Below, one piece after another: positions 1-64,000 of a stretch of 64,000 nt of DNA. The position numbers and the translations under genes are program-made. This stretch comes from Lachnoanaerobaculum gingivalis. Lineage in GTDB: Bacteria; Bacillota; Clostridia; Lachnospirales; Lachnospiraceae. The notes beneath the pieces were generated by a model. That model was not told the DNA's origin and searched no databases. It saw only the letters and a program-made list of their open reading frames with translations. The DNA lies in contig NZ_RRCO01000004.1 of the NCBI RefSeq assembly GCF_003862475.1, positions 244,033 to 308,032 on the forward strand, in the 5' to 3' direction. Within the stretch, counting starts at the first letter, position 1; each line of letters opens with the position of its first letter.

Positions 1-768
1 GCATACAATGTACAGATAGCAGTAGAGAATTATTTTATTGTACATAGTTATGTAAGTAATGATCGTACAGATTATAATACATTAATTCCGGTCCTTGAAA
101 AGCATAAGGAAGCATTTGGAGAAGTACTTGAAGAAGTGACAGCAGACAGCGGTTATTGTAGTGAGAAAAATCTCTTATATCTAAAAGAAAATAAGATAGA
201 CAGTTATATAAAACTGCAGGATCATGAGAAAAGAAAAACAAGAGCATACAGTAAAGATATAGGTAAATACTACAACATGAAGACAATGGTATTTGAGGAT
301 GAACAAGTCTATATCTGCCATGACGGTCGTGAACTGAGACATATCAACACTGAAAAGAAAAGACAGAATGGTTATACACAAACATATGAAGTATATGGAT
401 GTTCAGACTGTAGTGGATGTGAACATAAGTCTAAATGCTTATACAAATATAATCCTGATAAAGATATTGATAAGAACAAAGTGATGAAGATCAATGAAGT
501 ATGGGAAGAGCTTCGAGAGAAGTCACATGCTAACATACAGAGTGAAAAAGGTATTCTAAAACGACAGATACGCTCTATTCAAACAGAAGGTCATTTTGGA
601 GATATTAAAGAAAATGAAGATTTCCGACGCTTTAACTATCGCTCTTCAGATAAGGTATATAAAGAATTTATGCTTTTTGCAATAGGAAGAAATATAAACA
701 AATATCATCGTTTTCTCTACGCAAAACTAAAGAAATTTGAAGGAAAACTACAGGAGAGAACCGCATAG
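1..768 (+). CDS. IS1182-type transposase, C-terminal part (cut by window start)
   Basis: The frame is open from the first base, so the gene begins upstream of the window. The visible 255 residues begin AYNVQIAVE and contain TADSGYCSEKN, a Cys-rich insert (CSDCSGCEHKSKC) and, near the end, the segment around EGHFGDIKENEDFRRF. These are the central and C-terminal blocks of IS1182-type DDE transposases: the Asp of ADSGY and the Glu of EGHFG are the likely second and third catalytic acids. The first Asp lies outside the window. The copy has no frameshift in the visible part. The element's left end is not present, so its terminal repeats cannot be defined. Confidence 0.85.
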   Translation, partial: AYNVQIAVENYFIVHSYVSNDRTDYNTLIPVLEKHKEAFGEVLEEVTADSGYCSEKNLLYLKENKIDSYIKLQDHEKRKTRAYSKDIGKYYNMKTMVFEDEQVYICHDGRELRHINTEKKRQNGYTQTYEVYGCSDCSGCEHKSKCLYKYNPDKDIDKNKVMKINEVWEELREKSHANIQSEKGILKRQIRSIQTEGHFGDIKENEDFRRFNYRSSDKVYKEFMLFAIGRNINKYHRFLYAKLKKFEGKLQERTA

Positions 769-841
769 TAAAAAATGCAAAAGCAAAATTTCTGCTAAGG
801 GGGTTTTGTGCCCAAAAATAGACAGTATAATAGAAAAACAA

Positions 842-898
842 AATATCCTGACAAAGTCACAAAGCCAAAATGCCTTGTACTTGTCAGGATATTTCTAT
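842..898 (+). terminator. hairpin terminator behind the transposase
   Basis: The arms AATATCCTGACAA and TTGTCAGGATATT pair across a short loop and are followed by a T-rich stretch. It separates the insertion element from the glycan cluster and probably stops read-through from the transposase. Confidence 0.6.
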
Positions 899-979
899 TT
901 AGTTCTGTAGGGATTAAAATTCAGTATTTCCCGACAGCCCCTTTTTTAAATGTCCCGACATAATGCAATGGCTGTATTT

Positions 980-991
980 TCATGGTATAAT
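980..991 (+). promoter_or_regulatory. extended -10 promoter of the glycan cluster
   Basis: TATAAT at 986-991 is preceded by ATGG, giving a TGn-type extended -10. There is no good -35. Just upstream the octamer TCCCGACA occurs twice (about 927 and 953) as a direct repeat of unknown meaning. Confidence 0.45.
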
Positions 992-1032
992 AAAGGACAT
1001 TATAAAAAGAAAGTAGCAAAGACGGGGAAGTT

Positions 1033-1827
1033 ATGAAACATACATTTGTTATTTGCGCATATAAAGAATCACCATATTTAGAAAGCTGTATAAAATCTTT
1101 AAAGGCACAGATTGTAAAATCAGATATAAAGATTGCCACATCCACACCGAACGATCATATATATAACATTGCAAAAAAATATAATATCGATGTGTTTGTA
1201 AATGATAATAAGAAGCCTGAGAATGTGTCAAATATCGGTTTTGACTGGCAGTTTGCTTATAATACGGCGCAAACGGAGCTGGTAACCATTGCACATCAGG
1301 ACGATATTTATTTAAAAAATTATACTAAGGATTTGCTTAAGTATAAGAAAAAATATCCCGATATGACTCTTTTTACAACATCATCTATAACATTGAAAAA
1401 CGGCAAGATAAAGCAATTCGGTAAGGTGGAGATTGTAAAAAAAATACTCAGATTACCTCTTAGAGTAAATGCATTAAATAATATATCTTTTGTAAAAAGA
1501 CTTGCAATTACATTCGGTAATCCTATAATTGCACCAAGCTGTGCATATGATAAGAGACTTTGTCCTAAGGATTTATTTATATCGGAGCTTAAATTTGCAC
1601 TTGACTGGGAGTGCCTTCTTAAGCTCTCTAAACTTGAAGGAAGAATTGTACTGTCTGAAAGACCCGGTATTTGCTATAGAATACATGACGAGGCTACAAC
1701 TAAAAAAAGCATAATGGATAATTCAAGGCAGATGGAGGAAAGTATAATGTTTGATATTTTGCTGCCGAAACCTTTTGCGGATATTTATAAGAAAATTTAT
1801 CAAAATTCATATAATGCTTACTTTTAG
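1033..1827 (+). CDS. GT2-like glycosyltransferase
   Basis: This 264-residue protein begins with a GT-A-like strand-loop (FVICAYKESPYLESC), resembling the nucleotide-binding start of family 2 glycosyltransferases. It has the acidic motif HQDD near residue 90, at the place where GT2 enzymes carry the metal-binding DxD. It lacks membrane segments, so it should act on the cytoplasmic face. The start has a GGGGAAG ribosome binding site. It is the first gene of a same-strand cluster with two polytopic proteins, a LicD protein and a second GT2, and ends 8 bases before the next gene. The donor sugar and acceptor cannot be told from sequence. Confidence 0.75.
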   Translation: MKHTFVICAYKESPYLESCIKSLKAQIVKSDIKIATSTPNDHIYNIAKKYNIDVFVNDNKKPENVSNIGFDWQFAYNTAQTELVTIAHQDDIYLKNYTKDLLKYKKKYPDMTLFTTSSITLKNGKIKQFGKVEIVKKILRLPLRVNALNNISFVKRLAITFGNPIIAPSCAYDKRLCPKDLFISELKFALDWECLLKLSKLEGRIVLSERPGICYRIHDEATTKKSIMDNSRQMEESIMFDILLPKPFADIYKKIYQNSYNAYF

Positions 1828-1835
1828 GAGGACTT

Positions 1836-3686
1836 ATGGCAATTATTAAAATTGAAGAAAAGTATGAATATCTGAAGGATGTTCTGCTTTCAATGCTTCT
1901 TATAGGTATTGCATTTGTGATAAATGCAGGAATGAGCATAAGAGGACTCTATCAGGATGACCTGTTTATGTGGTCAACAAGAAGAGGAGTGGGATTTTTT
2001 AAATATGTATTTCCCGAACAAACCAGAAAATTCAGACCGGTATACTGGATAGTTGCATGGATATATCAGGGTATTTTAAAAAACGATATTTACCTTATAG
2101 TACCTATAAATATGATTATAGCTGCAATTATATCAATAGGAGTGTATTTCTTTGCCAAAAGTATGGCAAAGTCAAGAGGTTTGGCATTTACGCTTTCCGC
2201 AATGTTTTTGATATCCAGATTTTCATATTATAATATAGGGCAGTTTTTAGGTGTTATGGAGGCCATGGCCTTAGTATTTGCACTGCTTATGTTATATTTT
2301 TTATATCTTTATATCAAAAACGGAAAAGGTATTTATTTTTATTATGCATGTGGATTTTATTTTTTAAATTGCTTTACACATGAAAGATTTATGGTTCTTT
2401 TACCCATGCTTATATTTGCGGCAATTGTCGGAAAAAGAAGAAAAATTTTAAATGCATTAATATCTATAGCATTATTTGTAATGATAACCCTTATAAGACT
2501 TCTTGCACTGAAGTCATTTGTTCCTGAGGGCACGGGAGGTTCAAAAGTCAGTGAGACATTTAATCTTGCAGACTTTTTCAGTTCAATGAGAATTGAAATT
2601 TTGTATCTCTTAGGTATTAATACCGGACCTGAACATCTTAACGGAATAAATTTTCATAATGTAAATACAGCGCTAAAGCTTGTAATTATAATAGGGATAT
2701 TGGCTGCATTTGCTTTTATAATAAAATTTATTTATTCGATAGCGGTGTACAACAAGAAAATTGAACTGTCGTGGATAAAAAACATTTTACTTTTTACAGG
2801 ATTTATAATAGGAAGTATGGTGTCATCCGCCGTTACCATAAGGGTTGAGATGAGATGGGTATATGCACCGTATTTATTTATGCTTTTATTGATTGCATAT
2901 ATTTACGGGGTGGATAAAAGTATCATGGTAAAAAGGTTTAAGAGTAAAAAGATAAAAGCCTCTCCGGGAAAGATTTTTTATGTATCATTTACAGCTGTAG
3001 TGTTACTTTTTGTATGGGCATTTTGTATGATAACAGCAGATATATATTACAGAGGTTATTATGATAATATATATATTTTCATAGGTCAAAACAGAGCAAA
3101 TTCTCTGGCAGATGAAACATATTATAAGTATGGTAAGGACTTGAGCGATAAAAGAATTTTTATAATAAAAAATGATTTTAAACTCAGTAAATTTGATTCA
3201 CTTGAGTTTTTCAGAAGCTATGATCAAAATATCAGAGAAGATATCGTTACCTTTATTGAAAGTTACAGGTCAATAGGGCAGATTGATGATGATATGATAG
3301 TTTTATCTGAAGACTTGAAAAATAATTCATATCAGGATGTAACGGATTTCCTGAGAAATATAAAGATTGAAAATGTATACGGACATTATTCGGACGGTTG
3401 GACGGACGAAGAGGCAAAACTTAATGTAATGTCAGGAGAAAACGGTGAGATTCACTTTGAGATAATGTATCCGGGTGAGCTTAACGGAGATGAAGAAATA
3501 GAAATAGAAGTCAATGGAGAAAAGGAGACGCTGTATCTCATATCAAATATAACACAGTATGAAATAGATACTACTCCGAATTCATTGACAGATATACATT
3601 TGAAGAGCAATTTTTACCTGCCCGATGCCACAGAGCAAAGAGGCGAAGACAGATTGAGTTATATTTTAAATATAAAAATAGATTAG
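1836..3686 (+). CDS. polytopic membrane protein, GT-C-like glycosyltransferase candidate
   Basis: This is a 616-residue protein with about ten or more hydrophobic segments over its first two thirds and a soluble C-terminal domain of roughly 200 residues, predicted outside the membrane. The first loop after membrane segment 1 carries an acidic pair (LYQDDLFMW), where GT-C enzymes keep their catalytic acidic residue. This supports a lipid-linked-sugar glycosyltransferase or a related surface-glycan enzyme. The ribosome binding site is AGGAGG and the start lies 8 bases after the upstream gene. No family name can be assigned with certainty. A flippase or polymerase would be the alternative. Confidence 0.6.
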   Translation: MAIIKIEEKYEYLKDVLLSMLLIGIAFVINAGMSIRGLYQDDLFMWSTRRGVGFFKYVFPEQTRKFRPVYWIVAWIYQGILKNDIYLIVPINMIIAAIISIGVYFFAKSMAKSRGLAFTLSAMFLISRFSYYNIGQFLGVMEAMALVFALLMLYFLYLYIKNGKGIYFYYACGFYFLNCFTHERFMVLLPMLIFAAIVGKRRKILNALISIALFVMITLIRLLALKSFVPEGTGGSKVSETFNLADFFSSMRIEILYLLGINTGPEHLNGINFHNVNTALKLVIIIGILAAFAFIIKFIYSIAVYNKKIELSWIKNILLFTGFIIGSMVSSAVTIRVEMRWVYAPYLFMLLLIAYIYGVDKSIMVKRFKSKKIKASPGKIFYVSFTAVVLLFVWAFCMITADIYYRGYYDNIYIFIGQNRANSLADETYYKYGKDLSDKRIFIIKNDFKLSKFDSLEFFRSYDQNIREDIVTFIESYRSIGQIDDDMIVLSEDLKNNSYQDVTDFLRNIKIENVYGHYSDGWTDEEAKLNVMSGENGEIHFEIMYPGELNGDEEIEIEVNGEKETLYLISNITQYEIDTTPNSLTDIHLKSNFYLPDATEQRGEDRLSYILNIKID

Positions 3687-3697
3687 AGAGTGTGTGA

Positions 3698-5044
3698 ATG
3701 AAGAAGTTTTTAGCGTTTTTCATGCCGATATTCGGAGCCTTATATCTGAGCGCATATATAAGAAGTGCAATGCTTGATGTGGTCTACACGGATTATATTA
3801 GGATAATAAATACATATCTTAAGGATCCTTTTTCACCAAAGCCATATTTTAGCAAGGATATACTTACAAGATTGCCTATAACATATTTTGAAAGAATGAT
3901 AAATGTAGCTTTCTTTAAATATTCAACAATGTTTGATATGGCTTTGGGAGTCATATTCCTTTCGCTTATGGGAATCATAATAGGTATATTTATGGCGAAC
4001 AAAAATTTGAATCTTAGATATTTTATCCTTGTAATGATGCTGGTTTTTTCACTTTCTCAATGGGAAATGATTACAAACGGAACCGGATGGGTGCATTTTT
4101 TTACATTCTTTCTGTTTGTACTGCATTTTTACATACTTGATTCATATGTACACAGAGAAACAAAAGTAAAGTTTAGTTTAAATATTATTTTACCTGTATT
4201 TACGATACTGTTTGCGGCAGGTTCATATTCACTTGCATATGGCCTTACCTTGATAATTGTATATGTTTTATACGCAATTAAGAAAAAGAATAAAATTACA
4301 TTTACTCTTGCAATACCTGTGATACTTTCTTTGACTGCATTTATGTATTCATATGCAAACTCATATACTGAACATGCAGGTGCTACAACAGAGAGTTTGA
4401 GTAGTGTATTTTCAAGGAATCCTGTTTACTTTGTGCTGTTTAGCCTAAATACTTTTGCATCAGATATCATAAGTATCGGTATAGTGGAAAGGTATGAGAT
4501 AGGTATTCTTATAACAAGTATTATAGGGGCTGCGGTTATATTCTTTTACCTGTATGCGCTATATTTGAATTTTAAATATAAAATATATGAGTCTACAGCA
4601 TTCCCGATGCTTATGCTTGTATCGGGACTTTTCAGTCATGCTATGGTTATTTTGACAAGATGGATTTTTTTAAATCCTCTTTATGCCATGAGTTCAAGAT
4701 ATGCACTTCAATTCGGTGCGGGGCTGATAGGTGTGATATTGACATTCGGTTATGTGAAAATACATATAAATAAAGAGAAACAAAGTATGTCACCATTGAC
4801 AAAGGCAGCTGTTTCATTGTTTGTATTGTTTGTATTTTTAGGAAATATTTCTACTGCCGGAAATGAGATCAGAATGGCAAAGTATCGTTTGGAAAGCTTT
4901 GAAGTGAAGATGGAAGTGGCAAAGAATTTTGAGAATGAAAGTGATGAGACTTTAAAAAAAGTCTTGCAATACCATAATCCGAAGAAGACAAGAGAAGCGC
5001 TTGGTATTATAAAGTCCAAGAAACTTAATATTTTTTCCGAATAG
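3698..5044 (+). CDS. polytopic membrane protein of the glycan cluster
   Basis: This 448-residue, multi-spanning protein has an N-terminal signal-anchor-like segment, then a loop with an acidic residue in VVYTDYIRI and about nine further hydrophobic stretches. It lies 11 bases behind the preceding membrane protein. The acidic residue just after the first membrane segment again resembles GT-C glycosyltransferases, but there is no further diagnostic motif. It could equally be an O-antigen-ligase-like or transporter component. I do not recognise a family. Co-transcription with flanking GT2 and LicD genes argues for a role in building or decorating a surface polymer. Confidence 0.5.
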   Translation: MKKFLAFFMPIFGALYLSAYIRSAMLDVVYTDYIRIINTYLKDPFSPKPYFSKDILTRLPITYFERMINVAFFKYSTMFDMALGVIFLSLMGIIIGIFMANKNLNLRYFILVMMLVFSLSQWEMITNGTGWVHFFTFFLFVLHFYILDSYVHRETKVKFSLNIILPVFTILFAAGSYSLAYGLTLIIVYVLYAIKKKNKITFTLAIPVILSLTAFMYSYANSYTEHAGATTESLSSVFSRNPVYFVLFSLNTFASDIISIGIVERYEIGILITSIIGAAVIFFYLYALYLNFKYKIYESTAFPMLMLVSGLFSHAMVILTRWIFLNPLYAMSSRYALQFGAGLIGVILTFGYVKIHINKEKQSMSPLTKAAVSLFVLFVFLGNISTAGNEIRMAKYRLESFEVKMEVAKNFENESDETLKKVLQYHNPKKTREALGIIKSKKLNIFSE

Positions 5045-5146
5045 TGATATAAATATTGTAGTTTTCTGTTGATTTGTAAGGTATAAAGAGTGTAGAATGA
5101 TGTAGTTAATATTTAAATATAAATATTTTTGAAAAGAGGCCTATAA

Positions 5147-5992
5147 ATGGATAATTCTTACGGAATGTTGGCTTTGCAGAAAGCAAATCTATATATTTTA
5201 CAGGAAATAGATAGAATATGTACAAAATATAAAATAAACTATACTTTGGACTCGGGTACATTGCTTGGAGCTATCAGACATGGAGGTTTTATACCTTGGG
5301 ATGATGATGCCGATATTGCAATGACAAGAGCAAACTTTGAAGCTTTCAGAAAAATTGTAAAAAGAGAATTATCGGATAAACTGGAATTTATCATGCCTAA
5401 TGAATTTCAGGGAGGAAAGGTTTTTTACGATTTTACTCCAAGAATCATATATAAGCCCAGTATAAGACATAAAAAACAGGATAAAAAAGATCTATACGAA
5501 GGTAAACTCAACCACCTTTGGGTTGATATATTTATAATAGATAAGTTGCCGAACAGGAAAACACTAAAAAGGTTTACACTTTTTACTCAAAAGCTGATAT
5601 ATCTTTTTTCCATGGGACATAGAAAGAAGCTTGATTTCAAGAAGTACAAGGGTATGATGAAAATCGCCATATTGTTTTTCTCTATCTTCGGTAAAATAAT
5701 ACCTATGAAATTTTTATTCTGTATACAGGATAAGATTTCAAAATTATTTTATAAAGGCAGAAAAAACAATACCTGGTATTACAGCAATTATCAACCGGAT
5801 TATATCGACATAGAGGTAAACAGCAGATGGTATGAGAAATATATCAAAATTCAGTTTGAAGATATTTCATTATCAATCATAGATGAATATGAAAATGTAT
5901 TACAGCTGGTTTACGGAGACTATATGACACCTCCTCCAAAAGCTGACAGAGTACCGACGCATGGAAGTACGGAGATAGAAGTATATGAGTAA
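5147..5992 (+). CDS. LicD-family phosphotransferase
   Basis: This 281-residue protein carries the LicD hallmark near residues 26-50: a DSGTLLGAIRHGGFIPWDD block followed by DADIAM, the nucleotidyltransferase-like acidic active site. LicD proteins transfer phosphocholine or similar phospho-substituents to surface glycans or teichoic acids. The ribosome binding site GAAAAGAGG precedes the ATG. A gap of about 100 bases separates it from the upstream membrane protein, so an internal promoter is possible. It overlaps the downstream GT2 gene by 8 bases, implying translational coupling. The group transferred is not determined by sequence, although a BCCT-type transporter lies nearby. Confidence 0.85.
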   Translation: MDNSYGMLALQKANLYILQEIDRICTKYKINYTLDSGTLLGAIRHGGFIPWDDDADIAMTRANFEAFRKIVKRELSDKLEFIMPNEFQGGKVFYDFTPRIIYKPSIRHKKQDKKDLYEGKLNHLWVDIFIIDKLPNRKTLKRFTLFTQKLIYLFSMGHRKKLDFKKYKGMMKIAILFFSIFGKIIPMKFLFCIQDKISKLFYKGRKNNTWYYSNYQPDYIDIEVNSRWYEKYIKIQFEDISLSIIDEYENVLQLVYGDYMTPPPKADRVPTHGSTEIEVYE

Positions 5993-6914
5993 GAAGATTT
6001 CAATTATTGTATCTGTATACAATGAAGAGGAAGTTTTATTTGAATTTTACAGAGAGACAATAAAGGTTCTTCTATTAATTGATAATCCATATGAGATAAT
6101 TTTTGTAAATGACGGAAGTACAGACGGGTCAAGAAGTACTTTGTTTAAATTATCAAGAGATGACGAGAATGTGAAGGTTATACATTTTTCAAGAAACTTC
6201 GGACATGAGGCGGCTATGATTGCCGGTATAGATTATGCAAGCGGAGATTATATTGTCTGTATGGATTCAGATTTACAGCATCCTCCTACATTACTGCCTG
6301 AGATAATCAGAAAATTTGATTCGGGTTTTGATATAATAAACATGGTCAGAACCGAGAACAAATCGGCAGGTATATTAAAAAATATAACATCAGCGGGATT
6401 TTACAAAGTTATCAATAAAGTAAGCGATATGAAGCTTGTAAGTAACGCATCAGATTTCTTCGGAATATCAAAAAGGGTTGCCGATATTTTAAGAAATAAC
6501 TACAGAGAGAAGACAAGATTCCTTCGAGGTTATGTTCAAAATGTAGGTTTTAACAGCACAAATATAGAATATGAGGCAAGGAAAAGGTATGCGGGAGAGA
6601 GTAAGTATTCAATAAGAAAACTTTTCAGATTTTCCATGAATACTATAATGACATTCTCAAATCTTCCGCTTAAACTTGGAATGTATGCAGGCGGAATGGC
6701 GGCGTTTTTAGCTATAATAATGATGATTTATACTGTTGTGTCTTTTTTAAGAGTAGGTACACCAAGCGGTTATGCAACAATTATATGTTTGATATGCTTT
6801 ATGTTTTCAGTACTTTTCTTTATAGTGGGAATAATAGGAGAATATCTGGGACTTATATTGGCTGAGCAAAAGGACCGTCCTTTATATATAGTCGAGGAAA
6901 AAATCAATTTTTAA
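5985..6914 (+). CDS. DPM1/GtrB-like GT2 glycosyltransferase
   Basis: This 309-residue protein has an N-terminal GT2 domain (SIIVSVYNEEEVL, VNDGSTDGS, then MDSDLQHPP with the metal-binding DSD) and two C-terminal hydrophobic segments around residues 230-290. This is the layout of polyprenyl-phosphate glycosyltransferases such as GtrB or dolichol-phosphate mannose synthase-like enzymes, which charge undecaprenyl phosphate with one sugar on the cytoplasmic face. It would supply a lipid-linked sugar to the GT-C-like proteins encoded upstream. The start overlaps the end of the LicD gene. A terminator follows, so this closes the cluster. Confidence 0.85.
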   Translation: MSKKISIIVSVYNEEEVLFEFYRETIKVLLLIDNPYEIIFVNDGSTDGSRSTLFKLSRDDENVKVIHFSRNFGHEAAMIAGIDYASGDYIVCMDSDLQHPPTLLPEIIRKFDSGFDIINMVRTENKSAGILKNITSAGFYKVINKVSDMKLVSNASDFFGISKRVADILRNNYREKTRFLRGYVQNVGFNSTNIEYEARKRYAGESKYSIRKLFRFSMNTIMTFSNLPLKLGMYAGGMAAFLAIIMMIYTVVSFLRVGTPSGYATIICLICFMFSVLFFIVGIIGEYLGLILAEQKDRPLYIVEEKINF

Positions 6915-6919
6915 ACATA

Positions 6920-6947
6920 AAGGGCTGTGAAAACGGCTCTTTTTTTG
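6920..6947 (+). terminator. terminator of the glycan cluster
   Basis: Arms AGGGCTG and CGGCTCT pair with two G-U pairs around a short A-rich loop and run into TTTTTT. Confidence 0.65.
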
Positions 6948-7001
6948 ATAGAATAGATGTATATTTCTAAAATTAATTACATTTCTGAAATCGGAGAGCA
7001 T

Positions 7002-7229
7002 ATGAATATATCACAGGCAATTTCTAAAAGAATTATATTATTATGTTATGAGAAAAATATTACAATTTATGAGTTATCTAAAAGATCGGGTGTTCCCAAA
7101 ACTACTATAAAAGACATCATTTCAGGCAGGAGCAAGAATCCAAGTGTTTTGAGTATAGAAAAACTCGCCATAGGATTTTCAATATCCATAGGCGAGTTTT
7201 GGAATCACGAAATTTTCAGTTACCGTTAA
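7002..7229 (+). CDS. XRE-family helix-turn-helix regulator
   Basis: This 75-residue protein is almost entirely one Cro/C1-type domain: ITIYELSKRSGVPKTTIKD is the helix-turn-helix, followed by SGRSKNPSVLSIEKLAIG. I start it at the ATG at 7002, which has a GGAG site at 6992 and begins directly with the domain. A longer frame from 6957 adds 15 unsupported residues. The last 14 bases overlap the convergent BCCT gene, and a hairpin that ends the BCCT transcript lies inside its coding sequence. The target is unknown. The neighbouring transporter or glycan cluster are candidates. Confidence 0.8.
   Translation: MNISQAISKRIILLCYEKNITIYELSKRSGVPKTTIKDIISGRSKNPSVLSIEKLAIGFSISIGEFWNHEIFSYR
7155..7200 (-). 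terminator. terminator of the BCCT gene, embedded in the XRE coding sequence
   Basis: Ten-base perfect arms AAAACTCGCC (7160-7169) and GGCGAGTTTT (7191-7200) enclose a second 4-bp stem. On the minus strand the hairpin runs into TTTTTCTATA, which fits an intrinsic terminator for the BCCT gene ending at 7216. Confidence 0.7.
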
Positions 7230-8712
7230 GGTACATATCTGCATCCTTAAAGAAGGAAATTATAAGTAAAAGCATTATAATTCCTATAGGGAATGCCGCA
7301 ATAATGGACACAGTCTGAAGGTTTGACATGGAGTTGTCCGAAAAAATAAGTCCTATAGGCAGCAGTATCAAAAGTATTGACCAGTAAAGCTTTATCTTTT
7401 TTGAAGGCTCTTTATTTTCAAGGTCCTTATATGAATAAGATGCGGCTACAAGTGTTATGGAATCAAATGTAGTGGCATAAAATGTAATCATGGTAAGTAT
7501 CAAAAGTATCATTGCTATAAAAGGCAATGGAAGAGAGGATATTACTTCACCTATGGTTTGGTATAGATTCTGACTTTCATTGTATATCTTTAATAAGTCT
7601 ACCTGCCCTAACACATTAAGTGCAATACCGTAGTTTCCAAGTATTATAAAGGACATAAATGTACCTGAAAGGCCGAATATATATCCGCCGAGTATAACCT
7701 CCTTTATAGTTCTGCCCTTTGATATACTACCTATGAAAAACGGAGTGGCTACACACCATACCATCCAGTAAGCCCAGTAAAAGACTGTCCAGTCCTGTGC
7801 AAAAGTTGACTGTCCGGTAGGATCAATATAAGTGGACATTGAAAAGAAATTATTCACAAGGTTTCCAAGCGAAGCAAAACCGAGCTCAAGAATAAACTTT
7901 CCATGTCCTCCGCCGAAGAAAACATATATCAAAAGTGCAAAGAATAAATAAGTGCAACATGATGCAAGTTTTGAAACACCTTCAATACCAAGATAAGCAC
8001 AGGCGGAATAAATAACACAGGTTACAATCAAAATAACAATAGTAAGTATATTATTATTTGAAACACCGAAGAGCTTGGCAACGGTTTGTGACAGAAGCGG
8101 AGTGGCAAGCGAAAATGTAGTAGCGGTACCGGCTATAAGTGCAAATACCGCTATCAGGTCAACAATTTTCCCCCAAATACCGTCAACCTTAGAACCCAGA
8201 AGTACTCTAAGTCCTTCAGAATATTTTGCCCTTGTTCTTTTCCTTACATGAAGCATAAAGCCGAAACATGAAGCAAGTACAACATAAAATCCCCATGGAA
8301 TAGGGCCCCAGTGAAATAAAGGATAGGTAGCCGACCATAGTGTAGTATCACCGAGTGAACTGATTCTGCCTTCATTTGCATAAAGCATCCATTCACACAG
8401 TGAATAAAATAATATATCAGCCGCAAGCCCTGCGGTAAACATCATAGTGCCCCATGCAAAGTTTGAATGTTCTTTTTTACCGCTTCCAAGCTTTATACTG
8501 CCATATTTTGAAAATGCAATATATATGGATAATAAGAATATAAACAAACCGAATATAAGGTAAAATATTCCCAGGCTGTTGTTTAATAAGCTTCTTATTT
8601 GTGCAAGTATATTTCCGGCTTGAGTAGGAAATATGAAAAATAACATTACAAGTGATATCACAAGTAAAAAAGGAACTATAGTGACAAAATAATCAATACT
8701 CGATTTTTTCAT
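7216..8712 (-). CDS. BCCT-family transporter (choline/betaine/carnitine type)
   Basis: This 498-residue protein has twelve predicted membrane segments. It carries the BCCT signature region: DWTVFYWAYWMVWC corresponds to the aromatic box segment around helix 8 that binds quaternary ammonium groups, and FHWGPIPWGFY is the conserved helix 4 region. BCCT proteins take up glycine betaine, choline or carnitine, by Na+ or H+ symport or by exchange. The exact substrate cannot be read from the sequence. The start has a GGAGGC site on the minus strand. It is convergent with the XRE gene. Its place next to a LicD cluster is suggestive of choline use but is no proof. Confidence 0.9.
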   Translation of the reverse strand: MKKSSIDYFVTIVPFLLVISLVMLFFIFPTQAGNILAQIRSLLNNSLGIFYLIFGLFIFLLSIYIAFSKYGSIKLGSGKKEHSNFAWGTMMFTAGLAADILFYSLCEWMLYANEGRISSLGDTTLWSATYPLFHWGPIPWGFYVVLASCFGFMLHVRKRTRAKYSEGLRVLLGSKVDGIWGKIVDLIAVFALIAGTATTFSLATPLLSQTVAKLFGVSNNNILTIVILIVTCVIYSACAYLGIEGVSKLASCCTYLFFALLIYVFFGGGHGKFILELGFASLGNLVNNFFSMSTYIDPTGQSTFAQDWTVFYWAYWMVWCVATPFFIGSISKGRTIKEVILGGYIFGLSGTFMSFIILGNYGIALNVLGQVDLLKIYNESQNLYQTIGEVISSLPLPFIAMILLILTMITFYATTFDSITLVAASYSYKDLENKEPSKKIKLYWSILLILLPIGLIFSDNSMSNLQTVSIIAAFPIGIIMLLLIISFFKDADMYLNGN

Positions 8713-8852
8713 AACGCCTCCAAATGTTCAAAATCAAAATATTTATCGTGATATTGAACATAATAACATTTTTATAGTGATAAATCAAGATATAAAAAAT
8801 ATCTTAAAAAATATGGAATAATCAAAAAAACACTACACAAAACAAAACCCTT

Positions 8853-8861
8853 TGATATAAT
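8853..8861 (+). promoter_or_regulatory. extended -10 promoter
   Basis: TGATATAAT, a TGn-extended -10 element, sits 39 bases before the preferred start codon of the lipoprotein gene at 8900. Confidence 0.5.
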
Positions 8862-8899
8862 ATAAAAGTTAGTAAATGTCTAAGGAAAGGTATTCATGT

Positions 8900-9445
8900 A
8901 TGATTAAATTTAAAAGACATATTATAGGAGCTGTTTCTATAATATTTGCCTTATCTTCAGGAGCCTGTGCAAATTCAGATATAGTCGTAAGAGATTCTTC
9001 GATGAACAAAGAGGTAAATGAGCCTGTATTTGAAACTCAAAAAAATATAACTTTGGATTGGACTCAGATAAGAAGTGACGCAGAAGAACAATTCAATGAC
9101 AAAACTCTATACCCGATGAGTGATTATATTGATATGGCTTTTAAGGCTGATGAAAATAGGGTATTGCTTATATGGTCACTGTCAAACGAAATCAGTGATG
9201 ATGAAGCATTGGCATACGGAACTGAATATATTAAAGCAGTAAATGATTATGCCGCAACTCAGGATTTTTCTATAGAAAAATCAAGCGAAAACTCTTATGG
9301 TGGACTCTTTGATAGGTATGATCTTGAGGTACAGCTTTTTAGAGAAGATGATATCATGGAAAACTCCAGATATATTGTGAATCAGGTTATTGAAGCAGGG
9401 ACTAATACTAACTTAGAATTACAGAACAAAAAGGGGGATAAATGA
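8900..9445 (+). CDS. putative lipoprotein of unknown function
   Basis: I start this at the ATG at 8900, which follows AAGGAAAGG by 9 bases. The longer frame from 8876 lacks a ribosome binding site. The 181-residue protein has a basic N-terminus, a hydrophobic core and a weak lipobox (SSGAC) near residue 22, so it is probably exported and lipid-anchored. The remainder is hydrophilic and acidic, and I recognise no family. The stop overlaps the ATG of the metallo-beta-lactamase-fold gene by 4 bases (ATGA), so the two are translated together and may act together outside the membrane. Confidence 0.65.
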   Translation: MIKFKRHIIGAVSIIFALSSGACANSDIVVRDSSMNKEVNEPVFETQKNITLDWTQIRSDAEEQFNDKTLYPMSDYIDMAFKADENRVLLIWSLSNEISDDEALAYGTEYIKAVNDYAATQDFSIEKSSENSYGGLFDRYDLEVQLFREDDIMENSRYIVNQVIEAGTNTNLELQNKKGDK

Positions 9446-10404
9446 AACTTCTAAAGAAAATTCTGATGGCGTCATTATGTTCATTGATGGTACTTAGTAC
9501 AAGCATGACATCATTTGCAGGTGTTATAGGTAAGAGTTCATCAAAGTATCCTAAGGTTGTAATGGGTGCACCGGCAGATGCGGATACTTATTTAAACGGT
9601 GCTGAAATCCATATGCTCTCCTCATCTACAAAGAGTCAGATGATGAGCTTTGTCATTAAGACAAAGAACGGCAAGATTATTGTAGTAGACGGAGGTCTTC
9701 CACAGGATGAACCACACTTGGTAGAAACTATAAAGAGCTTCGGTAATGAAGTAAGTGCATGGATTTTGTCTCATCCTCACAGCGATCACGGCGGTGCATT
9801 TACAAAGCTTGCAGAGAACGGTTTTGAAGGATTGCAGATAGATGCATTCTACTACAACATAAGAGAGCAGGCATGGTATGATAAGTATGAAAGCTATAGA
9901 GCGGACATGGTAAATACAATCAGAAACTCAATAGCAAAATTACCTGCAGGCGTATCTCATATGACAAGTAAGGGTGAGGTTTACTATGTAGACGGTGTAG
10001 CTATCCACGTACTTAATGATCCATATTGGATAGAGTCAAATTCTATCAACAATTCATCCGTAGTTTTCAGATTAGACTTTGACAACGGTACAAGAGTGTT
10101 ATTCTTAGGAGATATGGGACCTGCAGCAGGTGAGAGACTAAAAGCTGATGTACCTGCTTCAGAGTTAAAGGCTGATATCGTACAGATGGCTCATCACGGT
10201 CAGTACGGTGTAAACAAAGATGTTTATGAGCTTATCGCACCTAAGGTAGCTATGTGGAATGCTCCTGAGTGGCTTTGGGACAATGACGGCGGTTCAGGTT
10301 ATAATACCGGAAATTATAAGACTCTTGAGGTTAGATCCTGGATGGAAGAGTTGGGAACAAAGAAGAACTTTGTTATAAAGGACGGAGACCAGACCATCAA
10401 ATAA
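9442..10404 (+). CDS. secreted metallo-beta-lactamase-fold hydrolase
   Basis: This 320-residue protein has an N-terminal Sec signal peptide ending near TSFAG. The metal-binding motif SHPHSDHGGA (HxHxDH) near residue 115 defines the metallo-beta-lactamase fold. VVDGG lies upstream of it and FLGDMG and MAHHGQYG downstream, as in ComEC-like and related MBL hydrolases. The substrate is unknown. Similar folds cut phosphodiesters, lactones or thioesters, and there is no sign of true beta-lactamase identity. It is translationally coupled to the upstream lipoprotein and followed by a terminator. Confidence 0.8.
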   Translation: MKLLKKILMASLCSLMVLSTSMTSFAGVIGKSSSKYPKVVMGAPADADTYLNGAEIHMLSSSTKSQMMSFVIKTKNGKIIVVDGGLPQDEPHLVETIKSFGNEVSAWILSHPHSDHGGAFTKLAENGFEGLQIDAFYYNIREQAWYDKYESYRADMVNTIRNSIAKLPAGVSHMTSKGEVYYVDGVAIHVLNDPYWIESNSINNSSVVFRLDFDNGTRVLFLGDMGPAAGERLKADVPASELKADIVQMAHHGQYGVNKDVYELIAPKVAMWNAPEWLWDNDGGSGYNTGNYKTLEVRSWMEELGTKKNFVIKDGDQTIK

Positions 10405-10423
10405 TTATATTTTAAATATGATT

Positions 10424-10468
10424 AACCGGTACAGGTATTGAGGATTCAATGCGTGTATCGGTTTTTTG
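10424..10468 (+). terminator. terminator after the MBL-fold gene
   Basis: Arms AACCGGTACA and GTGTATCGGTT pair with G-U pairs, followed by TTTTTTG. Confidence 0.55.
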
Positions 10469-10572
10469 TTTTAAAGAGAAATAATATGGTGAATTTATGA
10501 AAATTCCTAGTATAATAATAATTATGTAATATATTGTTTTTTGAACTATATACTTTATGGGAGTTAGAAGTC

Positions 10573-11208
10573 ATGGATCTATTTGAATATATTAAAAACC
10601 GTAATGAAATAAATACCCTACTTATGAAAGAGTGTGATATTTGCTTTTATAAGCAGATTAGTGAAGTTCAGTTTTCAGAGAATAATGAAGTCTATTCTAT
10701 GGAATGTAAGGCATTTGCACATGATGCAAGTGGTGGAGAATTTGTGTTTCTGGAGGATGGGAGTATAGGGTTTATCGGTAGTGAGGGAGAAGTCGGAAGA
10801 GTTGCAGAAAGTTTAGAAGACTTACTGAACTTTTTAATTTCAGGTGGAAATATTTTTGATTTTAACTGTAAGCAAATTTATCAGAGCGAAAGCCTATTGG
10901 AAGCTTTTTGTACAGGTTATATTTTAAAGGCGAGAGAAGAATGTGAAGCAAAAGGTATGGACCTGGACAATATCAGAGCCGGTATTGCAAAGGAACTCTC
11001 TTTATGCTTTGATCCTGATAAACTGTCTTATATGGCAATGAGCTTTTATAAAGCAGCCACAAGAGAGCCTGCTTTTACCTGTAAATATATGGATGAAGAA
11101 GATGAATATTTTTGTGATTCCATACTTTCAGATAATATAGGCTTGTGGATAACAGAGCTTACAGGTATGACAAAAGAGGAAATTGAAAGCGGAAGGGTTA
11201 AAGAGTAA
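10573..11208 (+). CDS. hypothetical cytoplasmic protein
   Basis: This is a 211-residue soluble acidic protein without a signal or membrane segment. The ATG at 10573 follows GGGAG by 9 bases and is preferred over an in-frame TTG at 10534. The middle reads LEDGSIGFIGSEGEVGR and then a segment ESLEDLLNFLISGG, which loosely resembles SUKH/SMI1-type folds often found as immunity proteins. This similarity is too weak to assign. It is followed 39 bases later by the S66 peptidase gene. Confidence 0.6.
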   Translation: MDLFEYIKNRNEINTLLMKECDICFYKQISEVQFSENNEVYSMECKAFAHDASGGEFVFLEDGSIGFIGSEGEVGRVAESLEDLLNFLISGGNIFDFNCKQIYQSESLLEAFCTGYILKAREECEAKGMDLDNIRAGIAKELSLCFDPDKLSYMAMSFYKAATREPAFTCKYMDEEDEYFCDSILSDNIGLWITELTGMTKEEIESGRVKE

Positions 11209-11247
11209 AAGGCAAGTTTATAATATGGCTAATATATGGAGGTATTT

Positions 11248-12276
11248 ATGGTAAAGAAAATAGGCATAGTCAGTTTATCAAGCGGTGTTTTAGGAGAAAG
11301 CTTTATTAAGCATGAACTTAAAATAGGTGTGGAAAGATTAAATAAATACGGTATAGAGGTTAAATTTTTACCTAATGCACTTAAGGGTGTGGACTTTATA
11401 AAGGAACATCCTGAAAGTAGAGCTAAAGATCTGGTAGAGGCTTTTAAGGATGATTCCATTGACATGATTTTATGTGCAATAGGAGGAGTGGATACATATA
11501 AGCTTTTGCCATATCTGTTTGAAAATAATGAGTTGAAAAGGCACGTTAAACAAAAAATATTCTTAGGGTTTTCAGATACCACTAAAAATCATTTTATGCT
11601 GAATAAAGTGGGAATCAAAACATTCTATGGTCAGGCATTTCTACCTGATATATGTGAGCTCTCAAATGAAATGCTATCATATACCAAAAGATACTTTGAA
11701 GAGCTTATAACAACAGGAAAAATAAAAGAAGTACGTCCAAGTGAGTTTTGGTATAAGGAAAGAGAAGACTTCAGTGAGAATTCTGTCGGAGTCGATATGG
11801 AAAAGTATAAAAATACCCGATTTGAGTTACTTTGTGGTAAGCCGGTATTTAGAGGAAAGATTTTAGGAGGCTGTATTGATTCAATCTATGATATATTTGA
11901 TAATTCAAGATTTGAAGATACGGTATCTCTTTGTAAAAAATATGATTTATTCCCAAGTCTTGATGAGTGGAAGAATAAAATTTTATTATTGGAGACAAGT
12001 GAGAATAAGCCGGAACCTAAACTATATAGAAAAATGATTGGAGCTTTAAAGGATTATGGAATATTTGATGTGCTATCAGGTGTTTTAGTCGGAAAGCCTC
12101 AAGATGATGTATATTATGATGAGTATAAGCAAATTTTACTTGAGGAAATCGGAGATAAAGACTTATCTGTTGTTTATAATATAAATGTGGGACATGCAAC
12201 ACCGAGGTGTATTATTCCTTTTGGAGTTGAGGCAGAGGTAAATGTGGATAAGCAGGTGATTACTTTTGATAACTAA
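11248..12276 (+). CDS. S66-family serine peptidase (LD-carboxypeptidase/MccF-like)
   Basis: I start this 342-residue protein at the ATG at 11248, 6 bases after GGAGG. The in-frame ATG at 11236 overlaps that site. The family motif GFSDTT places the nucleophile at Ser109. AIGGVDTYKLLPYL precedes it, LLLETSE probably holds the catalytic Glu, and NVGHATPR the catalytic His. Members either trim the L,D-peptide bond of muropeptides (LdcA) or inactivate microcin C-type peptides (MccF). The longer protein and the YxxKREDF-type insert (residues 165-190) fit the MccF-like branch slightly better. It is cytoplasmic, with no signal peptide. Confidence 0.8.
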   Translation: MVKKIGIVSLSSGVLGESFIKHELKIGVERLNKYGIEVKFLPNALKGVDFIKEHPESRAKDLVEAFKDDSIDMILCAIGGVDTYKLLPYLFENNELKRHVKQKIFLGFSDTTKNHFMLNKVGIKTFYGQAFLPDICELSNEMLSYTKRYFEELITTGKIKEVRPSEFWYKEREDFSENSVGVDMEKYKNTRFELLCGKPVFRGKILGGCIDSIYDIFDNSRFEDTVSLCKKYDLFPSLDEWKNKILLLETSENKPEPKLYRKMIGALKDYGIFDVLSGVLVGKPQDDVYYDEYKQILLEEIGDKDLSVVYNINVGHATPRCIIPFGVEAEVNVDKQVITFDN

Positions 12277-12314
12277 ATCGGATGATTGTTGCCGAAGTGA
12301 CTTAAGGAGGTTAT

Positions 12315-12860
12315 GTGTTTTTAAAATATAATAAAAATGAGAAGTTGGAATTCAATTATAAGAGGGCATGTGGCTTATGGTTAATTTTGGTAGCAACAGT
12401 TATTTCAGTGGCTACTTTTGTGGGTGGAAAACAAATCATAAATATGCAGATATTTTGCATCGGATATATTGTCAGCTTTTTTACAGTCAATGTGAATAAA
12501 AAAGTATTAAATAAGCTGTCTGACGGAAGCTCGTCTGAATTTCAAAGAAAAGTATCATTATATGCAATTATTTTATTGTTTATTTTAATGTCATTACTTG
12601 GTGGACCGTTTTTTGCCGATGAGAATTGGAGATTGATTTGGTTGGGAGCATTGATGGCGACTGCAATACACTTCTTTATGTATTATCTTGTACATGGAAA
12701 TTCAATGATTTATTTAGGGATTATTTGTACTGTGAATGTTGCAGTAGGGTATATTTTTCAGGGCATTCCTGTAACTATGATTGCATATATTGATGCGGCA
12801 ATTAAGCTCATATTCGGGATTTATCTGTTAGTTTTCTCAAAAAAGTCAAAACAGAAATGA
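12315..12860 (+). CDS. hypothetical membrane protein, six predicted helices
   Basis: This 181-residue protein has about six hydrophobic segments and no charged catalytic motif. Translation must begin at GTG 12315, because the overlapping ATG at 12313 is followed by a stop after two codons. AAGGAGG ends only 4 bases before the GTG, which is unusually close. I do not recognise the family with confidence. It lies between the S66 peptidase and DUF1697 genes on the same strand. Confidence 0.6.
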   Translation: MFLKYNKNEKLEFNYKRACGLWLILVATVISVATFVGGKQIINMQIFCIGYIVSFFTVNVNKKVLNKLSDGSSSEFQRKVSLYAIILLFILMSLLGGPFFADENWRLIWLGALMATAIHFFMYYLVHGNSMIYLGIICTVNVAVGYIFQGIPVTMIAYIDAAIKLIFGIYLLVFSKKSKQK

Positions 12861-12885
12861 ATTATAGTTTATAGAGGTAAGTTAG

Positions 12886-13431
12886 TTGAAATATATACTT
12901 TTATTGCGTGGTATAAATGTTGCCGGAAAGAACAAAGTCTCTATGAGTGACTTGAAAGTTTTGTTAACTGAAGTAGGATTTGATGATGTTGCTTCCTATA
13001 TCAACAGTGGAAATTTGCTCTTTAGCAGTGTGGAAAGCTATGAAAGTTGTATCTCCAATATAAAACATTTATTGGAAACGAACTTTGACTTTTCAATCCC
13101 TTTTACTTTAATAAATAAAGATGATTATTTAAAAGAAAAGGAAAATCTTCCTGAATGGTGGTATCAAGAAATGGCAAGAAGAGATGTTTTATTCTTTTCC
13201 TGTGATTCGGATAGAAGTAAAATCTTAGACTTTATAGATAAATCCACATTTTATAATGAGATAGTGCATATTGGAAAAAATGCCTTATTTTGGGGAAAAC
13301 ATGATGAATCGGAATATTTGAAAACCACCTATCACAAAAAGCTGATAAAGCAGGATTTTTACAAGCAGATAACAATAAGGAATGGAAATACATTTGAAAA
13401 GATAGTAGAGATCCTTGGGAAGGGAAGATAA
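12886..13431 (+). CDS. DUF1697 protein
   Basis: This 181-residue protein begins with the DUF1697 signature ILLRGINVAGKNKV-SM followed by GFDDVASYINSGN, and keeps the family length. The start codon is TTG, preceded by AGAGGT. Function is unknown for the family. It ends immediately before the ATG of the GNAT gene with no gap, so the two are co-transcribed. Confidence 0.85.
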   Translation: MKYILLLRGINVAGKNKVSMSDLKVLLTEVGFDDVASYINSGNLLFSSVESYESCISNIKHLLETNFDFSIPFTLINKDDYLKEKENLPEWWYQEMARRDVLFFSCDSDRSKILDFIDKSTFYNEIVHIGKNALFWGKHDESEYLKTTYHKKLIKQDFYKQITIRNGNTFEKIVEILGKGR

Positions 13432-13944
13432 ATGGATAATATAATTATAAAAGAAGCATCTCCTGAGGATGCTTTAGCAAGAATAGAATATTCAAAAAAG
13501 ATAGGGGCAGAGACAGATAATTTATCATTTGGAGCGGAAGGTTTTCCGATTTCTGTTGAAGGAGAGGAAGAATATATCCGTTCTGTTTTAAAAGATGAAA
13601 GATCCTGCTCATTTTTTGCATGGAGAGATAAAGAAATCATTGGAGATGTAAGCTTAACCGGAATGCCAAGGCGAATGAATCACAGGGCGGAACTTGGTAT
13701 TACAGTTTTGAAATCGGAATGGAATAAAGGACTGGGGAGCAGGTTGCTTGAAATGGCGATAGAGTATGCCAAGTCACATGGTATTGAGATAATAAATCTT
13801 GAAGTCAGAAGTGATAATTTTAGAGCAATCCATGTCTATGAGAAGTTCGGATTCAGAAAAATTGGGGCGTCTCCTGCATATTTTAAAATCGGAGACTCAT
13901 ATATAGATTTTGATATAATGTATTTGGATTTGAGAGAGAATTAG
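13432..13944 (+). CDS. GNAT-family N-acetyltransferase
   Basis: This 170-residue protein has the GNAT acetyl-CoA loop: WNKGLGSRLLEMAIEYAKSHG (Q/RxxGxG/A form) and the C-terminal motif NFRAIHVYEKFGFRKIG. It resembles the ribosomal-protein or small-molecule acetyltransferases common in Firmicutes. The substrate is not predictable. It starts directly at the stop of the DUF1697 gene. Confidence 0.85.
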   Translation: MDNIIIKEASPEDALARIEYSKKIGAETDNLSFGAEGFPISVEGEEEYIRSVLKDERSCSFFAWRDKEIIGDVSLTGMPRRMNHRAELGITVLKSEWNKGLGSRLLEMAIEYAKSHGIEIINLEVRSDNFRAIHVYEKFGFRKIGASPAYFKIGDSYIDFDIMYLDLREN

Positions 13945-13971
13945 AATTAGAAGCTGTGCAGGTGGTTATAA

Positions 13972-14487
13972 ATGAGAACGAAAAATGTTGTGGTTGAAAA
14001 ATGGAATCCGAAATGGAAAGATGAATTTGAAAGGATAGTAGTTTCATTAGGTAAGGACATCATTTACAATTCGATTAAAATTGAACATGTTGGAAGCACA
14101 TCTGTCGAAGGCCTGTCTGCAAAACCAATTATTGACCTTGATATTGTCATTGAAAATGACAAATTTGAAATTATAAAGAGATTGCTTAAGGATAAAGGAT
14201 ACGAACACGAGGGAAATTTGGGTATTGAGGGTAGAGAAGCTTTTTCATACTCCGGAAAAGAAGAATTGATGGCACATCATTTATATGTATGTCCGAAAGA
14301 TTCCAAGGAACTCTTCAAACATATTACATTCAGAGATTTTTTGAAAAATAATCCTGCTTTAGCATCTGAGTACTCAAAAGTGAAAGAGCAGGCCGCAGTA
14401 CTTTATCCCGATGATATAGATAAGTATATGGAGTTTAAATCGGAAATTATTGAAAAGATTTATAAGAGGTGTGGGTTATTAAAATGA
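13972..14487 (+). CDS. GrpB-family nucleotidyltransferase-like protein (UPF0157)
   Basis: This 171-residue protein carries the GrpB pattern IEHVGSTSVEGLSAKPIIDLDI, a nucleotidyltransferase-fold GS-DxD signature, and later HHLYV. The family occurs alone or fused to CoA-related enzymes, and its role is uncertain. The stop overlaps the ATG of the DUF523 gene (ATGA). Confidence 0.85.
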   Translation: MRTKNVVVEKWNPKWKDEFERIVVSLGKDIIYNSIKIEHVGSTSVEGLSAKPIIDLDIVIENDKFEIIKRLLKDKGYEHEGNLGIEGREAFSYSGKEELMAHHLYVCPKDSKELFKHITFRDFLKNNPALASEYSKVKEQAAVLYPDDIDKYMEFKSEIIEKIYKRCGLLK

Positions 14488-14900
14488 AAATAGCGGTAAG
14501 TGCCTGTTTACTTGGAGAAAATTGTAAATATAACGGCGGAAATAACTACAGCAAAAAAGTAAGAGCTTATACTAAAGGACATGAGGTAATACTTGTTTGT
14601 CCGGAAGTCCTTGGCGGACTGCCTATTCCAAGAGAACCTGTGGAAATAGTAAACAGTATAGTAAGTCTCAAGGACGGCACATCTGTTGATAAAGAATTTC
14701 GTGAAGGAGCAAGGAGAGCACTTGAGACAGTAAAAGAGCAAAATGCCGATATCGTTATTTTACAGTCAAGAAGTCCGTCATGTGGAGTTAATGCAATATA
14801 TGACGGTTCATTTTCAGGGAAAATTATATCAGGACAGGGTGTATTCGCCGATTTATTAAGGAAAAACGGAATAAAGGCGATAGATGTTGAGGATTTATAG
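14484..14900 (+). CDS. DUF523 protein
   Basis: This 138-residue protein starts at the ATG at 14484, which overlaps the preceding stop. The DUF523 hallmark is present: VSACLLGENCKYNGGNN, then CPEVLGGLPIPREPVEI and a Cys-containing SRSPSCGV. The three conserved Cys could bind a metal or a cluster. The function of the family is unknown. Confidence 0.85.
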   Translation: MKIAVSACLLGENCKYNGGNNYSKKVRAYTKGHEVILVCPEVLGGLPIPREPVEIVNSIVSLKDGTSVDKEFREGARRALETVKEQNADIVILQSRSPSCGVNAIYDGSFSGKIISGQGVFADLLRKNGIKAIDVEDL

Positions 14901-14949
14901 ATAGACAGGGAGCTGCCAGCTTTCTTAATCAAAATATAGAGGTAAACAA

Positions 14950-15216
14950 ATGAATGATTTTGATATATTATTTGATGAGATAAAACAACTTTCTAAAGCT
15001 GTTACAGAATCGAATTATTCTGATTACAGTAAGCAGGCGTATGATATCTTAATCGCTATACATGATTTGGGAATTTCAAAAGATTCTGTATATAATATGT
15101 TTTTTGAATATTATAAAAGCTTAGAGGAAGGATTATCAAAAGAGTGGTTTGCGGATATGCTTGATTATATATGTGGATGGTGCAATCCTGAAAAATATAT
15201 TTGGAAAGATGAGTAA
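14950..15216 (+). CDS. small hypothetical protein
   Basis: This 88-residue acidic protein is predicted to be mostly helical and ends with the aromatic-rich stretch ICGWCNPEKYIW. AGAGGT precedes the ATG. I do not recognise it. It closes a run of small accessory genes and is followed by a terminator. Confidence 0.6.
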   Translation: MNDFDILFDEIKQLSKAVTESNYSDYSKQAYDILIAIHDLGISKDSVYNMFFEYYKSLEEGLSKEWFADMLDYICGWCNPEKYIWKDE

Positions 15217-15221
15217 TTTAT

Positions 15222-15246
15222 AGGCGGCTTTTAGCTGTCTTTTTTG
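15222..15246 (+). terminator. terminator
   Basis: An eight-base stem AGGCGGCT / AGCTGTCT with two G-U pairs closes on a tiny loop and is followed by TTTTTTG. Confidence 0.6.
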
Positions 15247-15247
15247 A

Positions 15248-15296
15248 TTGACAAAAAATTTCAAATATTATATACTCAAAAATGTAAACGCTTACA
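15248..15296 (+). promoter_or_regulatory. uxaB promoter with a perfect cre site
   Basis: TTGACA (15248-15253), a 17-base spacer and TATACT (15271-15276) form a strong sigma-A promoter. TGTAAACGCTTACA at 15283-15296, covering the expected start point, matches every position of the CcpA cre consensus TGWAANCGNTNWCA and is fully palindromic. Carbon catabolite repression by CcpA is expected. A related LacI-type local regulator could use the same palindrome. Confidence 0.8.
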
Positions 15297-15472
15297 TTGT
15301 TAGAGGGCGAAAAAGAAAATAAAATCTGAAGATATGAAGCAAATATATCGATGTATAAAGCTAAGATGCGGAAGCTGAAAGATAACATTGAAGTAGGTAA
15401 AATTATTTCAATGATAACAGATTACTGATGGCAATGGCTGCAGTAGTTAATAAAAAATATTAGGAGTATAAT
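15297..15472 (+). other. uxaB leader with short frames
   Basis: The leader is 176 bases long and contains a 25-codon frame (15351-15428) followed by a second 11-codon frame (15428-15463). Neither has a convincing ribosome binding site. It could be a degenerate gene remnant or a simple untranslated leader. Confidence 0.3.
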
Positions 15473-16804
15473 ATGAAGGCTAAAGAGAGAATCATCCAAT
15501 TTGGTGAAGGCGGTTTTTTGAGAGGGTTTGTAGACTATTTCTTCCAGAAATTAAATGATAAGGGCTTATTTGAAGGCTCTGTAGTTGTCGTTCAGCCTAT
15601 AAAAACGGGTATGTGTGAGATGCTTGAAGCACAAAACTGTGAATACAATCTTTTCTTAAGAGGAGTTGATAACGGTAAGGTGGTAGATGAACATACTCAT
15701 ATAGATGTTATCAGCAGATGTATCAATCCATATGAGGACTATGAAGGATATTTGAGTCTGGCAAAGAATCCTGATTTCAGATTTATTGTGTCAAATACTA
15801 CAGAAGCAGGAATTGTGTATGAAGATGATAATAAACTCTCCGATTCACCCGCAAACAGCTTTCCGGCAAAACTAACAGCACTTCTTTATGAAAGATTTAA
15901 AGCAGGATTGTCCGGATTTATTATACTTTCATGCGAACTTATAGATCACAATGGTGAAGAGCTTTTAAAATGTTGTAAGCAGTATGCTTCCAAATGGGAG
16001 CTTGGAGCGGATTTTGCTTCATGGCTTGAAAAAGAAAACAGCTTCTGCTCTACATTGGTTGACAGAATTGTTACAGGATTCCCAAGAGATGAACATAAAG
16101 CACTTGAGGAGAGAATTGGTCAAAAGGACAATATGATGGATACAGCCGAAATTTTCCACCTCTGGGTAATACAGGGAAATCACGAGGATGAGCTTCCACT
16201 GCAAAAGGCAGGCTTTAATGTAGTTTGGACCGACAATGTGGATCCTTATAAGAAGAGAAAGGTTCGTATACTTAACGGAGCACATACTTCAATGGTTTTA
16301 GCAGCAAGACTATATGGACTTGAGACTGTAGGCGAGTGCATGAAGGATGAAAAGGTATCATCACTTCTTAGAAAATCTGTGTTTGAGGAAATAATACCTA
16401 CAATAGGAGATACCGAGGATAACAGAAAATTCGGAGAGGCTGTATTTGAGAGATTTTCAAATCCTTTTATTAAGCATCAGCTTTTATCAATTGCACTTAA
16501 TTCAGTGTCAAAGTTCAGAGCCAGAGTACTTCCGACAATCTTGGAGTATAAGGCGGAAAACGGAAAATATCCTGAGATACTAAGTTTCTCATTGGCCGCA
16601 CTTATCGCATTTTATAAGACAGATGAAGCAAATGACGGTGAAGAGATTGTAAAGTTTATGAAGAGCGCTTCAGTAGCGGATATCTTAAAGAGAGAAGATT
16701 ACTGGGGTGAGGATATTAGCGATATGTATGATATCGTAAACAGATGGTTTGAAAAGATAGAAAAAGACGGTGTAGCGGCTTGCTATGATGAACTCTTAAA
16801 ATAA
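15473..16804 (+). CDS. uxaB: tagaturonate reductase-like NAD-dependent oxidoreductase
   Basis: This 443-residue protein belongs to the mannitol-dehydrogenase superfamily. IQFGEGGFLRGFVDYFF is the Rossmann start and KVRILNGAHTSMVLAARL is the family motif with the conserved Lys and His region. Residues such as GVDNGKVVDEHTHIDVI fit the hexuronate branch, which reduces D-tagaturonate to D-altronate in galacturonate breakdown. Fructuronate reductase is the alternative. uxaA and uxaC partners are not adjacent. The promoter carries a perfect cre site. The start has TAGGAG upstream, and a terminator follows. Confidence 0.8.
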   Translation: MKAKERIIQFGEGGFLRGFVDYFFQKLNDKGLFEGSVVVVQPIKTGMCEMLEAQNCEYNLFLRGVDNGKVVDEHTHIDVISRCINPYEDYEGYLSLAKNPDFRFIVSNTTEAGIVYEDDNKLSDSPANSFPAKLTALLYERFKAGLSGFIILSCELIDHNGEELLKCCKQYASKWELGADFASWLEKENSFCSTLVDRIVTGFPRDEHKALEERIGQKDNMMDTAEIFHLWVIQGNHEDELPLQKAGFNVVWTDNVDPYKKRKVRILNGAHTSMVLAARLYGLETVGECMKDEKVSSLLRKSVFEEIIPTIGDTEDNRKFGEAVFERFSNPFIKHQLLSIALNSVSKFRARVLPTILEYKAENGKYPEILSFSLAALIAFYKTDEANDGEEIVKFMKSASVADILKREDYWGEDISDMYDIVNRWFEKIEKDGVAACYDELLK

Positions 16805-16811
16805 GTTGTTT

Positions 16812-16838
16812 AAAGGTGGAGGAAACTTCGCCTTTTTT
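16812..16838 (+). terminator. terminator of uxaB
   Basis: The stem AAAGGTG / CGCCTTT closes around GAGGAAACTT and is followed by TTTTTTA. Confidence 0.6.
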
Positions 16839-16942
16839 ATTTCAATAAGAATTATTTTATAAACAAGTGGATTTTTTAAGTGTATTTTGATGTATTTATA
16901 TGATAAACTGACATCAGTACAGATGAAAGGAGAAACAGCAAA

Positions 16943-18070
16943 ATGAGAGTTGTTGTTGCCATTGATTCATTTAAAGGAAGTATGTCTTCTTTGGAGGCAG
17001 GAGAGGCTATATCAAAGGGAATAAGAAATGCACATAAGGATGCGGAAGTTGAAATAAGACCGCTTGCAGACGGTGGCGAGGGCACGGTTGAAGCCCTGTC
17101 TATAGGAATGGGCGGAAGACTTATAAATGTTGATGTAACAGGACCGGCAGGAAAAAGCGTAAATGCTGTTTACGGAATAGTTGATTCAAGCAAAACAGCT
17201 ATAATAGAAATGTCACAGGCTGCGGGAATTACTCTGGTAAGCGGAGATGAGAAGAATCCTTTACATACTACAACATTCGGAGTAGGAGAAATTATAAAGG
17301 ATGCTATAAAAAATGGATGTAGACATTTTGTAGTTGGAATAGGAGGTTCCGCTACCAATGACTGTGGAATAGGTATGCTTCAGGCTCTTGGATATGAGTT
17401 CCTTGATAAAGACGGTAAACAGGTGGGATTTGGAGCAACCGGAGTAAGAGATATTGTTACTATAAAAGATGAGAATGTAATAAAAGAGCTCTCTGAATGT
17501 TATTTCAGAGTGGCATGTGATGTAAACAATCCTCTCTGTGGAGAGCTTGGATGCTCTGCAATATACGGACCGCAAAAGGGCGCTACTAAGGAAATGGTGG
17601 CAGATATGGACGTATGGCTAAATGCCTATTCAAAGATAGTAAAAGAAAAATATCCTACTGCAGACAGTGAATATCCGGGAACCGGTGCGGCAGGAGGACT
17701 TGGCTATGCATTCCTTAATTTTACAAATTCAAAGTTGGAGTCCGGAATAAAGATAATACTTGATGAAACTAAGCTTGAAGAATATGTAAAGAATGCAGAT
17801 GTTGTGGTTACAGGAGAGGGCAGACTTGACCACCAGACCGTTATGGGAAAGGCTCCTGTAGGTGTGGCAAATATTGCAAAGAAGTATAATAAAAAAGTCA
17901 TAGCATTCTCAGGAAGTGTAACAGAGGATGCAGGAGTTTGTAATGAGCACGGAATTGACGCCTTCTTCCCGATACTTAGAAGAATAGTTACATTGGAAGA
18001 AGCAATGCAAACAGATACTGCAAAGCAAAATCTTACAGATACCGCAGAACAGGTATTTAGATTATTGTAA
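16943..18070 (+). CDS. glycerate kinase
   Basis: This 375-residue protein of the GlxK/GarK family phosphorylates D-glycerate. It starts VVVAIDSFKGSMSS, then has RPLADGGEGTVEAL and GIGGSATNDCGIGMLQALG, the glycine-rich nucleotide-binding segment, and near the end GEGRLDHQT. The length matches the family. AAAGGAG lies upstream of the ATG. Its place after the cre-controlled hexuronate gene and facing a sugar permease suggests use of sugar-acid breakdown products. A bidirectional terminator separates it from the permease. Confidence 0.9.
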   Translation: MRVVVAIDSFKGSMSSLEAGEAISKGIRNAHKDAEVEIRPLADGGEGTVEALSIGMGGRLINVDVTGPAGKSVNAVYGIVDSSKTAIIEMSQAAGITLVSGDEKNPLHTTTFGVGEIIKDAIKNGCRHFVVGIGGSATNDCGIGMLQALGYEFLDKDGKQVGFGATGVRDIVTIKDENVIKELSECYFRVACDVNNPLCGELGCSAIYGPQKGATKEMVADMDVWLNAYSKIVKEKYPTADSEYPGTGAAGGLGYAFLNFTNSKLESGIKIILDETKLEEYVKNADVVVTGEGRLDHQTVMGKAPVGVANIAKKYNKKVIAFSGSVTEDAGVCNEHGIDAFFPILRRIVTLEEAMQTDTAKQNLTDTAEQVFRLL

Positions 18071-18076
18071 AAAGAA

Positions 18077-18120
18077 AATCCCCGGGATTTTGGATAGTAC
18101 CAAATCCGGGGATTATTTTT
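18077..18120. terminator. bidirectional terminator between glycerate kinase and PTS permease
   Basis: Arms AATCCCCGG and CCGGGGATT are perfect, with extra pairing inside. T tracts on both strands (ATTTTT rightward, TTTTCTTTTT leftward) serve the two convergent genes. Confidence 0.8.
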
Positions 18121-19207
18121 ATAACTTTAAATCGCCTGTCTTTACCAGTCCCATCTTTTTCACAAACATATGAATAACAGGAGTGATAACAGCCGGAAGA
18201 ACAAATGATATAAATATAAGTCCGATCCAGTCAAATGAGGTGATAGAAGCTTTGCTTCCGTTTGCAATATCGCTTACCCATCCGGTGTATACACCAATCT
18301 GCCCTACAAGACCGCATGTACCCATACCCGATGATACAGCAGCTCCGTTCATTTGCAACTTAAATATACATGTAGCAACAGGTCCTGTAATCATAGAAGT
18401 AATACATGGCGCAATCCAAATGCGAGGGTTCTTTACAATATTACCCATTTGAAGCATTGATGTTCCTATACCTTGTGAAATAAGTCCCGCCCATTTATTC
18501 TCAGGAAATGAGATAACAGCAAATCCGACCATCTGAGCACAGCAACCTGCCAAAGCGGCACCACCTGCAAGTCCTGTAAGTCCAAGAGCCGCACATATGG
18601 CTGCCGATGAGATAGGAAGTGTAAGTGCCACACCGACAAGAAGTGAAACCAGTATACCCATAAGGAAAGGTTGAAGGCTTGTAGCCCACATAATAACTGT
18701 TCCAAGTTTCATAGCGGCTTTTCCGAGAGTAGGAGCCAGTATGGCGGATAAGAAGATTCCGACAGATATGGTTACAAGAGGCGTAACAAGTATATCTATC
18801 TTAGTTTCTTTTGAAACCATTTTTCCTACTTCAGATGCTATAATAGCAACAAATAATACTGCCAAAGGTCCGCCTGCACCACCCAGTGCATTTGAAGCAA
18901 AACCTACAGTAATTAAAGAAAAGAGTACAAGCGGTGGCGTATTGAGTGCATATCCGATAGCAACAGCCATTGCCGGACCGCTCATAGCACTTGCCAGAGA
19001 TCCTACAGTATATTCAACCCCTGCAATAGTAGCAACCGTACCGGTAAGGAAAGAGATCTGAAACTGCTTACCTATGGTATTTATAATAGTACCTATAAGC
19101 AGTGAACAAAACAGTCCCTGTGCCATAGCGCCCAAAGCATCAATGCCGTAACGCTTGGCTGAAATTACAATATCTTTCCTTTTAAAAAATAATTTTAGCT
19201 TTTCCAT
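18119..19207 (-). CDS. PTS sugar transporter subunit IIC-like permease
   Basis: This 362-residue, Gly/Ala-rich protein has about ten membrane segments. The N-terminus (KRYGIDALGAMAQGLF), FASNALGGAGGPLAVL and FKLQMNGAAVSSGMGTCGLVGQIGVYTG are typical of the stand-alone EIIC_2 family. No EIIA or EIIB gene is nearby, so the partner components are encoded elsewhere or the protein works independently. The substrate is unknown. GGAGGG precedes the ATG on the minus strand. Confidence 0.8.
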   Translation of the reverse strand: MEKLKLFFKRKDIVISAKRYGIDALGAMAQGLFCSLLIGTIINTIGKQFQISFLTGTVATIAGVEYTVGSLASAMSGPAMAVAIGYALNTPPLVLFSLITVGFASNALGGAGGPLAVLFVAIIASEVGKMVSKETKIDILVTPLVTISVGIFLSAILAPTLGKAAMKLGTVIMWATSLQPFLMGILVSLLVGVALTLPISSAAICAALGLTGLAGGAALAGCCAQMVGFAVISFPENKWAGLISQGIGTSMLQMGNIVKNPRIWIAPCITSMITGPVATCIFKLQMNGAAVSSGMGTCGLVGQIGVYTGWVSDIANGSKASITSFDWIGLIFISFVLPAVITPVIHMFVKKMGLVKTGDLKL

Positions 19208-19432
19208 AGAAGCCCTCCATAGACGTGTGTTTTTGTTTCAATGTTTATTCTAGAATTAAACTGAAATTTGTCAAGAAAAAATATTTATTTACGGCTTATA
19301 AGCTTATTTTAAAATGTTCTAAATTGAAAAAAAATACATAGCGTGATACAATTTAGTCAAGATATATAGGCTGTGAAAATCAATTAGAAAGGATGAGTTT
19401 AGTGAGAAAATGTATTGTATTTTTAAGGCGAA

Positions 19433-19852
19433 ATGCTTATGAAAAAAAAGTCGGTTGAGTTGATTATAGCGTTTGCTATATGCAGTATAGAATTTATTAT
19501 AATAATTCTTATATTATGTATTAATGGATATAATTCTATAAAAAAACCAATAGGTAGTACATATTGTGCGGATCAAATCTTTGATGTGGTTAATTCAGAT
19601 GCTATTTCCTTTTTTGGTACTGATTTTTATGGAGGTGGGACATATATGGACACAAAGACCCGTGAATATAGAAACTATACAGTAGATCCCGGTGATAGTT
19701 TTTGTACGATAACGTTGGACAATGGTTCATATGCCATATATGATTATAAAAATACAGTTTGTGTTATTACACCCGGAGTAGGGATAAAGTATTATAAAAG
19801 AGTGGGAAATTCAAACGGAGCATTTGTTCTGCAAAAACATGATTATGAGTAA
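19433..19852 (+). CDS. small membrane-anchored or secreted hypothetical protein
   Basis: This 139-residue protein (or 137 if the ATG at 19439 is used) has one N-terminal hydrophobic segment and a hydrophilic domain with several Tyr and Gly and a Cys pair. It probably faces outward. AAGG precedes the start. I do not recognise it. It forms a pair with the DUF3796-like gene 41 bases downstream. Confidence 0.5.
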   Translation: MLMKKKSVELIIAFAICSIEFIIIILILCINGYNSIKKPIGSTYCADQIFDVVNSDAISFFGTDFYGGGTYMDTKTREYRNYTVDPGDSFCTITLDNGSYAIYDYKNTVCVITPGVGIKYYKRVGNSNGAFVLQKHDYE

Positions 19853-19893
19853 TCAATATATGAATAATCCGCGCTTAAAGAGGGAGGATTTTG

Positions 19894-20247
19894 ATGGAAA
19901 ATTTGGAGAATAAAAAAATATACAGATTTAAAAAAAATTTAGGATTTTTAGGATTTTTGGGATTTCTAGGATTTTTAGGATTTGTATTTGATTATATGGC
20001 GTTTTTTCATTTTTTTAGTTTTTATTGTTTTTTTTCATTTTTTTTTGTGAATGATACGCAGAGTATTAAGAATAAAGATGACAAAAGACATACTTTATAC
20101 AGAGGTATTTTGGCTACTATATTTACAGCCAATATAGTTATAACTAACAGTGGATATATACAGGATAAATACTCGGCTATGACTATTTTAATCAGTGTAG
20201 CTTTTGCTATAGCCGTTATAGCGGATGCTATTATTGGAAGAAGTTAA
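19894..20247 (+). CDS. DUF3796-like small membrane protein with GFL repeats
   Basis: I start this 117-residue protein at the ATG at 19894 (GGGAGG 8 bases before), not at the TTG at 19891. After a charged start it carries (LGF)-type tandem repeats, LGFLGFLGFLGFLGF, encoded by a 12-base repeat, then a Phe-rich stretch and two C-terminal membrane segments. This repeat style is typical of DUF3796 proteins, whose function is unknown. Repeat number could vary by slippage in frame. Confidence 0.65.
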   Translation: MENLENKKIYRFKKNLGFLGFLGFLGFLGFVFDYMAFFHFFSFYCFFSFFFVNDTQSIKNKDDKRHTLYRGILATIFTANIVITNSGYIQDKYSAMTILISVAFAIAVIADAIIGRS

Positions 20248-20325
20248 ATGTACTGAAAAATTTATTTAACATAATTTAAACATTCTGTATACGGAATCTA
20301 TTTTAAGCTTTTTGTTAAATGTTGG

Positions 20326-20353
20326 AGTGGGTTGATTTTCAACCCACTTTTTA
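20326..20353 (+). terminator. terminator before rpmG
   Basis: The perfect 10-bp stem AGTGGGTTGA / TCAACCCACT has a TTT loop and a following TTTTTAT. Confidence 0.8.
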
Positions 20354-20376
20354 TATCAAGAAAAAATATTTATATA

Positions 20377-20405
20377 TTGACGGCTATACTTGTATGTGAT
20401 AGAAT
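20377..20405 (+). promoter_or_regulatory. promoter of the rpmG-secE-nusG-rplK-rplA operon
   Basis: TTGACG, a 17-base spacer and TAGAAT stand about 75 bases before the rpmG start. Confidence 0.65.
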
Positions 20406-20478
20406 ACTTAAGATTAAGGATGCAAAGTCCTTTTTTTTTGGATTTTCAAGTCTAATTCGAACAATGGAGGTGGAGATT

Positions 20479-20628
20479 GTGCGTACAAAGATAACACTTG
20501 CTTGTACAGAGTGCAAGCAGAGAAACTATAATACGACAAAGGATAAGAAAAATCATCCTGACCGTATGGAAATTAAAAAGTATTGTAGGTTCTGTAGAAC
20601 TCATACAGTGCATAAGGAAACAAAATAG
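20479..20628 (+). CDS. rpmG: 50S ribosomal protein L33
   Basis: This 49-residue protein starts [17 protein letters not shown] and keeps both CxxC pairs (CTEC and CRFC), so it is the zinc-binding form of L33. The start is GTG at 20479, which follows GGAGGTGGAG. The longer in-frame sequence upstream is not coding. It is first in the conserved rpmG-secE-nusG-rplK-rplA order. Confidence 0.95.
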
Positions 20629-20636
20629 GAGTAATT

Positions 20637-20834
20637 ATGGCTGAAGGAAAAAGCGGAAAGATATCTGACTTTTGGAAAGGTATAAAGACAGAGTTTAAAA
20701 AGATAGTATGGCCTACAAAGGATGATATTATAAAGCAGACTATTGCTGTTATTTCATCATCTATTGTACTTGGTATAATAATATCAATACTTGACTTTAT
20801 CTTCAAATTTTTACTAAACTTTGTTCTTAAATAG
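20637..20834 (+). CDS. secE: preprotein translocase subunit SecE
   Basis: This 65-residue, single-span form has the conserved amphipathic helix FWKGIKTEFKKIVWPTKDD followed by one membrane helix. It is the small essential partner of SecY. Its place between rpmG and nusG is diagnostic. It starts 8 bases after rpmG. Confidence 0.95.
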   Translation: MAEGKSGKISDFWKGIKTEFKKIVWPTKDDIIKQTIAVISSSIVLGIIISILDFIFKFLLNFVLK

Positions 20835-20842
20835 GTGAAAAT

Positions 20843-21376
20843 ATGGCAGAGGCACAATGGTTCGTAGCCCATACTTATTCAGGCTATGAGAATAAAGTAA
20901 AAGTAGATATTGAAAAGACAATTGAGAATCGCGGACTTCAAGATCAGATACTTGAGGTTACGGTTCCTATGGAGACCATACTTGAAGTAAAAAATGGTGT
21001 CGAAAAATCGTCAGATAAAAAACTTTTCCCCGGATATGTTCTTATACATATGTATATGAATGATGAAACCTGGTATGTTGTAAGGAATACCAGAGGCGTT
21101 ACAGGTTTCGTAGGCCCGGGAAGCAAGCCGGTACCACTCACCGAAGATGAACTTGTAGCACTTGGCTATAGCGGTAATGCCGCTAAGCCTGAAGCAAGAC
21201 TTGAGGTTGACCTTAAGGAAGGCGATATGGTTACAGTCATCAGCGGAGCATGGAAGGATACCGTGGGAGTGATTACCGCTGTCAACGAAAAGAGGAAAAC
21301 TGTTTCTATTAACGTAGAAATGTTTGGACGCGAGACAAAAGTAGAGCTCGAGTTCACAGAAGTTAAGAAGATGTAA
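20843..21376 (+). CDS. nusG: transcription elongation/antitermination factor NusG
   Basis: This 177-residue protein has an N-terminal NGN domain (WFVAHTYSGYENKV...LFPGYVLIHMYM) and a C-terminal KOW domain (EGDMVTVISGAWKDTVGVI). It binds RNA polymerase and links it to ribosomes or Rho. It lies in the standard place between secE and rplK. Confidence 0.97.
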   Translation: MAEAQWFVAHTYSGYENKVKVDIEKTIENRGLQDQILEVTVPMETILEVKNGVEKSSDKKLFPGYVLIHMYMNDETWYVVRNTRGVTGFVGPGSKPVPLTEDELVALGYSGNAAKPEARLEVDLKEGDMVTVISGAWKDTVGVITAVNEKRKTVSINVEMFGRETKVELEFTEVKKM

Positions 21377-21406
21377 TTTATTACATAGTTGCATTTATTT
21401 AAATGC

Positions 21407-21434
21407 GTGGGAGGGAAATCCCCGAAATTACCAC
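21407..21434 (+). promoter_or_regulatory. candidate L1-binding leader before rplK
   Basis: GTGG (21407-21410) pairs with CCAC (21431-21434), and an inner GGG/CCC stem leaves an asymmetric internal loop. Many bacterial rplK leaders carry a similar mimic of the L1 site of 23S rRNA, through which L1 represses its own operon. The assignment is by position and shape. Confidence 0.5.
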
Positions 21435-21447
21435 AAGGAGGTGCCAT

Positions 21448-21873
21448 ATGGCAAAGAAAGTTACAGGATATATAAAATTGCAGATACCTGCAGGTAAAGC
21501 AACACCGGCTCCACCTGTTGGTCCGGCTCTCGGACAGCATGGTGTAAACATAGTTGAGTTTACAAAGCAGTTTAATGCAAGAACAGCAGATCAGGGAGAC
21601 TTAATCATCCCTGTTGTTATCACAGTTTATGCAGATAGAAGCTTTAGTTTCATAACTAAGACTCCACCGGCTGCAGTTTTACTTAAGAAAGCATGTAAGA
21701 TCGCTTCAGGTTCAGGTGTACCTAACAAGACAAAGGTAGCTAAGATTACAAGAGCTCAGCTTGAGGAAATCGCTACTCTTAAGATGCCTGACCTTAATGC
21801 AGCAAGTATTGACGCAGCTATCTCTATGATAGCAGGTACAGCCCGTTCAATGGGTATCACAGTAGAAGACTAA
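21448..21873 (+). CDS. rplK: 50S ribosomal protein L11
   Basis: This 141-residue protein begins [18 protein letters not shown] and carries the Pro-rich [15 protein letters not shown] segment that binds the GTPase-associated rRNA. The ATG at 21448 follows AAGGAGG. An upstream in-frame extension from 21403 overlaps the putative L1 leader and is not coding. Confidence 0.97.
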
Positions 21874-21890
21874 TTTAGGAGGTAATATAC

Positions 21891-22586
21891 ATGAAACACG
21901 GAAAAAGATATGTTGAAGCTGCCAAATTAGTTGATCGTAGCGTACAGTATGATGCAAGCGAGGCAGTAGCTTTAATTAAGAAGACAGCAGTTGCTAAGTT
22001 CGATGAAACAATAGAATTACATATAAGAACAGGTCTTGACGGACGTCATGCAGACCAGCAGATTCGTGGTGCGGTAGTTCTACCACACGGAACAGGTAAG
22101 ACTGTAAAAATCTTAGTATTCGCAAAGGGACCAAAGGCTGATGAGGCTTTGGCTGCCGGAGCTGACTATGTTGGAGCAGAGGAGCTTATTCCAAAGATCC
22201 AGAATGACGGTTGGTTAGATTTTGATGTTATCGTTGCAACACCTGATATGATGGGCGTTGTAGGACGCCTTGGTAAGGTACTCGGACCTAAGGGACTTAT
22301 GCCAAACCCTAAGGCAGGTACAGTTACAATGGATGTTACAAAGGCTATTGCAGACATCAAAGCAGGTAAGGTAGAGTATCGTCTTGATAAGACAAACCTC
22401 GTTCACGTACCTGTAGGAAAGGCTTCATTCAGTGAGCAGCAGCTTTTGGAGAACTTCCAGAGCATCATGGATGCCATCAATAAGGCAAAGCCAAGCACAG
22501 TTAAGGGTGCTTACCTTAAGAGCGTAGTCTTAACATCAACAATGGGTCCGGGAATCAGACTCAATGTTGCTAAGATTACAGGCTAA
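21891..22586 (+). CDS. rplA: 50S ribosomal protein L1
   Basis: This 231-residue protein has the L1 signature [21 protein letters not shown] in its second half and the standard length. It forms the L1 stalk and probably represses this operon through the leader before rplK. A terminator follows directly; rplJ and rplL, usual neighbours in many Firmicutes, are absent here. Confidence 0.97.
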
Positions 22587-22612
22587 TTAGCTAATATAAT
22601 AAAGACGCACAG

Positions 22613-22648
22613 ACTGCCATATGCTTTTAGAGTATGTGGCAGTTTTTT
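22613..22648 (+). terminator. terminator after rplA
   Basis: ACTGCCATATGC pairs with GTATGTGGCAGT, followed by TTTTTT. Confidence 0.8.
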
Positions 22649-22672
22649 AGTTGAAATAAATAAATAACACAT

Positions 22673-22710
22673 AGTACCTTGCAATATACAGTAGCGTATG
22701 TTATTATAAT
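22673..22710 (+). promoter_or_regulatory. promoter and probable PadR operator
   Basis: An imperfect inverted repeat AGTACCTTGCA / TATACAGTAGC (22673-22695) lies just before a TATAAT at 22705-22710. Many PadR-DUF1700 cassettes have such GTAC-centred palindromes in their promoter, which supports autoregulation. Confidence 0.5.
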
Positions 22711-22838
22711 CAAAGATAAATATTTATGCTATTTTACAAAACTTATTTTAGTTTATTTCATTTAAAAGATATGGGTTGAATTTTTCAGTCTGTAAATATT
22801 TCCTAGAGTAACAAAGATTTTATTAGAAAGGAAATACC

Positions 22839-23165
22839 ATGGTAACACAGTTTAAAAAAGGGGTATTGGAGCTGTGCGTACTGTCTCTTATAAGTAAAAA
22901 AGATTGCTACGGATATGAGATAGTAGAGGTGATTTCACAGGCGATAGAGGTATCTGAGGGTACGATATATCCCCTGCTTAGAAGGCTTATCACAGAACAG
23001 TATTGTACAACATATTTAAAAGAATCCAGTGAGGGACCGCCAAGAAAATATTATACTATCAGCAAATCCGGCAGGGAAAGATTTGAAAGCCTTAAGTCTG
23101 AGTGGAATAATTTTTCAAAGCAGGTCGATTATATAATTGATCTGAATATCACAAAAGGAGATTAG
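22839..23165 (+). CDS. PadR-family transcriptional regulator
   Basis: This 108-residue protein has the PadR winged helix: GVLELCVLSLISKKDCYGYEI, then VSEGTIYPLLRRL (recognition helix) and GPPRKYYTISKSGRERFESL (wing). It probably represses its own operon and responds to membrane or drug stress, as relatives do. It ends one base before the DUF1700 gene. Confidence 0.92.
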   Translation: MVTQFKKGVLELCVLSLISKKDCYGYEIVEVISQAIEVSEGTIYPLLRRLITEQYCTTYLKESSEGPPRKYYTISKSGRERFESLKSEWNNFSKQVDYIIDLNITKGD

Positions 23166-23166
23166 A

Positions 23167-23754
23167 ATGAAAAGACAGGAGTTTTTAGCTATACTTCGTG
23201 CCAATTTAGCCGGTATTGAAGAAAAAGAGTTGGAAGATATAATGTATGATTATGAAGAACATTTTACAATCGGCTTGGAAAAGAACAAAACCGAAGAAGA
23301 AATATCCGAAGCCTTAGGCAATCCTGTACATATAGCAAATGCATACAAGGCGGACAGCTTTATAAAAAAAGCCGAGACAAATCCCCGCCCCTACAATATG
23401 TTTAAAGCCATACTTGCCGGTATCGGACTCGGACTTTTTAATATAGCATTTGTTATAGGTATTTATGCCGGAGTTATAGGCATTGTTTTGGGACTTGGAG
23501 GTATTGCCCTGGGTATAAGTATTGCCGGAATTATTTTAATGATACAGCCTGTTTTTATTCTGCCATATGTAAGCACACCCTTTAATTTGACTCTTGAACT
23601 TGGAAGGTTGGCATGCTTTATATCGGGAATAGGTGCTTTGGCATTAGGGATAATGCTTATACTTCTCACCGTTTTTATATGCAGGCTTATATTTAAGATA
23701 ACAATTGCTTATATTAAGGCAAATGTTGAAATGGTAAAAAGAGCGGGTAAATAG
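23167..23754 (+). CDS. DUF1700 membrane protein
   Basis: This 195-residue protein begins with a helical domain (FLAILRANLAGIEEKELEDIMYDYEEHF...LGNPVHIANAY) typical of DUF1700/HAAS proteins and then has about three or four membrane segments. The family is almost always encoded next to PadR regulators. It is likely a signalling or regulatory membrane partner. Confidence 0.88.
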   Translation: MKRQEFLAILRANLAGIEEKELEDIMYDYEEHFTIGLEKNKTEEEISEALGNPVHIANAYKADSFIKKAETNPRPYNMFKAILAGIGLGLFNIAFVIGIYAGVIGIVLGLGGIALGISIAGIILMIQPVFILPYVSTPFNLTLELGRLACFISGIGALALGIMLILLTVFICRLIFKITIAYIKANVEMVKRAGK

Positions 23755-23782
23755 AAAGCTATATTTTATAAGAGAGGTATCC

Positions 23783-24658
23783 ATGAAAAAAATAAAAAAT
23801 TCCAATAATTGGCTTATTGTTTCGCTTATATTGTTTTTGATATTTATATGTTCGGCAATAAGTGTAGTTATATTGATCTTTAGAGCACCAAATATAATCC
23901 GTACTCCAAATTATGATAATGATTTTGAAGAAAAGAAAGTTATAACGGAAAATATTGATATTACGGGAATAGATATTATAGATGTAAAATGTGAAGTTGG
24001 AGAAATAGATATTGAGAAATACTCCGGAGAAGATGTAAGCATAGAGTATACTGCAAATGAAGATGCCAAGGTAGAATTACAAAAAGCAAATGGGATACTG
24101 ACAATTGATGTAATGTATGGAAAAATGTTCAAACTGAATCTTGATATTTTACAAAGTAATAATGTAATGCTGAAAATAAAGATACCTGAGAGCTATACTA
24201 AAGATATAACTGTTGACAATAATATGGGTGATATGTATGCAAAGGGTAAATTTACAAATGCAAAATTGATTTCGGATTTAGGTGATATAGAATCCGAGAT
24301 GGATGTGGATTATCTGGAGGTGGATATAAGTGCCGGAGATTCTAAAATATCGGGTAAGGTAAATTCATCAAGAGTTGAATCTTCCTATGGAGAAATTTAT
24401 TTTAAACCGTCTTTAGGTGAAAAGGGAGAACATACATTAAAGGCTGATGTGGGGGATATATTCCTGGAACTTGCACCTGACAGTGATGTTACCGTGGAGG
24501 CAAGAACCGCCTTAGGTGATATAAAAAATCAATTTGATTTCACCAATATTATAAAGGATGAGAGGAAGGATTTAGCTTCAAAATTTTTGGCATCCAATAA
24601 AAAAGGACAGAACAGAATAGTATTAAAAAGCGATACAGGTGATATCAATATCAAATAA
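23783..24658 (+). CDS. DUF4097 beta-strand-repeat protein
   Basis: This 291-residue protein has one N-terminal membrane helix and an exported beta-rich repeat domain with recurring motifs such as GDISVE-like turns: VGEIDIEKYSG, MGDMYAKG, LGDIESEM, YGEIYFK, VGDIFLE and TGDINIK. This is the DUF4097 adhesin-like beta-helix. It completes the PadR-DUF1700-DUF4097 cassette. A terminator follows. Confidence 0.88.
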   Translation: MKKIKNSNNWLIVSLILFLIFICSAISVVILIFRAPNIIRTPNYDNDFEEKKVITENIDITGIDIIDVKCEVGEIDIEKYSGEDVSIEYTANEDAKVELQKANGILTIDVMYGKMFKLNLDILQSNNVMLKIKIPESYTKDITVDNNMGDMYAKGKFTNAKLISDLGDIESEMDVDYLEVDISAGDSKISGKVNSSRVESSYGEIYFKPSLGEKGEHTLKADVGDIFLELAPDSDVTVEARTALGDIKNQFDFTNIIKDERKDLASKFLASNKKGQNRIVLKSDTGDINIK

Positions 24659-24670
24659 TAAATATAACAA

Positions 24671-24706
24671 AAGGTGATACTGCGATATGCGGCATCATCT
24701 TTTTTA
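24671..24706 (+). terminator. terminator of the PadR cassette
   Basis: AAGGTGATACTGC pairs with GCGGCATCATCTT with a few G-U pairs, followed by TTTTTT. The next 200 bases up to 24909 are AT-rich and hold no gene that I can see. Confidence 0.65.
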
Positions 24707-24909
24707 TTGGCTAAAATATTTAATACTTTTATTTTTGTTTAAATTAAGTGAATAGTTAAAAGTTAAATGAACATATATAGATAATTTGATGTTAAAACTT
24801 GAAAATATTCTATTTATATATTAACATATAAGTAAGAAAAGTAGAGTAAGAAGTTACGATGTGATTGTATTTACAACTGAATATAGTTATTTTGGTGAGG
24901 AAGTTGAAT

Positions 24910-25419
24910 ATGAAGAGAGATTACAGATTTTTAATTATATTTATTTGTATGTTTATAGCAGGATGTGCAAGATTAAAAAACATTGACAGTATAAATGCAA
25001 AAAAAATAAAAAATGAGGTTGATGAATACTATAGTAAATTTTCAGCACAGTCCATGCTTGGAAATATAAAAACAGTTAATAAACTTAGCACGGAATGGGA
25101 CGGGGAAATAACAAAGTATATTGATAAAGAGGATAAGGTATGCAGATGCAGTATCGTAGTTTTTGGAGAAGGAGGGAAATCAGAACTGGAATATTGGCTT
25201 TTATATAAGTATGTTTATGTGTCGGAATTAAAATAATATTATTCATATCCTATTTATATCGATTATACAAGACCGGTAGATATATTATACAGAACTCTTA
25301 ATGAATATATTATTTATAAAGACAAGGTTTACCTGCTTGAAGGGGGATACTTTAAAAAAACGGAAAATAAACTGCCGGTAAGTTCATTGGAAGAGATAGA
25401 TAAAGCGATGGAAGAGTAA
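24910..25419 (+). pseudogene. lipoprotein gene interrupted by an in-frame TAA
   Basis: The frame from ATG 24910 (GTGAGG and GGAAG upstream) gives a lipoprotein signal with a good lipobox (FIAGC, Cys near residue 18). It stops at TAA 25234-25236 after 108 codons. The same frame then continues without a stop for 60 more codons and ends at TAA 25417-25419. The downstream part (YYSYPIYIDYTRP...) has coding character. This looks like a single nonsense mutation in a gene of about 169 residues. The upstream part may still make a short lipoprotein. Read-through or a sequencing error are the alternatives. Function unknown. Confidence 0.7.
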
Positions 25420-25459
25420 AGTTTTTGCGGATTGATTTTATTTTTAAGGCGGTGTGATT

Positions 25460-26137
25460 ATGGAAACTGAGGCAGGGGTAACATTAAAAAATAAGCTAAA
25501 AAAGATAATAATAATAACATCTGCATTGTCATTGATATTTGTACTGATAGTATGCAAGGAGTTTTCAGAGAAAAAAAGGAAGGACAAAGCGTATGAACAT
25601 GAAAGCAAATCCATGGTTATAGCGACTTTAGCACAACTTCTGAGAGCGGATTTGAAATGTAATGATAATAGGGGAAATGAAAAGATAATTGAGAAGAGTA
25701 AAAATTTGACTCGTATAGTTGAGCAGGATATTTATGACTATATCGAGGGAAAAAAATACAGCCTTTATAATTATACAATTATAGAAGATGAAAACACACA
25801 GAAGTATATAGATATTTTTAACGACAATATGCAGCATATACGAATAAGCAAAAAGGACAGTAATGGAAATTTCACTCCCGCTAAAACTATATCGGAGGAA
25901 GAAGGGCTTGATGAGTTTAAGGAAATAAAGGACTTGGATGAGCTTATAAAGTATATGTATAAAAAAACGGAGAATGGTGCATACTATATATATGCTCTCG
26001 AGTTTATAGGAAGCGATAACTATGATTTTAAAGGGAAAATAATATATGAAAGAGACGGCATAGAAAATATTATATATGAGGATAGAGATATAAGAATATG
26101 GGATTTATTTTCCAAAATATGCAAAGATTATCAGTGA
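25460..26137 (+). CDS. membrane-anchored hypothetical protein
   Basis: This 225-residue protein starts at ATG 25460 behind AAGGCGGTG. One hydrophobic segment at about residues 15-35 is followed by a Lys/Glu-rich extracellular domain without a motif that I recognise. It stands between the broken lipoprotein gene and two LRR genes on the same strand, all predicted to face outward, so this is probably one surface-protein unit. Confidence 0.55.
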   Translation: METEAGVTLKNKLKKIIIITSALSLIFVLIVCKEFSEKKRKDKAYEHESKSMVIATLAQLLRADLKCNDNRGNEKIIEKSKNLTRIVEQDIYDYIEGKKYSLYNYTIIEDENTQKYIDIFNDNMQHIRISKKDSNGNFTPAKTISEEEGLDEFKEIKDLDELIKYMYKKTENGAYYIYALEFIGSDNYDFKGKIIYERDGIENIIYEDRDIRIWDLFSKICKDYQ

Positions 26138-26189
26138 TTTATATTGCAGTACGAAAAGGCAGTATATTTAAAACCAAGGAGATATGCTT

Positions 26190-27977
26190 ATGAGCAAAGG
26201 AATAAAAAACAGGCTGATTATTTTAATATTATTGATTGTGTTTATTGCACTGTATGTAATTACTCATGCAAAAAGAAAACTGATTATAAAGGATAATATA
26301 TTCTATGGTGTTGAGGAGGGAATATTTGAGAGCAAGTTCAGCATGAAAGAGCTGATTGTTCCTACAGGGGTTAAATCAATATCTGCGTATTCCCTTGTAG
26401 GCTGTGAAAATCTGGAAGCCGTGGAATTGCCTGATACACTTGAAAGCATCGGAGAACTTTCATTTATGGGCTGTAGAAAACTTGAGCATATTAAAATACC
26501 CGGAAATGTAAGAGGTATAGGTATAGGGGCATTTTTAGAATGCTCAAATTTAAAAAATATAGAATTACCTGAAGGTTTGGAGAAAATAAATGCTGCAGTA
26601 TTTAAAAACTGTACCTCTTTGGAAAAAATAAGTATTCCGCTTGGGGTAAAGGAGATTGACGAATCTGCATTTTCAACTTGTAGAGAACTGAAGGAAATAG
26701 AGTTGAATGAGGGGCTCGAAAAGATAGGCAGTGAGGCTTTTTTGGGCTGTGGGAAAATGCAGAGCATAAAAATTCCGGATTCTGTGGAGGATATAAATGA
26801 CTTTGCTTTTAAAGATTGTAAGAACCTTTCAAATATAGAAATGTCCAAGGGTATAAAATATATCAGAGAAGGTGCATTTGAAGGTACAAAGTATTATGAG
26901 AGAGGTCTGTGGGAAGATGAGGACGGCATATATATAGGTGATGCTCTGATAAAATATGAGAATAAAGGCAGTGAGATAAGGGTAAGAGAGGGCACAAGAG
27001 TGATTGCAAGTAAAGCCTGTGCCGATTTGCCTGATTTACATACGGTTGAATTGCCTGAAAGTATTATTATTATAGGAAACGGAGCTTTTGTAAACTGTAA
27101 AAGTCTTAAAAATATAAATCTCCCTAAGAATTTAGAATATATTGAAAGCAATGCATTTTTTGAATGTAATATAGAAAGCCTGATTATACCTGCAAGTGTA
27201 AAGAGTATAGGAAGCGAGGCATTTGCCAATTGCAGAAATTTATCGAATGTGGATATGGAAAAGACTCCGGATAGAATAGATGTAGGAGCATTTGAAAATA
27301 CATACTGGCTTGAGCATTTGGAAAAAGATGAATATGGCTGTAAATATTTTCAAAATATACTCTTTGGATATGAAGACGGAAAGAGCCATGTTAAGCTCAG
27401 GGAAGGAATAAAGCGTATAAACGGTGATGTATTTTTTAATTCTTTAAAATTAGAAAAAATAGAGATTCCAAAAAGTGTGGAAATCATAGAAAGGGAAGCT
27501 TTTAGCGGATGCCAAAATTTAAAGGAATGTATATTCGAAGAAGGAAGCAATATTAAGATAATTTATGAGGAAGCTTTTAAAGAATGTAAAAGTCTTAAAG
27601 AAATAGAGATTCCTGAAAGTACGAAATATCTGGGTGGTAAAGCCTTTGAAGACTGTGAATCACTTGAAAAAGTTGTATTTAAGGAAGGCTGTGATATCAA
27701 AATATTAAATATGGGAGTATTTTGGGGTTGCACTGATTTAAAAGAAATTACTTTGCCTTCGAGCTTGGAAGAGGTATATTTTGCTGCTTTTGCACATTGT
27801 GAAAGCCTGGAAGAAATAAGATTTCCGGAAAGTATAAAGTATATAGACATCTCTGCTTTAGATACATGTAAGAACCTAAAGCAAATCGAAGTACCTGTAA
27901 GTATAAAAGAGAATTTTAAGATAGTGAAAAAAATAATTGATTTTGGAGGTGCACACCCTAAAGTTATATACTATTAA
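26190..27977 (+). CDS. BspA-like leucine-rich repeat surface protein 1
   Basis: This 595-residue protein has an N-terminal signal anchor (residues 8-27) and then about 20 LRR_5 repeats of roughly 23 residues with the pattern I-P-x-x-V-x-x-I-x-x-x-A-F-x-x-C-x-x-L, e.g. ELPDTLESIGELSFMGC. These BspA/TpLRR repeats form extracellular solenoids that bind host or matrix proteins in oral and gut bacteria. There is no LPxTG, so anchoring is by the N-terminal helix. Start chosen at ATG 26190 after AAGGAG. Two linker blocks (about residues 240-265 and 375-410) interrupt the solenoid. Confidence 0.85.
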   Translation: MSKGIKNRLIILILLIVFIALYVITHAKRKLIIKDNIFYGVEEGIFESKFSMKELIVPTGVKSISAYSLVGCENLEAVELPDTLESIGELSFMGCRKLEHIKIPGNVRGIGIGAFLECSNLKNIELPEGLEKINAAVFKNCTSLEKISIPLGVKEIDESAFSTCRELKEIELNEGLEKIGSEAFLGCGKMQSIKIPDSVEDINDFAFKDCKNLSNIEMSKGIKYIREGAFEGTKYYERGLWEDEDGIYIGDALIKYENKGSEIRVREGTRVIASKACADLPDLHTVELPESIIIIGNGAFVNCKSLKNINLPKNLEYIESNAFFECNIESLIIPASVKSIGSEAFANCRNLSNVDMEKTPDRIDVGAFENTYWLEHLEKDEYGCKYFQNILFGYEDGKSHVKLREGIKRINGDVFFNSLKLEKIEIPKSVEIIEREAFSGCQNLKECIFEEGSNIKIIYEEAFKECKSLKEIEIPESTKYLGGKAFEDCESLEKVVFKEGCDIKILNMGVFWGCTDLKEITLPSSLEEVYFAAFAHCESLEEIRFPESIKYIDISALDTCKNLKQIEVPVSIKENFKIVKKIIDFGGAHPKVIYY

Positions 27978-28021
27978 ATTTATGTATCTTAGATAAAGCT
28001 AAAGTAGAGGGGAGGATTGCT

Positions 28022-29848
28022 GTGGTTAAAGGAAATAAAAATGCTAAAATATATGCAATTACTATAACAGGTATAGTAATTATCATATTATTATGTTTCT
28101 TTCTGAGTAATTTAAAATGTAAGCAGCTTATAGAAGATGGTGTTTTTCTTGACATAAAAAGCGGTCTTTTGGAAAAAAGAGACAGCATTACAAAAGTGGA
28201 AATACCAAAAGGAGTTACAGCTATAGGTGGTAGAGCATTTTATGATTGTACCAATCTGGAAAGTATTATTATACCGGAAGGAGTCACAGTCATAGGTGAA
28301 AGCGCATTTTATAATTGTACCAATCTGGAAAGTATTATTATACCGGAAGGAGTCACAGTCATAGGTGAAAGCGCATTTTATAATTGTATCAATCTGGAAA
28401 GTATTATTATACCGGAAGGAGTCACAGTCATAGGCGAAAGAGCATTTTATAATTGTACCAATCTGGAAAGTATTATTATACCGGAAACTGTTAAAAAAAT
28501 AGATATTTATGCTTTTGATAATTGTGTAAAAATAGAGTATATAAAATTACCTGATAATTTGGAAATAATATATACAGGGGCATTTAATAATTGCAGTTCA
28601 TTAAAGAGTATAGAAATTCCCAAGGCTGTGGCTACTGTTTATCCGGAAGCGTTTTTAGATTGTAATTCTTTAGAGGAAGTTTCCTTTTTAGGAAATATAA
28701 TTGAAATAAATAAAAGTGCTTTTGAGGGTTGTGAGAAACTTAAAAAGATAAAATTGCCGGAGAGCCTTGAAAAAATAGATGAACTTGCCTTTAATAATTG
28801 CAGCAGCTTATCAGATATAAATATACCGGAAGGGATAAAAGCTGTGGGGGAAGATGCTTTCTCGGGAACCGATATTCTTAAAAAAACAGATATTGATGAA
28901 TACGGTTGTGTATATATGGGAAAGGTATTGATATACAGTAAGGAAGAAAAAGAGTGTATTAAGATTAAAGATACCACTAAAGTAATTGCAGACGACGTAT
29001 TTGATAATTATGAAAATTTAAAGCAGGTCGAATTTCCGAACAGCTTGGAAAGAATAGGAAATAACAGTTTTAGATCTTGTACATCTTTGGAAGAAATAAG
29101 TATCCCTGAGGGAGTAAAGAGCATAGGGGAATCCGCCTTTATGTATTCAGGATTAAAAAAGGTGGATTTACCTGATACTGTAGTGGATATAGGTGATTAT
29201 GCGTTTATGGAATGTATACATTTATCTGAAATAAATTTGTCGAAGAATATAGAAAATATTGGGCATTGGTGTTTTAGTAATACTGACTATCTGCTAGATA
29301 TGGAGTCTGATGAGTATGGTTGTAAATATGTTGGTGATATACTTCTTGGATACACAGGTAAAGGTGCTAAAAGAATAAAAATTAGAGACGGAACAAGACT
29401 GATAGCGGCAGGGGCTTTTGAAGACAGGGAGTTTATAGAAGGGGTATATATACCTAACAGTGTTGAGATGATGGGAGGGTATGTATTTTATAATTGTTTC
29501 GACTTAAAAGAGGTGTATTTTCAGGAAGGCAGTAAGCTGAGTGAATTAAAGCCGGTGACATTTGGACAATGTATATCTTTGGAAGAAATAGAATTACCGG
29601 AGAATTTAAAGAAAATACAAGATCATGTCTTTATAAATTGTGCTTTTAAAACTATAACAATGCCTGAAAATGTAGAATATGTAGATCCTTATGCTATCAG
29701 TGAATATGATATGCTTGAAGAAGTCAGAGTACCGAAAAAACTGAAAGGTGAGTATTATTTTGGGGACACATATATTATAGACAGTGAATATCATCCGGGA
29801 GATAAATTAAATAAGACTCAGAAAAAACCCGATATTGTATTTTATTAA
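28022..29848 (+). CDS. BspA-like leucine-rich repeat surface protein 2
   Basis: This 608-residue protein starts at GTG 28022 behind GGGGAGG. It has a signal anchor near residues 12-32, then LRR_5 repeats with the same I-P-x-x-V / A-F-x-N-C-x-x-L pattern as the upstream gene, and the same kind of linker block (GCVYMGKVLIY). The N-terminal repeats are nearly identical at the DNA level, unlike the diverged rest. It is a paralogue of the preceding protein and probably co-transcribed. The role is likely surface binding. Confidence 0.85.
   Translation: MVKGNKNAKIYAITITGIVIIILLCFFLSNLKCKQLIEDGVFLDIKSGLLEKRDSITKVEIPKGVTAIGGRAFYDCTNLESIIIPEGVTVIGESAFYNCTNLESIIIPEGVTVIGESAFYNCINLESIIIPEGVTVIGERAFYNCTNLESIIIPETVKKIDIYAFDNCVKIEYIKLPDNLEIIYTGAFNNCSSLKSIEIPKAVATVYPEAFLDCNSLEEVSFLGNIIEINKSAFEGCEKLKKIKLPESLEKIDELAFNNCSSLSDINIPEGIKAVGEDAFSGTDILKKTDIDEYGCVYMGKVLIYSKEEKECIKIKDTTKVIADDVFDNYENLKQVEFPNSLERIGNNSFRSCTSLEEISIPEGVKSIGESAFMYSGLKKVDLPDTVVDIGDYAFMECIHLSEINLSKNIENIGHWCFSNTDYLLDMESDEYGCKYVGDILLGYTGKGAKRIKIRDGTRLIAAGAFEDREFIEGVYIPNSVEMMGGYVFYNCFDLKEVYFQEGSKLSELKPVTFGQCISLEEIELPENLKKIQDHVFINCAFKTITMPENVEYVDPYAISEYDMLEEVRVPKKLKGEYYFGDTYIIDSEYHPGDKLNKTQKKPDIVFY
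28222..28490 (+). repeat. four near-identical 69-bp tandem LRR-coding units
   Basis: CCAATCTGGAAAG recurs at 28251, 28320, 28389 (with one T for C) and 28458, a period of exactly 69 bases or 23 codons. The units differ at only a few bases, so the expansion is recent, in frame, and open to further gain or loss. Confidence 0.9.
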
Positions 29849-29920
29849 AATACTGAGGTAAATGAATATTAAAGCTAATATAATAACTCACATACACCTT
29901 ATTAATTCTCAATAATATAC

Positions 29921-29949
29921 TTGTTTGAACTTTCCAAATGTTGTATACT
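29921..29949 (+). promoter_or_regulatory. promoter
   Basis: TTGTTT, a 17-base spacer and TATACT lie about 35 bases before the next start codon. Confidence 0.5.
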
Positions 29950-29984
29950 ATTTCTACAAAAACATAGCTTGGTAGGAGGTTTAT

Positions 29985-30395
29985 ATGCCTGTAGTAGAGA
30001 GTCTTATTTGCAAAGAGTCGGATGGTAAACTTAGTTTTGGAAATTATATTCTTGGTACAAAATCAAAGGTAGAAGATTTTGCACATGAGGGGGATGTATA
30101 TAAGGTAAAGACTTTTAAGGAGATAACAAAGCTTGAAAGAAATTCGGCTTTTGTGTATGAATCGGTTCCGGGTAGTGCAGTGATGGAATTTGAAACCACC
30201 CCAAATTTGACTACATTTAATATATATGGTTTTGGGGATACTCAAATAACTATTGGTTTGGAAGAAGATACAGAATATGAGGTTTATGTTGATGATGTAA
30301 GTATCGGAGGCATGAAGACAAATCTATCAGGTAAGCTAATATTTAGTGTTGAGCTAAGTGAGAACGGATCAAAGGTTTTAATCAAAAAAAGATAG
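29985..30395 (+). CDS. Lachnospiraceae-type small protein of unknown function
   Basis: This 136-residue, beta-rich soluble protein (PVVESLICKESDGKLSFGNY, then KSKVEDF and KVKTFKEITKLERN) has no signal peptide. I recall similar proteins in Lachnospiraceae annotated as endosialidase, a label that the small size and lack of a catalytic domain do not support. It has its own promoter, AGGAGG, and a hairpin between it and radA. Confidence 0.6.
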   Translation: MPVVESLICKESDGKLSFGNYILGTKSKVEDFAHEGDVYKVKTFKEITKLERNSAFVYESVPGSAVMEFETTPNLTTFNIYGFGDTQITIGLEEDTEYEVYVDDVSIGGMKTNLSGKLIFSVELSENGSKVLIKKR

Positions 30396-30399
30396 TTGC

Positions 30400-30434
30400 A
30401 TGGGCATACCGGTAAGCCGGATATGCCCATTTTA
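30400..30434 (+). terminator. hairpin between the small protein gene and radA
   Basis: ATGGGCATA and TATGCCCAT pair, with an inner CGG/CCG stem. The T tract is short (TTTT), so it may only partly terminate and let some transcription into radA. Confidence 0.55.
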
Positions 30435-30449
30435 AATAGAAAGGTTTTT

Positions 30450-31814
30450 ATGGCGAAAGCAAAGTCCAGTGCATTCTTTTGTAAGGAATGTGGGTATGAG
30501 TCACCTAAGTGGTTGGGACAATGCCCTATGTGCAAGGCATGGAACAGTCTTGTTGAAGAGCCGGTAGCAAAGACAAAGACAGTAAGCAGGGGAATTTCTG
30601 CAAATACATATAAAAAGCCTGCTAAGCTTTCTGAAATACAACTTGAAGATGAGGACAGGTTTAAGACGGGTTTTGAGGAGCTTGACAGAGTACTTGGCGG
30701 CGGAGTGGTACGAGGCTCACTTGTTTTGGTAGGTGGAGATCCGGGAATTGGAAAGTCCACATTATTGCTTCAGGTTTGTAAGAACATATCGGATGATAAC
30801 AGAACTGTGCTTTATATCTCAGGTGAGGAGAGTTTAAAGCAGATAAAGATGCGAGCAAAAAGAGTGGGAGACATCACAGGGAATTTAAGCTTTTTATGTG
30901 AGACGAATCTCAATATTATAAAAGAAACCGTGCTGAGTGAAAAGCCGGAAGTGGTTGTTATAGATTCTATACAGACTATGTTTAATGAAGAGGTGGCGTC
31001 AGCTCCGGGAAGTGTAAGTCAGGTAAGAGAATCTACAAATCTCTTAATGCAGGTAGCAAAGGAAAATAATATTGCTATATTTATAGTCGGACATGTGACA
31101 AAGGAAGGGCAGGTTGCAGGTCCCAGAGTGCTTGAGCATATGGTGGATACAGTGCTCTACTTTGAAGGTGACAGGTTTGCTTCATACAGAATACTGCGTG
31201 CCGTCAAGAACAGATTCGGTTCTACAAATGAGATTGGTGTATTTGAAATGCAACAAGTGGGACTTATAGAAGTAAAAAATCCTTCCGAGTTTATGCTCTC
31301 AGGAAGACCGCAGAATGCTACAGGTGCGGCCGTGGCATGTTTAATGGAGGGTACAAGACCGATACTGGTAGAAGTACAGGCTTTAGTGGTTACTACAGCA
31401 TTCGGACTGCCTAGGAGAACTTCCACAGGAACAGATGTGAACAGAATAAATCTTTTGATGGCGGTCATAGAAAAAAGATGTGCACTTGCAATGAGCAGAT
31501 ATGATGCATATATAAATATTGCGGGCGGACTTAGAATAAATGAGCCTGCCCTTGATCTGTCAATTATTATGTCGCTTATCTCAAGCATGAAAAACAGGAC
31601 AATAGATGAAAAGACGGTAATATTCGGAGAGGTGGGACTTTCAGGCGAAGTAAGAGCCGTAAGTATGCCTGAAATCAGGATTAGAGAGGCTATGAAGCTT
31701 GGATTTGAGGTTTGTATTTTACCGATGGTATGCCTTGAGAAGATTTCATTTAATGGAAATATAAAGCTTATAGGTGTAAGAAATATAAATGAGGCGGTCT
31801 CACTTTTAAATTGA
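30450..31814 (+). CDS. radA: DNA repair protein RadA/Sms
   Basis: This 454-residue protein has an N-terminal C4 zinc finger (CKECGYESPKWLGQCPMC), a RecA-like ATPase with Walker A GGDPGIGKST, the RadA-specific KNRFGST motif and a C-terminal Lon-protease-like domain (FGEVGLSGEVRAV). It drives branch migration during recombination. The ATG at 30450 is preferred because it begins directly at the zinc finger, behind GAAAGG. Confidence 0.96.
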   Translation: MAKAKSSAFFCKECGYESPKWLGQCPMCKAWNSLVEEPVAKTKTVSRGISANTYKKPAKLSEIQLEDEDRFKTGFEELDRVLGGGVVRGSLVLVGGDPGIGKSTLLLQVCKNISDDNRTVLYISGEESLKQIKMRAKRVGDITGNLSFLCETNLNIIKETVLSEKPEVVVIDSIQTMFNEEVASAPGSVSQVRESTNLLMQVAKENNIAIFIVGHVTKEGQVAGPRVLEHMVDTVLYFEGDRFASYRILRAVKNRFGSTNEIGVFEMQQVGLIEVKNPSEFMLSGRPQNATGAAVACLMEGTRPILVEVQALVVTTAFGLPRRTSTGTDVNRINLLMAVIEKRCALAMSRYDAYINIAGGLRINEPALDLSIIMSLISSMKNRTIDEKTVIFGEVGLSGEVRAVSMPEIRIREAMKLGFEVCILPMVCLEKISFNGNIKLIGVRNINEAVSLLN

Positions 31815-31837
31815 TATAAATTAAAGGAAAGAGAAAA

Positions 31838-32305
31838 ATGGACGAGAAAACAAATGTAATGAGACTTTTGGATCAAAAGAAGATAAAGTATAATCATTAT
31901 TCATATATAGATACTCCGGCTACAAACGGTGTGGAAGTGGCACAGTTGCTTGGACAGGATGAGAAAAAGGTTTTTAAGACATTGGTAACGGTTGGAAAGA
32001 GTAAGGCAAACTATGTATTTGTAATACCGGTGTCAGAGGAGCTTAATTTAAAAGAGGCGGCAAAAGCTGTAGGTGAAAAATCTATAGAAATGTTGAAGTC
32101 AAAGGACTTACTGCCTCTTACAGGATATATACATGGGGGTTGTTCTCCGATAGGTATGAAAAAGAGATTTACTACTGTAGTTGATTCCACAGCTTTGAAT
32201 TATGAAAATATTATATTCAGTGCAGGTAAAATCGGTTATCAGGTTGAGATGAATCCAAAGGAGTTGAAAAAATTTGTGCCTGTAAGTTTTGCTTCGTTGA
32301 CATAG
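31838..32305 (+). CDS. ybaK: YbaK/EbsC-type Cys-tRNA(Pro) deacylase
   Basis: This 155-residue protein is an INS-type editing domain: YSYIDTPATNGVEVAQLLG, VFKTLVT, and GYIHGGCSPIGMKKRF, the conserved loop of YbaK proteins that hydrolyse mischarged Cys-tRNA(Pro). AAAGGAAAG precedes the ATG. It sits 9 bases before the GTPase-NYN gene, so the two translation-quality proteins are likely co-expressed. Confidence 0.9.
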   Translation: MDEKTNVMRLLDQKKIKYNHYSYIDTPATNGVEVAQLLGQDEKKVFKTLVTVGKSKANYVFVIPVSEELNLKEAAKAVGEKSIEMLKSKDLLPLTGYIHGGCSPIGMKKRFTTVVDSTALNYENIIFSAGKIGYQVEMNPKELKKFVPVSFASLT

Positions 32306-32314
32306 GTTAAGCTC

Positions 32315-34924
32315 ATGATAAATGTTGGTGTATTGGCACATGTAGATGCCGGAAAAACTACATTGATAGAGGCGATACTCTACAAGACAGGAAAGCTTAG
32401 AAAAACAGGAAGAGTGGATTTCGGTGACAGCTTTTTGGATAATGATGAATATGAAAGAAAAAGAGGAATAACTATATTCTCAAAGCTTGCAAGAACAAGT
32501 ATAAATGGAATAGAAATAAATATAATTGATACTCCGGGACATGTGGATTTCAGTGCCGAAATGGAAAGAACCATATCCATACTTGATATGGCAATTTTGG
32601 TAATCAGCGGAAGTGAGGGGGTACAATCACATTCATATACACTTTTCAGATTATTAAGAGAAGCAAATATACCTACTGTAATATTTGTAAATAAAATAGA
32701 CAGTGATAAGTTTGACAAGAATAAAGTATTGGGGGGACTTAAAAAATCTCTTTCAAAAAATATAGTGGACTTTTCAAAGGAAAATAAGATGCTTTTAGAA
32801 GAGATTGCAGCCTGTGATGAGAATCTAATAGAAAAGTTTATCGAAGGGGAAGAAATAACAAAATCTGATATAAGTTTTTGCATAGAGAATTCAAAAGTAT
32901 TTCCGACAATATTCGGTTCAGGATTAAAACTTATTAATATAGAAGGAATACTTGAACTTATAAAAGAGTATGTACATGAAAAAACTTATCCGGATGAACT
33001 TTCAGGAATAATATATAAGATAAAATATGACGAGAACGGAAACAGACTTTCCTTTATAAAACTTCTTGGTGGAATTTTACAGGTTAAGGATACACTCTTT
33101 GATGAAAAAATCAATCAGATAAGAGCTTATGACGGTGAAAAATATAATGCAACAGATAAAGCTTTTGCAGGCGACATTGTAGCGGTCACCGGGCTTTCAA
33201 AAGTTCATGCCGGAGACACATTCGGAGATGTAAAAAGACCTGTACAAAAGCTGTTACCGGTACTCAGTTACAATATGGTATTTCCGGATGACATAAGCAT
33301 AAATCAAATATACCCGAAGCTTTTACAGATATTTGATGAGATACCTGAAATCAGAATGGAGTATGACGAGGAACTTTCAAAAATCAGGGTGAATTTGATG
33401 GGTGAAGTTCAGATAGATCTTATAAAAAATCTTATAGGTGAAAGATTTGGAATTAATTGTGATCTTATAGACGGAGGTATCATTTATAAGGAAACTATAA
33501 GCGGATATATTGAGGGAGTAGGGCATTTTGAGCCGTTAAGGCATTATGCCGAAGTGCATATACTTATCAGTGAAGGCGAGAGAGGAAGCGGCATAGTTTT
33601 TGTAAATGAGGTGTCGGATGATGAACTTCCAAAGAACTTTCAGAGGCAGGTAAGAAATATTGTTGAGACATCTAAGTTTAGAGGTGTACTTACAGGTAGC
33701 GAGCTAACAGATGTGGTGCTTACTTTGGTAGCAGGCAGAGCACATGAAAAACATACCGAGGGTGGTGATTTTCTTGAGGCTGTAAACAGAGCTGTAAGGC
33801 ATGGACTGATGTATGCCAAATCAATTTTATTGGAGCCATATTATGACTTTGAAATAAACATACCTATGACTTCTCTGGGTAGGCTTTTAAATGATTTAAA
33901 CAATATGAATGCAGAGGATATAAGCTATGAGGGTGGAGAGACTCTCAGAGTGACGGGATATGCACCTACAGTCAATATACAAAACTATGGAAGCACTCTT
34001 TTATCATATACCAAGGGACTTGGTCAAATAGGTTTCAGTCTAAGAGGATTTTTACCATGTCATAATGCGGAGGAGATTATAGAAAAAAGCTTATATATGG
34101 CGGAATATGATACAAAGAATACTCCTGATTCCGTATTTTGCTCTCATGGTGAGAGTTTTATAGTGCCGTGGAGTGAAGTATTTAACTATATGCATTTACC
34201 GCTAAAGAAGTTTGAACTTGTAAAGGAAGAGGAAAAGATAGAGACCGTAAGATCAACCTATGATGCCACAAAAGCCGACAGTGAAGAGCTTATGGCCATA
34301 TTTGAAAGGACTTACGGTAAGGTAACTCCAAGGATAGGAGACTGGGATGCACCTGTAAAAAGAACACCTGAAAAAGAGTATGTTTATAAAGAAAGAGCAA
34401 AAAAGAAACATTATCTGTTGGTTGACGGTTATAATATTATTTTTGCTTCAAAGTCGCTAAATGAACTTGCACAGATAAATATTGATGCGGCAAGAGACAG
34501 ACTGATTGAACTTCTGATAGATTATAAGGCCTACAAGGACTATGAGATTATTCTGGTATTTGATGCTTACAGGCTTGTAAATCATCCTACGGAGGTGCAG
34601 AATTTCTCGGGTGTATATGTAGTATATACAAAGACTGCGGAAACGGCAGATCAGTATATAGAAAAGACCACGCATGAAATGATAAAAAGATATGATGTCA
34701 CTGTAGCTACATCAGACGGTATTGAGCAGATCATTATAAGAGGTAAGGGGGCAATACTTATCTCGGCAAGGGAGTTTTTAAAAGACTTGGAAGACACTAA
34801 AGAGGCTTTCAGAAAAGAACATATAGAAAAGACTTCAGTTACAAACAGATTGTTTGATTCTTTAGAAGTAGAGCTAAAAGAAAAAATAGAAAATATCAGA
34901 CTTGGTAAAAAAGAAGAGCCCTAG
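32315..34924 (+). CDS. TetM-like translational GTPase fused to a YacP/Rae1-type NYN nuclease domain
   Basis: This is an 869-residue fusion. Residues 1 to about 650 are an EF-G/TetM-type GTPase with intact motifs: AHVDAGKT (8-15), RGITIF (50-55), DTPGHVDF (72-79), NKID (126-129), and a domain IV/V half including LLEPYYDFEINIPM. Residues about 698-845 are a NYN/PIN-like domain: LLVDGYNII (Asp704), LVFDAYR (Asp750), ETADQYIEK (Asp779), VATSDGIEQ (Asp801). These match conserved blocks of Bacillus YacP/Rae1, an endoribonuclease acting in the ribosomal A site. The C-terminal tail is helical and charged. Inference: the GTPase half places the nuclease on the ribosome. True tetracycline resistance is possible but less likely, because the C-terminus differs from TetM. 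It follows ybaK by 9 bases. Confidence 0.88.
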   Translation: MINVGVLAHVDAGKTTLIEAILYKTGKLRKTGRVDFGDSFLDNDEYERKRGITIFSKLARTSINGIEINIIDTPGHVDFSAEMERTISILDMAILVISGSEGVQSHSYTLFRLLREANIPTVIFVNKIDSDKFDKNKVLGGLKKSLSKNIVDFSKENKMLLEEIAACDENLIEKFIEGEEITKSDISFCIENSKVFPTIFGSGLKLINIEGILELIKEYVHEKTYPDELSGIIYKIKYDENGNRLSFIKLLGGILQVKDTLFDEKINQIRAYDGEKYNATDKAFAGDIVAVTGLSKVHAGDTFGDVKRPVQKLLPVLSYNMVFPDDISINQIYPKLLQIFDEIPEIRMEYDEELSKIRVNLMGEVQIDLIKNLIGERFGINCDLIDGGIIYKETISGYIEGVGHFEPLRHYAEVHILISEGERGSGIVFVNEVSDDELPKNFQRQVRNIVETSKFRGVLTGSELTDVVLTLVAGRAHEKHTEGGDFLEAVNRAVRHGLMYAKSILLEPYYDFEINIPMTSLGRLLNDLNNMNAEDISYEGGETLRVTGYAPTVNIQNYGSTLLSYTKGLGQIGFSLRGFLPCHNAEEIIEKSLYMAEYDTKNTPDSVFCSHGESFIVPWSEVFNYMHLPLKKFELVKEEEKIETVRSTYDATKADSEELMAIFERTYGKVTPRIGDWDAPVKRTPEKEYVYKERAKKKHYLLVDGYNIIFASKSLNELAQINIDAARDRLIELLIDYKAYKDYEIILVFDAYRLVNHPTEVQNFSGVYVVYTKTAETADQYIEKTTHEMIKRYDVTVATSDGIEQIIIRGKGAILISAREFLKDLEDTKEAFRKEHIEKTSVTNRLFDSLEVELKEKIENIRLGKKEEP

Positions 34925-34947
34925 CAAATGCAGGGGCTCTTTCTTTT
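34907..34947. terminator. bidirectional terminator overlapping the fusion gene stop
   Basis: AAAAGAAGAGCCC pairs with GGGGCTCTTTCTTTT. The stop codon lies in the loop, and both strands end in T tracts. It serves the GTPase-NYN gene and the feo operon. Confidence 0.8.
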
Positions 34948-34975
34948 AATTGGATTTAAGTATTTGAATAAAGAA

Positions 34976-35116
34976 TCAGGTATGACAGCTGCCTGAGCAA
35001 CCGCCACATCCTCCACCACAAGAGGACTTCCCGTTTTTCTTATCTTTATAAATAGATCTTACAATAAGACCCACTACGCCGACCAATACAGCTGAAATAA
35101 TAACTGTTGCTGCCAT
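34976..35116 (-). CDS. FeoB-associated Cys-rich membrane protein
   Basis: This 46-residue protein has one membrane helix (VIISAVLVGVVGLIV) followed by a basic stretch and a Cys/Gly-rich tail (CGGGCGGCSGSC), which matches the small FeoB_associated family. The tail may bind iron as it leaves the FeoB pore. GGAGATC precedes the ATG. It lies 28 bases after feoB and is the last gene of the feo operon. Confidence 0.88.
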   Translation of the reverse strand: MAATVIISAVLVGVVGLIVRSIYKDKKNGKSSCGGGCGGCSGSCHT

Positions 35117-35144
35117 AATGATCTCCTTTCTTTAATAAAACCGC

Positions 35145-37298
35145 TTATACTTTAGCTTTTACAGTAGAATCTTTTTCTACATATGGCTTACGTACAAGAC
35201 CGTAAATAATAGCTGCGATTCCGATAAATCCGAATATTGTACCGACACCGAACTTACCTGTAAGGATAAGTGAACCTACCTGATATATAATCATAGCTAC
35301 TATATATGCAAAAATACATTGATATCCTACAGCAGTCCAGAACCACTTTATACTGCTCATCTCTCTTCTGATAGCACTCATCGCTGCAATACAAGGAGCA
35401 CACAGAAGGTTGAATACGAGGTATGAGTAAGCTGATAGAGGTGTGTAGTCGGCACGTAAAAGCTGCCAGATACCCTCACCGGTATCCGCATTGAAATCGG
35501 AAACATGGTATAGAATACCGAATGTACCTACGACATTCTCTTTTGCCATAAGTCCTGTGATGGCTGCAACTGCAGGCTTCCATGTACCCCAACCGAGAGG
35601 AGCAAAAATCCAAGCAAATGTGTTTCCGATATTTGCAAGAAGAGAAGTATCCATCTGATCTTCAGCAAGATATGAGAATGAACCGTCTACAAATCCGAAA
35701 TAGCTAAGGAACCATATAAGGATAGTTGCAAGTGTAATAACTGTACCTGCCTTCTTTACGAAGCTCCAACCTCTTTCAGCCATTGATCTGATGATTGAAC
35801 CTGCTGTAGGAAGGTGATATGCAGGAAGCTCTATAACGAACGGTGAAGGATCGCCTGAGAATAGTTTTGTCTTCTTAAGCATGATACCTGAGATGACAAT
35901 AGCGGCAATACCTACAAAGTAAGCTGATGAAGCAACCCACGCGTCATTATCAAACAATGCACCTGATATAAGTGCTATAACAGGAAGTTTTGCAGAACAT
36001 GGAATAAATGTGGTTGTAATAACCGTCATTCTTCTGTCATGCTCACTCTCAATAGTTCTTGAAGCCATAATTCCCGGAACACCGCAACCTGTACCTATAA
36101 GGATTGGAATAAAGCTCTTACCTGAAAGTCCGAATCTTCTGAAAACTCTGTCCATAACGAATGCAATTCTCGCCATATATCCACAGCCCTCTAAGAAAGC
36201 GAGGAAGAAGAAGAGTGTAAGCATCTGAGGAAGGAATCCGATTACGGCACCTACACCGGCAATAATACCGTTTACAATAAGGCCTACAAGCCATTCGGCA
36301 ACGCCGGCAGATTCAAGGAAACCTTGAACACCCGGCTGAATAATTTCTGCGAACAAAACATCATTTACCCAGTCGGTCATTCCTGTACCTACAGTGGTAA
36401 TAGAAATATAATAAACGGCAAACATGATAGCTGCGAATATCGGAAGACCCAAAATTCTGTTTGTAACTATCTTGTCAATCTTATCTGAAATACTTACATA
36501 GTCTTTATTCTTAACCTTATAAAAACTTGCAATAACTGTTGAGATATAATTGTATCTCTCGGATGTGATAATACTTTCAGATTCATCATCCATAGCATCT
36601 TCACATTTTGTTATAATCTTTTCAATTTCAGCCAATGTACTTTCTGAAAGATTTAACTGCTCAATAGCCTTATCATCTCTTTGGAACAACTTAACACCGT
36701 ACCATCTTCTTTGAAGCTCGGGTACGCTGCTTGGAAGAAGAGCGATGATATTTTTGATAGCTTCTTCTACATTCTTGTCAAACTCATGCTTTTCCTTTGG
36801 AAGAGTATGACTCTTAGCTATTTCAATAGCTTTTTCTGCAGCTTCCATAACTCCTGTACCCTTAAGTGCGGATATTTCCACAACAGGGCATCCAAGCTTT
36901 TCACTCATTTTTGCAAGATCAAGCTTGTTTCCGCTCTTTTCAAGTACATCGAGCATGTTTACAGCGATAACAACAGGTACACCTAACTCTGTAACCTGTG
37001 AAGTAAGATATAAGTTTCTCTCAAGGTTTGTACCGTCGATGATATTAAGTATCGCATCAGGCTTTTCATTGAGAACATAGTTTCTTGCTACAACTTCCTC
37101 CAATGTATATGGAGAGAGAGAATAAACACCCGGAAGGTCTGTGATGATAACATCTGTATGTCCTTTTAATTTTCCTTCCTTTTTTTCAACGGTAACACCG
37201 GGCCAGTTTCCAACTGTCTGGTTTGAACCTGTCAAGGCATTAAATAAAGTAGTTTTACCGGTATTTGGGTTTCCGGTAAGCGCAATTCTGATTGCCAT
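35145..37298 (-). CDS. feoB: ferrous iron transport protein B
   Basis: This 717-residue protein has an N-terminal G domain (GNPNTGKTTLFN, DLPGVYSL, NMLD), a helical spacer and a polytopic membrane part with GTGCGVPGIMASR and the second Gate-type repeat. It imports Fe(II) across the membrane. It starts 9 bases after feoA. The upstream region has three DtxR-type boxes, so iron repression is expected. Confidence 0.97.
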   Translation of the reverse strand: MAIRIALTGNPNTGKTTLFNALTGSNQTVGNWPGVTVEKKEGKLKGHTDVIITDLPGVYSLSPYTLEEVVARNYVLNEKPDAILNIIDGTNLERNLYLTSQVTELGVPVVIAVNMLDVLEKSGNKLDLAKMSEKLGCPVVEISALKGTGVMEAAEKAIEIAKSHTLPKEKHEFDKNVEEAIKNIIALLPSSVPELQRRWYGVKLFQRDDKAIEQLNLSESTLAEIEKIITKCEDAMDDESESIITSERYNYISTVIASFYKVKNKDYVSISDKIDKIVTNRILGLPIFAAIMFAVYYISITTVGTGMTDWVNDVLFAEIIQPGVQGFLESAGVAEWLVGLIVNGIIAGVGAVIGFLPQMLTLFFFLAFLEGCGYMARIAFVMDRVFRRFGLSGKSFIPILIGTGCGVPGIMASRTIESEHDRRMTVITTTFIPCSAKLPVIALISGALFDNDAWVASSAYFVGIAAIVISGIMLKKTKLFSGDPSPFVIELPAYHLPTAGSIIRSMAERGWSFVKKAGTVITLATILIWFLSYFGFVDGSFSYLAEDQMDTSLLANIGNTFAWIFAPLGWGTWKPAVAAITGLMAKENVVGTFGILYHVSDFNADTGEGIWQLLRADYTPLSAYSYLVFNLLCAPCIAAMSAIRREMSSIKWFWTAVGYQCIFAYIVAMIIYQVGSLILTGKFGVGTIFGFIGIAAIIYGLVRKPYVEKDSTVKAKV

Positions 37299-37307
37299 AT
37301 TAGCTCC

Positions 37308-37532
37308 TTATCTGTTTATTTCAATTTTTTCCGCATCTTCTTTTCTAATAGAAAGCTCGTATCCTCTAACTGTAACCTCAATAGGGTCACCAAGAGGAGC
37401 TACCTTACGAACATGAATTGATGTGCCTTTTGTAACACCCATATCCATGATTCTTCTCTTTACAGGACCTTCGCCATGAACTCTGGCAACAGTAACAGTC
37501 TCACCGATTTTTACATCTCTTAAAGTATCCAT
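37308..37532 (-). CDS. feoA: ferrous iron transport protein A
   Basis: This 74-residue protein is a single SH3-like FeoA domain (IGETVTVARVHGEGPVKRR, MGVTKGTSIHVRKVAPLGDPIEV). It supports FeoB. It is the second of two FeoA-type genes in the operon. Confidence 0.93.
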   Translation of the reverse strand: MDTLRDVKIGETVTVARVHGEGPVKRRIMDMGVTKGTSIHVRKVAPLGDPIEVTVRGYELSIRKEDAEKIEINR

Positions 37533-37645
37533 TCTATTCTCCTTTCCGCATTATAATAAGTGATTTCTGAAAACATACAATGGAAATTCCATTGGCGAAT
37601 GTAAATAAGCTGCTTACATTCTACTACCTAAAATTGTCAGGCAAC

Positions 37646-37858
37646 TTAGATCATTATTTTTGAGGCCAATTCCTTGCTGATTGCTACTCTTGAATCCTTG
37701 ATATTAACTATCAAATTTCCTGCCATAGCATTGACAACAGTGATTTTGCCATCAACAACAAAGCCGAGGGTTGCTAAAAAAGTCTTATCTTTTTCACGAC
37801 CGCCAATTTGCTTTATTGTGTATTCTTCACCTAAGTTAGCCATAAGTAATGGCATCAT
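37646..37858 (-). CDS. second FeoA-domain protein
   Basis: This 70-residue protein is a diverged FeoA domain (IGGREKDKTFLATLGFVVDG, AISKELASKIMI). Tandem FeoA genes before FeoB are common in Clostridia. It is the first gene of the feo operon, with AAAGGAGG upstream, and lies next to three TTAG-N6-CTAAC boxes. Confidence 0.88.
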   Translation of the reverse strand: MMPLLMANLGEEYTIKQIGGREKDKTFLATLGFVVDGKITVVNAMAGNLIVNIKDSRVAISKELASKIMI

Positions 37859-37899
37859 AACTCCTCCTTTTCATGAAACATGTCAAATACATTTTATAG

Positions 37900-37915
37900 G
37901 TTAGCATACACTAAC
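37900..37915. promoter_or_regulatory. DtxR-type iron box 1 (feo side)
   Basis: GTTAG-CATACA-CTAAC, a perfect inverted repeat 42 bases upstream of the first feoA gene. It fits the TTAG-N6-CTAA core of DtxR/IdeR boxes. Confidence 0.7.
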
Positions 37916-37974
37916 ATTAAATGCAAGATTTTTTTAAGGAAAAGTTAGAGTTTACTTACTGAATTTACCGAATA

Positions 37975-37989
37975 TTAGCAAAAACTAAC
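37975..37989. promoter_or_regulatory. DtxR-type iron box 2 (middle)
   Basis: TTAG-CAAAAA-CTAAC has the same arms and spacing as boxes 1 and 3. Confidence 0.6.
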
Positions 37990-38053
37990 TAAAAAGTACT
38001 TAAAAAAATACAATATTCACAAGTAAAAGTCCTATTTTGGAGTAAATTTTCTA

Positions 38054-38082
38054 TTTACAAGAATTTAAGTTTATGATATATT
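38054..38082 (+). promoter_or_regulatory. promoter of the DUF6110/P-type ATPase arm
   Basis: TTTACA, a 17-base spacer and TATATT. Iron box 3 lies about 40 bases downstream, in the transcribed leader. Confidence 0.6.
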
Positions 38083-38120
38083 ATTACCGTAATAAATTTT
38101 ATAAAATATAATTGTTAAAA

Positions 38121-38135
38121 TTAGTTAACGCTAAC
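38121..38135. promoter_or_regulatory. DtxR-type iron box 3 (ATPase side)
   Basis: TTAG-TTAACG-CTAAC, directly before the ribosome binding site of the DUF6110-like gene. Confidence 0.65.
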
Positions 38136-38149
38136 TTAAGGAGGTTAAT

Positions 38150-38416
38150 ATGTTTTTACTTAACGGTTTTGGATGGAAGAAGTTCGGTTTATTTGCAGCA
38201 GGTACACTTTTCGGTACAGCAGGAATTAAGTTGCTTTCAAGCAAGGATGCTAAGAAGGCATATGCACAGGGAACAGCAGCAGTACTTCGTATGAAGGAGT
38301 GCGTAATGGATACAGTTTCATGTGTACAGGAGAATGCAAGCGATATTTTAGCAGAAGCTAAGGATATCAACGAAGAACGTGCAGCAAAGGAAGCTGAAGG
38401 AAACATCGAAGAGTAA
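38150..38416 (+). CDS. DUF6110-like small protein
   Basis: This 88-residue protein has one hydrophobic N-terminal helix (FGLFAAGTLFGTAGIKLL), then a Lys/Ala-rich amphipathic region and an acidic tail. I believe it belongs to the family DUF6110, found beside metal P-type ATPases in Clostridia (from memory). It is the first gene behind an iron-box promoter, followed by a hairpin and then the ATPase gene. Confidence 0.7.
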   Translation: MFLLNGFGWKKFGLFAAGTLFGTAGIKLLSSKDAKKAYAQGTAAVLRMKECVMDTVSCVQENASDILAEAKDINEERAAKEAEGNIEE

Positions 38417-38449
38417 TTTCTCTTATCAGTAATATAAAGTTTTTAGTAT

Positions 38450-38473
38450 AAGGAAGAGTCTGACTCTTCCTTA
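38450..38473 (+). other. intercistronic hairpin before the P-type ATPase gene
   Basis: AAGGAAGAGTC pairs perfectly with GACTCTTCCTT with one base between the arms. No T tract follows, so it is more likely an RNA-processing or partial-attenuation element than a full terminator. Confidence 0.55.
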
Positions 38474-38502
38474 AGTTATAAGAAGATGTAGAGGGATAAA
38501 AA

Positions 38503-40587
38503 GTGAATTGTAAAATTTTACATGAGTCAAACAGAAGAATGCGTGTGCGCATGGCTCAAAAAAGAATGTCGGTAAAAGAAGCGGATATGCTTCAATATTA
38601 TTTGGAAGGCTTTGAATTTATCAGAAAAGCCGTTGTATATGAAAGAACCTGCGATGTCGCTATTTATTACAAGGATAATAAAAGAGATGCAGTTATAAAT
38701 AAACTTAAAAAATTTGATTATAATAATACTGCTTTGCTTGAGAGTATGCCAAGTACTTCAGGCAGACAGATTACAAGAGATTTTCAGGAGAAGATGGTGG
38801 GAATGCTCATGTTCACAGGTGTGAGAAATATGTTCTTCCCAAACATCATCAACAATATTTATACAATTGTTAAGGCTGTTCCATATATTTATAAAGGACT
38901 TAAATGTCTGTTCAAGTTAAAATTTGAGGTTGATTTGCTTGATGCACTTTCAATAGGAATATCTATTGCACAGGGTAATTTCTCAACAGCCGGTTCACTT
39001 ATGCTTTTACTTAGTGTAGGTAATGAACTTGAGGACTGGACACATAAGAAGTCTGTAGACGATCTTGCAAGAAGCATGTCATTAAATGTAGACAAAGTAT
39101 GGCTTGTAACGGATGACGGTGAGGTTTCAGTACCTATTTCACAGATTCAGTCAGGTGATACCATCAGAGTACATACAGGAAATATAGTACCTGTTGACGG
39201 AGAGATGGTAAGCGGAGAGGCTATGTTAAACCAGGCATCTCTTACAGGTGAGTCGGTACCTGTAGAAAAGAGAGCGGGATCCAGAGTATATGCCGGAACT
39301 GTTGTTGAAGAGGGTGAATGTCTTTTAAAGGTAGCCGCAACTACAGGACAGAGCAGATATGATAAGATTGTATCTATGATTGAGGAAAGCGAAAAGCTTA
39401 AATCAAATACAGAAAATATGGCAAACAGACTTGCAGACAGACTTGTTCCATATTCATTGATGGCAACAGGACTTACATATCTGTTTACAAGAAATATAAC
39501 AAGAGCATTGTCTGTTCTTATGGTGGATTTTTCATGTGCACTGAAGCTTTCTATGCCTCTTGCAGTACTTTCAGCAATGAGAGAGGCCGGAAATGACAAG
39601 ATTACCGTAAAGGGCGGAAAGTTTATGGAGGCAATTGCAAATGCCGATACTATCGTATTTGATAAGACAGGTACACTCACATATGCCTGCCCGAAAGTAC
39701 AAAGAGTTATCGGAATTGACGGAGATGATGAGAATCAGCTCTTAAAGATTGCCGCATGCCTTGAGGAACATTATCCTCACTCCATTGCAAATGCTGTAGT
39801 AAAAGAGGCTAAAGACAGAAAGATTCGTCATAAAGAGATGCATTCGGAGGTGCAGTATATAGTTGCACACGGTATTGCAAGTAAAATAGAAGGTGACAAG
39901 GTTGTAATAGGAAGCTATCATTTTGTAATTGAAGATGAAAAAGCTTTTCTTAGTGAAGATGCTAAGAAAAAGCTTGCAGAGCTTGATCACAGATATTCAC
40001 ATCTGTTTATGGCTATTGCGGGAAGACTTGCAGCTATTATTGAGATTGCAGATCCTCTCAGAGCCGAAGCAAAGGATGTTTTAAAGAAATTAAAGGCTCT
40101 CGGAATCAAAAAGACTGTTATGATGACAGGAGATAATATCTATACAGCCGAAGCTATTGCAAAAGAGGTAGGAGTAGATAAATTCTACGCTGAAGTATTG
40201 CCTGAGGATAAGGCAAGCTATGTGGAAAAAGAAAAAGCAAAGGGCAGAACCGTAATAATGATCGGTGACGGTATAAACGATTCACCTGCATTATCAGCTG
40301 CAGACTGCGGCATTGCCATAAGTGAAGGTGCGGCAATTGCCAGAGAGATAGCGGATGTATGTATATCAGCAGACGATTTAAATGATCTTGTAAGATTAAA
40401 AGAACTTTCAAATAAGCTTACAAGACGTGTTCGCTCAAACTTCAGATTTATTATGGGATTTAACGGTTCGTTAATAGGTCTCGGTATTTTGGGAATACTT
40501 GCTCCGGGAACATCATCACTGCTTCACAATTTGTCAACTGTAGGTATATCACTTTCAAGTATGACAAATCTCTTACCGGAGAATTAA
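38503..40587 (+). CDS. P1B-type metal-transporting ATPase, unusual membrane motif
   Basis: This 694-residue protein has the P-type ATPase core: LTGESVPV, the phosphorylation site FDKTGTLT (Asp387), MTGDN and GDGINDSPAL. The N-terminal about 80 residues have an HMA-like size but no CxxC. The membrane motif is SCALKLSMP (Ser344-Cys345) instead of CPC or SPC, a pattern I link to the Clostridial ATPases encoded with DUF6110 proteins. Fe, Mn or Zn are possible substrates. The start is GTG 38503 behind GAGGG. Coupling to feo through shared iron boxes suggests iron export or balance. Confidence 0.85.
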   Translation: MNCKILHESNRRMRVRMAQKRMSVKEADMLQYYLEGFEFIRKAVVYERTCDVAIYYKDNKRDAVINKLKKFDYNNTALLESMPSTSGRQITRDFQEKMVGMLMFTGVRNMFFPNIINNIYTIVKAVPYIYKGLKCLFKLKFEVDLLDALSIGISIAQGNFSTAGSLMLLLSVGNELEDWTHKKSVDDLARSMSLNVDKVWLVTDDGEVSVPISQIQSGDTIRVHTGNIVPVDGEMVSGEAMLNQASLTGESVPVEKRAGSRVYAGTVVEEGECLLKVAATTGQSRYDKIVSMIEESEKLKSNTENMANRLADRLVPYSLMATGLTYLFTRNITRALSVLMVDFSCALKLSMPLAVLSAMREAGNDKITVKGGKFMEAIANADTIVFDKTGTLTYACPKVQRVIGIDGDDENQLLKIAACLEEHYPHSIANAVVKEAKDRKIRHKEMHSEVQYIVAHGIASKIEGDKVVIGSYHFVIEDEKAFLSEDAKKKLAELDHRYSHLFMAIAGRLAAIIEIADPLRAEAKDVLKKLKALGIKKTVMMTGDNIYTAEAIAKEVGVDKFYAEVLPEDKASYVEKEKAKGRTVIMIGDGINDSPALSAADCGIAISEGAAIAREIADVCISADDLNDLVRLKELSNKLTRRVRSNFRFIMGFNGSLIGLGILGILAPGTSSLLHNLSTVGISLSSMTNLLPEN

Positions 40588-40608
40588 GAAAAACAAATTT
40601 TAATATAT

Positions 40609-40635
40609 TCGGACATCTTTTGATGTCCGATTTTT
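40609..40635 (+). terminator. terminator of the ATPase gene
   Basis: TCGGACATC pairs with GATGTCCGA around TTTT, followed by TTTTTAT. Confidence 0.8.
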
Positions 40636-40664
40636 ATAAAGATAACCAAAACAGTTGCAAGTAA

Positions 40665-40693
40665 TTGATGATTACGACACTTTTATGTATAAT
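40665..40693 (+). promoter_or_regulatory. promoter of the DtxR-type regulator gene
   Basis: TTGATG, a 17-base spacer and TATAAT. No TTAG-N6-CTAA box lies here, so the regulator itself may not be iron-repressed. Confidence 0.6.
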
Positions 40694-40739
40694 ACCAGCA
40701 TAAACAGTAAGTAGGAATTCAATAAAGAAGGAGGTAATT

Positions 40740-41105
40740 ATGGTTATACAGGAAGCTGCCGAGATGTATCTGGAGACAATACTAAGATTAAAGAAAAAGA
40801 CAGGCGTAGTAAGGGCAGTTGACATTGCAAGAGAAATGGGATATTCAAAGCCGACAATAAGTGAGCAAATGAAAAAGTTCAGAGAAAACGGCTATGTTGA
40901 AGTTGACAATGAAGGACATATCACATTAACTGAAAAGGGCCTGGAGATTGCAGAATCTACACTTGAAAGACATATAGCTTTGGGTGAGATTTTACAAAAG
41001 ATGGGTGTAAGCAAGGAAACAGCGATAGAAGATGCCTGCAGGATAGAGCACTATATCAGTGAAGAAACATTTGAATGTTTTAAGGAATATTTTAAGAATA
41101 AATAG
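40740..41105 (+). CDS. DtxR/MntR-family metal-dependent regulator
   Basis: This 121-residue protein has the DtxR winged helix (AAEMYLETILRLKKKTGVVRAVDIAREMGYSKPTISEQ) and the start of the metal-binding dimer domain (HIALGEILQKMGVSKETAIEDACRIEHYIS), with the conserved His/Glu-Cys region. It lacks the SH3-like third domain, as MntR-type proteins do. It is the likely reader of the three TTAG-N6-CTAAC boxes. AAGGAGG precedes the ATG. Confidence 0.9.
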   Translation: MVIQEAAEMYLETILRLKKKTGVVRAVDIAREMGYSKPTISEQMKKFRENGYVEVDNEGHITLTEKGLEIAESTLERHIALGEILQKMGVSKETAIEDACRIEHYISEETFECFKEYFKNK

Positions 41106-41112
41106 TTTAAAG

Positions 41113-41150
41113 AAAAAGCCTATAAATCCGTCACGGATTTATAGGCTTTT
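41113..41150 (+). terminator. terminator of the DtxR-type gene
   Basis: A perfect 17-18 bp stem AAAGCCTATAAATCCG / CGGATTTATAGGCTTT with loop TCA. Confidence 0.85.
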
Positions 41151-41261
41151 GTCAAAAAAATATCTAAATGTATTTTATCAGATACTTTATTGAAAAATAT
41201 TTATTTACACTGTAAACTTAACCAGTCTTATATTAAGTTAGTTGGAAGTAAGAGGTGAAAA

Positions 41262-42479
41262 ATGGGATTACATATAGTAAATGAGGCCAATAAATGTCTG
41301 CAGTGTAAAAAGCCGCTGTGCAGCAGTCATTGTCCTATAACAACATCAATACCACAGGTTATATCACTTTTTAAAGAAGGAAAGATAATGGAGGCCGGAG
41401 AAATTCTCTTTGAAAACAATCCTTTATCTTTGGTTTGCTCAATAGTTTGTGACCACGAAGCTCAATGTCTCGGTAATTGTATAATGAACAGAAAAAATAA
41501 TCCTGTAAGATTTTGCGATATAGAAAAGTTTATATCGGATTTCTATCTGGACAGAATGGAATTTGTTAAAAAGCCGAGAAAGAATGTTATGGTCGCTGTC
41601 ATAGGCGGCGGTCCTGCAGGTATGACTGTAGCGATTAAGATGATAAAAGAAGGCTATGATGTAACTATTTTTGATGAAAAGAATACAATAGGTGGAGTGC
41701 TTCAATACGGTATTCCTGATTTCAGATTGCCCAAGTCTTTAATGCAAAGATACTATGACAAGATGGAAAAAATGGGAATCAAGATAAGAAACAATACCGC
41801 AGTAGGTGGAGCTTTGGAGATAAAGGATCTTTTCAGAGACGGTTACAAGGCTGTATTTGTAGGCACCGGAGTGTGGAGAGCAAAGACTCTGGGTATTGCA
41901 GGTGAGAGTATGCCGAATGTACATTTCAGTGTGGACTATCTGGCAAATCCTGACGGACATAAGCTTGGAGACAGTGTTGCGATAATCGGTATGGGAAATG
42001 CCGCAATGGATGTGGCAAGAACAGCTCTTAGGAGAGGTTCAAGAACAGTAAAGCTCTATGCCAGAAGTAAAAGAGTTGCAGCAAACTCTGTAGAGGTGGA
42101 GGCGGCCAAATATGAAGGTGCCGAGTTTATATTCGGTAAGGCTATTGAAGCCATTACATATGACGGCCCTGTATTTAAGACTGCAATATTTGATGAAGAA
42201 GATAATGTTATCGACTATGAAAAAGAACTCGACTATGTAGATGCGGATTCTACAATCATATCTGTAAGTAACGGACCTAAGAATAAACTTGTTCTTACAA
42301 CAGACGGACTTAGAGCATCGGATAAAGGACTTTTGATAGTGGATGAAAATTGTATGACAACTGTTGAAGGTGTTTTTGCGGCAGGTGATGTGGTTCACGG
42401 CTCAAAAACAGTAGTTGATGCAGTGGCTCAGGCAAAGGTTGCTGTAGAAGGCATGCTTAATTATTTGGAAAATTTATAA
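41262..42479 (+). CDS. GltD-like NAD(P)-dependent oxidoreductase
   Basis: This 405-residue protein resembles the small subunit of glutamate synthase. An N-terminal Cys cluster (CLQCKKPLCSSHCP, then CSIVCDHEAQCLGNC) binds two Fe-S clusters, followed by an FAD site (VIGGGPAGMTVA) and an NAD(P) site (IIGMGNAAMDVA). No GltA-like large subunit is adjacent, so it may serve another partner, as NfnB or SudA-type proteins do. Upstream, the 7-base arms AACTTAA / TTAAGTT (about 41217-41241) form an inverted repeat that might be a regulator site. Confidence 0.85.
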   Translation: MGLHIVNEANKCLQCKKPLCSSHCPITTSIPQVISLFKEGKIMEAGEILFENNPLSLVCSIVCDHEAQCLGNCIMNRKNNPVRFCDIEKFISDFYLDRMEFVKKPRKNVMVAVIGGGPAGMTVAIKMIKEGYDVTIFDEKNTIGGVLQYGIPDFRLPKSLMQRYYDKMEKMGIKIRNNTAVGGALEIKDLFRDGYKAVFVGTGVWRAKTLGIAGESMPNVHFSVDYLANPDGHKLGDSVAIIGMGNAAMDVARTALRRGSRTVKLYARSKRVAANSVEVEAAKYEGAEFIFGKAIEAITYDGPVFKTAIFDEEDNVIDYEKELDYVDADSTIISVSNGPKNKLVLTTDGLRASDKGLLIVDENCMTTVEGVFAAGDVVHGSKTVVDAVAQAKVAVEGMLNYLENL

Positions 42480-42497
42480 ATAAAATATACTGAGACC

Positions 42498-42526
42498 TTG
42501 ACAAAGAGAAAATCAAGTAATATTAT
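42498..42526 (+). promoter_or_regulatory. promoter of thrS
   Basis: TTGACA, a 17-base spacer and TATTAT. The transcript would begin near 42533 and carry the T-box leader. Confidence 0.75.
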
Positions 42527-42534
42527 ATTGTGCA

Positions 42535-42747
42535 TAAACGAAGAAGAGAAAAGTAGCATATGTGGAAATTACAGAGAGAGTTGGAGGCTGAGAGCAACTT
42601 GTGGAAGTATATGTGAAGACCGTCTCGGAGTGGCTTTAATACAGCACGTTGATTACGTTATAATCAAATGAGGGATATATTTATATATCCGAATTAAGGT
42701 GGAACCGCGTCAATCGCCCTTAAACGATAGTTTAGGGGCGATTTTTT
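42535..42747 (+). ncRNA. T-box leader, threonine-responsive
   Basis: The leader has the T-box sequence AAGGTGGAACCGCG (42696-42709) that pairs with an uncharged tRNA end, followed by a terminator hairpin AATCGCCC / GGGCGATT and TTTTTT (42712-42746). Stem I contains the GAGAG-type motif and, in GAAGACCGTC, an ACC codon at 42619-42621 that fits a Thr specifier. Low charged tRNA(Thr) would let transcription into thrS. Confidence 0.92.
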
Positions 42748-42768
42748 ATTATTGGAAATGGAGGAAAT

Positions 42769-44724
42769 ATGAAGATAACATTAAAAGACGGCTCAGTAAA
42801 AGAATATGAGAGCAAAAAAAGTATTATTGATATTGCTAAGGACATCAGTGAGGGGTTGGCAAGAAATGTGGTTGCCGGTGAAGTAAACGGTGTTATGCAT
42901 GATTTAAGAGATGAAATTGAAGCTGATTGTGAGCTCAATCTTATTACACTAAAGGATAAGGAAGCACTTTCAGTTATAAGACATTCAGCATCACATGTAC
43001 TTGCAGAGGCTGTAAAAAGAGTTTTCCCTGAGGCTAAGCTTGCCATCGGACCAAGCATTGCAGAAGGATTTTATTATGATTTTGATCACGAGCCTTTCTC
43101 AAGAGAAGATCTTGACAAGCTCGAGGCCGAAATGAAGAAGATTATAAAAGAAGGTGCACATATCGAGAAATTTGAGCTTCCAAGGCAAGAAGCCATCAAA
43201 TTTATGGAAGAAAAAAATGAGCCTTATAAGGTGGAACTTATAAAAGATTTACCTGAGGGTGAGAAGATATCTTTCTATAAGCAGGGAGATTTCACAGATC
43301 TTTGTGCAGGACCTCATCTTCAAAGAACAAAGGATATCAAGGCGTTTAAGCTTATATCATCATCAATGGCATATTGGAGAGGAGATTCAAACAAGGCAAA
43401 GCTTCAAAGAATATACGGTACAGCATATAATTCAAAAGAGGAGCTTGAGGCACATTTAAAACATCTTGAGGATATTAAGCTTAGAGATCACAACAAGCTT
43501 GGAAGAGAAATGGAACTCTTCACAACTGTAGATGTAGTGGGTCAGGGACTTCCTCTTATGTTACCGAAGGGTACAAAGATGATTCAGAAACTCCAAAGAT
43601 GGATTGAAGATCTTGAGGACAATGAGTGGGGATATGTAAGAACAAAGACACCTCTTATGGCAAAGTCCGATCTTTATAAGATTTCAGGACACTGGGATCA
43701 CTATCAGGACGGTATGTTTATTTTGGGAGATCCTCAGCATGATGGAGAAATCCTTGCACTCAGACCTATGACATGTCCTTTCCAGTACTATGTATACAAG
43801 AATACTCAAAAGTCATACAGAGATCTTCCATATCGTATGGGTGAGACTTCAACACTTTTCAGAAATGAAGATTCGGGAGAGATGCACGGACTTACAAGAG
43901 TAAGACAGTTTACTATTTCAGAGGGACATAATGTAATAAGACCGGATCAGGCTGAAGAAGAGCTTCAAAGCTGCTTAAACCTTGCAATATATGTACTTGA
44001 AACACTGGGACTTAGAGATGATGTAACATTCAGACTTTCAAAGTGGGATAAGGACAATAAGGAAAAATACCTTGGAGATGAGGCATATTGGGAAGGAACA
44101 CAGGCGGCACTTAGAAATATCTTGGTAGAAAAGGGACTTCCTTTTACAGAGGCTGACGGTGAGGCTGCATTCTACGGACCTAAGATTGATATTCAGGCAA
44201 AGAATGTTTACGGCAAAGAGGATACAATGATTACAATTCAGCTTGATGCCGCTATTGCAGAAAACTTCGACCTTTACTATATAGACCAAAACGGTGCAAA
44301 GGTAAGACCTTATATTGTACACAGAACATCACTTGGTTGCTATGAGAGAACACTTGCATGGCTTATAGAAAAATATGCAGGAAAGTTCCCTACATGGTTA
44401 TGTCCTGAGCAGGTAAGAATTCTTCCTATATCAGACAAGTATGCAGACTATGCAAACTCAGTTTTGAAAGAACTTAAGAAAAACGGTGTGGACGCTACTG
44501 TTGATACAAGAACAGAGAAAATCGGATTTAAGATAAGGGATGCCAGACTTTCAAGACTTCCATATATGCTTGTAGTAGGTGAAAAGGAAGAAGCCGAGGG
44601 AAGCGTATCTGTAAGAAGCAGATTTGCAGGGGATGAAGGAAGTAAAAAGCTTTCAGACTTCGTGGATATGATCTGCAAAGAGATAAGAACAAAAGAAATC
44701 AGAAAAGAAGAAGTAACTGAATAA
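42769..44724 (+). CDS. thrS: threonyl-tRNA synthetase
   Basis: This 651-residue class II synthetase has an N-terminal TGS domain, an editing domain (HSASHVLAEAVKRVFP with the HxxxH metal site), the catalytic core (motif 2 around TRVRQFTISEGH, motif 3 HRTSLGCYERTLAWLIE) and an anticodon-binding C-terminal domain. Full length. Expression is set by the T-box upstream. Confidence 0.97.
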   Translation: MKITLKDGSVKEYESKKSIIDIAKDISEGLARNVVAGEVNGVMHDLRDEIEADCELNLITLKDKEALSVIRHSASHVLAEAVKRVFPEAKLAIGPSIAEGFYYDFDHEPFSREDLDKLEAEMKKIIKEGAHIEKFELPRQEAIKFMEEKNEPYKVELIKDLPEGEKISFYKQGDFTDLCAGPHLQRTKDIKAFKLISSSMAYWRGDSNKAKLQRIYGTAYNSKEELEAHLKHLEDIKLRDHNKLGREMELFTTVDVVGQGLPLMLPKGTKMIQKLQRWIEDLEDNEWGYVRTKTPLMAKSDLYKISGHWDHYQDGMFILGDPQHDGEILALRPMTCPFQYYVYKNTQKSYRDLPYRMGETSTLFRNEDSGEMHGLTRVRQFTISEGHNVIRPDQAEEELQSCLNLAIYVLETLGLRDDVTFRLSKWDKDNKEKYLGDEAYWEGTQAALRNILVEKGLPFTEADGEAAFYGPKIDIQAKNVYGKEDTMITIQLDAAIAENFDLYYIDQNGAKVRPYIVHRTSLGCYERTLAWLIEKYAGKFPTWLCPEQVRILPISDKYADYANSVLKELKKNGVDATVDTRTEKIGFKIRDARLSRLPYMLVVGEKEEAEGSVSVRSRFAGDEGSKKLSDFVDMICKEIRTKEIRKEEVTE

Positions 44725-44738
44725 AATGTGAATTTAGA

Positions 44739-44776
44739 AGAGGGCGAAGACCTTTAAATGATCTTTGCCCTCTCTT
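44739..44776. terminator. terminator between thrS and the RNHCP gene
   Basis: AGAGGGCGAAGAC pairs with ATCTTTGCCCTCT, followed by CTTTATTTTT. It is probably used from both sides. Confidence 0.75.
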
Positions 44777-44781
44777 TATTT

Positions 44782-45258
44782 TTATTTATCAAGTGCATTT
44801 TGGAGTAAATGGAGTGGGAATGGCGGTGAGGCCAAAGGCCTTACGGCTATCGACATCAAAAGTACAGGGTTGTCGTCTGCGGCGCTTCTGTTGGTGTTAA
44901 GTTTACCGCATTTTTTACATCTGTGAACTATTGCCCATTCACCCTTATCCTTAACCCATATGGAAATAGGCTCCATAATGCCTTTACAATCACTTTTTCG
45001 ATCTCCCGGTTCATTGTCCACATGAATGGAGGACAGGCAGTAGGGGCAATGGTTTCTGTGATGTGTACCTGCACCTTCAGGATTTATCATTTTTCCACAA
45101 TTGGCACAGGGGAAAGAGTCATTGCATGCTTCATATCTGTAATCAGGTTCTATTTTTACGGAATTTTTCTTTTTGATTGTACCGGCTTTCTTCTGTGATG
45201 AAGGGGCGCTGTTAAGGTTTTTTAGAGCCTCTTCCAAATCAAATTTTTCTTGACTCAT
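44782..45258 (-). CDS. RNHCP-domain zinc protein
   Basis: This 158-residue protein carries the RNHCP domain: FPCANCGKMINPEGAGTHH, then RNHCPYCLSS with HVDNEPGDRKSDC and IVHRCKKCGK. Several CxxC pairs suggest zinc binding. The family is of unknown function and is common in Firmicutes. It is encoded alone on the minus strand. Confidence 0.88.
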   Translation of the reverse strand: MSQEKFDLEEALKNLNSAPSSQKKAGTIKKKNSVKIEPDYRYEACNDSFPCANCGKMINPEGAGTHHRNHCPYCLSSIHVDNEPGDRKSDCKGIMEPISIWVKDKGEWAIVHRCKKCGKLNTNRSAADDNPVLLMSIAVRPLASPPFPLHLLQNALDK

Positions 45259-45454
45259 ATTTTCTTCTCCATTGTGTATTTCTTACAATATAGTTTGTGT
45301 ATCTTAACCAAACAGGCACTGTGAATTATCTAATGTGTCAGATATAATTATATTGTATAAAAATTATATAAATACTTATTTCTGTATTATACCCAAGAAA
45401 TTTGTATATGTAAAATATATTTTAACGGATTTAGGATGAGTTGTAGGAGAAAAA

Positions 45455-45775
45455 ATGAAGAAGAGATTAGTTGTTCTGGCGGCGGCACAGCAAAGAGCAA
45501 ATGAGAGTGCGGTATCATTTGCACATACCAGACCTGACGGACAGGCTTTTTATACTGTGAACAATATAACAAATAATTACATTGGAATATCTGAGATATT
45601 GACAATGGACAATTCCTCATCTACAGATATAAAGATTACATCATTTAAGAATTCACCAAAGCATAATGAGTTTATGCTTCAAAGTGAGGGGGTTATAGAA
45701 AATCTGCCGGTGTCTACAATATATGCCGGAGTCGGATATTATTATGTAGCAATGCTTTTCGGACATCAGAAATAA
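45455..45775 (+). CDS. hypothetical protein
   Basis: This 106-residue soluble protein (KKRLVVLAAAQQRANESAVS) has no motif that I recognise. TAGGAG precedes the ATG. It is a single gene between two terminators. Confidence 0.55.
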   Translation: MKKRLVVLAAAQQRANESAVSFAHTRPDGQAFYTVNNITNNYIGISEILTMDNSSSTDIKITSFKNSPKHNEFMLQSEGVIENLPVSTIYAGVGYYYVAMLFGHQK

Positions 45776-45780
45776 ACAAA

Positions 45781-45829
45781 AGTCGCCACCGATTATACTT
45801 ACAGCTATTTATCGATGGCGGCTTTTTTT
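45781..45829. terminator. bidirectional terminator before aroA
   Basis: AGTCGCCACCGAT pairs with ATCGATGGCGGCT. The T tract overlaps the aroA stop codon. Confidence 0.75.
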
Positions 45830-47078
45830 AAATATTTACTTTTCTTAAATCGTCAAAAAATCCGGGATATGATATTTCAACACAGTTTTTATTATCAAGT
45901 TTTATTTCACCGTCTGAAATAAGCCCAAGAACAGCAAATGTCATTGCGATTCTGTGATCGTCATGAGTAGATATAGTGACATTTCCCAAAAGTTTGTTTG
46001 TTCCCTCAATCTCCATACCGTCTTCGGTTTCAACTACATTTACACCGAGTTTTGAAAGTTCCTCACACATTACCTTTATTCTGTTGGATTCTTTTACCTT
46101 AAGCTCTGTAGCATCCTTTATAATAGTTTTACCTTCGGCCATTGAAGCTACGGCGGCAAGTAAAGGCAGTTCATCTATAAGAGTCGGTATAATATCTCCT
46201 CCTATAGTAGTTGCATGAAGTTTTGAATATGATACTTTGATATCGGCTACAGGCTCAAACTCATCATTTGATTTGATTATTTCTATATTTGCACCCATAT
46301 CTTTTAATACTTTTATTACGCCGTCTCTTGTGGGATTGATACCAACATTTTCAAGTATAAGCTCGGAATCCGGAACCAAAGTGGCGGCAGCCATAAAAAA
46401 TGCCGCAGAAGATATATCGGAAGGAACGTCTATATCTGTCGCAAAAAGTTCCTTACAAGGATTTATTGTTACGGAGGTTTTTGTAGTGTTTAAATTTGCA
46501 CCGAATTTTTTTAACATTAATTCGGTATGATCTCTTGATTTTGCAGGCTCAATTACAGTAGTAGAAGAGTCTGCGTATAATCCTGAAAGAAGTATTGCGG
46601 ATTTTACCTGCGCGCTGGCAACAGGAGAGTTATATTCAATACCGTGAAGAGAACTTCCTGTGATTGTCAGAGGTGCAAAACCGTTGTTACTTTTAATGTA
46701 GGCTCCCATCAATGTCAGAGGAGCTATAATCCTGTTCATAGGCCTTTTTTGTATGGACTTGTCACCTGTGAGAACAGAAGTAAAATTTTGTGCGGATAAA
46801 ATACCGCTGACAAGTCTGGTTGTAGTACCGCTGTTTCCGCAGTCAAGTATTTCTTTAGGTGCGCTTAAACCATAAAGTCCTTTTCCATTTACTTTAACAC
46901 AGGTGTTTTCCATTTCAATATCAATACCCATTTTCTTAAAGATTGATATAGTTGAAATGCAGTCAGCACCTGTTAAAAAACCTTTTATATTTGTAATACC
47001 CTTTGATATGGCTCCAAACATAACAGCTCTGTGAGATATTGATTTATCGCCGGGAACCATTAATCTACCTTTTATCAT
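45828..47078 (-). CDS. aroA: 3-phosphoshikimate 1-carboxyvinyltransferase (EPSP synthase)
   Basis: This 416-residue protein has the EPSP synthase signatures GDKSISHRAVMFGAI near the start and LDCGNSGTTTRLVSG, and a C-terminal DHRIAMTFAVLGL. It is one of the last shikimate steps. It lies 10 bases after tyrA on the same strand. Confidence 0.96.
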   Translation of the reverse strand: MIKGRLMVPGDKSISHRAVMFGAISKGITNIKGFLTGADCISTISIFKKMGIDIEMENTCVKVNGKGLYGLSAPKEILDCGNSGTTTRLVSGILSAQNFTSVLTGDKSIQKRPMNRIIAPLTLMGAYIKSNNGFAPLTITGSSLHGIEYNSPVASAQVKSAILLSGLYADSSTTVIEPAKSRDHTELMLKKFGANLNTTKTSVTINPCKELFATDIDVPSDISSAAFFMAAATLVPDSELILENVGINPTRDGVIKVLKDMGANIEIIKSNDEFEPVADIKVSYSKLHATTIGGDIIPTLIDELPLLAAVASMAEGKTIIKDATELKVKESNRIKVMCEELSKLGVNVVETEDGMEIEGTNKLLGNVTISTHDDHRIAMTFAVLGLISDGEIKLDNKNCVEISYPGFFDDLRKVNI

Positions 47079-47088
47079 ATTTCCTCCG

Positions 47089-48180
47089 TTAAATAATTTT
47101 ATAATTATATTCCTTCAATAATTTGCCTGCCATTTTACAGGAATCGGCATCATAGAAAGAAATATTTAATGCACCTTCGCCCTTTTCTCTGTTGTGATTG
47201 ATACCGATATTTTTAATACTTATAGAATTTGCGGCCAGGATGGCGGATATAACGGAAATTGCTCCGGGTTTATCCTGTATATGCACGCTTAAATCATATT
47301 TTGAAATAATAAGTCCCTGAGAGTTTGTATCAAGAGAGTTTCTGTACTCACCGGATTTTGCAAACATATTGTTGATATATGTACTCGACTTAGCAGACAA
47401 ATGTGAGTATACATCCTCTAAAGTATCTATATATTTGCGAAGCATCATATTTATAGGCTCAGAATTAAGCATACATATCTGTTCCCACATGATTGGAGAA
47501 GCCGAGGCTATTCTTGTAATATCCTTAAATCCTCCTGCGGCAACTCTTTTCATTACTCCGTCATCATAGTCATTTTCACTTACCAGATTTACAAGTGTAG
47601 CCGCAATAATATGAGGTAAATGACTTATGGTTGCAACAACTTTATCATGCTTTTGATAATCTATTACAAAGGGTATAGCCTTTATTGATTCGATTATTCC
47701 TGAAAATACCTCAAGCTTATCGACATTTACTTTTGAAGATGGAGTGATCATATAATAAGCGTTTTCCAAAAGCAGTGCATCAGAAGCGTCATATCCTGTT
47801 TTTTCAGAACCTGCCATCGGATGTCCGCCTATAAAGACATCCTCAAGTTCAAGTTCTTTTGCAAGACTGTGAATTGAAGATTTTGTGGAACCTACATCCG
47901 TTATGATTGCATCATTTCTTATATAAGGCTTTATGTCGTTAAGATATTTATCATTGAACTCTACCGGAGTACATAAAAATACTATATCACAGTCTGAAAG
48001 AGTGTTGTCTATACCTTCAAGAATAATATCTATAATCCCGTCACTTTTACCTTTTAACAGCTCGGAACGGTTGTTTGTATAGGCATAGATTATTGATTCG
48101 GGTCTGTATTTTCTTATTGCTTTGGCAATCGATCCCGCTATAAGTCCAAAGCCTATAAAAGCTATATTATTGTATTGCAT
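47089..48180 (-). CDS. tyrA: prephenate dehydrogenase with ACT domain
   Basis: This 363-residue protein starts at ATG 48180 behind GGAGG. A longer frame adds 23 residues without a ribosome binding site. The Rossmann start is NIAFIGFGLIAGSIA; GGHPMAGSEKTGYDAS is the prephenate site. The C-terminal about 70 residues (LSVHIQDKPGAISVISAIL) are an ACT domain, so tyrosine feedback is likely. It is paired with aroA. Confidence 0.92.
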   Translation of the reverse strand: MQYNNIAFIGFGLIAGSIAKAIRKYRPESIIYAYTNNRSELLKGKSDGIIDIILEGIDNTLSDCDIVFLCTPVEFNDKYLNDIKPYIRNDAIITDVGSTKSSIHSLAKELELEDVFIGGHPMAGSEKTGYDASDALLLENAYYMITPSSKVNVDKLEVFSGIIESIKAIPFVIDYQKHDKVVATISHLPHIIAATLVNLVSENDYDDGVMKRVAAGGFKDITRIASASPIMWEQICMLNSEPINMMLRKYIDTLEDVYSHLSAKSSTYINNMFAKSGEYRNSLDTNSQGLIISKYDLSVHIQDKPGAISVISAILAANSISIKNIGINHNREKGEGALNISFYDADSCKMAGKLLKEYNYKII

Positions 48181-48484
48181 AATCCTCCGTTCCGGCACTG
48201 CACCAATATTAAATATAAAAAGTCTAGTACATTTGTCCGAATTAGTCAATTACTTTTACTTTAATAATTTAAAGTGACATAGTAAAATAGCTTGAACAGG
48301 ACTATTTATCTTTACTAAAACAGTCTATTTATACAAAAGCTTTATAAAAATATATTACGATTTAACTATAATAAAAGTACAAATTACATTGTCTAAATTG
48401 AATATAAAACTTGAAATTTTATCGTATGTTTAGTAAAATATCTTTATCAGAAAAGTCTATTGACTAAAAAGGAGGGATACTCTT
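48181..48484. other. intergenic region between tyrA and the EF-G paralogue
   Basis: This 304-base AT-rich divergent region holds no frame or RNA that I can identify. It contains the rightward promoter at 48411-48439 and presumably the leftward promoter for tyrA-aroA. Confidence 0.5.
48411..48439 (+). promoter_or_regulatory. promoter of the EF-G paralogue
   Basis: TTGAAA, a 17-base spacer and TAAAAT, 46 bases before the start codon. Confidence 0.55.
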
Positions 48485-50587
48485 ATGAAGGTTTATGAAA
48501 CTAAACAGATTCGTAACGTTGTACTGCTTGGCCATGGAGGCTCGGGTAAGACTACAGTAGCAGAGGCCATGAGCTTTGTTGCAGGAAATATTTCAAAGAT
48601 GGGAAGTATTTCAAGCGGAAATACCATCAGCGATTATGACAAAGAAGAAATTAAAAGAGGTTTTTCCATCAGTACATCTTTAGTTCCGGTAGAATATGAA
48701 GGAGATACCGGAAGTGTAAAGATAAATCTCTTGGACACTCCGGGATATTTCGACTTTGTAGGCGAGGTGGAAGAAGCCGTATCAGCTGCAGACGCTGCCA
48801 TTATTGTAGTCAATTGCAAGGCCGGAATTGAAGTAGGTACAGTAAAAGCATGGGAGTTGTGCGAAGAATACGGTTTACCTAGAATATTCTTTGTAACAAA
48901 TATGGACGATGACAAGGCAAGCTATCGTGAACTGCTTTTGAAGCTTGAAACACGCTTCGGAAGAAAAGTGGCTCCTTTCCATCTTCCAATCAGAGAAAAC
49001 GAAAAGTTCGTAGGATTTGTAAATGTCGTAAAGATGAAGGGTAGAAGATTTACAAACCTATCAGATTATGTAGAGTGTGAGATACCTGATTATGTTGAAG
49101 CCAACTTAAAGATTGCAAGAGAGGCCTTGATGGAGGCCGTTGCCGAGACAAGCGAAGAATACATGGAAAGATATCTTTCAGGTGAGGAATTCAGTGATGA
49201 TGAAATTTCAACAGCACTCAAAGAAAATATTTGCAACGGAGATATCGTGCCTGTAATGATGGGTTCAGGAGTGGACGCACAGGGATTTAAGGCACTTATG
49301 ATGGCAATTGAAAAGTATTTCCCGTCACCTGATTATAAAGAGTGTGTGGGAGTAGACGTAAGCAACGGTGAGCATTTTACAGCAAAATATAATAAAGAGG
49401 TTTCATTATCCGCAAGAGTATTTAAGACAATCGTGGATCCTTTCATAGGAAAATACTCATTGGTTAAGATTTGTACAGGTACACTGAAGCCTGACAGTGC
49501 AATCTATAATGTAGGTAAGGAAACAGAGGAGAAATCCGGAAAGATTTATGTACTCAGAGGAAAGAACGCTATAGAAGTACCTGAGCTTGTTGCCGGTGAT
49601 ATCGGCGCTATGGCTAAGCTTAGTGCAACAACTACAGGTGATACTATTGCGTTAAAGAATGCACCTATCCTTTATCATGGACCAAAGATCTCATCACCAT
49701 ATACATGTATGAGATATAAGATCGTAAACAAGGGTGAAGAGGATAAACTTTCATCAGGTCTGTCAAAACTTATGGAAGAAGATTTGACATTAAAGCATAT
49801 GAACGATACTTTAAACAGACAAACTCTTCTTTACGGAATAGGTGATCAACAACTTGAAATTGTAGTTAGCAAACTTTTAGATAGATATAAAGTAAAGATA
49901 GAACTTTCAAGACCTAAGGTAGCTTTCAAAGAGACTATCAGACAAAAGGTTGAGGCTGCCGGAAGATATAAGAAGCAATCAGGTGGACACGGTCAGTTCG
50001 GTGATGTAAAGATGAGCTTTGAACCTTCAGGAGATCTTGAGAAGCCATATGTATTTGAGGAGACTGTATTCGGAGGTTCGGTACCTAAGAATTATTTCCC
50101 TGCAGTTGAAAAAGGAGTGGCTGAGTGCTGTATTAAGGGACCTTTGGCCGCATATCCTGTAGTAGGTGTAAAGGCAGTACTTTTGGACGGTTCATATCAC
50201 CCTGTTGATTCATCTGAAATGGCATTTAAGATGGCTGCAACAATAGCATTTAAGGACGGATTTATGAAGGCCGCACCTGTGCTTTTAGAGCCTATTTATA
50301 CAGTAAGTGTAATAGTTCCTGATAAGTTTACAGGTGATGTTATGGGAGATCTCAACAAAAGACGTGGTAGAGTTCTCGGTATGGAGTCAATAAATCACGG
50401 AAAACAGCTTATAAGAGCCGATGTTCCTATGTTGGAGCTTTTTGGATACAATACCGAGCTTCGTTCAATGACCGGAGGTATGGGTGTATTCAGCTATGAA
50501 TTTGCAAGGTATGAGCAGACACCGGGAGATATCCAGAAGAAGGAAGTGGAAGCAAGAGCAAGTAAGCTTGAAAATGATACGGAATAA
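48485..50587 (+). CDS. elongation factor G paralogue with altered GTPase motifs
   Basis: This 700-residue protein has the complete EF-G domain order, with domain IV-V blocks such as GGHGQFGDVKMSFEP, VPKNYFPAVEKG and SYHPVDSSEMAFKMAA. The G motifs depart from standard EF-G: GHGGSGKT in place of AHIDAGKT, DTPGYFDF for DTPGHVDF and TNMDDD for NKMD. It is therefore a second, non-housekeeping EF-G. Its role (ribosome recycling, stress) is unknown, and it is not next to rpsL/rpsG. AAGGAGGG precedes the ATG. Confidence 0.88.
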   Translation: MKVYETKQIRNVVLLGHGGSGKTTVAEAMSFVAGNISKMGSISSGNTISDYDKEEIKRGFSISTSLVPVEYEGDTGSVKINLLDTPGYFDFVGEVEEAVSAADAAIIVVNCKAGIEVGTVKAWELCEEYGLPRIFFVTNMDDDKASYRELLLKLETRFGRKVAPFHLPIRENEKFVGFVNVVKMKGRRFTNLSDYVECEIPDYVEANLKIAREALMEAVAETSEEYMERYLSGEEFSDDEISTALKENICNGDIVPVMMGSGVDAQGFKALMMAIEKYFPSPDYKECVGVDVSNGEHFTAKYNKEVSLSARVFKTIVDPFIGKYSLVKICTGTLKPDSAIYNVGKETEEKSGKIYVLRGKNAIEVPELVAGDIGAMAKLSATTTGDTIALKNAPILYHGPKISSPYTCMRYKIVNKGEEDKLSSGLSKLMEEDLTLKHMNDTLNRQTLLYGIGDQQLEIVVSKLLDRYKVKIELSRPKVAFKETIRQKVEAAGRYKKQSGGHGQFGDVKMSFEPSGDLEKPYVFEETVFGGSVPKNYFPAVEKGVAECCIKGPLAAYPVVGVKAVLLDGSYHPVDSSEMAFKMAATIAFKDGFMKAAPVLLEPIYTVSVIVPDKFTGDVMGDLNKRRGRVLGMESINHGKQLIRADVPMLELFGYNTELRSMTGGMGVFSYEFARYEQTPGDIQKKEVEARASKLENDTE

Positions 50588-50735
50588 TAAATATATTTAT
50601 TATTAAGGAAATATGTTTATTCGTAAGAAATCTTACTATAAATTTACATATTGAATAAAGTGCTTGAAAATTTTTTCATAAGGTTATATATTAGCTTCAT
50701 CAAAAAAACTTATATGAAAAAGGAGGTATCATATC

Positions 50736-51365
50736 ATGCACTTATCAATAATCAAAAAAACAGTTTTATCATTAACATTGGCTTTAGGTTTAGTTTCAGG
50801 TAGTGTAGTTGCTTTTGCCGCACCTTCACAGATAATTATTCCTGGAAAATCTGCAGACGCTGCAAGCGCACAGGTTATTAATGAGGGAAAGATAACCCGT
50901 ATTATAGGAATAGAGGGAGAGAAGGCACCTTCAGAGATTATTATACCGGGTACTTCTACAGTTGTAGTAAGATCAACAGTATCTAATGCAACACCTTCTA
51001 TGGCTACTCGTTCAAACTCTACAGCGTCAAGCAGCAGAGGCGGTTCATCAAGCTCATCAAGAAGCGGAAGCTCAAGAGCTGTTACTGCAACAACAGTACC
51101 TACAAATACTCCTGCTTCAAACTACGGTCCTGCACCTTCAAATACTACTGCTCCTGCAGGTAATGTAGGTCCTGCAGCTAACGTAGGTCCTGCAGCAGGA
51201 AACACAAATGTTTCAACTAAGGGTGATGTGACAGCAGCTAAGCGCGGAAAATTAAATGTACCAAAGACAGCTGATGCTTCAGCAATGGGACTTTATGCAG
51301 CATTACTTGGTCTTTCAACTGTAGCAGGTGCGTTTGTAATCGCAACAAAGAAGAAAGAGAACTAA
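50736..51365 (+). CDS. sortase-type surface protein with Ser/Thr/Pro-rich stalk
   Basis: This 209-residue protein has a signal peptide ending at VAFAA, two copies of an S-x-IIIPG motif (SQIIIPGKSAD, SEIIIPGTST), a Ser-rich then Pro/Ala/Asn-rich low-complexity stalk with VGPAANVGPAAG repeats, and a C-terminal sorting-like tail: VPKTAD, a hydrophobic helix and KKKEN. The pattern is that of a sortase substrate with VPKTA in place of LPxTG. AAAGGAGG precedes the ATG. Confidence 0.75.
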   Translation: MHLSIIKKTVLSLTLALGLVSGSVVAFAAPSQIIIPGKSADAASAQVINEGKITRIIGIEGEKAPSEIIIPGTSTVVVRSTVSNATPSMATRSNSTASSSRGGSSSSSRSGSSRAVTATTVPTNTPASNYGPAPSNTTAPAGNVGPAANVGPAAGNTNVSTKGDVTAAKRGKLNVPKTADASAMGLYAALLGLSTVAGAFVIATKKKEN

Positions 51366-51393
51366 TCTTAAATTAAATAAAATAATATATTTT

Positions 51394-51424
51394 ACGGCAG
51401 ACTGTACAGTCTGCCGTTTTTGTG
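51394..51424 (+). terminator. terminator of the surface protein gene
   Basis: A perfect 24-base palindrome ACGGCAGACTGT / ACAGTCTGCCGT followed by TTTTTG. The next 180 bases, to 51600, are AT-rich and hold only the promoter region of the hydrogenase. Confidence 0.8.
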
Positions 51425-51608
51425 TTTTTTTTAATGCAATTTTGTATGTTTCTTATAAAAAACAAGAAATTGATAAAAAAATAACAATATACCTTTATTT
51501 TATTTTTTAAATATAGTATTATATCATTGCTCAGTATAGAAGACAGTTTTAGAAATACTTAAAACTATTGTCACTATAAACGGAAATTTTTTTTAGTGGA
51601 GGAAAATT

Positions 51609-53132
51609 GTGAGAGGTGTTGAAACAAGAATTCAGGAAATAAGGCATAGAATCTTTAGAGAAGTTGCCAGAATGGCTTATCACACAGAGTGGCCGGTAGA
51701 TAAAAGAATAGAGGAGCTTCCTTATAAGATTATTCCCGGTGAAGTGGGAAATTTTAGAAACAACGTTTTCCTGGAAAGAGCTATAGTAGGTGAAAGACTC
51801 AGACTTGCTATGGGATTGCCTTACAGAAGTGCGGCTAATCATGCTCCCTTATCTGAGGGAATAGAGCTTGCGGATAAGGCGGAGACATATTATACACCAC
51901 CGTTAATTAATATAATTAAATTTGCATGCCATGGTTGTGTTGAAAAGAGAGTATATGTAACTAACGGTTGCCAGGGATGCTTGGCACATCCATGTTCGGA
52001 GGTTTGTCCTACAGGTGCTGTAAAGATAGATAAAGAGAGCGGATTCTCAAGCATTAATCAGGAAAAGTGTATCAAATGCGGTAGATGTGCAAATGTTTGC
52101 GCATACAATGCAATCATTGTGCAGACAAGACCTTGTGCGGCTTCATGCGGTATGGATGCAATATCTTCAGATGAAAACGGTAAAGCCGATATTGACTACG
52201 ATAAATGTGTATCATGTGGACAGTGTCTTGTAAACTGTCCGTTCGGCGCTATTTCAGATAAATCACAGATTTTCCAGACTATAAGAGCTATTCAGTCGGG
52301 AGACAGAGTATATGCGGCTATTGCTCCTGCTTTCGTAGGTCAGTTCGGTCCTAAGGTGACACCGGGAAAACTGCGTGCGGCAATGAAAGCGCTCGGATTT
52401 GCCGATGTATTTGAGGTAGCTATAGGTGCAGATCTTTGTGCCACACAGGAGGCATTTGACTTCCTTGATGAAGTACCTGAGAAATTACCTTTTATGGGTA
52501 CATCATGTTGTCCTTCATGGTCATTGATGGCAAAGAAAGTGTTCCCGGATCAGGCTGAATGTATATCAATGGCACTTACACCTATGACGCTTACGGCAAG
52601 ACTTATAAAGAAACAGCATCCGGACGGAAAAGTAGTATTTATCGGACCTTGTTCAGCTAAAAAGCTTGAGGCTATGTGGACAGAGGTAAGAAGTGAAGTG
52701 GACTTTGTACTTACATTTGAAGAGATGGCCGGAATATTTGATGCAAAACATATAGATATTGAAAATCTTGAAGAAGATCCGAACGGTGTCAACGATGCAT
52801 CTACAGATGGAAGAAACTTTGCTGTGTCAGGAGGAGTTGCAAAGGCGGTTGTAGGAGTTATTAAGAGTCAGTATCCTGACAGAGAAGTAAAGGTAATGAA
52901 TGCGGAAGGCCTTGCAGATTGCAAAAAGATGATGACAATGGCTAAGGCAGGAAAGTACCCGGGATATCTTCTTGAAGGAATGGCATGTCCGGGCGGTTGT
53001 GTTGCAGGACCGGGAACAATGCAGAATATCAAGAAATCTCAAGGTGCGGTAAATCAGTATGCGGCTAAGGCAACACATGGCATTGCTATTGAGACGGAAT
53101 CTGTAAAAGAGCTTGATAAGTTGGTTAAATAA
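51609..53132 (+). CDS. monomeric [FeFe] hydrogenase (group B type)
   Basis: This 507-residue protein has an N-terminal extension with several Cys (CHGCVEKR, CQGCLAHPCSEVCP), two [4Fe-4S] ferredoxin motifs (CIKCGRCANVC, CVSCGQCLVNCP) and the H-cluster domain: TSCCPSW (298-304), GPCSAKKLE (Cys348) and EGMACPGGC. The absence of HydB/HydC partners and of the [2Fe-2S] domain fits ferredoxin-linked H2 turnover, and TSCCPSW resembles group B enzymes. The start is GTG 51609 behind GTGGAGG. Confidence 0.88.
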   Translation: MRGVETRIQEIRHRIFREVARMAYHTEWPVDKRIEELPYKIIPGEVGNFRNNVFLERAIVGERLRLAMGLPYRSAANHAPLSEGIELADKAETYYTPPLINIIKFACHGCVEKRVYVTNGCQGCLAHPCSEVCPTGAVKIDKESGFSSINQEKCIKCGRCANVCAYNAIIVQTRPCAASCGMDAISSDENGKADIDYDKCVSCGQCLVNCPFGAISDKSQIFQTIRAIQSGDRVYAAIAPAFVGQFGPKVTPGKLRAAMKALGFADVFEVAIGADLCATQEAFDFLDEVPEKLPFMGTSCCPSWSLMAKKVFPDQAECISMALTPMTLTARLIKKQHPDGKVVFIGPCSAKKLEAMWTEVRSEVDFVLTFEEMAGIFDAKHIDIENLEEDPNGVNDASTDGRNFAVSGGVAKAVVGVIKSQYPDREVKVMNAEGLADCKKMMTMAKAGKYPGYLLEGMACPGGCVAGPGTMQNIKKSQGAVNQYAAKATHGIAIETESVKELDKLVK

Positions 53133-53150
53133 TTAAATATAATAAAAGCT

Positions 53151-53185
53151 ATTGGCACTCATATTAGGTGAGTGCCAATTTTTTA
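53151..53185 (+). terminator. terminator of the hydrogenase gene
   Basis: ATTGGCACTC pairs with GAGTGCCAAT, followed by TTTTTATT. Confidence 0.8.
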
Positions 53186-53213
53186 TTGACTTTTATATTT
53201 TCATGGTTATAAT
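53186..53213 (+). promoter_or_regulatory. promoter of htpG
   Basis: TTGACT, a 16-base spacer and TATAAT. No CIRCE-type inverted repeat is visible between it and the start. Confidence 0.65.
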
Positions 53214-53265
53214 AGTTATATCAAAGCAAATAATATATTTGCGAATTTATTAGAGAGGTGATGAA

Positions 53266-55314
53266 ATGAAAAAGGGAAACTTATCAATAAACAGTGAAAA
53301 TATATTTCCGATTATAAAGAAATGGTTGTATTCAGATCATGATATTTTTGTGAGAGAATTGATTTCAAATGCAACAGATGCCATAACAAAGCTGAAAAAA
53401 TTAAGCCTTGCAGGTGAGTTTACAAAGCCTGAAGGAGATGAATATAAGATAAATGTAGAAGTCAGTCCTAAACAAAAACTTATTCGTTTTATAGATAACG
53501 GTATAGGTATGACTGAAGAAGAGGTAGAAAAGTATATAAATCAGATAGCTTTTTCAGGTGCGGTTGATTTTATAGAAAAATATAAGGATAAGACAAATGA
53601 AGAGCAGATAATAGGCCATTTCGGTCTTGGATTTTACTCTGCATTTATGGTAGCGGATAAGGTAAGTATTGATACTCTTTCATACAAAGAAGGTGCAAAG
53701 CCTATACATTGGGTTAGTGACGGCGGTCTGGAGTTTGAGATGGGAGAAGGCAACAGAGCTTCAAGAGGAACTGCTATTACATTATATCTTAATGATAATT
53801 GTCATGAGTTTGCAAACGAGTTCAGAGTAAGAGAGATACTTAACAAGTACTGTTCATTTATGCCGGTAGAGATATTCTTAAAGGATATAGATGCTGAGGA
53901 AGCTACAGAAATTATAGAAAAGGATGAGCTTTTAGAAAGCGATACCGTAATAGAGACTATAATTGAGCCTGCAAAGACGGAAGAAAAAGAAAAAGAAGAC
54001 GGTACTAAGGAATTAGTTGAGATAGAACCTGCAAAGGAAAAGATCAAGATTAAAAAGCGTCCTGTAGCGCTAAATGATATACATCCGCTTTGGACTAAGC
54101 ATCCTAATGAGTGTAGCGATGAGGAGTATATCGAGTTCTACAGAAAAGTATTTATGGATTATAAGGAGCCTCTGTTCTGGATCCATTTAAATATGGATTA
54201 TCCTTTTAACTTAAAAGGAATTTTATACTTCCCTAAGATAAATACGGAATATGATTCTATAGAGGGTACTATAAAACTTTACAACAACCAAGTATTTATC
54301 GCCGACAATATAAAAGAGGTTATTCCGGAGTTTTTATTACTGTTAAAGGGTGTAATAGACAGTGCAGACATTCCGCTTAATGTTTCAAGATCCGCATTAC
54401 AAAATGACGGTTCTGTAAGAAAAATCTCAGAGTATATTGCAAAGAAGGTTGCAGATAAGCTTTCAGGAATGTGCAAGACCGAGAGAGATAAGTATGAGAA
54501 ATACTGGGATGATATCGCACCTTTTATAAAGTACGGTTATCTTAAAGACGAGAAGTTTGCTAAGAAGGTAGAAGATTATATATTATTTAAAAATATAAAT
54601 GATAAGTACCTTACATTAAGCGAGCTTATTGATGAAAGCAAAAATTCCGAGGAAACGCTAGAAAATTCTTCTGATGAAACTCAGGAAAACGCTGAAGAGA
54701 AAAAAGAGGTTGAGAAAACTCAGATATTCTATGTAAATGATGTAAAAGAGCAGAGTCAGTATGTAAATATCTTTAAGTCTGCCGGAAAGGATGCCGTAGT
54801 ATTGCCACACAGCATTGATGTACCTTTTATCTCAACTCTTGAGATGAAAAGAGACAATGTGAAATTCCTTAGAATAGATTCAGATATGACGGATGATATG
54901 AGAAGCGAGGAGGTAGCTGAAGATACAAAGGCTTCATATGATAAGTTATCTGAAAAGGTAAAGACAGCTCTTCACAATGACAGATTGAAAGTTTCAGTAC
55001 AGCTTTTAAAGAGCGATGAGATTTCATCGGTGATTACAATATCCGAAGAGAGCAGAAGAATGCAGGAGATGATGAAGCAGTACGGAATGATGGGCATGGA
55101 TCCTTCAATGTTTGGAGGTGAGGGTGAGACTTTGGTTCTCAATGCAAATCATCCGCTTGTAAAGGAGCTTCTTGAGAACAATCATGAAGATTTATTTGAT
55201 ATGATTTGTGAACAGTTCTACGATCTTGCTTCAATATCACACAGCCCGCTTTCACCTGAGAGAATGAGTACATTTATTAAAAGAAGCAATGAGCTTATGC
55301 TTAAATTAAAATAA
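53266..55314 (+). CDS. htpG: molecular chaperone HtpG (Hsp90)
   Basis: This 682-residue protein has the GHKL ATP site (VRELISNATDAITKL, DNGIGMTEEE, GHFGLGFYSAF), a middle domain and a C-terminal dimer domain. Two acidic charged inserts (about residues 220-265 and 460-490) are longer than in E. coli HtpG, as in many Clostridia. GAGAGGTG precedes the ATG. Confidence 0.95.
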   Translation: MKKGNLSINSENIFPIIKKWLYSDHDIFVRELISNATDAITKLKKLSLAGEFTKPEGDEYKINVEVSPKQKLIRFIDNGIGMTEEEVEKYINQIAFSGAVDFIEKYKDKTNEEQIIGHFGLGFYSAFMVADKVSIDTLSYKEGAKPIHWVSDGGLEFEMGEGNRASRGTAITLYLNDNCHEFANEFRVREILNKYCSFMPVEIFLKDIDAEEATEIIEKDELLESDTVIETIIEPAKTEEKEKEDGTKELVEIEPAKEKIKIKKRPVALNDIHPLWTKHPNECSDEEYIEFYRKVFMDYKEPLFWIHLNMDYPFNLKGILYFPKINTEYDSIEGTIKLYNNQVFIADNIKEVIPEFLLLLKGVIDSADIPLNVSRSALQNDGSVRKISEYIAKKVADKLSGMCKTERDKYEKYWDDIAPFIKYGYLKDEKFAKKVEDYILFKNINDKYLTLSELIDESKNSEETLENSSDETQENAEEKKEVEKTQIFYVNDVKEQSQYVNIFKSAGKDAVVLPHSIDVPFISTLEMKRDNVKFLRIDSDMTDDMRSEEVAEDTKASYDKLSEKVKTALHNDRLKVSVQLLKSDEISSVITISEESRRMQEMMKQYGMMGMDPSMFGGEGETLVLNANHPLVKELLENNHEDLFDMICEQFYDLASISHSPLSPERMSTFIKRSNELMLKLK

Positions 55315-55327
55315 TAAAATAAAAACA

Positions 55328-55369
55328 GCCGGTACTTAACAACTTAAAATCGTAAGTGCCGGCCTTTTT
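55328..55369. terminator. bidirectional terminator after htpG
   Basis: GCCGGTACTTA pairs with TAAGTGCCGGC, followed by CTTTTT. It also serves the convergent Mop gene. Confidence 0.75.
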
Positions 55370-55375
55370 AATATT

Positions 55376-55789
55376 TTACTCAATGCCTACCATTACTGAA
55401 GTAGCCTTGATAACAGCATAAGCTTTTTTGCCTACAGCAAGTTCAAGCTCTTTTACAGCGTTCTTTGAGATTGTAGCTGAAACTACACCAAGCTTTGTCT
55501 CAATAGCTACGATATCGTTAACAGCACCTTCTTCAATGCTCTTTACAACACCTTGGAACTTGTTTCTTGCAGAGATCTTTGGAAGCTCTGTAGCAACCAT
55601 AACCTCTGTAGCCTTGATAACTGCGATTGCAGAAGCTCCATCCTTTAACCCGAGCTCCTTGATAGCATTAACTGAAATAGTAGCTGAAACAGCCTCTCCG
55701 TTTACTTCAATAGTAACGATGCCGTTAACAGCACCTTCATTAACATTCTTTACAATTCCCTTGAATTGATTTCTTGCACTTAATTTCAT
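55376..55789 (-). CDS. double Mop/TOBE-domain molybdate-binding protein
   Basis: This 137-residue protein consists of two tandem Mop/TOBE domains of about 68 residues, each with (L/I)SARN-F-G-V, EGAVN-IV and AVIKAT-VMV. Di-domain molbindins bind oxyanions such as molybdate or tungstate, for storage or as regulators. No mod transporter genes are adjacent. Confidence 0.88.
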   Translation of the reverse strand: MKLSARNQFKGIVKNVNEGAVNGIVTIEVNGEAVSATISVNAIKELGLKDGASAIAVIKATEVMVATELPKISARNKFQGVVKSIEEGAVNDIVAIETKLGVVSATISKNAVKELELAVGKKAYAVIKATSVMVGIE

Positions 55790-55974
55790 TGTGTAAAAAC
55801 TCTCCGGTAAAAAATATTTTGCTTAAAGAACTTAAGCAATACTACAGATTTTAGCATAAATTTAAAATATTTCAAGCATATTTAGCTTATAGAATTAAGC
55901 ATACTTGACTTATAATAAGTATATTACTATAATGGATGTAGTTTTAAAAACTACATTAAACGGAGTTGAAAAAT

Positions 55975-56817
55975 ATGACATATAGATTAATTGGGGATAG
56001 TTGTACTGATTTGGATGAGAATCTGAAAAAAGATGAAAATATAAAAATTGTTCCGCTTACACTTGAAATCGGAGACTATCAGGTTATAGATGACGAGAAG
56101 TTTGATCAAAAAGACTTTATAAAGAGAATGGCCGAATCGAAAATAGGACCAAAAAGTGCCTGTCCGTCACCGGATGCATTTAAAGAGGCTTTGGAATGTG
56201 ATACCGATATGGCATTTATCGTTACTCTTTCAGAGCATCTTAGCGGAAGTTATCAAAGTGCTGAGATCGGAAAGAAACTTTACGAAGAGGAATATGAAAA
56301 AAAGGATATTTTAGTGCTTTCGTCAAGGTCGGCATCTGCCGGACAGTATAGACTTATGCTTGAGCTTGACAAATTATGTAAAGAAGGTCTTAGCTTTGAA
56401 GAGATTTCAAAGAGAATGATTAAGCTTAGAGATGAGATGAAGACATATTTTGTTTTGGAGTCTCTTGATACACTTAGAAAGAACGGAAGGCTTTCGGCGG
56501 TGAGTGCATTTATAGCCTCAGCTTTAAATATCAAGCCTGTTATGGGTGCCGTAGACGGTGTGATAGTAAAAAAAGACCAGCAAAGGGGGATGCAGAAAGC
56601 TTTAGTAAAAATGGTTGAGCTTGCTATATCTGAAGCGGGAGAAAACACATCTGAAAAGATTGTATGCATTACTCATATAAATAATGAAGAAAGAGGTGAG
56701 AGTGTAGCTAAGCTTTTCCGTGACAGTAATAAATTTAAGGATGTTAAGGTTGTAAACGGTGCAGGAGTTGCCACTTTGTACGCAGGTGACGGAGGAATAG
56801 TTCTTGCAATCGGATAG
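55975..56817 (+). CDS. DegV-family fatty-acid-binding protein
   Basis: This 280-residue protein starts at ATG 55975 with CGGAG 9 bases before. It shows RLIGDSCTDL, SACPSPDAF, SEHLSGSYQSAE and ESLDTLRKNGRLS, all DegV hallmarks. DegV proteins (FakB-like) present fatty acids to a FakA kinase. No fakA is nearby. Confidence 0.9.
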   Translation: MTYRLIGDSCTDLDENLKKDENIKIVPLTLEIGDYQVIDDEKFDQKDFIKRMAESKIGPKSACPSPDAFKEALECDTDMAFIVTLSEHLSGSYQSAEIGKKLYEEEYEKKDILVLSSRSASAGQYRLMLELDKLCKEGLSFEEISKRMIKLRDEMKTYFVLESLDTLRKNGRLSAVSAFIASALNIKPVMGAVDGVIVKKDQQRGMQKALVKMVELAISEAGENTSEKIVCITHINNEERGESVAKLFRDSNKFKDVKVVNGAGVATLYAGDGGIVLAIG

Positions 56818-56832
56818 GTCAAAAATAAACTT

Positions 56833-56866
56833 AAGTACACAATAATAAATTGTGTACTTTTTTTGG
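56833..56866 (+). terminator. terminator of the degV gene
   Basis: AAGTACACAAT pairs with ATTGTGTACTT, followed by TTTTTTGG. Confidence 0.8.
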
Positions 56867-56946
56867 ATTTATGATAAACTTACTTTGTAATGTATAGATA
56901 TTAGAACGATATGTATGCTTTAATTAAAATATTAAGCGAGGGGTAT

Positions 56947-58233
56947 ATGAATTTACTTGAGGCAAGGGATATATTGGAGAAAAGAGGTCAAAAATTATTA
57001 GAGGAGCTTTACGGAAAATCCGGAGTTGATGATAATTTAAAGAGATATGAAGCAGTTTTAAAGGGATTCTTAAAGGAATTCGGAGAAAAGGATGTTAAAC
57101 TGTTTTCATCTCCCGGAAGAACCGAGATTTCAGGAAACCATACGGACCATAACAACGGAAAGGTACTTGGAGGAAGTATAAATCTTGACTGTGTAGCGGT
57201 AGCTACAAAAAACGACTCCGACTTTGTTAATATTATAAGTGAGTCTTTTTCGCAGAAGTTCAGAGTGAATATAAAGGATATTGAGCCGGGAACAGATAAG
57301 ATAGGTACTGTAGAACTTTTAAAGGGAATACTGGCAGGATTTAGACAAAGGGGTGCGAGTATCGGCGGTTTCGATGCCTATATTACAAGTAATGTAATTT
57401 CAAGTGCAGGGGTAAGTTCCTCAGCCGCATTTGAAACTTTGATTTGTCAGATAATAAATACCTTATTTAATGAAGGGAAACTTTCAAAAACAGATTATGC
57501 CTATATCGGAAAATATGCCGAGAACAACTATTGGGATAAGGCAAGCGGACTGCTTGATCAGATGTGTTGTGCTTATGGAGGGCTTATAAGCATAGACTTT
57601 GCAAATCCTGATTTGCCGAAGGTTGAAGAGATGGATTTTGACTTTGCGGGGGCAAAGCACGATCTTATAATTGTACAAACAGGAAGAGGACATGCGGATC
57701 TTTCAGCGGATTATTCTTCAATACCTGCAGAGATGAAAAAGGTGGCGGAGTTTTTCGGAAAGTCTACATTATCTGAAGTTGATGAAGATGAGTTTTATAA
57801 AGAACTGCCGAAGATAAGAGCTTTTGCAGGTGACAGAGCTGTACTTAGAAGTATTCATTTCTTTGATGAGAATAAAAGAGTCGATAATGAGATAAAAGCA
57901 TTAAAGAACAATGATTTCGATTCTTTCTTAAAGAATATTACGGACAGCGGAAATTCATCATGGAAATATCTTCAAAATGTATATACAAATGCCGCACCGA
58001 ATGAACAGGGGATTACAGTGGCACTGGCTTTATCCGAGAGATTCCTTAAAGAAAAGAATGTTGGGGCAACCAGGGTTCACGGTGGAGGATTTGCAGGAGT
58101 TATTATGGCGATGGTTCCTGAGAACTTAAGTGATGAATATGTTTCCTATATGGATAAATTCCTTGGAAAAGGGTCAAGTTATAAGATGAAGATCAGACCT
58201 TACGGGTCTATATGTTTGGATGAAATGATTTAA
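56947..58233 (+). CDS. galK: galactokinase-like GHMP kinase
   Basis: This 428-residue protein starts at ATG 56947 behind GAGGGG. It has the galactokinase motif SSPGRTEISGNHTDHNNGK (motif 1), SSAGVSSSAAFE (motif 2) and ATRVHGGGFAGVIMA (motif 3). The usual G-E-H-T-D-Y signature is G-N-H-T-D-H here, so the sugar may not be plain galactose. No galT or galE is nearby. It is followed 10 bases later by a small membrane protein. Confidence 0.78.
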   Translation: MNLLEARDILEKRGQKLLEELYGKSGVDDNLKRYEAVLKGFLKEFGEKDVKLFSSPGRTEISGNHTDHNNGKVLGGSINLDCVAVATKNDSDFVNIISESFSQKFRVNIKDIEPGTDKIGTVELLKGILAGFRQRGASIGGFDAYITSNVISSAGVSSSAAFETLICQIINTLFNEGKLSKTDYAYIGKYAENNYWDKASGLLDQMCCAYGGLISIDFANPDLPKVEEMDFDFAGAKHDLIIVQTGRGHADLSADYSSIPAEMKKVAEFFGKSTLSEVDEDEFYKELPKIRAFAGDRAVLRSIHFFDENKRVDNEIKALKNNDFDSFLKNITDSGNSSWKYLQNVYTNAAPNEQGITVALALSERFLKEKNVGATRVHGGGFAGVIMAMVPENLSDEYVSYMDKFLGKGSSYKMKIRPYGSICLDEMI

Positions 58234-58243
58234 AGGAGGATAA

Positions 58244-58639
58244 ATGAACGAAGAACAATATTCGGTAGCATGTCTTATTGTCGGAATACTGAGCTGCGTA
58301 CTTTGTTGCATGTGTTTAGGACTTCCGCTTGGAATAGTAGGTATAGTACTTTTTGTTTTGTCGACAAGAAACGGACATGGAATAGATGTAAAGGCAGGTG
58401 TAGGACTTGCTTTATCAATACTGGGCGTTATACTTTCAATTGCTATGGTATTTATAATAATAATAGGATTGTTATTCTCAGATGATAACGGCTACAGCAG
58501 CTATCGTGATAACAGCAATCCTTTTGAATATTTTATTGAAGAGTATGGTGATTCATTGGAGTTTGATGACAGTGATGAATATCAGAATCTTCCATATTAT
58601 TTTGATGAAAATGAAGATGCACAAATAAATGAATTATAA
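58244..58639 (+). CDS. small membrane protein, DUF4190-like
   Basis: This 131-residue protein has two membrane segments (SVACLIVGILSCVLCCMCLG and LALSILGVILSIAMVFIII) around a short G-rich loop and an acidic C-terminal tail. The layout is that of DUF4190-like proteins of unknown role. AAAGGAGG precedes the ATG. Confidence 0.65.
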   Translation: MNEEQYSVACLIVGILSCVLCCMCLGLPLGIVGIVLFVLSTRNGHGIDVKAGVGLALSILGVILSIAMVFIIIIGLLFSDDNGYSSYRDNSNPFEYFIEEYGDSLEFDDSDEYQNLPYYFDENEDAQINEL

Positions 58640-58660
58640 TTATGGATAAGGAATAAGCTT

Positions 58661-59113
58661 ATGAAATGCCCTTTTTGCCAGGCGCAGGATACAAAGGTTA
58701 TCGATTCTCGTCCTGCGGATGACAATTCTTCAATAAGAAGAAGAAGGCAGTGTGAAAGCTGCAATAAGAGATTTACCACATATGAGAAACTTGAGACAAT
58801 TCCTCTAATGGTAATTAAAAAGGATGACAGCAGAGAAAACTTTGACAGGTCAAAGATAGAATATGGAATCATCCAAAGCTGTCATAAGAGACCTGTCTCC
58901 ACAGTTGTAATAAGAAAAACGGTGGATGATATAGAAAACCAAATCTATTCTATGGAAGTCAGTGAGATACCTACCAGGAAGATAGGTGAGCTTGTGATGG
59001 AAAAATTAAAGGAACTGGATGAGGTTGCGTATGTAAGGTTTGCATCTGTATACAGGGAGTTTAAGGATGTAAATACTTTTGTAGATGAGATATCAAAGCT
59101 TTTAAAGAAATGA
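58661..59113 (+). CDS. nrdR: transcriptional repressor NrdR
   Basis: This 150-residue protein has an N-terminal zinc ribbon (CPFCQAQDTKVIDSRP...RRRRQCESCNKRFTTYE) and an ATP-cone domain. It represses ribonucleotide reductase genes through NrdR boxes, none of which I see here. It overlaps yqeG by 4 bases. Confidence 0.95.
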   Translation: MKCPFCQAQDTKVIDSRPADDNSSIRRRRQCESCNKRFTTYEKLETIPLMVIKKDDSRENFDRSKIEYGIIQSCHKRPVSTVVIRKTVDDIENQIYSMEVSEIPTRKIGELVMEKLKELDEVAYVRFASVYREFKDVNTFVDEISKLLKK

Positions 59114-59637
59114 TTTTTATGAATAAACTTTTTCCGGATTTACACAAGAAAGATATATATGAGATAGACTATAGAGGGCTTTATAATAAGGGATTCAGAG
59201 CTGTTCTTTTTGATATAGACAATACTTTGACTACTCATGGAACAAAGGCTGACAGGTCAAATATTGAATTTTTTAAATCTCTTAGAGAAATAGGATTTAA
59301 GACCTGTCTTATTTCAAACAATAAAGAAAAAAGAGTTTCACCGTTTGCAAAGGCGGTCGGATCGCCTTATATATATAAGGCTGATAAACCTTCAAAAAAG
59401 GGCTATATAAAGGCGATGAATACTTTGAATGTAAAAAGGGAACAGACTTTTTTTGTAGGAGATCAGATTTTTACAGATATATGGGGAGCTAATAATGCAG
59501 GAGTTTACTCTGTTTTAGTGGACCCCATAAGCCCGAAAGAAGAAATACAGATAGTTATAAAAAGGTTCTTTGAAAGAATTGTACTTTTCTTTTATAAAAT
59601 TAAGACAGATAAGGTGAAAAAGAATGATAAGTGCTGA
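59110..59637 (+). CDS. yqeG: YqeG-family HAD-IIIA phosphatase
   Basis: This 175-residue protein has the HAD motif LFDIDNTLT with the catalytic Asp, LISNN and GDQIFTDIWGANNAG. The family is close to aroE in many Firmicutes. Two ATGs, 59110 and 59119, are possible. The first overlaps the nrdR stop. The C-terminus overlaps the aroE start. Confidence 0.9.
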   Translation: MIFMNKLFPDLHKKDIYEIDYRGLYNKGFRAVLFDIDNTLTTHGTKADRSNIEFFKSLREIGFKTCLISNNKEKRVSPFAKAVGSPYIYKADKPSKKGYIKAMNTLNVKREQTFFVGDQIFTDIWGANNAGVYSVLVDPISPKEEIQIVIKRFFERIVLFFYKIKTDKVKKNDKC

Positions 59638-60493
59638 TACAAAAGTTTACGGTATCATAGGAAATCCTGTTTCACACAGCCTTTCTCCGATTTTACAAAA
59701 TACTTTGGCTAAAGAAATGAATATAAATATGAGCTATTCGGCATTTCATGTGACTGAAAATATCAAAGAGGCGATAAAAGGCGCTTTTGCGTTGGATATT
59801 AAGGGTTTTAATGTAACTATCCCATATAAAAAGGATATGCTTGATATAGTTACAGATATTGATGACAGGGCAAGAAAAATAGGTGCAATAAATACGCTTA
59901 TAAAGACTGAAAACGGTTATAAGGGATATAATACGGATATTATAGGACTTGGCATGAGCCTTTATAATAACAATCTTAGTATAAAGAGTAAGGATGTAAT
60001 TATTTTGGGGGCGGGAGGTGCCGCAAAGGCTGTACTTTATTTGGCAATAGAAGAGGGAGTAAAATCAATTACTCTTGTAAACAGAAATATTTCAAAGGCT
60101 GATGAACTGAAAGCGGATGTAGGTATTAAAGATATTTCCGTTATCGCTTTGGATGATTTAAAGTCAAATATCAATCTGCTTGACAAGGATAATTATTTTG
60201 TATTCCAGACTACGAATGTGGGTATGCATCCGGATGTTGAAGATTGCATAATAGAAGATGAGGTATTTTATGAAAAATGTGATTCGGGTATCGATCTTAT
60301 TTATACACCTTTTGAGACTGCATTTATTAAGAAGATGAAATCAAAAGGGAAGGTTTGCATAAACGGTCTGGATATGCTTATTCTTCAAGGTGTTGCAAGC
60401 TTTGAGATATGGAATAATGTTAAAGTCGATAAGGATATTATAGAAAAAGTGAAAGTATTGTTGACAGAGAAACTTAGAGAGAGAATGCAATGA
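59624..60493 (+). CDS. aroE: shikimate dehydrogenase
   Basis: This 289-residue protein has the shikimate site (GIIGNPVSHSLSPILQN, NVTIPYKKD), the NADP loop LGAGGAAKAVLY and the C-terminal NGLDMLILQG. It overlaps yqeG by 14 bases and aroQ by 4 bases, so the genes are tightly coupled. Confidence 0.95.
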   Translation: MISADTKVYGIIGNPVSHSLSPILQNTLAKEMNINMSYSAFHVTENIKEAIKGAFALDIKGFNVTIPYKKDMLDIVTDIDDRARKIGAINTLIKTENGYKGYNTDIIGLGMSLYNNNLSIKSKDVIILGAGGAAKAVLYLAIEEGVKSITLVNRNISKADELKADVGIKDISVIALDDLKSNINLLDKDNYFVFQTTNVGMHPDVEDCIIEDEVFYEKCDSGIDLIYTPFETAFIKKMKSKGKVCINGLDMLILQGVASFEIWNNVKVDKDIIEKVKVLLTEKLRERMQ

Positions 60494-60927
60494 AAATTTT
60501 GGTGATAAACGGTGTGAATATGAATTTCCTCGGAATAAGAAATAAGGAAGTTTATGGAAACAAGGACTACAGCTATCTTCTGGAAATGATTGATAAAAAG
60601 GCAAAAGAGCTTGGGGTGGATGTGGAATGCTTTCAGAGTAATCATGAAGGTGCGATAGTCGACAAGCTTCAGGAGGCATATTTTGAAAAGCCGGCAGGAA
60701 TAGTTATAAATCCTGCAGCATTTACGCATACAAGTGTAGCTATAAGAGATGCTCTTGAGAGCCTTGATTGTATTAAGGTAGAGGTACATATATCAAATAT
60801 TTCGGACAGAGAAGAGTTTAGGCATAAGTCTCTCACACAGCCTGTATGTACAGGGCAGATAGCAGGACTTGGGCTAAGCGGATATACTCTTGCAATGGAG
60901 TACATAATAGAGCAAACTAAGTCTTGA
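60490..60927 (+). CDS. aroQ: 3-dehydroquinate dehydratase, type II
   Basis: This 145-residue protein has the type II signature: ILVINGVNMNFLGIR, FQSNHEGAIVDKL and NPAAFTHTSVAIRDAL, with HISNISDREEFRH downstream. It supplies dehydroshikimate to AroE. It starts at the aroE stop (ATGA). Confidence 0.96.
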   Translation: MKILVINGVNMNFLGIRNKEVYGNKDYSYLLEMIDKKAKELGVDVECFQSNHEGAIVDKLQEAYFEKPAGIVINPAAFTHTSVAIRDALESLDCIKVEVHISNISDREEFRHKSLTQPVCTGQIAGLGLSGYTLAMEYIIEQTKS

Positions 60928-60992
60928 TTTGACATCAAAATTGTTATAGAATAGTTCAAGTATCGCATGAAAGTTTTTAGGAGGAAATATTA

Positions 60993-61553
60993 ATGGTTTC
61001 AGCAGGTGATTTTAAAAATGGTTTAACATTGGAGATTGAGGAAGGACAGGTTTTTCAGATTCTTGAATTCCAGCATGTTAAGCCGGGAAAGGGAGCTGCA
61101 TTCGTTCGTACAAAAATTAGGAATGTAATTACAGGTAGCGTTGTTGAAAGAACTTTCCGACCTACTGAGAAATTCCCACAGGCAAGAATAGACAGAGCCG
61201 ATATGCAGTATTTATATGCAGACGGAGATATGTTCAACTTTATGAATGTTGAGACATATGATCAGATTGCACTTAATGCAGACAAGGTTGGAGATGCGTT
61301 GAAGTTCGTAAAAGAGAATGAGATGGTTAAGATATGTTCATTCAACGGTAATGTATTCTCTGTAGAGCCACCTTTATTTGTAGAGTTGGAGGTTACAGAT
61401 ACAGAGCCGGGATTTGCAGGAAATACAGCACAGGGTGCTACAAAGCCGGCAACAGTGGAGACAGGTGCAGTTGTTTATGTTCCATTGTTTGTAAATCTTG
61501 GTGATAAGATTAAGATTGATACAAGAACAGGTGAGTATTTATCAAGAGTTTAA
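60993..61553 (+). CDS. efp: translation elongation factor P
   Basis: This 186-residue protein has the three-domain EF-P fold. The tip loop KPGKGAAF carries the Lys that many bacteria modify. The C-terminal signature is [23 protein letters not shown] precedes the ATG. It lies 65 bases after aroQ, so it could share the transcript or use its own promoter. Confidence 0.97.
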
Positions 61554-61567
61554 AATTTTCAATGTTT

Positions 61568-61592
61568 GACGGTCATCTTGACCGTCTTTTTT
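61568..61592 (+). terminator. terminator of efp
   Basis: GACGGTCA pairs with TGACCGTC around TCT, followed by TTTTTTG. Confidence 0.85.
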
Positions 61593-61647
61593 GTAGTTGA
61601 GTTGCACAGTATAGTGCATAAAAATAAATTATACAGACTGGAGATAT

Positions 61648-63417
61648 ATGAAGACAATTATTGAATTGATTTCCGATGAGCTTAAGTCTGCATTTGCAAA
61701 ATTGTCATATGATGAAAAGTATGGAAAGGCCAATATTTCAAACAGACCTGACCTATGTGAGTATCAATGCAACGGCGCAATGGCGGCAGCTAAGGAATAT
61801 AAGAAAAAACCTATTGATATAGCAAATGAGGTTGTTGAAATCCTAAAACAAAGTGAAAGCTTTGAAAAAATCGAAGCTATTATGCCGGGATTTATCAATA
61901 TAAATATAAGCAATACTTTTATAGAGAAATATGTGAGAGACATGTCAAATTCACAAAAGTACGGTATAGAGCTTGACAATCCTGCAAAGAAAATAATAAT
62001 CGATTATGGAGGTGCAAATGTTGCAAAGCCTCTTCATATCGGACATTTACGTTCTGCGATTATCGGAGAGAGCTTAAAAAGAATGGGAAGATTCTTCGGT
62101 AATGAGGTAATAGCGGATGTACACTTGGGAGACTGGGGTCTTCAGATGGGGCTTATAATAGAAGAGCTTAGAGAAAGAAAACCTGAGCTTGTTTATTTTA
62201 AGGAAAACTATGACGGAGAGTACCCAAAGGAAGCGCCTTTTAGCTTAAATGATTTGGAGGAAATATATCCTGCGGCTTCAAAAAAATCAAAGGTTGATGA
62301 AAGTTTTAAGCAAAGAGCACAGGAAGCCACTTTGGAACTTCAAAAAGGTTACAGACCGTATAGGGAGATTTGGAAGCATATAATTAATGTATCTGTAGAG
62401 GACTTAAAGAAAAACTACAGTTCACTTTTGGTAGACTTTGATCTCTGGAAGGGTGAGTCCGATGCCGATCCTTATATACCGGATTTGATTAAAGATCTGG
62501 AAGACAGAAAAATTGCAAGAGTTTCTGAAGGCGCTTTGGTAGTGGATATAGCTATGGAAGGTGATAAGAAGGAATTGCCTCCTTGTATAATAAGAAAATC
62601 CGACGGCGCTGCACTTTATGCCACATCGGATCTCGGTACTTTGGTGGAAAGAGAAAAGCTTTATTCACCTGATGAATATATCTATATTGCGGATAAGAGA
62701 CAGGAACTTCACTATACACAGTTTTTCAGAGTATCAAGAATTGCAGGTATAGTTCCTCCAAATCATGAACTTAAATATATAGGTTTCGGAACAATAAACG
62801 GAAAAGACGGAAAGCCTTTAAAGACAAGAGACGGCGGTGTGGTTCGTCTTGAGACTGTAATTAAGGACATTGAGGATGCCGTATTTGCAAAGATAAAGGA
62901 ATCAAGAGATGTATCCGACGAGGAAGCAAGAAATACTGCAAAGATTGTAGGACTTGCGGCTATTAAATATGGCGATCTCAGCAATCAGGCTGCAAAGGAT
63001 TATATATTTGATATTGACAGATTTATATCATTTGAAGGAAATACAGGGCCTTATATTTTGTATACAATAGTCAGAATAAAGTCTATACTTGAAAAGTACT
63101 ATGAAAGCGGTTCAAAGCAGGTCAGTCTTAATGACTTGAGTGTTCCTGTGGAAGATATACATAAAAAGCTTTATATGGAATTGTCACAGTTTAATGAAGT
63201 TATGAAATCTGCATGGAATGAACTTGCACCACATAAAATATGTCAGTATATTTATGCGGTTTCAAATACATTCAACTCATTCTATCATGAAATAAAGATA
63301 CTTTCTGAAGCTGATGAGAAAAAGAAAAAAGGATACCTTGCAACTATTCTTCTTACAAAGGAGCTATTGGAGTCTGCCATAGATCTCCTTGGAATAGAAG
63401 CGCCTGATAAAATGTAA
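61648..63417 (+). CDS. argS: arginyl-tRNA synthetase
   Basis: This 589-residue class I synthetase has an N-terminal additional domain, the HIGH motif (KPLHIGHLRSAIIGE), the ArgRS-typical KTRDGGVVRLE in place of KMSKS, and a DALR anticodon domain ending in LLGIEAPDKM. Full length. It has its own terminator. No T-box is seen upstream. Confidence 0.96.
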   Translation: MKTIIELISDELKSAFAKLSYDEKYGKANISNRPDLCEYQCNGAMAAAKEYKKKPIDIANEVVEILKQSESFEKIEAIMPGFININISNTFIEKYVRDMSNSQKYGIELDNPAKKIIIDYGGANVAKPLHIGHLRSAIIGESLKRMGRFFGNEVIADVHLGDWGLQMGLIIEELRERKPELVYFKENYDGEYPKEAPFSLNDLEEIYPAASKKSKVDESFKQRAQEATLELQKGYRPYREIWKHIINVSVEDLKKNYSSLLVDFDLWKGESDADPYIPDLIKDLEDRKIARVSEGALVVDIAMEGDKKELPPCIIRKSDGAALYATSDLGTLVEREKLYSPDEYIYIADKRQELHYTQFFRVSRIAGIVPPNHELKYIGFGTINGKDGKPLKTRDGGVVRLETVIKDIEDAVFAKIKESRDVSDEEARNTAKIVGLAAIKYGDLSNQAAKDYIFDIDRFISFEGNTGPYILYTIVRIKSILEKYYESGSKQVSLNDLSVPVEDIHKKLYMELSQFNEVMKSAWNELAPHKICQYIYAVSNTFNSFYHEIKILSEADEKKKKGYLATILLTKELLESAIDLLGIEAPDKM

Positions 63418-63420
63418 TAA

Positions 63421-63457
63421 AAACTCCTACTAAATTCTGAATTTGGTAGGAGTTTTT
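63421..63457 (+). terminator. terminator of argS
   Basis: AAACTCCTACTAAATT pairs with AATTTGGTAGGAGTTT around CTG, followed by TTTATA. Confidence 0.85.
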
Positions 63458-63885
63458 ATATAGCAAAAAAATATTTTTGCTATATTATTTTTATTTAGAT
63501 TGAATTTTTCTGTATAAAATTATAGACTGGAAGTGACATATTAATGCAGAGATAGAGAGAATTTTATTAATAAATATTTGTAAAAAATACTTGCTTTCTG
63601 TATCATAAAAAAATGTATACAAAAAAATACAATATAAATCCTTGAAAATCGTCTGTAACTTTGTACAAATATGGTATAATAAAAGAAAATAAGGGTGGAA
63701 AAATGCTTCAAACGGCAGTATGCCGAAAGACTAAGAATTGCTTTGGTTTCTTGGTTTATTTGTGCGTCAGGAGATTATATATTGCTTTAAAATAATCTAA
63801 AAATTAACAATTAATTTGACTTGTTTTACACAAATTACTGCCTGATTTCTTACATTTGTTTACCCGGATAGAAGAGGAGAAAAAT
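63458..63885 (+). promoter_or_regulatory. rnf promoter and long structured leader
   Basis: This 428-base region has no gene. TGGTATAAT at 63672-63680 is an extended -10. It would give a leader of about 200 bases. The leader holds a perfect hairpin CGGCA-GTA-TGCCG (63713-63725) and a second stem CTAAGAA / TTCTTGG (63731-63754), followed by a longer unpaired-looking stretch and AGAGGAG before rnfC. It may be a regulatory RNA, but it matches no riboswitch class that I can name. Confidence 0.45.
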
Positions 63886-64000
63886 ATGGGATTAGCTACA
63901 TTTATTGGTGGTGTACATCCATATGAGGGCAAGGAACTCTCAATGGAACATCCGATAACGGTACTACAACCAAGCGGTGTTGAAATGGTGTTCCCGTTAA
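63886..64000 (+). CDS. rnfC: RnfC, N-terminus (cut by window end)
   Basis: Only 38 codons are visible. FIGGVHPYEGKELSMEHPI is the start typical of RnfC, the NADH-binding Fe-S subunit of the Rnf ferredoxin:NAD+ oxidoreductase. RnfC begins the rnfCDGEAB operon in Clostridia. AGAGGAG precedes the ATG. The rest lies beyond the window. Confidence 0.85.
   Translation, partial: MGLATFIGGVHPYEGKELSMEHPITVLQPSGVEMVFPL

Follow-up and report, generated by a model that had tools for sequence, protein, structure and literature searches.

An EF-G/Tet-like translation factor with a Rae1-type nuclease domain in genomes lacking a separate rae1 gene

The stretch of DNA analysed here, called the window throughout, comprises 64,000 nucleotides of the Lachnoanaerobaculum gingivalis genome. 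A single ATG-initiated frame on its forward strand, without internal stop codons, encodes a protein of 869 amino acids (Table 1). A preliminary description of the window had read this frame as an EF-G/TetM-type GTPase joined to an NYN nuclease domain, and profile searches bear this out: the protein matches the Pfam models for GTP_EFTU and for EF-G-type domains II, IV and V and carries the G motifs AHVDAGKT, RGIT, DTPGH and NKID, placing it in the EF-G-type translational GTPase superfamily. Domain III of the GTPase gave no Pfam match in the window protein. When 19 fused proteins were aligned, most G-motif residues were invariant; the exceptions include A12 and position 128, which is M in most of the 19 and I in the window protein. 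Several unfused relatives have their C-terminus just past the point where the subfamily add-on ends in the window protein. A genome of the same genus encodes a protein 95% identical across all 869 residues. The fusion architecture is real, and a chance origin is excluded. The full-length model had a mean pLDDT of 80.2 and a pTM of 0.62, and its PDB alignments covered residues 1-617; the NYN part was therefore modelled and searched separately.

Table 1. The fusion gene, its parts and the gene upstream (window coordinates; residues numbered on the 869-residue protein)
Feature	Position	Strand	Basis
Whole fusion gene, 869 aa	32315..34924	+	ORF list, profile searches
Translational GTPase G domain, residues 1-220	32315..32974	+	Pfam GTP_EFTU residues 2-220, 2.1e-49; G1-G4 motifs
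EF-G-type domain II, residues 229-304	32999..33226	+	Pfam EF-G_D2
EF-G-type domain IV, residues 389-501	33479..33817	+	Pfam EFG_IV 3.9e-15
Domain IV tip loop, residues 474-486, GRAHEKHTEGGDF	33734..33772	+	Alignment
EF-G-type domain V, residues 505-584	33827..34066	+	Pfam EFG_C
C-terminal add-on of the GTPase subfamily, residues 585-626	34067..34192	+	Motif like SVFCxxGxxxxVxWxEVxxxMH
Linker, residues 627-698, sequence variable	34193..34408	+	Alignment, model pLDDT
NYN_YacP (Rae1-type) nuclease domain, residues 701-862; Asp704, Asp750, Asp779, Asp801	34415..34900	+	Pfam, PDB, Foldseek
ybaK/ebsC (Cys-tRNA(Pro) deacylase), ends 9 bases upstream of the fusion	31838..32305	+	Context only

The C-terminal domain matched the Pfam profile NYN_YacP at 4.7e-46, with 157 bits against a curated cutoff of 24.6. 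Searched by sequence against the PDB (E<=0.1), it found only the YacP structures 5mq9 (9.7e-21) and 5mq8, both titled 'Rae1 (YacP) from Bacillus subtilis'. Modelled alone (mean pLDDT 86.8), it again found only these two entries in Foldseek at E<=0.001 (9.3e-11), with TM scores of 0.68-0.70 by query and rmsd values of 8.2-8.9, and is thus of the Rae1 fold. D704, D750, D779 and D801, which the domain shares with B. subtilis Rae1, were invariant in 34/34 fused and 30/30 stand-alone NYN sequences, identical or contained sequences being entered once. The Rae1/YacP homology and the presence of these acidic residues in the window protein had been proposed from the sequence alone, and both hold. The accounts of Rae1 seen in part describe it as an endonuclease that acts, or is proposed to act, on mRNA in the ribosomal A site.

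Between the window gene and its same-genus copy, the NYN domain is the most constrained part (dN 0.007, dS 0.53), the corresponding values being 0.018 and 0.50 for the linker, 0.025 and 0.41 for the GTPase, and 0.041 and 0.74 for the terminal tail. The fused NYN domains formed one clade against the stand-alone ones (SH-aLRT 99) in the smaller of two NYN trees, on which we base this result. An enlarged tree required four changes between fused and stand-alone labels where a single clade would give one, and split and cut genes scored as stand-alone may be the cause.

The C-terminal tail of Rae1, about the last 25 residues, was missing in 13/33 fused and 0/27 stand-alone NYN domains; these counts cover 33 of 34 fused and 27 of 30 stand-alone sequences (the remainder were without the letters TSD), and they are biased, since the stand-alone set consists mostly of best-scoring phylum matches, which favours full-length tails, and the sequences are related and hence not independent. 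An RR pair near the C-terminal end was present in 1/34 fused versus 19/30 stand-alone domains, and 44 of 115 long-frame NYN matches in a survey of the family stopped before profile position 152. In the portion of PMC6613710 seen, an R166P change in the terminal tail of B. subtilis Rae1 is read as a loss of function. The short tails and RR loss in the fusions fit a docking tail made dispensable by tethering, and tethering to the GTPase may, on this comparison of sequences, replace the docking function of the Rae1 tail.

The GTPase half has TetM as its closest solved relative by sequence (1.1e-73), but the window protein passed 0/5 Tet models among those listed: it scored 392.5 bits against a cutoff of 775 for tet_protect, 278.7 against 1100 for TetM/W and 242.9 against 1420 for Tet(M), and was below cutoff for Otr(A) and Tet(Q). 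Three of its relatives also fell below Tet models, among the matches listed. The window's genome contains a separate tet(M) gene (G000:C5:524902-526725) that exceeds the Tet(M) cutoff, with 1496 bits against 1420. EF-G and EF-G-like factors differ from the window protein as well, which stays below the EF-G cutoffs among those listed and has its own C-terminal add-on and NYN domain. An EF-G paralogue is encoded elsewhere in the window, at 48485-50584 (NF009381, 833 bits against 583).

In most members, the tip loop of domain IV has the sequence GRAHxKHTEGGDF or a close variant. His477 of the window protein aligns with the tip His of EF-G, and 33/34 fused proteins have His there; the loop is unlike that of the Tet(M) from the same genome, YYSPVSTPADF. 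The column of TetM Pro509 holds K in 30, S in 2, Q in 1 and V in 1 of the 34 fused proteins and Pro in none, which is a weak test. Pro509 overlaps tetracycline according to the part of PMC7456112 seen, while an excerpt of PMC4750697 reports that the triple mutant S508A/P509A/V510A of TetM can stay active, so the tip sequence alone does not decide for or against resistance. Taken with the model scores, these features suggest that the fusion is probably not a tetracycline-resistance gene. The suspicion raised earlier that such proteins are mislabelled in databases is supported by public records: H2 is named as TetM/TetW/TetO/TetS family, H1 as 'translation factor GTPase family protein'.

The window's own genome has one NYN_YacP match, the fusion itself. 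In a phylum sample of 299 genomes, 163 had an NYN_YacP match (two matches being below cutoff) and 22 had the GTPase at E<=1e-80, 18 of them fused and 4 unfused. The fusion was the sole NYN_YacP match in 18/18 fused genomes, compared with 145/281 other genomes that had a match (Fisher 5e-6, a test that ignores kinship where fusions cluster in a few families). A search of genome contigs likewise found the fusion as the only NYN_YacP match in 13/13 named fused genomes, giving 31/31 for two sets that may overlap.

How widely the fusion is spread, a survey suggested in the preliminary description, was measured in 140 genomes of the family. NYN was present in 127/140. The frame that contains it had 848 codons or more in 114/140 (114/127 of the NYN-bearing genomes), 516-690 codons in 3 genomes and 174-271 codons in 10; 'fused' is defined here by frame length rather than by inspection of each GTPase. 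Stop codons fell within the matched stretch in 15 long-frame rows, which we read as the search continuing beyond the point where short tails stop. G347 and G378 each gave an additional short NYN match; we read both as fragments, because each lies at a contig end and that of G378 is below cutoff. Four loci cut at contig ends (L079, L085, L087 and L101) were left unclassed. The 13 family genomes without NYN had no GTPase at E<=1e-60 either, a pattern expected from loss of the fused gene in one piece.

Three reference genomes have stand-alone rae1 flanked by rlmB and sigH. Among eight fused genomes examined, rlmB was found in 8/8 and rae1 beside it in 0/8; rlmB and sigH are direct neighbours in 6/8, and rlmB has other neighbours in the window's own genome and in G065. 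The vacancy of this slot is secure because each fused genome has a single NYN_YacP match, leaving nothing hidden. The fusion does not occupy the place after rlmB and before sigH in the window's genome or the seven other fused genomes, and is not a positional orthologue of rae1. The fusion and the stand-alone gene are mutually exclusive in the genomes seen. They differ in arrangement: Rae1 is free-standing and encoded after rlmB, whereas the NYN domain of the window protein is C-terminal to a GTPase. NCBIfam models confirmed rlmB, cysS and sigH in one genome with stand-alone rae1, rlmB and cysS in the window's genome, and sigH in a second fused genome; the remaining operon genes and genomes took their names from BLAST comparison with these checked genes. 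Further genes at these loci we take, by eye, to be mrnC, thyX, cysE, gltX, ispD, ispF, nusG and ribosomal protein genes, of which mrnC had no NCBIfam match.

Two of the ten short-frame family genomes were set apart. G395 has its NYN and GTPase matches at the starts of two contigs. G350 encodes a GTPase (711 aa) and an NYN protein (190 aa) in overlapping frames on one strand (L267 1017-1586, 1567-3699), which may be a natural split, a frameshift or a sequencing error. A short NYN gene follows rlmB in 7/8 of the other same-family genomes (six seen at the locus, G454 by coordinates), and G365 has it elsewhere. Six of these eight carry an unfused sister-clade GTPase and G371 has a 32% relative only; G322, with rae1 in the rlmB slot, has no such GTPase. 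In the phylum sample, too, the GTPase is missing from most genomes with a stand-alone rae1, so Rae1 in general needs no such partner.

Of 14 genomes checked that carry an unfused member of the GTPase subfamily, 12 have a separate NYN gene (G178, G202, G284, G365, G334, G360, G399, G454, G339, Collinsella, Neobacillus and Intestinibacter). G211 and Paenibacillus jilunlii, both of which have NYN, were left out of the 14 because they lie outside the subfamily in the tree. In both Bifidobacterium genomes (one a metagenome assembly), the GTPase is present and a search of the genome gave no NYN match, which means that the GTPase can function by itself. Of 110 sequences, 51 entered a first GTPase tree, from which window duplicates, partial copies, L079 and most EF-G-like rows were omitted; a second omitted seven fragments. 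The second tree contained an unfused clade of 12 rows (support 96) and a mixed clade (support 95), in which 34 rows are fused and 9 unfused. Three of these nine come from G350 and G395, whose genes are split or cut; the other six, from Bifidobacterium (two), Collinsella, Ligilactobacillus and two viral contigs, are nested among fused sequences in a way that suggests NYN loss after transfer. This loss is unproven, as an AU test does not reject a single fused clade (p-AU 0.131).

The architecture itself has been reported before. In the part of Atkinson 2015 (PMC4342817) seen, a YacP-like NYN domain is said to have been acquired by Tet proteins in ten clostridiales species, a resistance role is suggested for these proteins, and rRNA and tRNA maturation is mentioned as an earlier proposal for this domain. 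Compared by that partial description, the group has the same architecture as the window protein, which very probably belongs to it. The group was filed as Tet, and the text seen contains no replacement of Rae1. Among the literature matches listed, the fusion is spoken of in that paper only. Having been reported in 2015, the architecture is not new; what is added here is that the fusion replaces stand-alone Rae1.

The domain content, the conserved acidic residues, the strong constraint, the single clade of fused nucleases and the replacement of rae1 are observations. On balance, and with modest confidence, we read the gene as this lineage's Rae1-type mRNA endonuclease, delivered to ribosomes by an EF-G/Tet-like translation factor; ribosome binding, the order of events, the substrate, cleavage and timing by GTP are our proposals. 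rae1 would have moved from its place between rlmB and sigH to the C-terminus of such a factor. On a 70S ribosome that is stalled or blocked by a drug and whose A site is empty, the GTPase would bind the factor site, domain IV would probe or clear the A site, and GTP hydrolysis would lead domain IV to withdraw. The linker of roughly 70 residues would keep the nuclease close, allowing it to enter the vacated A site and cut the codon, after which rescue such as trans-translation could follow. Domain IV of a TetM/EF-G-type factor should fill the A site, which the nuclease could then not share, a difficulty for the self-targeting factor proposed in the preliminary description. As both need the same space, a sequential model of clearing, withdrawal and cutting is required, and the nuclease would act after domain IV leaves, or elsewhere. 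The long linker would permit such a sequence; its residues 634-660 and 662-695 have pLDDT <50 in the full-length model, which therefore gives the NYN domain no fixed placement and lends delivery to the A site no structural support. More tentatively, and with considerable doubt, we suggest a two-stroke triage in which the GTP-gated factor would inspect and clear a blocked A site and the tethered nuclease would then cut the codon unless the ribosome has resumed. Rae1 would then be delivered and timed by GTP hydrolysis, no longer finding stalled ribosomes by itself. To our knowledge, GTP-timed delivery is not a known control of A-site nucleases.

The NYN domain might instead do the ordinary job of Rae1 and the GTPase an unrelated EF-G-like job, with a linker that does no more than co-express them. 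A long linker of low model confidence would suit such a passive fusion, as would the separate NYN genes in 12/14 genomes with an unfused subfamily member and the Bifidobacterium GTPases without NYN. We consider it unlikely, given the single frame of at least 848 codons in 114/127 NYN-bearing family genomes, the vacated rae1 slot in 8/8 fused genomes and the shortened NYN tail, which suggests dependence on the partner. The 2015 suggestion, Tet-type protection from tetracycline-like drugs with NYN adding an RNase step, is favoured by the kinship with TetM and by public records that use a Tet name. We judge it improbable: all five listed Tet models were missed, a gene of the same genome exceeds the Tet(M) cutoff, 33/34 fused proteins have an EF-G-like tip His and none has Pro at the Pro509 column, and presence in 114/140 family genomes is more like that of a core gene. 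A third alternative is that the GTPase controls the processing of rRNA, tRNA or another RNA and that the A-site mRNA is not the target. This would accord with the maturation role once proposed for YacP-like NYN domains (PMC4342817, seen in part), but among relatives whose role has been described the closest is Rae1, which cuts mRNA in the A site, and we regard this reading as very improbable.

If delivery of a Rae1-type nuclease by the translation factor is correct, a gene carried by the majority of genomes in a large family, and sometimes labelled tetracycline resistance, would be a translation quality-control enzyme, and resistance annotation could be cleaned up. It would also offer direct access to how Rae1 chooses ribosomes. 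The fusion points to a partner factor and to where to search. The contrast within one family, with the fusion and a vacant slot in some genomes and a separate GTPase and rae1 in the slot in others, makes the link testable.

The surroundings of the fusion were also compared. The preliminary description had pointed to ybaK as a functional neighbour, a claim that is not supported: in the single same-genus genome the fusion is flanked by ybaK, radA, feoB and a P-type ATPase gene, whereas none of the four was a neighbour at any of 27 other loci (6 genomes with longer flanks and 21 loci, six of the 21 being unfused relatives and some having short flanks). With adjacency confined to the genus, the neighbourhood was rejected as functional evidence. 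Across 22 loci compared, no protein family occurred in more than three apart from the fusion protein itself. A defence system was likewise set aside, PADLOC giving no match at E<=0.01. The window also encodes two adjacent long leucine-rich repeat proteins (26184-27977 and 28022-29848, assigned by eye), presumably of the BspA kind.

Two records named 'Bacteriophage sp.' hold long relatives covering >90% of the query. The relative in MT835514.1 is fused, and five of five tested flank proteins are of bacterial type (AddB, subtilase, ZIP, a Glu-type tRNA synthetase and an FGGY kinase); the record looks like bacterial DNA, and phage carriage was rejected for it. Five flank proteins of the other record had no Pfam match at 1e-10. 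Of 51 loci from a scan of viral contigs, three are NYN-less subfamily members close to the start of the stretch covered, and many of the remaining loci are Tet-like or EF-G-like by identity and range. Ligilactobacillus salivarius accounts for 13/15 plasmid matches, among the matches listed, and its plasmid NZ_CP101531.1 carries an NYN-less relative beside rpsN that is labelled tetracycline resistance. In a 252 kb plasmid record of Agathobacter rectalis (NZ_CP143948.1), the fused gene adjoins a BrnT/CopG toxin-antitoxin pair.
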